From a bacterium (lineage in GTDB: Bacteria > Patescibacteriota > Minisyncoccia > Moranbacterales > UBA2206): 33,961 nt of DNA. The notes under the pieces are model-generated. The model searched no databases. It was not told the DNA's origin and was given only the letters and a program-made list of their open reading frames with translations. The translations under genes were made by a program, and so were the position numbers. The stretch spans positions 1 to 33,961 of the forward strand of contig JAJYDG010000009.1 of NCBI GenBank assembly GCA_021777675.1, in the 5' to 3' direction. Of the stretch, positions 1 to 33,961 are shown piece by piece. Numbering within the stretch: the first letter of the stretch is position 1; each line of letters opens with the position of its first letter.

Positions 1-23
1 TATAGATGAATTCTAATATATCT

Positions 24-990
24 ATTGCACCACTTGACTGATATTTTCATAAATTTGGTTGGGCGTCAAATAATTATTTTTCTTTCTGGGGCGATTGTTC
101 AGATTGTCTTCAATCGGAGTAATAAGACTTGCTGTCTGATTGATATCTTTATCCTTTTTGGGAAAATACTGGCGCAAAAGTCCATTCAAATTCTCTGCAG
201 TGCCTTTTTCCCGGGAAGCGTAAGGATGACAGAAGTGGGATTGTGCACTAAAATCGTTTTTTTGGTTTCTTCGTGAAAAGCATTTTCACCGCCGTTATCT
301 CGGGTGATGCTTTTCACGAAATCTTCCGATTCTCTTTCGATCAATTTTCGGATAGACTGTTCATTTTCTTTCGCCCGTTTGCTTTTCAAAAGGTCAAGTC
401 GGCAAAGCAGAGACTACAGATTCGCAGATGGGATATTATTTTCCAACAAGAGGAAGATCTGCTTCCCGATGTCCGCACTCTTTCCGCTCATTGATTTTTT
501 GCGAATGTTCTTCAATAGAAACCTTATTCTTTATCGGAGCAGAGTGCTGATATCGGAGTTGCCCAACTTTTCTCTTGTAACATAGATGTGAATACAGTTT
601 TTCATGTCTTTTCGCGTGGTTGTAAATGTAATCATAAATTGTTTCATGGCAAAGAGTCAGCCCATCAAGATTATCTGGTGGTTCCGAAACGAGCGTTCCG
701 GCGATTTGCTCCGGCGACCAGTCCTCTTTGAGTTTTTTGATAATGAATTTTTTCAGTTTCGGATTTTTATCAACTTAAACGGATTTCGCGGTATAGGGCA
801 AATGTTCTCCTGAATGGTTTTTAATCTCCCGTACAATGACTGAATGGTCTCTTTTTAGCCTTCTGGCAATCTCGCAGATAGTGCTCAACTCGTTCTCGTT
901 CATAGTAAGTTATTCTTTGCATAAGCCACTTTACTACCCTTAAAAGTTAACTGGTAATCATACCATGGGGTTTGGGTAAAGTGGTGCAAT
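24..990 (-). mobile_element. Degenerate IS30-family insertion sequence
   Basis: Terminal inverted repeats attgcaccactt (24-35) and aagtggtgcaat (979-990). The minus strand encodes IS30-like pieces in different frames: N-terminal HTH 'MNENELSTICEIARRLKRDHSVIVREI', catalytic 'SITRDNGGENAFHEET', C-terminal 'NNRPRKKNNYLTPNQIYENISQVV'. Confidence 0.8.
30..905 (-). pseudogene. IS30-family transposase, frameshifted remnant
   Basis: IS30 DDE motifs are spread over several frames on the minus strand; the longest surviving ORF is 67 aa. Confidence 0.75.
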
Positions 991-1021
991 GGGTTTTGAA
1001 TCCGTCATGTACTGCGTGCGC

Positions 1022-1050
1022 TTGATTTTTTTCTTGTCTTAGTGTATAAT
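1022..1050 (+). promoter_or_regulatory. Sigma-70-type promoter for the RRM gene
   Basis: TTGATT (1022-1027), 17-bp spacer, TATAAT (1045-1050). Confidence 0.7.
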
Positions 1051-1056
1051 GAATCC

Positions 1057-1191
1057 ATTGTAAGTTTTCTCAGCAGGTTTTGCCTTATATGTGAATCTAA
1101 GGAAAAGACTGAAAGCATTAGTTTTCAGGAAAGTAAGCTTAAGCGGGAAGGTCGGCTTGCAATTGTTAATTTTAAGTTATAAGGCAAAAAA
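1057..1191 (+). promoter_or_regulatory. Structured 5' leader of the RRM protein gene
   Basis: A 12-bp perfect inverted repeat, ttttgccttata (1078-1089) and tataaggcaaaa (1178-1189), closes the leader immediately upstream of the ATG at 1192. Inner hairpin ctgaaa...tttcag. Confidence 0.5.
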
Positions 1192-1512
1192 ATGGCACAA
1201 AAATTGTATGTAGGAGGTTTATCCTACAGCACAACCCAAGACGGCTTGAAAGATTATTTTTCTCAAGCAGGAGCTGTTCAGACGGCGATTATCATCATTG
1301 ATAAAATGTCCGGACGCTCGAAAGGTTTTGGTTTCGTGGAAATGTCTTCTGATGAAGAAGCGCAAAAAGCTATTGCTATGTTTGATGGAAAAGAGTTCGA
1401 AGGAAGAACTTTGACTGTTAACGAAGCTCGTCCGATGGAGGAACGACCAAGAACTGGTGGTTTTCGAAAATCAGGCGGAGACGGTGGCTTTCGTGGTGGA
1501 AAAAGATACTAA
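1192..1512 (+). CDS. RNA-binding protein with RRM domain
   Basis: RNP2 'LYVGGL', RNP1 'KGFGFVEM', Gly/Arg-rich C-terminus. Confidence 0.92.
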   Translation: MAQKLYVGGLSYSTTQDGLKDYFSQAGAVQTAIIIIDKMSGRSKGFGFVEMSSDEEAQKAIAMFDGKEFEGRTLTVNEARPMEERPRTGGFRKSGGDGGFRGGKRY

Positions 1513-1530
1513 ATTATCTTTGAAAGTCTA

Positions 1531-1566
1531 AAAAACAGTTCCGAGCAATCGGAGCTGTTTTTTTTG
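1531..1566 (+). terminator. Rho-independent terminator
   Basis: aacagttccga / tcggagctgtt hairpin followed by a T-run. Confidence 0.75.
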
Positions 1567-1633
1567 TGAATTTGACTTGCGAAATAATCCGGCTATTGTT
1601 ATAATTTATTAAGTTGAAATTTAATTTTAGTTT

Positions 1634-2020
1634 TTGAATTTTATGAAGAAAAATAGTTTTAAGATTTTTTTATTGTTTTTTGGGATTTTTATGTTAAGCG
1701 GTTGTATGAATCAAAAAGCGCAAGCGCCGGTTATTGATGATGCAACGATAATTTTGTTTTACGGGCAAGAATGTCCACATTGTCAAATTGTGGAGAAATA
1801 TATTGCGGATAATAATATAAAAAATAAAGTTGTTTTTTCTGAGCGAGAAGTTAACCACAATAGCGCCAATGCTGATTTTATGATGAAAAAGCAAGAATCT
1901 TGCAATCAGTTTGATAAAAACAATGTCGGAGCGGTTCCTTTTTTATGGACAAAAGAAAAATGCTATATAGGGCAAGATGAAATAATGCAATTTTTTAAAG
2001 ATAAAACAAATGGTCGGTAA
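1634..2020 (+). CDS. Thioredoxin-fold lipoprotein
   Basis: Lipobox 'MLSGC'; 'ILFYGQECPHC' CxxC motif. Confidence 0.65.
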   Translation: MNFMKKNSFKIFLLFFGIFMLSGCMNQKAQAPVIDDATIILFYGQECPHCQIVEKYIADNNIKNKVVFSEREVNHNSANADFMMKKQESCNQFDKNNVGAVPFLWTKEKCYIGQDEIMQFFKDKTNGR

Positions 2021-2531
2021 GAATTTCAAAAAGAATTTTTTTTTGCTCTTACTTTTTGTATTTTTTTTGCCCATTTTTTCAGCACGGGCATTTTGTCCTG
2101 TTTGTGTGGTGGCGGTGGGCGCCGGACTCGAACTTTCACATTATCTTGGAATTGATGATACGGTAACCGGCCTGTGGATTGGCGCATTGCTTGTGGCACT
2201 TTCTGCATGGACATTGGAATGGATGAAGAATAAAAAAATCAGTTTTAGACTAAAAACATTTTTGGTTTATGCCGCTTATTATTTATTTACGATTATTCCG
2301 CTTTATTTTGTCGGTCTTATGGGACAGGCGCGGCATAGTTTTTGGGGTGTGGATAAATTGCTTTTGGGAATAATTGCAGGCAGCCTGGTTTTTTATTTTG
2401 GTGGAATGTGGCATTTGCAATTAAAGAAAAAAAATAATAACAAAGTCTATATTCCTTTTCAAAAAGTAATTGTTCCAGTCGCATTGCTTTTAATCTTGAG
2501 CTTGCTTTTTTATTATTTAACATTAAAATAA
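2010..2531 (+). CDS. Multi-pass membrane protein with CPVC motif, possible thiol/disulfide partner
   Basis: Overlaps the upstream thioredoxin-like ORF; 'FCPVCVVAVG' followed by several hydrophobic segments. Confidence 0.5.
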   Translation: MVGKNFKKNFFLLLLFVFFLPIFSARAFCPVCVVAVGAGLELSHYLGIDDTVTGLWIGALLVALSAWTLEWMKNKKISFRLKTFLVYAAYYLFTIIPLYFVGLMGQARHSFWGVDKLLLGIIAGSLVFYFGGMWHLQLKKKNNNKVYIPFQKVIVPVALLLILSLLFYYLTLK

Positions 2532-2538
2532 TAAACAT

Positions 2539-3114
2539 ATGGAAGAAAATAAAATCAAAAGTCTTAATGAGTTTGTGGAAAAAATCGACCAGATGAAAAA
2601 ACAAGACAAAATGGATTTGTCGTCTGATCAGGATTTAAGTCTGGCAATTATGAATCTTATTAGCATTGAAGAACACTTCTTTTTTACGGCGGAAAAAACA
2701 GGCAAAAGCGAATATTTTGATTTATTGCAAGAAGTTAGAAAAATGCGCGGGGAACTTTTGCGAAAAATTATCAAAGAATATGAGGGAGAAGTTTGGTGCA
2801 TTTCCAAACATTTGCTAGCAGCTTCTATGCGACTTATGGAGGTTGGAACAAAGCAGCAAGGAATGGGAAATAAAGAAGCGGCGCATGAGCTATTTCATAA
2901 ATCCTATGACCTCTATGGAATGTTTTGGGCACTCAATATGAAATTAATCGGAACAAATGATGTAAAGGAAATGGCGGGAATAAAAAAAACACAAAACTTA
3001 AGTATTAAAAAAATTGATGAAAATGCTTTAAGCAAAAACGATAAGAATCCGTCTGGCTTTACTGGAAAATTGCGAGAGTTAGTGAGAAAAGCGATTGATT
3101 GTTGTATAGAATAA
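2539..3114 (+). CDS. Hypothetical helical protein
   Basis: 191-aa ORF directly after 2010-2531 on the same strand; predicted alpha-helical. Confidence 0.65.
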   Translation: MEENKIKSLNEFVEKIDQMKKQDKMDLSSDQDLSLAIMNLISIEEHFFFTAEKTGKSEYFDLLQEVRKMRGELLRKIIKEYEGEVWCISKHLLAASMRLMEVGTKQQGMGNKEAAHELFHKSYDLYGMFWALNMKLIGTNDVKEMAGIKKTQNLSIKKIDENALSKNDKNPSGFTGKLRELVRKAIDCCIE

Positions 3115-3185
3115 ATAAAAAAAAGAGTTTCGGTCGATGCTCTTCGTATTCGAATATTAATTAATTTAAAAAATTAAATAAATAT

Positions 3186-3551
3186 ATGAAAAAAAATTTA
3201 GCCGGTTTTATTTTGGGTGTGACAGTTTTGCTTCTAGCCGGTTGCGGTTCCGGTAACAGCACAACAACAACTGATACTGCAAAGAATGAAACATCCAATG
3301 CGGATACTACGCAAATACAAAAAACAAACAATTCTTCAGGCGCCGAAACAGCCAATGTCCCGGTAGCGATAGATCCTTCTACATTGCCGAAGGCGACAGG
3401 AAATCCTGATGATGCGGTTAATGCAATTATTGATGGCGCTGATAAAGAAAAGGCGCAAACTGTGAGCGATAGCACGGATGCTACTTCGGCAGTGGATAGC
3501 AGTGCGGACACTAATAATTTAAATAACACATATGATCAAAACAATTTATAA
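3186..3551 (+). CDS. Hypothetical lipoprotein
   Basis: 'LLLAGCGSG' lipobox; Ser/Thr/Asn-rich mature region. Confidence 0.6.
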   Translation: MKKNLAGFILGVTVLLLAGCGSGNSTTTTDTAKNETSNADTTQIQKTNNSSGAETANVPVAIDPSTLPKATGNPDDAVNAIIDGADKEKAQTVSDSTDATSAVDSSADTNNLNNTYDQNNL

Positions 3552-4434
3552 AAAAAGCTTTTCATTTTTGGTTGTTTTCGGTCTGATTTTTTCTGCTACC
3601 GGCGTCTTGGCTGATAATGGCAATGGGCAGGGCGTTTCCAGCAAGCCTGTCATGCCGGATAGCACCACCGGAAGTGGTAATGGGCAAGGAATCGTCAATA
3701 AAATTAAATCAAACGGAAATATATGTGAAAGAATTACTGAACGGGCAGGAGCATTTCAGCAAAAAGCAAGCGATCAAGAGAGTCAAATCAAAACCAGAAA
3801 TATGACAAGATTGACCAATTGGACAACGAAAGAAAGCGAACAAGACGCTAAACTAGCCGGATTAAGGGCTGGTTGGGATACTAATAGAAAAAATCAATTT
3901 TCCGCACTTGAAGCAAAAGCGCAAACAGATGCACAGAAAACGGCTGTTGCTAATTTTGAGACTATAACCAATGCAGCTATTACGACAAGACGAGCAGCTG
4001 TTGATGATGCTATTAAAGCCTTTAGAATTGGTATGCAAAATGCAATTACAACAAGACAAGGACAAATCGATCAATTAGTTTCAGGATCGGCGGCTTCCAG
4101 GCAATCCTTATGGAGTAAAGCGGAAGCGGATTGCACAGCAGGCGTGGACGCAAAAACCGTAATGGCTAATTTGAAAAGCGGAATGCAGGCGATTCGTACT
4201 CAGACTCAATCAGACAAGCAAAATGTAGCCAAAATCAATACAACCGTGGCCACTTTAGTAGCAACAAGAAAAGCCACTGTGGATAAGGCTTTTTCTGATT
4301 TTAAAGCAACGATGGAACAAGCTAGGATTGCGTTGAAAAAAGCTTTTGGAACAACAGCTACGACAAATTCCACTCCGACAACTACTCCAACCACCACAAC
4401 TACCACAACTACGCCAACAACTATTGGAAATTAA
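3532..4434 (+). CDS. Secreted coiled-coil protein with Thr/Pro-rich tail
   Basis: N-terminal signal peptide; two GNGQG motifs; long helical middle; C-terminal 'TPTTTPTTTTTTTTPTT'. Confidence 0.65.
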   Translation: MIKTIYKKSFSFLVVFGLIFSATGVLADNGNGQGVSSKPVMPDSTTGSGNGQGIVNKIKSNGNICERITERAGAFQQKASDQESQIKTRNMTRLTNWTTKESEQDAKLAGLRAGWDTNRKNQFSALEAKAQTDAQKTAVANFETITNAAITTRRAAVDDAIKAFRIGMQNAITTRQGQIDQLVSGSAASRQSLWSKAEADCTAGVDAKTVMANLKSGMQAIRTQTQSDKQNVAKINTTVATLVATRKATVDKAFSDFKATMEQARIALKKAFGTTATTNSTPTTTPTTTTTTTTPTTIGN

Positions 4435-4462
4435 GCGAGTTTAGCTTGAAATTGAAAAATAA

Positions 4463-4496
4463 ATCCATTTCGCACATCGAAATGGATTTTATTTTG
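4463..4496 (+). terminator. Hairpin terminator
   Basis: aaatccatttcg / cgaaatggattt inverted repeat followed by T-rich sequence. Confidence 0.65.
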
Positions 4497-4536
4497 AAAA
4501 AATGATAGAATGAAGATGTAATTTTTTTATAAGCAT

Positions 4537-5598
4537 ATGAAAAAAATAAAATTGGGAATTGTTTTTGGCGGTCGCTCCAATGAACACGAGGTTTCTTTGA
4601 AGTCGGCAAAGCAGGTTATTGATGCTATCAATAAAGAGCGTTATAAAATTTCTCCCATTGCAATTACAAAAAAGGGTGTTTGGCTTTTTGAAGACAGTGG
4701 TTTGAAATATTTGGATTTTAATTTAGCAAAAGCGCAAAAAGAAGGAGGAGTTGAAGTTGATGCGGATTTTTTATCGGAAAAAAATGATGATGTTTTTGAA
4801 CTATTAAAAAAATTGGATTTAATTTTACCTATCTTGCATGGTCCGTATGGCGAAGATGGGAGATTGCAAGGAATGCTTGATATGCTTTCCGTTCCATATG
4901 TTTTTTCCGGTGCCTTAGCTTCCGCCTTAGCAATGAATAAACAAAAAACAAAAATAATCGCTAAAAAATGTGGTTTGAAGGTGGCGAAAGAAATTATTAT
5001 TGAAAAAAACAAAAAATATAAACCGGATAAAATTATTGAAAAAATAAATTTTCCTATTGTAATAAAACCAATTGAATTAGGATCTTCAGTGGGCATAGAT
5101 ATTGTTAAGAATAAACAAGAATTAGAGCAAGGTATTGAAAGAGCCTTGTCTTATGGTGAAAAAGTTATGTTGGAACAATATATAAAAGGTCGAGAACTGA
5201 CTGTCGGAGTAATGGGGGAAAAAACTCCCAAGGCCTTGCCGGTTATTGAAATTATTCCAAAGCTTTCCAATTTTTTTGACTATAAAGCAAAATATCAAGT
5301 TGGCGGTTCGCAAGAAATTTGTCCGGCGGATATTCCTGAAGAAATTCGAAAAAAAGTGCAAAAAAACGCGGTAAAAATCTTTAAAGCTTTGGATTGTCGT
5401 GATTTGGCGCGAGCGGATTTTATTTGGAAAAATGATTCAAAAGAGATTTATTTTTTGGAAATAAACACTATTCCGGGAATGACTGGCACCAGTCTTGCTC
5501 CTCAAGCGGCTAAGGCAAGCGGAATGGATTTTTCTCAGTTTCTGGATAAGCTCATAATAGGTGCTTTAAAAAGAAAAAATAAAAATTTTTATGCCTAA
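4537..5598 (+). CDS. ddl: D-alanine--D-alanine ligase
   Basis: 'GIVFGGRSNEHEVSLKSAKQV', 'HGPYGEDGRLQGMLDMLSVPYVFSG', 'EINTIPGMTGTSLAPQAAKASG'. Confidence 0.95.
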   Translation: MKKIKLGIVFGGRSNEHEVSLKSAKQVIDAINKERYKISPIAITKKGVWLFEDSGLKYLDFNLAKAQKEGGVEVDADFLSEKNDDVFELLKKLDLILPILHGPYGEDGRLQGMLDMLSVPYVFSGALASALAMNKQKTKIIAKKCGLKVAKEIIIEKNKKYKPDKIIEKINFPIVIKPIELGSSVGIDIVKNKQELEQGIERALSYGEKVMLEQYIKGRELTVGVMGEKTPKALPVIEIIPKLSNFFDYKAKYQVGGSQEICPADIPEEIRKKVQKNAVKIFKALDCRDLARADFIWKNDSKEIYFLEINTIPGMTGTSLAPQAAKASGMDFSQFLDKLIIGALKRKNKNFYA

Positions 5599-5887
5599 GA
5601 TTAATATAAAATTAAAAGAAGATCTGGCTGAAGTTAAAAAGGAGGTTAGTCGAAGAACCTTTGATTATGTGATTACAGCTTTCGGTTTGGTGGCTGGTTT
5701 GGCATGGAACGATGCGATAAAATCCCTCATAGAATATCTTTTTCCACAAAATCAAAATGGAGTCAAAGCCAAGCTTATCTATGCGATTTTCATTACTTTG
5801 ATTATGGCGATAGTGAGTTACTATGTGGCAAGGTTTTCTCCCAAAGAAGAAAATGTTAAAAAAAGAAAAAGTCGTCACAAAGAATAA
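5591..5887 (+). CDS. DUF5654-like small membrane protein
   Basis: 'RRTFDYVITAFGLVAGLAWNDAIKSLI' plus a second TM segment; overlaps the ddl end. Confidence 0.6.
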   Translation: MPKINIKLKEDLAEVKKEVSRRTFDYVITAFGLVAGLAWNDAIKSLIEYLFPQNQNGVKAKLIYAIFITLIMAIVSYYVARFSPKEENVKKRKSRHKE

Positions 5888-5901
5888 TAGGAAGCTGAAA
5901 A

Positions 5902-6738
5902 ATGAATAATTTTTTGGAGTTTTATCAATATTTGCCTTATCGAGTAGATCCGGAAATTTTTCATATCGGTCAATATTTTTTTGGCTGGTATGCTTTTATG
6001 TATTTGGCAGGTTTTTCTACGGTTTATTTGCTTTTGCGGAAAAGATTGATTTTGAGAGAAGGCAAAATATCAGAAGAACAGTTGTCGGATATTTTAATTT
6101 TTTGTTTTATTGGAGCAATAATCGGTGGTCGCTTAGGTTATGTGTTTTTTTATGATTTGTCTTATTATTTAGCCAATCCTTTGGCGGTCATATCTCCATT
6201 TGATCTCTCCAGTGGAAAACTAATTGGAATTCGTGGAATGAGTTATCATGGCGGATTGATTGGGGCGCTTATTTTTGGAATTATTTTTGCGAAAAAAAAC
6301 AAGCTTGATTTTTGGCAAATAACGGATTTTATTTTGCCAGCTATTCCGGCAGGATATTTTTTTGGGAGAATCGGAAATTTTTTGAATGGTGAATTATACG
6401 GACGCATAACCGATAAATGGTGGGGAATGTATTTTCCCAATGATACTTTGAAAGTTTTGCGTTATCCATCACAAATATACGAAGCTTTTTTGGAGGGTTT
6501 TTTGTTGTTTGTTTTTTTTTGGAAAATAAGAAACAGAGCGGAATTTAAGGGGGTGATTCTAGCTTGGTATTTGATGAGTTATGCCATGATGCGTTTTATC
6601 GGGGAATTTTTTCGACAACCTGATGCGCAACTTGGATTATTGATTTGTGGCCTAAGTATGGGTCAACTTCTTAGTTTAGTAATGTTTTTTTGCGGGATGA
6701 CGATATTGTTTTGGCGAAAGAGAAAAAGTGTAGTATAA
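5902..6738 (+). CDS. lgt: Prolipoprotein diacylglyceryl transferase
   Basis: 'GGRLGYVFFYD', 'GMSYHGGLIGALI', 'GRIGNFLNGELYG', 'YPSQIYEAFLEG'. Confidence 0.95.
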   Translation: MNNFLEFYQYLPYRVDPEIFHIGQYFFGWYAFMYLAGFSTVYLLLRKRLILREGKISEEQLSDILIFCFIGAIIGGRLGYVFFYDLSYYLANPLAVISPFDLSSGKLIGIRGMSYHGGLIGALIFGIIFAKKNKLDFWQITDFILPAIPAGYFFGRIGNFLNGELYGRITDKWWGMYFPNDTLKVLRYPSQIYEAFLEGFLLFVFFWKIRNRAEFKGVILAWYLMSYAMMRFIGEFFRQPDAQLGLLICGLSMGQLLSLVMFFCGMTILFWRKRKSVV

Positions 6739-6776
6739 TTTATTAAGGTGATTTTGAAGAATATAAAAAATAACCG

Positions 6777-7847
6777 ATGCAAAAAATACAAAAACAATTT
6801 TCAGTTGATGGTATTTCCAAAGAACGACACAAGCAAAGGGAGTTTGATTATGATTTAGCGCAATTTGCCTTGAAGAATAAGAATTCTTCCGTTTTGTTTT
6901 CCCATAAATATGGACGAGTCAAGCAATTTACCACTCGAGATTCAAAATTGTATTTTACGCAAAAAGAATTAAAAAAAATTCGTTCCGGCGAAAGAGTGGA
7001 GTTTTTCACGGAAAGAGTTGATTGCGTCGGTTTTCGTTATGACAGAAAAAAAACATATTATGCTAAAAAAGAAAATCCATATTATTTTGAATTAAAAGAG
7101 CGTTATTCTAGTTTAAGACAATATATTACGGATGCTTTTCGCGGCTATACTCATGGAATAGGATTAGTGCGAATGTGGAATATATCCCTTGTAAGTTCGC
7201 TTATTTTTGGAATGTTTTTAATGACAATGATTTATCGTTATTTAGGGCAAGGAGCGCATGCCCAAGAAGACGGAGCTGTTTCTTCGTTGCCGAAAACAAC
7301 TCAAGTTCTGGGTGCGCAAACAACCAATCAGGAAGCTGTTCAAAGAGAAAGGGATTATTATACGGCAAAGATTTTGGCTGAATTGTCATCTAAAAAGAAC
7401 GCCGATTTTGAAAAAACATTGAGAAATATGGTTAGAGGCTATCCTATTGAAGCGATGGTTCCATATATTGCAAAACAAGATCGGGTTGTTGCGGCTTTCA
7501 TTGTCGCTATTGCCAAAAAAGAAAGTTCATGGGGAGTCCATGCCCCGGTTCTGGACGATCAGGATTGTTTTAATTATTGGGGTTTTCGCAAGAAAACTGA
7601 TAGAATGGGAACGGGGGGGCATACGTGCTTTAATAGTCGCCAAGAAGCTGTAACTGCGGTGGCAAACAGGATAAATACATTAGTGTATGATGAAAAAAAT
7701 GATACACCTGAAAAAATGGTTTCTCCATGGAAATGTGGTTATGATTGTTCATGGGATAGCAAGCAGGCGGTTCAAAAATGGATAGATGATGTAGACTTTT
7801 ATTTTAGAAAAATTGATACAGGAGATGAAGTAAATCCGGAGAGTTAG
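6777..7847 (+). CDS. Membrane-anchored lysozyme-like (glucosaminidase/transglycosylase-type) protein
   Basis: TM segment 'NISLVSSLIFGMFLMTMIYRYL'; C-terminal 'VAIAKKESSWGVHAP...CFNYWGFR...QEAVTAVANRI'. Confidence 0.5.
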   Translation: MQKIQKQFSVDGISKERHKQREFDYDLAQFALKNKNSSVLFSHKYGRVKQFTTRDSKLYFTQKELKKIRSGERVEFFTERVDCVGFRYDRKKTYYAKKENPYYFELKERYSSLRQYITDAFRGYTHGIGLVRMWNISLVSSLIFGMFLMTMIYRYLGQGAHAQEDGAVSSLPKTTQVLGAQTTNQEAVQRERDYYTAKILAELSSKKNADFEKTLRNMVRGYPIEAMVPYIAKQDRVVAAFIVAIAKKESSWGVHAPVLDDQDCFNYWGFRKKTDRMGTGGHTCFNSRQEAVTAVANRINTLVYDEKNDTPEKMVSPWKCGYDCSWDSKQAVQKWIDDVDFYFRKIDTGDEVNPES

Positions 7848-7890
7848 TGCTGTTTTTCTTAAGTTGCGAATAAACTAAAACACGAAAAAG

Positions 7891-8616
7891 ATGGCAAAAA
7901 CCATCGCAACATTTGAACATGAAGAGAAATTATTAGCTTCTGGCTTTGATTTTGTTTTGGGGATTGATGAAGCTGGACGTGGACCATTGGCTGGACCGGT
8001 TGTGGCAAGCGTGGCGACACCCAAGGATTTTAAAAGTTTGAATTTGGAAGATAAGAAATGGAATTTTATTCGAGATTCAAAAACGCTTTCAGAAAAACAA
8101 CGCGAAGTAATGGTCGATTTTATTTATGAACATTTCTATGTCGGTGTTGGAGTCTGCGATCATAAAACAATTGATCGAATTAATATTCTGGAAGCAAGTT
8201 TTCTGGCAATGAAGAAGGCAATTACAGATTTTCAAAAAAGACAAAAAGAATTAATACGAGATAAAAAATGCATAGTGCTGGTAGATGGAAACAAAATTAT
8301 CCCCAGCTTTTCTTTGGAGCAATTGGCGATTATCGGTGGAGATAAGTTGGTTAAATCAATCGCAGCGGCTTCAATTATTGCCAAGGTAACGCGCGATCGA
8401 GTTATTTGTGATGCGGACAAATTATACCCGCAATATGGCTTTGCCAAACACAAGGGTTATGGCACGAAAGTGCATTTTGAGGCGCTTGAAAAATATGGAC
8501 CGTGTCCGATTCACAGGCAAAGTTTTGAGCCAATAAAAAGCCATATCTATAGTCAAGCAGGCTGGACGAAACAAGCAAAAGAATGTTATTATAAGGGTGT
8601 GAGATATTCAAAATAA
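7891..8616 (+). CDS. rnhB: Ribonuclease HII
   Basis: 'VLGIDEAGRGPLAGPVVA', 'RDSKTLSEKQRE', 'KVTRDRVICDADKLYPQYGFAKHKGYGTKVH'. Confidence 0.95.
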   Translation: MAKTIATFEHEEKLLASGFDFVLGIDEAGRGPLAGPVVASVATPKDFKSLNLEDKKWNFIRDSKTLSEKQREVMVDFIYEHFYVGVGVCDHKTIDRINILEASFLAMKKAITDFQKRQKELIRDKKCIVLVDGNKIIPSFSLEQLAIIGGDKLVKSIAAASIIAKVTRDRVICDADKLYPQYGFAKHKGYGTKVHFEALEKYGPCPIHRQSFEPIKSHIYSQAGWTKQAKECYYKGVRYSK

Positions 8617-8642
8617 ATCTTAATCCAATATAACGGAATTAT

Positions 8643-9809
8643 ATGAAAATAGGCATTGATGCCCGCAATATTCTTAATCCCGATAAGGGAGAGGCGATTG
8701 GAGCAGGACATTATACATATCAGCTCATTCGCCATCTTTTAAAAGTGGATGAGGTAAATGAGTATGTTTTGTTTTTTGATTTTCGTGCGCGCGAAAAAGA
8801 TATTAAAAAATTTTCAAAGAAAAATGTTAAGATAAAATTTTATCCGTTTTCCGATTATAAAAAATATCTTCCGGGAGCATACAGTGAAATTTTAGGAACA
8901 GCCACTCTTGCCAAGGAAAAACTGAATGTTTTACACACCACTTCTCCGCTTAGCAGAATCCCTGTTTCTTATCATGGAAAAACAGTGGCAACTATTCATG
9001 ATCTGGCGGCAATTAAAGTTCCGGAAGTTTTTCCATCTTTAGTTCGCGCCAAAGCCAAGGCGATGCTGAGCTTTGCTATTAAAAAAGCGGATAAATTAAT
9101 TGCGGTTTCTCAATCAACCAAAAATGATATTTGTGATATTTTTAAAATTTCGGAAGATAAAATCAATGTAATTTATAGTGGATATGATAAGCGTTTATCG
9201 GAAAAATCAACAGTGGCACGCACTGAAATATTAAAGCGCTATAACCTTTCAATTGATGAAAAATACATTTTATTTTTAGGCACCATTGAGCCGGTAAAAA
9301 ATATCGCTCGTCTTTTGGAAGCATTTGCTATTTTTAGAAAAAATTTTTTTGCTGAGAAGAAAATGTTTAATTATAAATTGATTATTGCCGGAAAAAGAGG
9401 CTGGCTGGCAACCGAGCATAAGCAGATGGCAAAAGATTTGGAAATTGAAAAAGACTTGATTTTTACCGGATATGTGGTTGGCGATGAAGTGCCAGCGCTT
9501 TTTTCTCAAGCGGATTTTTTTGTAATGCCGTCGCTCTATGAAGGCTTTGGAACAACTGTGCTTGAAGCATTTGCAACTGGTGTGCCAGCGATTCTTTCTA
9601 ATGTTTCTTCTATTCCGGAAATTGCCGGAAATGCGGCAAAACTGGTTAGTCCTTTTGATGTGGAAGAAATTGCCAATGCAATGTTTGATTTTTCGCAAAG
9701 TGAAGATTTGAAAAATAACTATCGCAAAAGAGGCTATTTGCAAGTGGAGAAGTTTGATTGGGAAAAATGTGCGAAAGAGACGTTGAGTTTATATGAAAGT
9801 TTGAAATGA
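8643..9809 (+). CDS. Glycosyltransferase family 4-like protein
   Basis: 'MKIGIDARNI', 'TIHDLAAIKVPEVFP', 'ILFLGTIEPVKNIARLLEAF', 'MPSLYEGFGTTVLEAFATGVPAILSNVSSIPEIAG'. Confidence 0.9.
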   Translation: MKIGIDARNILNPDKGEAIGAGHYTYQLIRHLLKVDEVNEYVLFFDFRAREKDIKKFSKKNVKIKFYPFSDYKKYLPGAYSEILGTATLAKEKLNVLHTTSPLSRIPVSYHGKTVATIHDLAAIKVPEVFPSLVRAKAKAMLSFAIKKADKLIAVSQSTKNDICDIFKISEDKINVIYSGYDKRLSEKSTVARTEILKRYNLSIDEKYILFLGTIEPVKNIARLLEAFAIFRKNFFAEKKMFNYKLIIAGKRGWLATEHKQMAKDLEIEKDLIFTGYVVGDEVPALFSQADFFVMPSLYEGFGTTVLEAFATGVPAILSNVSSIPEIAGNAAKLVSPFDVEEIANAMFDFSQSEDLKNNYRKRGYLQVEKFDWEKCAKETLSLYESLK

Positions 9810-9828
9810 TTTTTTAATAGATAAAAAA

Positions 9829-10281
9829 ATGAAAAATGATAAAAAAATAAAAAATAGCGCAATAGTTGTTGGAGTATTGTTTTTGATTGTCGGTTTCATT
9901 TGGTTTTTTTATTTTAAAAATAAAAAAAATGATAGTATTTCTAATTTTTTAACTATTTGCAAAGTTGAATGCGGAAAAATATCTCCTTGTGAGGGAAAAA
10001 CTGTTTCAATAGCAGGCTATCTTGATCTTAATAATATTTCTGATGAAAAATTTTTAATTCAAGATATCATTGGTAAGTTACCGAAAGCAAATTTGGAAGT
10101 GGATATTTCTGGTGATAAAAATAATAAAGAAAATATAGTTAAGAAAATCAATGATTTGGCAAGGAATGCTGAAAAGCCAATAGTGATTACTGGAACAGTG
10201 GCTGGTTTTGATATGCCGACAAATGGAAATTGTCAGCGTGGCTTTAGATTGAATTTATCAAAGGAAAACGATTTGAAATAG
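9829..10281 (+). CDS. Hypothetical single-TM protein
   Basis: N-terminal TM 'AIVVGVLFLIVGFIWFFYF' and a soluble domain. Confidence 0.6.
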   Translation: MKNDKKIKNSAIVVGVLFLIVGFIWFFYFKNKKNDSISNFLTICKVECGKISPCEGKTVSIAGYLDLNNISDEKFLIQDIIGKLPKANLEVDISGDKNNKENIVKKINDLARNAEKPIVITGTVAGFDMPTNGNCQRGFRLNLSKENDLK

Positions 10282-10326
10282 ATTGATCTGGAAAATATAT
10301 TTTAAATAAATAAGCAAAAAACATAT

Positions 10327-10818
10327 CTAAAAGCCAGCTTTTTCTATGCTTTTTTTAAGAAAAGAAACTTCATCTTTCAATCCAGATTCATTATCTTCGG
10401 CTATAAATACCCCTGCTTTTTTATAGCGAAGATTGTTTATATTCAGTTGTTGTTCCGGAGTAAGTGCTTTTCCTTGAGTTTTTTGAATGATTTGCGCTAT
10501 GGCATCATCTAATTCTTCCTGTATTCTTTTAGTGGTTGACTCTGATTCGCCTAAAAATTTGCTCGCATTATATTGCACTATGGGATTATTTAATAATGTC
10601 GCTCGTTCAATTAATAAGATAAGTCGTTCGGAATTTTTTCTTGCTATTGAAATTTCCTCGCTACTCCTTTCTGTCGCTTCTGCCATTATGGAATCCTGAA
10701 TATTTTTTAATTCCAATAGCTTGGTAAGAATATTTTTTATTTCTTCCTTGATGATAGCTTCTTTTTCTGCACTGTTTGCTTGCGGAACATCTCTCGATTC
10801 TTTTTTAAAAAATCCCAT
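10327..10818 (-). CDS. Hypothetical coiled-coil protein
   Basis: 163-aa minus-strand ORF, predicted coiled coil. Confidence 0.6.
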   Translation of the reverse strand: MGFFKKESRDVPQANSAEKEAIIKEEIKNILTKLLELKNIQDSIMAEATERSSEEISIARKNSERLILLIERATLLNNPIVQYNASKFLGESESTTKRIQEELDDAIAQIIQKTQGKALTPEQQLNINNLRYKKAGVFIAEDNESGLKDEVSFLKKSIEKAGF

Positions 10819-10943
10819 AAAAATATAGTAAATATGTTTAGTTTGGTAAAAATAAACTTCTTGTATATTATATATTATATCAAAAAAAGCGTTAATAGCA
10901 TAATTGCAATAAGAGTGTTCAAATTTAATAATGGCTACTGGAA

Positions 10944-11018
10944 TTTTGATATGCCGACAAATGGAAATTGTCAGCGTGGCTTTGGATTGAACTTATCCAG
11001 GGAAAATGATTTGATAGG
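10944..11018 (+). repeat. Partial duplication of the 3' end of the 9829-10281 gene
   Basis: 40-bp perfect repeat (10206-10245 = 10944-10983), then near-identical sequence encoding 'DMPTNGNCQRGF(R/G)LNLS(K/R)ENDL'. Confidence 0.85.
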
Positions 11019-11162
11019 ATAAAAAAAGCAAGACGGAAAATGGAGTGTTTTTTTTGAGCGTCGAAAAATTGCCAAATTAGAAATATTTTGATATAGTGGC
11101 TATCTATTGGCAAATAATTGCTGATAGAATTTTTCTTTTCATATTCAAAAGGAGGAAGTAAG

Positions 11163-12011
11163 ATGATAAAAAAGGTCTTTTTGGTTGTATTAACTGGCAT
11201 TTTTTGGTACGCTTCGGCTATGGCGGGAAATTTCTATATTGGAAAAATTTCCAGATCAAATAACAGCGAAGTTTTATTTTCGCAATCTATTGATGTTGAT
11301 AATGTCCGGATTGGAAAAGTTAATTCCAAATCAAAAGATAGCAAAGAAGTGGTCAATGAAAGAAGTGGCGATCCTTGCGGATTATTGGCTAAATGGGGAC
11401 TCGTGTTGGATGAGTGGAAAAATGATAATGCTAAACATGAAATGTCTCCGGCCGAAATTCTTGTTCTGGCGACAGAGGAAAATGACGGCAATGTTGTTAC
11501 GATGCTTGCAAAAATGCAAATTGCTCAGAGGCTAATTACCGATGGTCAGAAGTGGAATGGAGATTTTGAATATCGGTTATTGGAATCGATGAGTTATGGA
11601 GGAAACCAAGCTGATCGGTATCGATGGTATGGCTATGCGCCAAATATGGTGGGAGAGTCATATCAAAATGCTCTTGAAGAAAGTCGTGGATTGACTTTCA
11701 AACAGACATTTCTAAAATCCACTGACAATCAAGGGGATTGGCATGCATTTAAACAAGTATATGCAATTTGCGCTTGGTTCATAAACCAACATCTCGGATT
11801 ACAAACAACATACCGGACCATACCGAGTTCCAGTGGGTTTTATCACGATTTTTCAGTAACATCAGAAAACCGTGATAAATATGTCCAAGCCGTGCAACTT
11901 TTTTTCGAGGCGGTTGGCTCGCCTCTGGCGGATAAAGAATTATTTAAAAAATCCGGCACCTCAAGCATCATAAATTATGATGCGTCGGAAAAATTTTGTC
12001 AGTGCCAGTAG
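11163..12011 (+). CDS. Hypothetical secreted protein
   Basis: SD 'aaaggagg' before ATG 11163; signal peptide 'MIKKVFLVVLTGIFWYASAMA'. Confidence 0.65.
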   Translation: MIKKVFLVVLTGIFWYASAMAGNFYIGKISRSNNSEVLFSQSIDVDNVRIGKVNSKSKDSKEVVNERSGDPCGLLAKWGLVLDEWKNDNAKHEMSPAEILVLATEENDGNVVTMLAKMQIAQRLITDGQKWNGDFEYRLLESMSYGGNQADRYRWYGYAPNMVGESYQNALEESRGLTFKQTFLKSTDNQGDWHAFKQVYAICAWFINQHLGLQTTYRTIPSSSGFYHDFSVTSENRDKYVQAVQLFFEAVGSPLADKELFKKSGTSSIINYDASEKFCQCQ

Positions 12012-12039
12012 GGCATTGGCAAGATAAGAAAGTGGGAAT

Positions 12040-12076
12040 AAAAAGGGTTATTGCTAAACAAGCGTAACCCTTTTAT
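12040..12076 (+). terminator. Terminator hairpin
   Basis: aaaagggtta / taaccctttt stem. Confidence 0.65.
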
Positions 12077-12083
12077 GATAATA

Positions 12084-12112
12084 TTGCTAAAAAGTCAAAA
12101 ATAGTTTAGAAT
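12084..12112 (+). promoter_or_regulatory. Promoter of the T-box-ileS transcript
   Basis: TTGCTA (12084-12089), 17-bp spacer, TAGAAT (12107-12112). Confidence 0.6.
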
Positions 12113-12118
12113 CAAACT

Positions 12119-12316
12119 ACAATTAAAAAGACATTTGAGGAAATATCAATTCCGAAGTCTGAAGAAAGAAATTTCGTCAATAGGGCGAAAAATTAGACTC
12201 TTCCGGGTAAGCCCGTTAATGCTGTTATTAAGCCTCGATGTGATATTGGGGGAATTAAGGTGGTACCACGATTCATTCGTCCTTATACGATTTATTTGTA
12301 TGGGGATTTTTTTTTA
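12119..12316 (+). ncRNA. T-box riboswitch leader (Ile)
   Basis: Canonical T-box aaggtggtaccacg (12257-12270) with antiterminator partner cgtcctt. Alternative terminator tccttatac (12280-12288) / gtatgggga (12298-12306) plus T9. Immediately upstream of ileS. Confidence 0.93.
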
Positions 12317-12333
12317 ATTTATTATTTAAAAAT

Positions 12334-15192
12334 ATGTTTAAAAAAGTTGATACGAGAAAAAAATATAGTGAGATGGAAAAAGAGGTGATTCAATTTTGGA
12401 AAAAAGACGGAACTTTTAAAAAGTCGATAGAGCGGAGAAGCAAAGATAAATATTATAGCTTTTATGATGGACCGCCGTTTATTACCGGTGTGCCACATTA
12501 TGGCACGCTTTTATCTTCAATCGTAAAGGACGCCGTGCCAAGATATTGGACAATGAAAGGTTATCGCGTTGAGCGTCGCTGGGGTTGGGATTGCCATGGA
12601 CTACCGGCGGAAAATATGGTGGAAAAAAAACTTGGGCTCAAAAGCAAAAAAGATATTGAAAAAATCGGCGTGGATAAATTTAATGAAACCTGTCTTTTGG
12701 AAACTTCGCAAATTGCCAGTGAATGGGAAGAAGTAGTAGATCGTGTCGGTCGCTGGGTGGAATTTAAAGGCGCCTACAAAACGATGGATAAAGGTTATAT
12801 GGAGTCGGTCTGGTGGGCATTTTCCGAACTTCATAAAAAAGGACTTGTCTACGAAGATGTGCGCGTGTCGCTCTATTGTCCGCGCTGTTCCACTCCGCTT
12901 TCAAATTTTGAAATTGCGATGGACAATTCCTACGAAATGGATAGTGACCCCTCTGTATATGTGAAAATGAAAGTGAAAAACGAAGAGAATGCATATTTTT
13001 TGGTTTGGACAACAACGCCATGGACATTATTGGCAAATGTGGCCTTGGCGGTAGGAAAAGATATTGATTATGTGAAAATTAAGACTGCTGATGGAAATTA
13101 TATCTTAGCGAAAGAGCGAGTGGCTAATGTTTTTAAGGATGGCGAGGTTGAAATTATTGAAGAATATAAAGGCAAGGATTTAGTTGACACAGAATATGAG
13201 CCAATTTTTCCGCATGAAATTAAAAACGGTTACAGGGTAATTGCGGGGGATTTTGTGACAACGGAAGACGGATCGGGAATCGTGCATATTGCACCAGCCT
13301 TTGGCGAGGATGACTTCAATTTGCGAAAACCAAATGATTTGCCAATTATCATGAATGTGGATGAGGAGGGGCAATTTAATGAAGGCGAGTGGCGGGGGCA
13401 AAAAGTTTGGGATGCGAACAGTGAAATTGTAAAATGGTTGAAAGAGAAAGGTTATCTTTTCAAGCGCGAGCAAATTACTCACAGTTATCCACATTGTCAT
13501 CGCTGTCATACAAAATTAATTTACAAAGCCCAGCCGGCATGGTATGTGAATATAAATAAAATTCGCCAAAGCTTGTTGGACGAAAACGAAAAAATCAATT
13601 GGTATCCTGAGTTTTTGAAGCACGGCCGATTTCAAAAAGGAATTGAAGGCGCACCGGATTGGAATATTTCTCGCGATCGCTATTTCGGCACGGCGATTCC
13701 GGTTTGGAAATGCGAAAATGAAAAATGCGAAGAATTAAAAGTTGTCGGTTCATACGAAGAACTTAAAAAATTATCAGGAGTGGAGCTGTCTGATTATCAT
13801 AGACCAAAAGTGGACAATGTCGTTTTTAGGTGTGAAAAATGTAATAGTGAAATGAAAAGAGTTTCGCAAGTGTTTGATTCTTGGATTGAATCAGGATCGA
13901 TGCCATTTGCCCAGTTTCATTATCCATTTGAAAACAAAGAAGTATTTGAAAAAAGTTTTCCAACTGATTTTATTGCGGAATATATTGCCCAAACAAGAGC
14001 TTGGTTTTATGTATTGCATGTTATTGCGGTGGGCGTTTTTGGCAAAATCAGTTTTAAAAATGTAGTAACGACAGGAACGATTGCCGGATCGGATGGTAAG
14101 AAAATGTCAAAATCACTTGGTAATTATCCCGATCCAAATTTGGTTTTGGAAAAATATAGCGCAGATGCATTGCGTTTGTATCTTTTATCATCTCCTCTTT
14201 TGAATGCGCAAAATATCAGTTTTTCAGAAAAAGCGATTGGTGATATTCAAAGAAAAGTTTTGGCAACGCTTTGGAATAGCTATGCCTTTTTTACGCTTTA
14301 TGCCGGAGTAGATCAGTGGGAGCCGAAAAATAAATTAGGCGCGGTGTCTGATTCGAAAAATTTACTAGACCGTTGGATTACTTCAGAGTTGCATAAACTA
14401 TTTGGAGAGGTTGATGATAATATGCAGAGCTATGATCTTGTGAAAGCGACAAGACCGTTTGAGCTTTTTGTGGATAATCTTTCCAATTGGTATATTCGCC
14501 GTTCTCGCAAGCGTTTTTGGAAAAGTGAAAATGACGCTGATAAAAACAGTGCCTATGAAACATTGCATTATGTGCTTGTAATGCTGGCTAAAATAATGGC
14601 GCCGTTTACTCCATTTATTTCAGAGGAGATATATAAAAATTTAACCGGAGAAGAATCGGTGCATCTAATTGAATTTCCTGCGAGTAATGAAAAATTGATT
14701 GATGAAAAATTAAATGTTGAAATGAGAAAAGTCCGCGATATTATCAGCGAAGGCTTGCAACAGCGTGCGCTTTCAAAAATTAAAGTGCGCCAGCCATTGT
14801 CCGGAGTCACAATCAAACATAAAATTGAAAATGCGGAACTTTTGGAAATTATGCAAGAAGAATTAAATGTAAAAAATATTTTGGTGAATGAGGCGCAAGA
14901 AAAAAATATTTTACTCGACACGGAAATTACTCCAGAGTTGCGACTCGAAGGCACGGCGCGTGAGCTGGTGCGGGCGATTCAGGAAATGCGAAAAGAAGCC
15001 GGCTACGAGGTGGATAATCATATCCTTATTGGTCATGTTGGTGCGAAAGAGGTTTTTGCAAAATTTGGCGAGCTTATTGCAAAGGAAACTTTAACAAATA
15101 GCATCTCCGCCGGTGAACTAGTAGAAGCAGATCTGAAAAAAGAAGTTTTGATTGACAAGACAAAATATTTAATTTTTATTAAAAAAATTTAA
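12334..15192 (+). CDS. ileS: Isoleucyl-tRNA synthetase
   Basis: 'PPFITGVPHYGTLLSSIVKD', 'WGWDCHGLPAE', 'DGKKMSKSLGNYPDP'. Confidence 0.97.
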   Translation: MFKKVDTRKKYSEMEKEVIQFWKKDGTFKKSIERRSKDKYYSFYDGPPFITGVPHYGTLLSSIVKDAVPRYWTMKGYRVERRWGWDCHGLPAENMVEKKLGLKSKKDIEKIGVDKFNETCLLETSQIASEWEEVVDRVGRWVEFKGAYKTMDKGYMESVWWAFSELHKKGLVYEDVRVSLYCPRCSTPLSNFEIAMDNSYEMDSDPSVYVKMKVKNEENAYFLVWTTTPWTLLANVALAVGKDIDYVKIKTADGNYILAKERVANVFKDGEVEIIEEYKGKDLVDTEYEPIFPHEIKNGYRVIAGDFVTTEDGSGIVHIAPAFGEDDFNLRKPNDLPIIMNVDEEGQFNEGEWRGQKVWDANSEIVKWLKEKGYLFKREQITHSYPHCHRCHTKLIYKAQPAWYVNINKIRQSLLDENEKINWYPEFLKHGRFQKGIEGAPDWNISRDRYFGTAIPVWKCENEKCEELKVVGSYEELKKLSGVELSDYHRPKVDNVVFRCEKCNSEMKRVSQVFDSWIESGSMPFAQFHYPFENKEVFEKSFPTDFIAEYIAQTRAWFYVLHVIAVGVFGKISFKNVVTTGTIAGSDGKKMSKSLGNYPDPNLVLEKYSADALRLYLLSSPLLNAQNISFSEKAIGDIQRKVLATLWNSYAFFTLYAGVDQWEPKNKLGAVSDSKNLLDRWITSELHKLFGEVDDNMQSYDLVKATRPFELFVDNLSNWYIRRSRKRFWKSENDADKNSAYETLHYVLVMLAKIMAPFTPFISEEIYKNLTGEESVHLIEFPASNEKLIDEKLNVEMRKVRDIISEGLQQRALSKIKVRQPLSGVTIKHKIENAELLEIMQEELNVKNILVNEAQEKNILLDTEITPELRLEGTARELVRAIQEMRKEAGYEVDNHILIGHVGAKEVFAKFGELIAKETLTNSISAGELVEADLKKEVLIDKTKYLIFIKKI

Positions 15193-15194
15193 TT

Positions 15195-15923
15195 ATGCAT
15201 AAATTGGATTTAATTTTTTTGGATACGGAAACAACCGGAACAGGACCGGATAGCCGTTTGTGCCAAGTGGCTTATAAATTTCGTGATCAAGAATTTGATG
15301 CGCTTTTTAAGCCTCCGGTTCCGATTGAGATTGATGCGATGGCTGTTTCACATATTACCAATAAAATGGTTGCGGAAAAAGAGCCTTTTGCGAATTCTGT
15401 TATGCATAGAGCTTTAGCGGAAATTTTTGCAGATGGAAATATTCTTGTGGCGCATAATGCCCCGTTTGATGCGGAAATGCTTAGACGTGAAAATATAGAA
15501 ATTTCAAAAATGATCGATACATTCAAATTGGCCCAATATCTTGATGTGAATGGAGATATTCCTCGATATGCAATGCAATATTTGCGCTATTATTTCGATC
15601 TAGATGTATCCGACGCCCCGGCGCATAATGCCTTGGGCGATATTCGTGTTTTGGAAAAATTGTTTGATTTCTATTTTGAAAAAATGGCGGAAAAAGAAAA
15701 AGACTCGCAAAAAATTTTAACAGAAATGCAAATTGTTTCTGCGCGTCCCGTTTTAATTAAAAAATTTAATTTTGGAAAATATAATGGACAAAAAATTTCT
15801 GATGTCGCAATAGATAATCGAGGATATCTGGAGTGGTTGTTAAATGAAAAAAATAAAATTCGCGATTCGGGCGGAGAAAATGATGAAAATTGGATTTATA
15901 CATTGGAGCATTATTTAAAATAA
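15195..15923 (+). CDS. DnaQ-like 3'-5' exonuclease with C-terminal DUF3820-like domain
   Basis: 'LIFLDTETTGTGPDSRLCQVAYKF', 'LVAHNAPFDAEML', 'DAPAHNALGDIRVLEKL'; C-terminal 'FGKYNGQKISDVAIDNRGYLEWLL'. Confidence 0.85.
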   Translation: MHKLDLIFLDTETTGTGPDSRLCQVAYKFRDQEFDALFKPPVPIEIDAMAVSHITNKMVAEKEPFANSVMHRALAEIFADGNILVAHNAPFDAEMLRRENIEISKMIDTFKLAQYLDVNGDIPRYAMQYLRYYFDLDVSDAPAHNALGDIRVLEKLFDFYFEKMAEKEKDSQKILTEMQIVSARPVLIKKFNFGKYNGQKISDVAIDNRGYLEWLLNEKNKIRDSGGENDENWIYTLEHYLK

Positions 15924-16041
15924 TGCAGTAAATTTTTTAAGCCTTTTTGAAATTTATAGGGGATATGCATGCTTGTCAAAAGCAAAAAAAAGGAGTAAAA
16001 TATTTTTCTAGCAGGACATTTTAATTTTTTATTTTTTTGAA

Positions 16042-18843
16042 ATGATAAAAAAAAATTTTTCCGATAAGAGTAAGATAATTGTGCGTGGAGCGCGCGTAAA
16101 TAATCTTAAAAATATCGATGTGGAAATTCCGCGGGATAAATTGGTGATTATTACCGGGCTTTCCGGATCGGGAAAATCATCCCTGGCTTTTGATGTAATT
16201 TATGCTGAAGGAAATCGGCGTTATTTGGAAGGAATGTCGGGTTATGCAACTCAGTTTTTGGATGTCTCTGCCAAGCCGGATGTTGATCGAATTGAAAATT
16301 TGACCCCAACAATTTCGATTGATCAAAGAAGCATAGGAAGATCGTCCCGTTCAACAGTTGGAACGCTTACGGAAATTTATGATTATTTGCGAATTCTTTT
16401 TGCAAAAATCGGTGTTCCACATTGTCCGCATTGCAAAACTCCCTTGGAAAAAATCAGCAATCAAGAAGTGCTGGACGATATTTTGGATTTTGCCGATAAA
16501 AGTAATATAATTATTTTAGGTAAACTGAATAATCGAGATGGAAAATGGGAAGAATCCCTGAAAAATATCAGCCAGCTTGGTTATGCGCGTTTGCGAATAA
16601 ATGGAAAAATAATGTTGACTTCCGATATTTTGGATCGCAAAGAATTTAAGGATATTTTCAGAGCGGAGGTGGTGGTTGATCGTTTAATTCTCAATAAAAA
16701 AGCGCCTGATCAAGAAAGAATTTTAGATTCAATTGAAACTGCCTTTAAATTAAGCAGGGGTGTTGCCATGGTGATTTGTGATGACGATGTTGAAAAAATA
16801 TATAATCGTGATTTTGTTTGCAAAAAATGTTCTTTCGAGGTGGGTGACATTACTCCAAAACATTTTTCTTTTAATAGCCCGGAAGGCGCTTGCCAACATT
16901 GTTTGGGCTTGGGAATAATCAAAGAGATTGATGAAGATTTGCTTATTCCTAACAAAAATTTAACATTGGCGGAAGGCGCTATTTTTTCATGGAATAGGTC
17001 ATGTTTGAAGTCCTCTGTTTTTTCCGGTGGAACGAATATTTTGGAAGTGCTGGGAAAGCAATATGGTTTTTCTATTAACACTCCGATAAAAAAAATCAGC
17101 CGAGAGCAATTAAACATAATCCTTTACGGATCCAATGACCCGAAAATTATTTTTGAAGGCGTTATTCCAGCGATGAAAAAAAAATACGAAGAAGCAAATG
17201 CCGGATATCTTAAAAGTGAAATTGAAAAATATATGGTTGAAAAAGAATGTCCTTTGTGCTCGGGAAAAAGATTGAAAAGTGAATATTTGGCTGTTTTAGT
17301 TCTTGGAAAATCGATCGATCAAATTGTGGATATGTCACTAGATGAGTTTATTGCTTTTTTAAATGAATTGGAAGAAGCAAAAATTGGCTTGACTAAAAAA
17401 AATATTGTTGTTCCATTAAGCAAGGAAATGCATTTGCGAGCAATGGCATTGCAAAATGTCGGGTTGGAATATTTAACGCTTTCTCGTGGAGCAAATTCTC
17501 TTTCCGGTGGCGAAGGACAACGCATTCGATTGTCTTCTCAAATCGGATCGGAGCTTTCCGGCATTACATATGTTTTAGATGAGCCGTCAATCGGTTTGCA
17601 CAGTCGTGATACGGAAAAATTAATTGAAACGATGAATGAATTGCGTGAAGCAGGAAATTCTTTGCTGGTCGTTGAACATGACGAAGCGATTATTCGTTCC
17701 GCTGATTGGATTATTGATCTTGGACCTGGGGCAGGAGAATATGGCGGAGAAATTGTTTTTTCCGGAGAATTGAATAGAATGCTGAAAACAAAAACATTGA
17801 CTGCGGAATATTTAAATGGAAAAAAACAAATCGGAGAAAAGAAGCAAATTAGAAAAGGTTCGGGTAAGACAATCGAAATTCTTGGTGCAAGTGAAAGAAA
17901 TTTAAAAAATATTGATGTGATTTTTCCATTGGGAAAATTTATTTCCGTTACGGGCGTTTCCGGATCAGGAAAATCGACTCTTGTTTCCGATATTCTTTCC
18001 AGGGCTCTAACGAAGTATTTTTTTAAATCAAAGGAATTGCCGGGAAAACATCGAAAAATCAAGGGTATAGAAAATATTGATAAGGTTATCAGTGTCGATC
18101 AAGCGCCAATTGGACGCACACCCAGATCGAATGCCGCAACATATACGGGTGTTTTTACATTGATTAGAGAGGCATTTTCCGAAACAGAAGAAGCGAAAGC
18201 CCGAGGTTATGATGCCGGACGGTTTAGTTTTAACATGAAAGGCGGGCGTTGTGAGGATTGTCAAGGCGAAGGGCAGAAAAAAATTGAAATGCATTTACTT
18301 CCAGATGTCTATGTTCCTTGCGAAACATGCGATGGAACCAAATATAATCAAAGAACACTGGATATTGAATATCGTGGGGTAAATATTTCTCAAGTGCTGG
18401 ATATGAGCGTAAGCTACGCCGCTGTCTTTTTTAAAAATTCCAAATTAATCTTAGAAAAACTGATTGCTTTAGAAAAAGTCGGTTTGGGTTATTTAAAATT
18501 GGGGCAAAGCGCTATTAATCTTTCCGGCGGAGAGGCGCAAAGAATAAAGCTAGCAACAGAACTGGCACGTCGTTCTACAGGAAAAACTTTGTATATTCTT
18601 GACGAACCGACAATCGGCTTGCATTTTGAAGATATTCGAAAACTACTCAATGTGTTGAATGCCTTGGTGGATAAAGGCAATACCGTTTTGGTTGTGGAGC
18701 ATAATACAGATGTGATTAAAAATTCAGATTGGGTAATCGATCTTGGACCGGAAGGCGGTAGCGGCGGGGGCGAAATTGTTTATTGTGGCGTTCCGCAAAA
18801 TCTGAAAAAATGTAAAAAAAGCTGGACGGGAAAATATCTTTAG
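16042..18843 (+). CDS. uvrA: Excinuclease ABC subunit A
   Basis: Two Walker A motifs '[13 protein letters not shown]' and '[13 protein letters not shown]'; zinc CxxC motifs; '[34 protein letters not shown]'. Confidence 0.97.
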
Positions 18844-18858
18844 AAAAAATAAAATTTT

Positions 18859-19794
18859 ATGCCTGATAAATTGGAACAAAATATTTTTGCTACTGTTTGT
18901 TATTATGATGTTTTAAAATACCCGTTGACGTTGTTTGAAATATGGAAATATTTAATGGTTGAAAATTATCAAGAAAATATTGAAAAGTTGCAAGCAAGAA
19001 TACATATTTTGGATATTGCAAACTGCTTGGAGAAAACTTTTTTAAAAGATAAAATAGAAAATTATCAAGGTTTTTATTTCTTGCATGGGCAAAAAGCGCT
19101 TGTTTCAGAGCGCATTTCACGTAATAAGCTTTCTGAGAAAAAATATAAGCGAATACTTAAAGTCGTTCGTTTTTTGCGCATTGTCCCGTTTGTGCGAATG
19201 ATTGGCGTGACAGGGCGCATGGCAATGAAAAATGCTCAAGAAAAAAGCGACCTTGATTTATTTATTATTTTAGAAAAAGAACATATTTTTACCGGTAGAA
19301 TTTTAGTAACACTAGTAACACATATTTTAGGCGTGCGTCGTTATGGAAAAAAAATCGCTAATCGAATTTGTTTGAATTATTTTATAACTACAAGTTCCTT
19401 GGAAATAAGAACGCAAGATATATTTTCTTCATCGGAATATTTTTTTATTCTTCCTGTTTTTGGCTTTGCCTGCTTTCAAAAATTTCAAAAAGCAAATAGT
19501 TGGATTGAAAAATATCATAAAAATTATTCTTCAGCCGAATTGCCCGCACTAAAAATAATAGAAGATAATTTTCTAACTTCGCATATTAGAAAAATTGGCG
19601 AGTTACTTTTTGGTGGAAAATTTTTGGAAGAAAAATTAAAAAAATATCAAATAAACAGGATCATGAACGATTCTCGTACAAAAAATCCCGGAAGTTTAAT
19701 TGTGGCGGACGATGACTCTTTGGTTTTTTTGCCCAATCCGCAGGGGCCGAAAATTTTTGAAAACTTCAAACAACGTTTAAGGGAAGGAAAATAA
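18859..19794 (+). CDS. Predicted nucleotidyltransferase-fold protein
   Basis: 'VTGRMAMKNAQEKSDLDLFIIL' resembles the NTase G-x13-DxD motif. Confidence 0.5.
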   Translation: MPDKLEQNIFATVCYYDVLKYPLTLFEIWKYLMVENYQENIEKLQARIHILDIANCLEKTFLKDKIENYQGFYFLHGQKALVSERISRNKLSEKKYKRILKVVRFLRIVPFVRMIGVTGRMAMKNAQEKSDLDLFIILEKEHIFTGRILVTLVTHILGVRRYGKKIANRICLNYFITTSSLEIRTQDIFSSSEYFFILPVFGFACFQKFQKANSWIEKYHKNYSSAELPALKIIEDNFLTSHIRKIGELLFGGKFLEEKLKKYQINRIMNDSRTKNPGSLIVADDDSLVFLPNPQGPKIFENFKQRLREGK

Positions 19795-19902
19795 GTTTAA
19801 AAAATTTTATGGCCAGCTATTGCGGTTGGTTTTATTTTATTTTTTTTTAAGCTATAATAAAGAGTGCGCTTTTTGCGATTAATTTTTTAACGCAAAAATC
19901 AA

Positions 19903-21117
19903 ATGAATCTCAATTTGTATGATCCGGAAAAGAAAAAAGTTTTTTGGCGTTTTGGCAAAAAAACCAAAATATTTGCCTTGGCGATATTTTTTTTGTTGAT
20001 AATCTTTTTGATATTTGCGCGTAATCGTAAAAATTTTTTGTTTGAAAAAAATAATTTTGCATCTGAAAACTTAAAAAATAATACTTTGACAGAAGCTCCC
20101 GGTGAATCCGGCAGGTTTATTCCCGGGCCGTTTTCAATGAATGAGATTAAGAAAAACGGTTGCGTTGCAGACGGATTTCTTTCCGGATATGACGGAAAGA
20201 TTAGCGATATCGCCGATATGATTGAACGGTCTAGGTGCGTTTATCTTCATCGCGCATTGGAAACGTGGCTTAGTCAACCCGATTTTGAAAAAGCAGTCAA
20301 TAATATGCAAAAAATCAATAGAAAACCGCTAGTTTACGGAATGTTTATTGCTGAAGCGCTTTCAACGCGAGGAGAATATGTTGATCCCAACTGGAACTAT
20401 AATTTTAATTTTGATAAAATGTGCAAAAAAGGCACGAAAGGTCGTTGGGGAAATGATAGTTGCATACCGTCAATCAACAATGTGGAATACCGCAGATATC
20501 TCAAATCAATCACGCATCGCGCAATGGATATCGGAATTCAAAGTTTTTTGTTCGGGCAGATTAAATTGCAAGACAGTAATCCTACTTTCGAAGGGACGCA
20601 AATCAAAAAAGTTTTGGATGATATGCGAAGTTATGCCAAGGAAAAAAATATGCAAATCATTATCGGTGCGCAAACCAATGATATCGTGGATGAAAAATAT
20701 TTGCGTTTGTTTGATTATATTGAGGGCGGAGTGGGAATCGATAGCGGTGGCAATATTGAAAATCAACCATGTTCAAGCAAGTTTTCCGGTTGTTGGGCGC
20801 TTTTGTGGGATAAGCGCTACAGCTCAATAGCTAATAATGTGTTTCTTCATCTTGATTGGAGTGGTTTTGCTTGGGATGATATGGACATTTTTGCCAAAAT
20901 GAGTCAAATCAATCGTATTGCAACGCTTAAGAATTTATATCAAAAATTCACCTCTCAAAATATGGGTTTTTTAATGCCATTTCTAACTGTGCTTAACCAT
21001 GATAATGGCGGCTGTTCCGGACCGACTAAAAATTTTTACACGCCAAGTGAGAAATATGATTGTAACGATGAAGCGATGATTAATCGGATACTGCCGGAAG
21101 TTTCGCAAAATAGATAA
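19903..21117 (+). CDS. Membrane-anchored hypothetical, possible TIM-barrel glycoside-hydrolase-like protein
   Basis: N-terminal TM; 'KPLVYGMFIAEALSTRGEYVDPNWNYNF', 'NMQIIIGAQTNDIVDEKYLRLFDYIEGGVGI'. Confidence 0.45.
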   Translation: MNLNLYDPEKKKVFWRFGKKTKIFALAIFFLLIIFLIFARNRKNFLFEKNNFASENLKNNTLTEAPGESGRFIPGPFSMNEIKKNGCVADGFLSGYDGKISDIADMIERSRCVYLHRALETWLSQPDFEKAVNNMQKINRKPLVYGMFIAEALSTRGEYVDPNWNYNFNFDKMCKKGTKGRWGNDSCIPSINNVEYRRYLKSITHRAMDIGIQSFLFGQIKLQDSNPTFEGTQIKKVLDDMRSYAKEKNMQIIIGAQTNDIVDEKYLRLFDYIEGGVGIDSGGNIENQPCSSKFSGCWALLWDKRYSSIANNVFLHLDWSGFAWDDMDIFAKMSQINRIATLKNLYQKFTSQNMGFLMPFLTVLNHDNGGCSGPTKNFYTPSEKYDCNDEAMINRILPEVSQNR

Positions 21118-21149
21118 TGGTTTTTTAGCTAATTGGCTTTAAAAATAAA

Positions 21150-21178
21150 TTGAACTTTCTCTTTTTGTTTGTTAGAAT
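21150..21178 (+). promoter_or_regulatory. Sigma-70-type promoter
   Basis: TTGAAC, 17-bp spacer, TAGAAT upstream of the ORF at 21228. Confidence 0.55.
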
Positions 21179-21227
21179 AATAATGAGGTTAATTCGGTAG
21201 TTTTCTGAATATTTTTTAGATAAAATT

Positions 21228-23720
21228 ATGAATAAAAAAAATGGTTTGGAAAACAATAATATGGCTGTCGTAAAGGAAGTGAGTCTGGTTAAAGAATCTT
21301 TGAATCAAGGAGGAGACAAGAATAATCGGCTCAAGGCATTTTTATCTTTAGAACCTGACGAAAAAATGGATAAAATAATTGCAGATATTGGCGAGCAGTT
21401 AAAAAATAATCCAGAAATTGCCGATCTTCTATTTTCCGAATATGCTAAGATGGCTGACGATGCGGAAAAAATAGTGAATGAGATTGAAAAAATATATGCG
21501 GAAATATTTTCTGATAAAAAAGTAAATAAAAATGAATTAACGCAGACAATTTTAAAGAGAGCCAGCAGCTTGTTTATTGATGTACAGAGAGAACTGAAAA
21601 CATCTGCAGAACAAGCTCCTGATGAGACTATAAGAAAAATAGTAGAAAAAATAAAAAATAATCAAGAGCTGCAGAAAAAGCAACTTTATGAGCTAGTAAC
21701 TGTTTGTAATAATTTAAAAAAATTAAAGAATAGTTTGGTGGAAAGTATGTTTTTGGAGGGAGATTATTATAGTATTTATTCTCAACTCTATGGAAATCCG
21801 GATGATTATAAATCTGCCAAAGAACTTAATATGGCGATTGCAAACGGCAAAATAGAGAAATGGTGGATGGATAAAGAAATAAAAAAAAGACCAGAAAAAA
21901 TATTAGATAGATTGGACGATAGAATTCTCAAAACGCTTATTGCAATTTCAGAAAAAGCTTCCTGGGATATAGAAGATATGTTAATTAAGGAAGGTTTTTA
22001 TGAGGCGATAGAAGAAGCTAAAAAAAGAAAGGAAAATATTGATTCTATAGATTTTGCAACATTTAGGAGATATAAAAATATATTGATTTCCGAAAGTGAA
22101 AAAAGAGAAAAGTTGAAAAAACTTAGGCGCTATCAGCAAATTTTTGAAAAAAAGTTTGAAAGTCTTGTTTATGGTCATGAATCAGCTAGTCTTCCAGAAA
22201 ACTATCAAAAATGTTTAGCGGTTGATATTGAAAATTATCAAGCGGAGCTACCCAGAAAAGAAGATGGATCATATCTTCCCGTTGGCATTAGCAGTATGCC
22301 ACCAAGTGAAAATGAAATTCATCAAAAACCGATTGATGCGCTACTTTGGCTTTTGTGGCTCAATAACCAGGGACAGCAAACAGAGCTGTTAGTGGCAGAC
22401 ACAATTCAAAGGCATAATTACGCAGTATTGCCTGAAAAGCAAAGACCAGCCGATCCAAAATCAGCGGCAGTGAAAAATGGACAGAAAGATCGCCAGTGGT
22501 ATCTTGCGGTTAAGAAAGTCTTAGGGTTGGAAAATATCGTTATGTCAGAAAATACTAAATTTTCTCGCTATGAAGAAAAAGTGGAAAAAAATCCTGAAGT
22601 GCAAAGATGGCTGGGGATAATTTCAGAATTGGAAAAAATCAGTCCGGCAATGGCGCGGGCAATTGGCAATTTGGTTGAGCCGACGATTCGAGAACGAGTC
22701 TTTCATGGATTGAATACGAAAGAGGAAGAATGGCAGGCCTCACGCTCAATCGATATGTATGGGAAAGAAGAGCTGGCTTTTATTTTGGCTATTCCTGAGC
22801 AAAAAATTGGACACAAAAAAGAAATACGCTATGACATGTTGGCGCGGATAATTCCGGTTTATGAGGAGTTAAGAAAGAGAGCGGGTAGCATACCGGAATT
22901 AAGTGATGATATTGAAAACATTAGAAATCGAGATCAAGTTTTAATGGAACTTAGTCTTTGGCTTGCTTATTTTAATAATTTTTCTGAGAGTTATTTTTCA
23001 AAGGCAAAGCTAAATTTGTTTGAAAAACGATTGCAAGAATTAAAAAAGCAAGGCAGTCAAATGGAAAATGGACAAGGAGACAAAAAGGCAGTCGGAATCG
23101 TTCAGCAGAATATCCGAGGGATTTCTGTTGAAGCTAAAAAATTAAGAGGAGTGATGAAACAATTCCAAAACAATATAAAAGAAAATGATCGGATCGAGAT
23201 GGTTGAAAATGCAGTAAAAAGATTGGGAATTTCGGAAAATCCCAAGGGGGTAGCAATTAAATGGCGAGAAATTGGAGGGCGATTGTCGCAAGAAGAGTGG
23301 TTTAAAAAACTTGACTTGCCAAAATTCTATTACCCTAAAGGGATTAGCAGTTTGAGCTTCGACATAAATGGCGATGGAGAATTTATGAATTTCAGAGAGC
23401 CATACAGTACTTATAAAGGAGAAAATGAAGAAGAATTGGCAATTGAATCCAATCAGATAATTGCGTCAACCAATCTTTTGGCAGCTGCAAAGATTATGGT
23501 GCTAAGTGAAAAAGGTCAGAAAACATATTTCGAAAAAGTTTTGCGACCTCTAGTCGTCAATTACTATGTGGCTACAAGTAAATCCAAAGAGGAGGCAATG
23601 ACGAGATTTCGAGAAAATTTCGAAGGAGTAACAACTATCGCCGAAGTGATCGAACTTATTCAGCAGAAGATTATTTGGCCTTTGGAGATGGAACTTAAAA
23701 GCGTGAAGATTCGGCAGTGA
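21228..23720 (+). CDS. Large hypothetical protein (830 aa)
   Basis: Single long ORF, helical and charged; no recognised domain. Confidence 0.7.
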   Translation: MNKKNGLENNNMAVVKEVSLVKESLNQGGDKNNRLKAFLSLEPDEKMDKIIADIGEQLKNNPEIADLLFSEYAKMADDAEKIVNEIEKIYAEIFSDKKVNKNELTQTILKRASSLFIDVQRELKTSAEQAPDETIRKIVEKIKNNQELQKKQLYELVTVCNNLKKLKNSLVESMFLEGDYYSIYSQLYGNPDDYKSAKELNMAIANGKIEKWWMDKEIKKRPEKILDRLDDRILKTLIAISEKASWDIEDMLIKEGFYEAIEEAKKRKENIDSIDFATFRRYKNILISESEKREKLKKLRRYQQIFEKKFESLVYGHESASLPENYQKCLAVDIENYQAELPRKEDGSYLPVGISSMPPSENEIHQKPIDALLWLLWLNNQGQQTELLVADTIQRHNYAVLPEKQRPADPKSAAVKNGQKDRQWYLAVKKVLGLENIVMSENTKFSRYEEKVEKNPEVQRWLGIISELEKISPAMARAIGNLVEPTIRERVFHGLNTKEEEWQASRSIDMYGKEELAFILAIPEQKIGHKKEIRYDMLARIIPVYEELRKRAGSIPELSDDIENIRNRDQVLMELSLWLAYFNNFSESYFSKAKLNLFEKRLQELKKQGSQMENGQGDKKAVGIVQQNIRGISVEAKKLRGVMKQFQNNIKENDRIEMVENAVKRLGISENPKGVAIKWREIGGRLSQEEWFKKLDLPKFYYPKGISSLSFDINGDGEFMNFREPYSTYKGENEEELAIESNQIIASTNLLAAAKIMVLSEKGQKTYFEKVLRPLVVNYYVATSKSKEEAMTRFRENFEGVTTIAEVIELIQQKIIWPLEMELKSVKIRQ

Positions 23721-24483
23721 TGATATTTTTGAGCGGAATGGAACTTTTCCAATTCATTTCAAAAATTGATTTTTGTGTTTGGTAGATTTCCTCATTTTCA
23801 ACTATCATTCCGACAAGTTTCTTTTCGGAGAAAGTCATAAAGGAAATTTTTCCGTCATAAATTTCCATTTCCAAAAATAGCGGATATTTTTTCCCGTCAA
23901 TAAAGCGTATTTCTGTTACGCTTTGGTCGTAATTTTCCAAGTATTTTCTGGCATAAGGAGTGTCGGCTACAATTCCCCTTTTCTTGATTCCGAGTTTTTT
24001 TCTTTCCTTGACATAGCGATCATTGTCTTTGGATAAATATTTTTCCATTCCTTCGATTTGAGCGTAGGTGAGAATTTCTGTTCGCGATTGGAGTGAATCA
24101 TTGAGAACCTTGACCAAACCTTCTTTTCCTTCAAAAATTTGCACGCCCGGTCGGCTGGAAACCAGATTGAAATCGGAAATGATTTTTGGCAAATTGGCTT
24201 CTAGCGTTTTTTCCGATTCACGGATTTTTTGTTCCTTGTTTTCAATGAAATCCCAAAGTTTTTGCGGATGGTTTGGGATGAAAGTGGTAACCTTTTCGGT
24301 ATTTTTTTTCTTGATCAATTCTTTTTTTACCAGTCCGTTTAGCGCGTTATAAACAACTCCGCGCTTTAAGGGTGTTTTTTTGATAATTATTCCGGCGGAA
24401 GATTCCCCATTGCTTAATAAAAAATCATATACCAACGCTTCATTGATGGATAAGCCCAATTGGGTGAATATATTTTTGTCCAT
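23695..24483 (-). CDS. TrmB-family transcriptional regulator
   Basis: 'LGLSINEALVYDFLLSNGESSAGIIIKKTPLKRGVVYNALNGLVKKELI' winged-HTH plus coiled coil. Confidence 0.8.
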   Translation of the reverse strand: MDKNIFTQLGLSINEALVYDFLLSNGESSAGIIIKKTPLKRGVVYNALNGLVKKELIKKKNTEKVTTFIPNHPQKLWDFIENKEQKIRESEKTLEANLPKIISDFNLVSSRPGVQIFEGKEGLVKVLNDSLQSRTEILTYAQIEGMEKYLSKDNDRYVKERKKLGIKKRGIVADTPYARKYLENYDQSVTEIRFIDGKKYPLFLEMEIYDGKISFMTFSEKKLVGMIVENEEIYQTQKSIFEMNWKSSIPLKNIITAESSRF

Positions 24484-24488
24484 AGGGT

Positions 24489-25283
24489 TTATTTTTTATT
24501 GATTATTTGTTGGTAATATTTTTCGTGGATTGGAGTGGAAAGCTCCCAAATGAAGTTGAAAATAACGCGAAAGGACAGATTGATTGAGTCGTTTTCGATA
24601 ATAGTTGTAATAATATTTTTATCCAAAGAAGTGATAGCAACTTTATTTTTAAAAACAATAATCTGGGCGGGTAGAGAAAATCTTTCTTTGGGGACAATCC
24701 TTCTTTCTACCAAATTTTTTATATCTTTGGCGATAACAGAAAAGGGAGTGTCCAAAACCAACGGAGTGATAGCTTTAGTGTGAATATTGCGCTTTATTTG
24801 TTTTGCGATCTGATTTTTGACTAACTTGTCTATTTTTGGCGAGTCGTTATCCGAGATTGATCGAAAAAGCAATATATCTTCCCCGGCTTTGATTATTTCT
24901 GCGTAAACATATTCTAGCCCTTCAAAACCTTCAAGGCAGGCAATTCCCGGTTGTCCAGAAATAAGATTGAAGTTAGAGAGAATGGCAGAAAACTGATTTT
25001 CCAGAGTGCCTTTAGCTTTTTTAAGCCTATTTTTTTCATCTTCAACCAGTCCCGCCAGCTTTGCTGGGTGTTTTGGGCTAAAATAAGCCATTCTTTCCTT
25101 TTTTATTATGGACACCATTTCTTTTCCGATCAAATTTTTTAAATCTCCATAGACGGTACCTCTTTTTAGATGAGTACCGGAGATGATTTTTCCAGCCGAA
25201 ACTCGTCCGCTTTTAATTAGATATTCGTAGATTGTGGCTTCACTGGGTGATAATCCCAAAGAGACGAAAATGTCTTTGTACAT
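24489..25283 (-). CDS. TrmB-family transcriptional regulator, tandem paralog
   Basis: 'LGLSPSEATIYEYLIKSGRVSAGKIISGTHLKRGTVYGDLKNLIGKEMV'; start placed at 25283 (MYKDIFVSLG). Confidence 0.8.
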   Translation of the reverse strand: MYKDIFVSLGLSPSEATIYEYLIKSGRVSAGKIISGTHLKRGTVYGDLKNLIGKEMVSIIKKERMAYFSPKHPAKLAGLVEDEKNRLKKAKGTLENQFSAILSNFNLISGQPGIACLEGFEGLEYVYAEIIKAGEDILLFRSISDNDSPKIDKLVKNQIAKQIKRNIHTKAITPLVLDTPFSVIAKDIKNLVERRIVPKERFSLPAQIIVFKNKVAITSLDKNIITTIIENDSINLSFRVIFNFIWELSTPIHEKYYQQIINKK

Positions 25284-25350
25284 AAAATAGCTTATTTTAA
25301 CTTTTATATTCTTATCGTAGCACATTTTTGAGAATAAGTCAAAATAATTT

Positions 25351-25377
25351 GATAAAATTAAAACAGAATATTTTATC
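25351..25377. promoter_or_regulatory. Candidate operator, 8-bp inverted repeat
   Basis: gataaaat-N11-attttatc upstream of the TrmB-like gene. Confidence 0.35.
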
Positions 25378-25483
25378 ATATAATCATAAAAAAATGACAA
25401 TATTTTTTATGAATAATTATGCTTTAAAATGCCAAAATAAAGCCAATAAATCATAAATATAAAAATAGATGTTCCATAAGGTA

Positions 25484-25512
25484 TTGACAAATTATTTAAT
25501 AGGTGCTACAAT
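25484..25512 (+). promoter_or_regulatory. Strong sigma-70 promoter
   Basis: TTGACA (25484-25489), 17-bp spacer, TACAAT (25507-25512). Confidence 0.75.
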
Positions 25513-25518
25513 ACGCAG

Positions 25519-25956
25519 TCAAGATAAATCGACAACGAATCGATAAGTCTCCGACAAGTAATTTTAAAATCTAGAACAGTTATCGCGTTAAGGTGATTGG
25601 CAAACCTTTTTGATCCCGACATGGTAGTTGGAATCGATTGAAAAGCTCGCCAGTCAAACCAGCCTTGGCAAGATACGCGTGTCTAGTAACCCTACAATAC
25701 AAATCTTATCCATCGTGATGAGTGGCACAGGCTTAATCCAAAAAGATAGTAAGCTTGTCCAGTCCTTATGATCAGTCCCAAATATTTATTTTATACAAAA
25801 CGGACTTAACGAGAATAGTGACTAGGGAAATTTGAAAATAATTTCCCCTCAATTCAAATCATTATAAAAGATAGTGATTTGATAGAGGATAGTTCTTTAA
25901 ATTATTACAAAGAAGAATCTATCGCATCAAATGGATTTCTATTTTGAGAAAGTTAT
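25519..25956 (+). ncRNA. Candidate structured noncoding RNA / long 5' leader
   Basis: No long ORF after the strong promoter. Hairpins: atcga/tcgat; gatcccgac-atggta-gttggaatc; gggaaatt/aatttccc; cgcatcaaat/atttgatgcg. Confidence 0.4.
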
Positions 25957-25959
25957 TTG

Positions 25960-26193
25960 ATGCGATGGATTGCATTTTTTCTGGGCAGTCCCCAGCGCCT
26001 GCTGGGGACTGTGGTGGCTGGGCTCGTCATTGCTAGCCTGATTGATGTGAAGCTTCCCAGCTTCATTTTCAACCAGGCGATGCAAGCGTTCGGGCCAATC
26101 GTCGGGCCACTCCTTCAGATTGGCATCGTATTCTTCGGAATACGTGTCATTTTGTTTGGATGGCCCGGCGGCAATCGCCGAAACAGGAACTAG
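25960..26193 (+). CDS. Small two-TM membrane protein
   Basis: ORF of 77-78 aa, GC-rich relative to flanks, two hydrophobic helices; ATG 25960 or TTG 25957. Confidence 0.5.
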   Translation: MRWIAFFLGSPQRLLGTVVAGLVIASLIDVKLPSFIFNQAMQAFGPIVGPLLQIGIVFFGIRVILFGWPGGNRRNRN

Positions 26194-26212
26194 TATTTTC
26201 CTGTTTCTAGTC
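26183..26212 (+). terminator. Hairpin after the small membrane protein gene
   Basis: aaacaggaa ctagtatt ttcctgttt perfect stem. Confidence 0.4.
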
Positions 26213-26430
26213 GGAGCTAGCTGTGACCGACGAAAAACAAACTAGCAAATCGTGGCGGCAGAACAGAAAACGCCCACGGAAATGATTGTCCAGAGCCACT
26301 GCTCCGCAATCATTTGGTCAGTCACTTTTCCAATTCCATGGAAAATGGCAAGCCTAATCCCTCAACAAGTCGGGGGTTAAAATAAGAATTGGGGCAGTCA
26401 GTGCGCCTAAAGTAAAGCACTGGTGTAGGG

Positions 26431-26480
26431 GAGAATGGGATTTTTAATTGCCGTAGGGGCAAGAAAAAATCCCGCTTCTC
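26431..26480 (+). terminator. Long imperfect hairpin ending island 1
   Basis: gagaatgggatttttaattgcc-gtag-gggcaagaaaaaatcccgcttctc. Confidence 0.5.
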
Positions 26481-26580
26481 TTTCAGATCTAAGTAACTGT
26501 CTAAATTCTTTTCTTTGATGTATACTTCTTTGTAGAGCCTTGTTTTTGTAGAGCCTTGTTAAAACAAAAAAACAAAAACT

Positions 26581-26916
26581 ATGCAAAGAAAAATATATCC
26601 AAGCGATGTCACTCGCGAACAATTTGAAAAAATTAGTCCCTTGCTTGCATCAGCACGCAAGACAACTAAGCCAAGGAAGATTGACCAATATGATATATTC
26701 TGTGCCTTGCTGTATCTTTTAAAATCAGGCTGTCAGTGGAGAATGTTACCTAGCGATTTTCCTCAATGGAAATTGGTCCACTACTATTTCACTGTATGGA
26801 GCAGCAGGAAAACCAAAAACACCCCCAGCGTATTGGAGGAGGTCTTAAAAAAAATTGGTCAGCGACGAACGTTTGAAAAATGGGAGAAAATGCAACACGA
26901 GCATGGGTATCGTTGA
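26581..26916 (+). CDS. IS5-family transposase OrfA
   Basis: 'YDIFCALLYLLKSGCQWRMLPSDFPQWKLVHYYF'. Confidence 0.85.
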   Translation: MQRKIYPSDVTREQFEKISPLLASARKTTKPRKIDQYDIFCALLYLLKSGCQWRMLPSDFPQWKLVHYYFTVWSSRKTKNTPSVLEEVLKKIGQRRTFEKWEKMQHEHGYR

Positions 26917-27376
26917 TGCCCAAAGTGTGAAAAATACCGAATCCGCCAAACAGAAAGGCTATGACGCAGGTAAAAAAGTTTCCGGTATTAAGCGGCATAT
27001 TGTCGTGGATACTAATGGATTACCACACGCATTAAGTGTCACGACTGCTGATGTGACTGACAGAGATGGAGCCGTTCAAGCATTTGAGACAAACAAAAAA
27101 CACCTTTCACGGGTGAAAAAAATATTGGCGGACGGCGGTTATACGGGCAAACCCTTTGCGGAAAAAGTGAAAAAGATTTTAAAAGCTGAAACAGAAATCG
27201 CCAAAAGAAACGAGCTGCATACATTTGCAGTTATACCGAAAAGGTGGGTAGTGGAAAGAAGCTTTTCATGGCTGGAAAAATGCCGAAGATTATGGAAAAA
27301 TTGTGAAAGAAAATTGAATTCAAGTTTGCAAATGATGATTTTATGTTTTGTGAGAGTGTTATTAAAAAGAATTTAG
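26855..27376 (+). CDS. IS5-family transposase OrfB (expressed by frameshift/slippage)
   Basis: 'GIVDAQSVKNTESAKQKGYDAGKKVSGIKRHIVVDTNGLPHALSVTTADVTDRDGA', 'WVVERSFSWLEKCRRL'. Confidence 0.88.
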   Translation: MVSDERLKNGRKCNTSMGIVDAQSVKNTESAKQKGYDAGKKVSGIKRHIVVDTNGLPHALSVTTADVTDRDGAVQAFETNKKHLSRVKKILADGGYTGKPFAEKVKKILKAETEIAKRNELHTFAVIPKRWVVERSFSWLEKCRRLWKNCERKLNSSLQMMILCFVRVLLKRI

Positions 27377-27391
27377 ACAGTTACTAAATTA

Positions 27392-27410
27392 ATTTAGGTT
27401 TGAAATGAGG
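27392..27410 (+). repeat. Boundary module copy 1 (3' part)
   Basis: atttaggtttgaaatgagg, identical to 32391-32409. Confidence 0.85.
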
Positions 27411-27457
27411 AGTAATAAGTTTTAGCGAATAAATAAGTATTAATTTTTTATATCATT

Positions 27458-28084
27458 ATGAACAAGCAAGTAGCTAATGAATTTTTAAAAAAGGCAGGAG
27501 AATATGACCCGCTAGGGGAGACGGAAGAAAGAGCGTTACAAAAAAAGTTTTTTCAAGGAGACAAGGAGGCTTTAGAAAAATTATTCAACGCCAATCTAAG
27601 ATTAGTGCTTTCCGGAGCTAAGAATGCCACGAAAATCTTAGGAGGGGAAAGTATGGAGAATTATTTGGAAAAAGGAGCAGAAGCTTTAAGAAAAGCTATC
27701 AGTACTTTTGGGGAAAATAAAATGCGACCAAGCGACTGGTATGTCTTTTGGATCAATCGTGAAATGGCTAGGGTTTTTGTTGATGAAGTGTTTGCGGTGC
27801 TTAGCAATCAAATCGGCCAAGCAAGACAAAAGGAAAATTGGGATGAATATTCCTTGCACTTTTTTAATCGCAGTCTGATGATTCAATTATTTTCTGAATT
27901 ACTGGTTAGTCCGAAAAATGAGATACTGGAAAGAATGATTGAGTCGGCGCTTTTGGAAACATTCAGTTTTCAAAAAAACTATCCGGAGCGAAAAATTTCT
28001 CCAGAGAATTTTGCAAAAAAATCAATACTCTTTCAAAAAATTATTTCCAAAGCTGATCGGGAAATGGAGGATTTGTTAAGATAA
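27458..28084 (+). CDS. Divergent sigma-70 region 2-like protein
   Basis: 'DPLGETEERALQKKFFQGDKEALEKLFNANLRLVLSGAKN...ENYLEKGAEALRKAISTFGENKMRPSDWYVFWINREMARVF' follows the sigma-70 region 1.2/2 pattern. Confidence 0.55.
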   Translation: MNKQVANEFLKKAGEYDPLGETEERALQKKFFQGDKEALEKLFNANLRLVLSGAKNATKILGGESMENYLEKGAEALRKAISTFGENKMRPSDWYVFWINREMARVFVDEVFAVLSNQIGQARQKENWDEYSLHFFNRSLMIQLFSELLVSPKNEILERMIESALLETFSFQKNYPERKISPENFAKKSILFQKIISKADREMEDLLR

Positions 28085-28234
28085 TGGTCATTATAAATTT
28101 TCATGGATTGAAATTGCTTCTGGAATTATTCCGGAAGTAAAAATGGATTTGTGAAGTCGTGAAAGATTTATCGAGTAGCGAATAAGCGGAAGGACTTTGA
28201 CAATCGAATAGTTATTAAAAATAAAAAACGGCTG

Positions 28235-28286
28235 GATTGCCTCAGTGAATTTGATTATTTTTTTTAGTCAAATTTTTGAGGCAATT
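28235..28286. terminator. Long hairpin, possibly bidirectional terminator
   Basis: attgcctca...aatttgatta / tagtcaaattt...tgaggcaat around a T-run. Confidence 0.5.
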
Positions 28287-28336
28287 CAACTTTAACCAAA
28301 AATCCGGTATGCTCATGGCCGGGAATGGAGGAAAAA

Positions 28337-28834
28337 ATGAGCTGGAAATTAAAAAGCGGAGAGGTTGTGGTGGATCGCCACAACAGCCATCTCCACGAAG
28401 GCGTAGCGCATCTCCTGCCCGACGCGTTCACCCGGATTGAAAGTTTGGGCGGGGAGTTTTTCGTCGAGGAAGTCGACTTCGGTCGGCCGATCGGCGAGAC
28501 CACTTGTGTTGCTACGGCCGCTGGCGACCAAGTAATTTACGCGAAGCGGCCACGACGCTGGGGACATTCTCGGTTTGTGAGAAATCGCAAGCCGGAACTG
28601 TGCTCCAGCCTCGTTGTTATCCTCAAGGCGGGGGATGATGGCGAGTATGTGTTAATTACCGCCTTTGTGGGACACCGGCCGCAGCCGGAGCCATGGGATC
28701 GAAAAAACTTTTCGCAGCAGCCGAATCCGCGTGAAGCGGAGCGGTTGGCGCGGGAGTTCTGGTCCTCGCATGCCCTGGTTTGGGGTAGCGAGGAGACGAT
28801 TCCGGGGACCGAGATGGCTCGGTGCCCTTGGTAA
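28337..28834 (+). CDS. Hypothetical protein, possible BECR-fold RNase-like
   Basis: SD 'tggagg' before ATG 28337. 'RHNSHLHEGVAHLLPDAF...WGHSRFVRNRKPELCSSLVVILKAGDDGEYVLITAFVGHRPQPEPWD' resembles the conserved pattern of Barnase/EndoU/ColicinE5/RelE-like nucleases. Fold call is tentative. Confidence 0.55.
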   Translation: MSWKLKSGEVVVDRHNSHLHEGVAHLLPDAFTRIESLGGEFFVEEVDFGRPIGETTCVATAAGDQVIYAKRPRRWGHSRFVRNRKPELCSSLVVILKAGDDGEYVLITAFVGHRPQPEPWDRKNFSQQPNPREAERLAREFWSSHALVWGSEETIPGTEMARCPW

Positions 28835-28939
28835 AACTGGCTCCCTGAGAGCCACCCCTGCCGATGGAATTCGGTGAGCGTCACCTGCTCTGGCGTGGTC
28901 TATTCAGTTAGACCAAATGCGTCAAAAGTGGTGAGCCGT

Positions 28940-28965
28940 TCCGCCTTCGCTAAAGCTATGGCGGA
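28940..28965. repeat. REP-like palindrome
   Basis: tccgccttcgctaaagctatggcgga: nested stems tccgcc/ggcgga and gct/agc. Confidence 0.45.
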
Positions 28966-29019
28966 CGAGGGAAGCAGAGCCCTCAAAACCCGTCGACTCG
29001 GGCCTTGTGAAAATTCATA

Positions 29020-29051
29020 GGAGGCGAGTCGGCGCCTCCTCAATTTTTTTG
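29020..29051 (+). terminator. Rho-independent terminator
   Basis: aggaggcg / cgcctcct stem then T7. Confidence 0.75.
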
Positions 29052-29146
29052 GCGATTCGCGGCCAATAAAACTGCGAGCTCCGCCAGGCGACGTTAACCC
29101 TTTAATGAAGGTTAATGACGGCGCTCAAAGAGAAAAAGGAGGAATC

Positions 29147-30223
29147 ATGAACTGGTTCGCAAAAATTACGGCCATCCTCACGGCCGGGTTCGTATTTGTT
29201 GAGGAAATCGCTCGCGTGCTTAGTTTAGCATTTGCGGGCAAAAAAAATGTTATCGTTTTCGGACCGGCCGGTCACGGCAAGTCCGAAATGGTTCAGTCCG
29301 TTATCAAAGAACTCAAACTCGATGATGACACTTTCTTCCAGTTCTTTGGAGAAGGCATGGACGAGTCCAGGCTTTTTGGAGGGTTAAACTTTAAAAAGCT
29401 TGAAGAGGAAAAAATTCTTGAATACTACCCTGAGAAATCGTTTTTGAATTCTAAAGTGGCGGTATTCGAGGAATTATTTGACGCTCCGGCGTCCGTCCTT
29501 TTAGCTCTTAAGGATGTCCTCACAGCAAAAGAGCTCCGCAATGGTTCGCAGCGGTTCAAAATGCGAACTGAAATAATCATTTGCCTCACCAATAAGGAAC
29601 CCGGTGAGATAAGTGAGCTTGGCCCAGCCGCGCATGCTCTGATCGAGCGCTTTCCGCTTCAGCTAAACCTGAAATGGAAAGATTACTCGGCAGGCAGCTA
29701 CCTCTCGATGTTCGAGAAAGTAGCAAGCAGGCTGGCGGGCCCAGTGCTGAATGGTTTCAAAGGTGTCTTAGCAGAAATTCTCGCTAAGGCAACTGCCGAG
29801 GGGAATTTTGTTTCCCCAAGGACAGCCGTTCATGCATTTCAGGTTTGCCAAGCATCGGCAACGATGCGCGGTGCTGATCATGTTGAAAAATGTGATCTGA
29901 CAGACCTGCGTTTCTTGCCTGGTCTTGAAGGCTTAGCAGAAACGATTCAGGCCGACCTGACCGCCGCCATGGAAAGAGCGGCCGCCGAAAAGAATCTTTC
30001 CCAGGCCGAGAGTACACTTCGCGAACTGCTGAGTGAACTCTCCCAGGCTACCTCGCCCATCAAGGCACTGCAGGTAGCCAAAAAGTTTGTGGTATTTCAG
30101 GATGAAGTTTCTTCCCTGAAGATCACAGATGGCCTGTCCGAACGCAGAAAGCGCCTGCGGGAAACCGTAGGTGAGAAAATCACCGAGGCACAATCCCGTG
30201 CCTTGGAACAAACCCGTATCTAA
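29147..30223 (+). CDS. MoxR-type AAA+ ATPase
   Basis: SD 'aaaaaggagg' before ATG 29147. Walker A 'VFGPAGHGKSEM', Walker B-like 'KVAVFEELFDAP', sensor-1 'EIIICLTNKEPGE', 'ALIERFPLQL'. Confidence 0.85.
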   Translation: MNWFAKITAILTAGFVFVEEIARVLSLAFAGKKNVIVFGPAGHGKSEMVQSVIKELKLDDDTFFQFFGEGMDESRLFGGLNFKKLEEEKILEYYPEKSFLNSKVAVFEELFDAPASVLLALKDVLTAKELRNGSQRFKMRTEIIICLTNKEPGEISELGPAAHALIERFPLQLNLKWKDYSAGSYLSMFEKVASRLAGPVLNGFKGVLAEILAKATAEGNFVSPRTAVHAFQVCQASATMRGADHVEKCDLTDLRFLPGLEGLAETIQADLTAAMERAAAEKNLSQAESTLRELLSELSQATSPIKALQVAKKFVVFQDEVSSLKITDGLSERRKRLRETVGEKITEAQSRALEQTRI

Positions 30224-30243
30224 CGCGAGAAAGGAGGGACGCC

Positions 30244-31605
30244 ATGTCCCAGTTTACTTTCAGAACCGCCCCTCCTGCCACCTACCTTAGCCCTTCGGCC
30301 GAGGAGATGCGGGAGGTGGCCGACAAGGTCGGCCTCAAGTCCTACAGCAAGGACCTAGTGGCTGATCTGTGTAATTTGGCAGCGGGTGGAAGTATAAACC
30401 CGCCGTCGAGTTATCGTCGGCTAGTACAACAAAGGGTTGAGGAGCGACTGCCCGCTCCCGATCCAAAAAATGGGTGGTCGCTCAATGGGCGATATACCCA
30501 CGACCGGCAAGCAGTGGTAACTGATGGCCTAACTAAGGCTATCAAGTACCATCAAAACGTCTGCGATTTTTTGCAGACGGCGGAACTCGAGAAGTTCCCA
30601 GGCAACTCCCCGCTCGAGCAGGCGATGAACCTGCTCAAACTCCTCGCCAAGAAAAAAGGTGGTGAGTCTGGCGGAGGTGCCGAAGGCGAACCTTTGCCAA
30701 TTTTCACCGACAACGATCAGTCGGAAAAAGTTGGCGAGGAACTCAATCAGCTGATGGACGACATAGACAGTCTATCGGATGACGAGCGCGAGCTTCTCGA
30801 CCCAAACCAGGACGCTGGTGCGGGCCAAGACAAAGGTGGAGACGACGGTCTCCAGAAAATGAAACTCGCCGAAGATATGTTGCGAGGCAAAGATCTGATG
30901 TTGAAGATCTCACGTAACTTAGACAAGCTCACTCGAATGCAAGTCCGAAGGAGCAAAAAGCAGGAGCCTGATCCTGCTGGCGAAGAAATCAGGCAAAGAC
31001 CCATCGCTCATTTGGGTGAGCTCAACAAGATTACCAAATCTAGTTGGGCTACACGCCAGGCATCGCCTTCGTACTTCATGTACCAGGCGATCACTGGCGC
31101 CCTCCCGATTCGCGAACGGGTTACCACCATAGAGAAAAAACAGTTATTGTATATTATCATTGACTGTTCTGGATCCATGGGCTCCGGCCAGCGTATTTTC
31201 AAGGCCGGAGGCATCCTCATGAACCGCTTGAAGGCGGTGATTGAGGGTGAGGCGGAGCTTTATGTCCGCCTGTTCGACACTTCGCTGAAGCAAGAGCACC
31301 ACGCCGGTACGCCGGCCGAAGCGAAGGAACTGATTCGCCACTTTACCGAGAAGAATTATAGTGGCGGGTCAACGGACATAAGTGGCTGCGCTCGGGCAGC
31401 CAAGACCCGGATTGAAGAAATCATCGCCGCGGGCGCGACTTACCGGCCTGAGCTGGTGGTCATCACCGACGGCGATGACAGAATCTCCTTGACTACGAAG
31501 GAGATGGCGGGAATAAAAATGCACTCGTTCGTGGTCGAGTGCGCCAACAAAGCCCTGACCGACTTGGCAGTCGCGACGGGCGGAGTTGGAATCAATAACC
31601 TTTAA
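30244..31605 (+). CDS. VWA-domain protein (MoxR partner)
   Basis: SD 'gaaaggaggg'. MIDAS 'IIIDCSGSMGSG', 'SGGSTDISG', 'LVVITDGDDRI'. Confidence 0.88.
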   Translation: MSQFTFRTAPPATYLSPSAEEMREVADKVGLKSYSKDLVADLCNLAAGGSINPPSSYRRLVQQRVEERLPAPDPKNGWSLNGRYTHDRQAVVTDGLTKAIKYHQNVCDFLQTAELEKFPGNSPLEQAMNLLKLLAKKKGGESGGGAEGEPLPIFTDNDQSEKVGEELNQLMDDIDSLSDDERELLDPNQDAGAGQDKGGDDGLQKMKLAEDMLRGKDLMLKISRNLDKLTRMQVRRSKKQEPDPAGEEIRQRPIAHLGELNKITKSSWATRQASPSYFMYQAITGALPIRERVTTIEKKQLLYIIIDCSGSMGSGQRIFKAGGILMNRLKAVIEGEAELYVRLFDTSLKQEHHAGTPAEAKELIRHFTEKNYSGGSTDISGCARAAKTRIEEIIAAGATYRPELVVITDGDDRISLTTKEMAGIKMHSFVVECANKALTDLAVATGGVGINNL

Positions 31606-31625
31606 CAAAAAAGGAGGTGATGACC

Positions 31626-31709
31626 ATGGTTCACGCCAGAGATCATCCCGAAGTTCGCCGATCTTGCCTAGGCAAACATGAGCACCCATCGGTACCGGGC
31701 AGGAGGTAG
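31626..31709 (+). CDS. Possible 27-aa small protein MVHARDHPEVRRSCLGKHEHPSVPGRR
   Basis: Near-perfect SD 'aaaaaaggaggtga' before the ATG, directly after the VWA gene. Confidence 0.3.
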   Translation: MVHARDHPEVRRSCLGKHEHPSVPGRR

Positions 31710-32061
31710 CAAGCCGGTGGCGCTTCTCGCACGCACGCGAGCGTTGCAACCTTGACAATCCAGAAATTCTAGCGCGAGCGAAAATTTCTGTTCTGGTCAT
31801 GGTCAGTTGCAGGGCGGTTTCCAAAAAGGGAAGGCGAACCGCTAAACCAAAATCGCAATTGTTTGCAGTGAACAGCCGGCGGAGGCACAGCCCGCCTGTT
31901 CCCTTCCTGCGGACATTCCCAAAAAATCCTTTAGCCGGTGGCGCGCTAGCCCCCGAGGATAGAAAGAACCGGTACTGTGCCTTGGAGGGAAGTTTAATCT
32001 GTTCTTCTCTTCCTCGTATGCCCTCGCTTAGGGCCCATTTTCTTAAACTTTATTTTTAGCC

Positions 32062-32208
32062 ATGAAAGGAGGTGAAAAGTTTTCACTGGGCAAAAATAAA
32101 GGAGAAAATGGAAAAGATCTCCTCTTCGTTAGGACGGCACGAAGAGTGATCAAAATAGATTGGCTTGGAAAAAACGCAAAAGCTTTCAGGGAGGCTTTGC
32201 GGAACTAA
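32062..32208 (+). CDS. Possible 48-aa small protein
   Basis: ORF MKGGEKFSLGKNKGENGKDLLFVRTARRVIKIDWLGKNAKAFREALRN; no SD upstream of its own ATG. Confidence 0.2.
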   Translation: MKGGEKFSLGKNKGENGKDLLFVRTARRVIKIDWLGKNAKAFREALRN

Positions 32209-32275
32209 TAGGCTTCCGGTGCTGTCCATAAAATCGAGGTGTAGCCGGAGCACCTTTCAATCCTTGAATTGTAGG

Positions 32276-32335
32276 GAGAAGTGAGTTAGGAGGTTTTCTG
32301 AATTTTTTGTAGGATTCAGAAACCTCCGCCTTCTC
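32276..32335 (+). terminator. Long hairpin ending island 2
   Basis: gagaag...ggaggttttctgaat / attcagaaacctcc...cttctc. Confidence 0.6.
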
Positions 32336-32409
32336 TTTCAGATTTAAATATTAACCGGATTCCCGATCAAGTTGGGAATGACATTAATATATTTAGGTTT
32401 GAAATGAGG
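32330..32409 (+). repeat. Boundary module copy 2
   Basis: cttctctttcagatttaa (17/18 to 26475-26492) and atttaggtttgaaatgagg (19/19 to 27392-27410). Confidence 0.85.
32355..32382. repeat. 28-bp REP-like palindrome flanked by ATTAA direct repeats
   Basis: ccggattcccgatcaagttgggaatgac; attccc/gggaat arms; ATTAA at 32350-32354 and 32383-32387. Confidence 0.55.
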
Positions 32410-32413
32410 TGGA

Positions 32414-32881
32414 ATGAAAAAAATGATTGAAGAAATCTTCGACTTGCGAAATAGTTCGCAGTTCGAAAAGTTTTTTCAAAATAATCTCGAAAGAGGAAAG
32501 GAGGTGAGATTATTGATGACTGTTAAAGCCCTCTCCGGATATTTGGCCGGAGAGACATGTCAGTTGCTTGATGGCGAAGAAAACGCCATCGAGTTTCTGG
32601 CGAATGTGTTTTTGCTTCATGGCGACGATTGGGCGCTGGATTTTTCTCAGGCCACCCCTGAGGAGGCGCTTGATTGGTCGCTTGCCAACATTGCGTGCAA
32701 GGCGATGTTGGCGGAGCAATTAGGGCGTCCAATGTTTTTTGATGGTCGGGAGTTTACCGACTATGAAAAATTTTTGGACGCAATTTCGTCATCAGACAGG
32801 CTGGTGATGGCTTGTCGGGATGACGAGAAAGGCTTCGGCGTTGAAACGGTGGCGTTTCCAACGCCGGAGCTAAAAAAATAA
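32414..32881 (+). CDS. Hypothetical protein
   Basis: 155-aa ORF immediately after boundary module copy 2. Confidence 0.55.
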   Translation: MKKMIEEIFDLRNSSQFEKFFQNNLERGKEVRLLMTVKALSGYLAGETCQLLDGEENAIEFLANVFLLHGDDWALDFSQATPEEALDWSLANIACKAMLAEQLGRPMFFDGREFTDYEKFLDAISSSDRLVMACRDDEKGFGVETVAFPTPELKK

Positions 32882-32886
32882 CAAAT

Positions 32887-32962
32887 ATTGCCACGCTCCT
32901 TAGGAAAGAGTGTGGCAAAAAACAAACGGACTTTGGAATTGTAGCCAAAGCCCGTTTTTTGT
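32887..32962 (+). terminator. Two tandem hairpin terminators
   Basis: ttgccacgctc/gagtgtggcaa + A/T tract; aacggactttgg/ccaaagcccgtt + T6. Confidence 0.7.
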
Positions 32963-32993
32963 TTGGGGAAAATTTCAGTGAAAACTTTTTATG

Positions 32994-33416
32994 CTAAAGT
33001 AGTCCCTTGGCTATTTTCAAAAACTCTAGTGCTTTTTTCGTTAGCTTTTGACAATTTATTTTGCTAAAGTCGCCGTAATAATCGGCGGCTTCGCGCAAAT
33101 TCTTTGCTTCCAATAGCGATTCGACTAGAGAAACATTTATTTTTCCAGTTTCGCAAAATAAAGTTCTGATTGCTTCGATCAGACAAAAATGACTTTTCTC
33201 GCGGTATTCTTTGGAATATAAAAGTGCTCTAGCGCAATGAAACATGGAATAGTAGGATTGGACAATGCTCCAGCGATAGTTTTTCTCTTCCAAGTTTTTC
33301 AAAGACATCGCCAGGTCTTCTTGGGCGAGGCGCAATTCTTTCTTGGCTAATTTCGGACCAGGAGAGAATGACTTAATCTTGCCTCTTTCCAGACATTTGT
33401 TAAATTCTTGGGACAT
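32994..33416 (-). CDS. HEPN-domain protein
   Basis: 'AQEDLAMSLKNLEEKNYRWSIVQSYYSMFHCARALLYSKEYREKSHFCLIEAI' HEPN helical pattern; overlaps the MNT gene. Confidence 0.8.
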   Translation of the reverse strand: MSQEFNKCLERGKIKSFSPGPKLAKKELRLAQEDLAMSLKNLEEKNYRWSIVQSYYSMFHCARALLYSKEYREKSHFCLIEAIRTLFCETGKINVSLVESLLEAKNLREAADYYGDFSKINCQKLTKKALEFLKIAKGLL

Positions 33417-33756
33417 ATTCGTAGAGCGTTATGCCATTTTTAATTTCGTAATATAGCTCCGGTTCGTTTATTTCCATTTCCGACCACTCACTCTTAGTTT
33501 TGATGATGGCTTTGATTGGCATATCTGGTTTTGATTTGGCAATGATGGATTTTAACTCCTCTTTTTCATTACTCAGAATAAACAAATCAATATCACTGTT
33601 CCAAGTTTGATCGCCACGATTTCCTGAACCGAATAGAATTATTTTCTTAGAAAATTCCTTCAGTTTTGGCAGAAGAGGATTTAATTGTTCCAGCATAGAG
33701 GCTATTTTAAATCTCTTTACTTCGGAATTTTTAAGATTAATTTGATAGAAATTCAT
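33400..33756 (-). CDS. MNT-type nucleotidyltransferase
   Basis: 'KKIILFGSGNRGDQTWNSDIDLFIL' (GSxxRG...DxD). Confidence 0.85.
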   Translation of the reverse strand: MNFYQINLKNSEVKRFKIASMLEQLNPLLPKLKEFSKKIILFGSGNRGDQTWNSDIDLFILSNEKEELKSIIAKSKPDMPIKAIIKTKSEWSEMEINEPELYYEIKNGITLYEYVPRI

Positions 33757-33897
33757 TCGTCCGCGGACTTTTTTAGAAACAAGTTGTTTTAACGAGCAGC
33801 TATTTTTTTAGCTGTATTCGTCATAAATTCGGTTGTAACTATTCACCTTTCTCCAAATCTGCTAAAATATCGAAGTAAAACACAAAAACGAAAATAA

Positions 33898-33961
33898 ATG
33901 AGCTATAAAGAAAGATTTCTTCATCTTCGTCTGGAAACTCGAAAACTGCGACAGGATTGCG
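33898..33961 (+). CDS. Start of a CDS truncated by the window end
   Basis: ATG 33898, open to the window end: MSYKERFLHLRLETRKLRQDC. Confidence 0.4.
   Translation, partial: MSYKERFLHLRLETRKLRQDC

Follow-up and report, generated by a model that had tools for sequence, protein, structure and literature searches.

A composite RNA leader with boxA-like sites heads a variable gene array in an uncultured patescibacterium

The locus and its composite transcript

The window, i.e., the whole stretch of 33,961 bases analyzed here, is a complete contig (G000:C14) from the 879-kb draft genome of an ultra-small uncultured bacterium. Within it, a promoter divergent from a gene for a TrmB-type regulator drives approximately 465 nt without an open reading frame (ORF), behind which the first possible gene of an array begins. 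The features are as follows:

23695-24483: second, paralogous TrmB gene, next after 24489-25283 (Pfam PF01978)
24489-25283, minus strand: divergent gene for a TrmB-type transcription factor of 264 aa (Pfam PF01978)
25484-25512, plus strand: promoter TTGACA-N17-TACAAT with an extended -10 TG (11 of 12 consensus bases)
25507-25575, plus strand: leader, comprising the -10 box, a 5′ stem-loop (25518-25555) and a boxA-like site (25558-25568) (covariance model R2, fold)
25571-25686, plus strand: long irregular helical domain (helices with pair probabilities of 0.82-1.00, same fold in the sister genome G002)
25687-25824, plus strand: rest of the noncoding body, with a hairpin (25712-25772) and a helix (25774-25778/25802-25806) (fold)
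25825-25847, plus strand: SL1, gggaaatt-N7-aatttccc, directly before SL2, as in the array spacers of relatives
25845-25912, plus strand: match to the spacer module, with SL2 at 25847-25888 and boxA at 25892-25902 (model R3)
25916-25971, plus strand: strong hairpin of 19 + 5 pairs (-29.1 kcal/mol, z = -6.2)
25960-26193, plus strand: putative first array protein, hydrophobic, 77-78 aa (ORF list)

The promoter had been picked out in a sequence-only reading of this DNA as TTGACA-17-TACAAT. Its consensus bases and extended -10 bear this out, as does the sister genome, in which the -35 box and the -10 region are retained while the promoter spacer has diverged; the site also ranks first among 10 in 3.1 kb. 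Both TrmB assignments are significant (E = 1.3e-9 and 3.3e-9), both genes are kept in G002 at 67-69% amino acid identity, and the promoter is probably controlled by the divergent regulator. The TrmB pair adjoins a gene for an 830-aa protein (21228-23720) that has no match in Pfam, NCBIfam, PHROG or PADLOC and evolves faster than its neighbors (70% identity to G002 compared to 88-95%).

No ORF with a ribosome-binding site was found between 25515 and 25957, where the longest frame spans 47 aa from a TTG start, in line with the earlier claim that this stretch holds no long ORF. Its predicted fold is far more stable than chance: 25515-25980 reached -138.3 kcal/mol compared to -90.7 ± 5.3 kcal/mol for shuffled sequences (z = -9.05), whereas 15 control stretches of the window gave z from -2.2 to +2.0. 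Folded alone, 25515-25690 gave z = -4.6 and 25691-25912, which leaves out the terminal hairpin, z = -4.9. Three hairpins named in the sequence-only reading recurred in our folds (25528-25544, 25825-25847, and 25616-25631 as the apex of a larger arm); its ttcttt/aaagaa pairing was weak (mean pair probability 0.42), and the TTCTTT is better read as a piece of a boxA-like sequence. That reading missed the hairpin at 25916-25971, the helical domain at 25571-25686 and the make-up of the region, which is a composite of a recurrent leader, a structured body and a spacer module. Its proposal of a candidate novel noncoding RNA or cis-regulatory leader holds both ways, the ends being a cis element and the middle structured and noncoding, and the covariation that it had named as a check proved strong for the spacer stem-loop and moderate for the 5′ stem.

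Searches of the window against Rfam returned nothing at gathering cut-offs and sub-threshold chance matches at permissive thresholds, and related loci yielded tRNAs only; the absence of a family match agrees with the first reading, which had recognized no known RNA class. A tmRNA reading was rejected: the tmRNA of this genome lies at G000:C34:37034-37443 (161 bits) and ARAGORN finds none in the window. A literature search on TrmB and Patescibacteria, boxA, and integrons in the Candidate Phyla Radiation, with most subscription papers outside its coverage, found no description of such a locus. The expression platform and spacer RNA class proposed below were thus not found in Rfam or in the literature searched.

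Leaders, spacers and exchanged genes in related genomes

Two further genomes of the genus (G004 and G006) have the same start sequence divergent from TrmB genes. A pattern search across the order for the -10 box followed by the first stem strand gave 35 matches in 25 of the 131 genomes, compared to two for the reversed control. Covariance model R2, built from 19 sequences with the window leader among them, scored that leader at 52.2 bits (E = 5e-6 in a 13-source search, 2.3e-5 genome-wide) and matched 10 of 384 genomes of the class, all 10 in the window's own order. By exact match, the leader pattern was absent from IMG/VR. The leaders share a layout, i.e., a TTGACA-like -35 box, TATACT, the stem strands GTTAAGAT...ATCTTAAC a few bases from the expected start, and then AGTTCTTTCAAAATCA, downstream of which a ribosome-binding site and a small ORF follow as a rule. 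The divergent gene nearly always encodes a transcription factor, mostly of the TrmB type (confirmed in 7/7 TrmB-like proteins tested beside leaders) and otherwise of the AsnC type or ORF6N. One contig, G006:C11, carries the leader at both ends, and contigs of G002, G004 and G006 (L114, L115 and L116) stop 125-210 nt beyond the leader motif; contigs would be expected to break there if the sequence following the leader were repetitive or differed between strains.

The 5′ stem covaries. Paired cells make up 85% of the alignment compared to at most 44% when the stem is slid, and none of 500 shuffles covaried as highly. Since the loop varies from about 15 to 71 nt, an RNA stem fits better than a DNA operator of fixed spacing, and a palindromic TrmB operator in its place is disfavored by the same loop lengths. 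A boxA-like site usually sits in the same place, directly after the stem. Measured against the published boxA consensus GYTCTTTAANA (PMC5725501), 26 of 33 leaders lie within two mismatches, compared to 16.6% of shuffles. The site in the window leader is degenerate (GTAATTTTAAA, three mismatches), and some leaders have no recognizable boxA (L116; L128 at 7311). A boxA matrix made from native rrn leaders separated weakly, with six of 33 array leaders above the 95% control line (P = 0.009); in the reverse scan, the top match fell on the presumed rrn boxA in four of seven leaders, none significant singly. Matrix scanning of the window was too unspecific (47 matches), and our boxA assignments rest on the published consensus together with R2 and R3.

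The second recurrent element separates genes. In relatives, spacers consist of a terminator-like SL1, at once SL2, and then AAAGUUNUUU; in the array SL2, the outer part of the stem is CUC/GAG, the AUU/AUA internal loop is conserved and the apex varies. Model R3 was built from six spacers of G075 and G077, with the window left out, and its only significant match in the window was 25845-25912 (33.3 bits, E = 5.2e-6). There, SL2 has an AAT/TA internal loop and the boxA, GTTCTTTAAAT, is one mismatch from the consensus. Over 44 loci, some of which overlap, R3 gave 26 matches with E < 0.01, each downstream of a leader and on the same strand; it did not match the next spacers of the window. Covariation of SL2 in 21 sequences reached 0.654, compared to 0.296 for shuffled and at most 0.134 for slid alignments, and 44 cells were changed on both sides compared to 9.7 ± 2.9 in shuffles. 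This alignment was fitted to the structure, and the six unfitted spacers already show covariation. The module at 25825-25902 is the same element that stands between the small genes in relatives' arrays.

The genes themselves are exchanged. Several genomes have one such site in common; their regulators there are 72-92% identical, but the first genes downstream of the leader bear no relation to one another, apart from three response-regulator-like ones (by Pfam for two). Two genomes, G075 and G079, align at 81% until just after boxA, and the alignment picks up again after 4.3 kb in G075 and 1.3 kb in G079; the small genes in between differ, and only the spacers are common inside the exchanged interval.

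A proposed role in antitermination

In rRNA operons, boxB-boxA-boxC follows the promoter and recurs upstream of 23S, and the Nus complex is recruited through boxA, which is both necessary and sufficient for this (PMC10250234). The locus shares much of this plan: a hairpin and then a boxA-like site stand close behind the promoter, a hairpin and a boxA one mismatch from the consensus follow downstream, and a structured noncoding RNA is transcribed behind them. Because the hairpin and boxA at the head and in the spacers repeat the rRNA operon plan, we propose antitermination, for which such arrays would also call because untranslated RNA and terminator-like hairpins lie between their short genes. 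We lean, with modest confidence, toward a model in which an rrn-like system of hairpin plus boxA expresses arrays of exchangeable small genes. A TrmB-regulated promoter would start a transcript with the 5′-terminal stem-loop followed by the boxA-like site; here, the structured noncoding RNA of approximately 250 nt would fill the slot of the first small gene, and the spacer module (SL1, SL2 and boxA) would then precede further genes. Following the rRNA operon precedent, NusB/S10 would attach to boxA of the growing transcript and render RNA polymerase resistant to termination; the polymerase would then pass through untranslated or sparsely translated stretches despite their terminator-like hairpins, and each spacer would renew the signal.

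There are also differences from rrn leaders. This leader drives small protein genes and a non-ribosomal RNA from a promoter divergent from TrmB-type regulators, is reiterated in many spacers, and has no boxC that we could identify. The native rrn leaders in these genomes use a different promoter and a different stem, and their hairpin sequences are unrelated. BoxA sites also occur in CRISPR arrays. Beyond rRNA operons, they are described in the suhB 5′ UTR and at a putative ParE toxin gene (PMC5725501); these, like the present case, place boxA in the 5′ leader of a non-rRNA operon, but they are single sites, whereas the boxA of the present arrays comes with a covarying stem-loop and recurs between genes. 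Systems of the LoaP/RfaH type rely on a hairpin in the leader RNA, which allows polymerase to read past terminator hairpins within long gene clusters (PMC12691694). LoaP, itself a dedicated paralog of NusG, works through a UNCG-tetraloop hairpin, whereas the present leaders show no UNCG constraint: none of the apical loops of window hairpins and folded leaders is a UNCG tetraloop. As in integron cassette arrays, small genes are exchanged behind a constant promoter and leader while the chromosomal site stays the same. In contrast to integrons, the leader stem shows no attC/attI core sites by eye, the spacers hold SL1-SL2-boxA, and no integrase or attC was seen by eye beside the arrays in the ORF lists of the window and leader loci. 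OLE, GOLLD, ROOL, HEARO and raiA are likewise long, highly structured and strongly conserved noncoding RNAs without an ORF; the window RNA differs from them in matching no Rfam model.

The same structures might instead stabilize RNA. The blunt 5′ stem would stop 5′-end-dependent decay, the spacer hairpins would stop 3′ exonucleases and part segments of differing stability, the body together with SL1 and SL2 would protect the transcript, and the boxA-like stretch would be an A/U-rich ribosome standby site or an RNase-resistant linker rather than a Nus site. It would suit this explanation that the stem starts a few bases from the expected transcription start in every leader, that its sequence is constrained while its loop is free in length and sequence, and that SL1 comes after genes, like REP-type stabilizers. 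Stabilization would, however, need neither a single-stranded CUUU-type motif that is conserved and keeps its position behind the stem nor a conserved AUU/AUA internal loop in SL2, and as the sole function we consider it unlikely. The 5′-terminal stem may also stabilize the RNA under the antitermination model, with which this is compatible.

The noncoding body and the cargo of the arrays

The body (25576-25824) occupies the slot where other arrays hold their first gene. Among the 131 genomes of the order and the sample of 384 from the class, this RNA is present in just one other genome, G002, on a MAG contig (JAJYBE010000010.1) that ends 184 nt into the transcript; it is thus known from two genomes and missing from other members of the genus. 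Over those 184 nt, 182 positions are identical between the window genome and G002, and the sole differences (GC to AA at 25585-25586) fall in an unpaired 2-nt loop. By comparison, the G002 contig matches the window at 86-87% over 25 kb and at 74% in the TrmB neighborhood adjoining the RNA, and the switch from diverged to near-identical DNA sits at the expected transcription start. Among 22,962 windows of 184 columns, that of the RNA ranks first in conservation; the best coding windows reach 180/184, so this conservation is extreme for its place but little beyond that of the best coding DNA. As the most conserved part of the locus, the body probably functions as an RNA and is less likely to be a spacer. 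The segment 25687-25824 is seen in one genome only, since the G002 contig stops at the equivalent of 25698; within it, 25690-25810 folds with z = -4.36.

Covariance model R1 of the body found no relatives in 124 genomes of the order or, with filters off, in 15 leader loci. DNA homologs of the full-length RNA were sought in plasmids and phages, in IMG/VR with one exact 20-mer and in GTDB contigs with one exact 22-mer; only JAJYBE010000010.1 was returned. Short similarities in G021 and G024 (34 nt), G197 and G226 were set aside as chance or AT-rich likeness; the 34-nt likeness is to the terminal hairpin (TATTTTGAGAAAGTT...GATGCGAT) and adjoins a PaaX/Cas2-like gene in G021 and G024 (L040 and L041). 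Orthology by synteny was likewise rejected for G003 and G004, in which recQ rather than the TrmB cluster follows the neighboring gene; G006 has recQ, a TrmB gene and then a leader whose contig ends. A possible mimic of the 16S 3′ end (anti-SD) occurs in AAATCACCTC.

A six-T run (25975-25980) starts 3 nt after the terminal hairpin, and the 3′ arm of the hairpin includes the ATG of the next ORF, for whose 77-78-aa product no relatives were found. The hairpin may be terminator-like or, given the ATG in its 3′ arm, may block translation; a terminator scan of the window did not list it. With its T-run, this strong hairpin could also end a free-standing small RNA gene, consisting of the promoter, a structured RNA of approximately 460 nt and a terminator (25916-25980), whose likeness to arrays would reflect shared promoter and spacer pieces. 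The near-complete conservation between two species in the comparable part and the lack of an ORF would fit such a gene. The 3-nt gap between stem and T-run nevertheless weakens the terminator, and SL1-SL2-boxA, which in relatives precedes further genes, stands before the hairpin. We regard a free-standing gene as improbable and prefer an antiterminated array transcript with the body in its first slot.

The near-identity to G002 may have another origin, namely recent recombination of a mobile piece or mis-assembly of a shared contig end, rather than selection on the RNA. The G002 contig (coverage 1.7x) ends within the RNA, contigs of G004 and G006 likewise end 125-210 nt past the leader motif, and the body is missing from other members of the genus, all as this explanation would have it. 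High identity nevertheless begins at the transcript start, with the promoter spacer and upstream DNA diverged, and the internal 2-nt difference sits in an unpaired loop; we consider this origin rather improbable and retain selection on a transcribed body. A riboswitch or attenuator for the 78-aa ORF, with the body binding a metabolite and the hairpin at 25916-25971 switching translation or termination, could draw on the large conserved structured domain upstream of a hairpin that overlaps the start codon, but is very improbable given that no Rfam class matches, no alternative pairing is evident, the ORF has no relatives and the body is confined to two genomes.

A second ORF-free stretch lies behind the leaders of G066 and G067 (L096 and L097), and parts of it fold better than chance; it shows no similarity to the window body. 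In G067 (L097:1560-2550, partly common to G066), this long structured region is followed by a boxA-like ATCTTTGAAAATTAAATAG. It may be a second candidate noncoding cargo, in which case noncoding first slots would not be unique to the window.

We tentatively extend the antitermination model to a proposal that could well prove too broad, i.e., that this order of Patescibacteria has a dedicated expression platform for exchangeable genes, with regulated stem-loop-boxA leaders, re-arming SL1-SL2-boxA spacers, and protein or noncoding RNA cargo. The spacer RNA and the noncoding RNA would be new parts of an rrn-like antitermination leader, and the leaders point to an undescribed RNA-guided expression of exchangeable genes. 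Patescibacteria have very small genomes and little known regulation, and the majority of their small proteins lack an assigned function. A covarying RNA at the head and at the junctions of variable small-gene arrays offers a handle to find arrays in any genome, and allows array operons and their cargo to be predicted. It also raises the question of whether rRNA-type antitermination is used for accessory genes, and flags a noncoding RNA (25576-25824) that, where comparable, is as strictly kept as the best-conserved coding DNA nearby.

Further along the window, an insertion sequence of the IS5/IS4 type (26492-27385), bounded by perfect inverted repeats of 21 bp and encoding its transposase in two frames (DUF4096 and DDE_Tnp_1), splits a spacer, another copy of which lies at 32320-32415. 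A block at 28325-31602 is G+C-rich (52-59% compared to approximately 36% around it) and encodes a phrog_23674-like protein, a MoxR-type ATPase and a probable VWA-type protein; it is probably acquired cargo. A small protein encoded at 27458-28084 shows a weak resemblance to regions of the sigma-70 family, its best NCBIfam match (E = 1e-8) falling far short of the cut-off, and two small minus-strand genes at 32994-33756 resemble a HEPN/nucleotidyltransferase pair.
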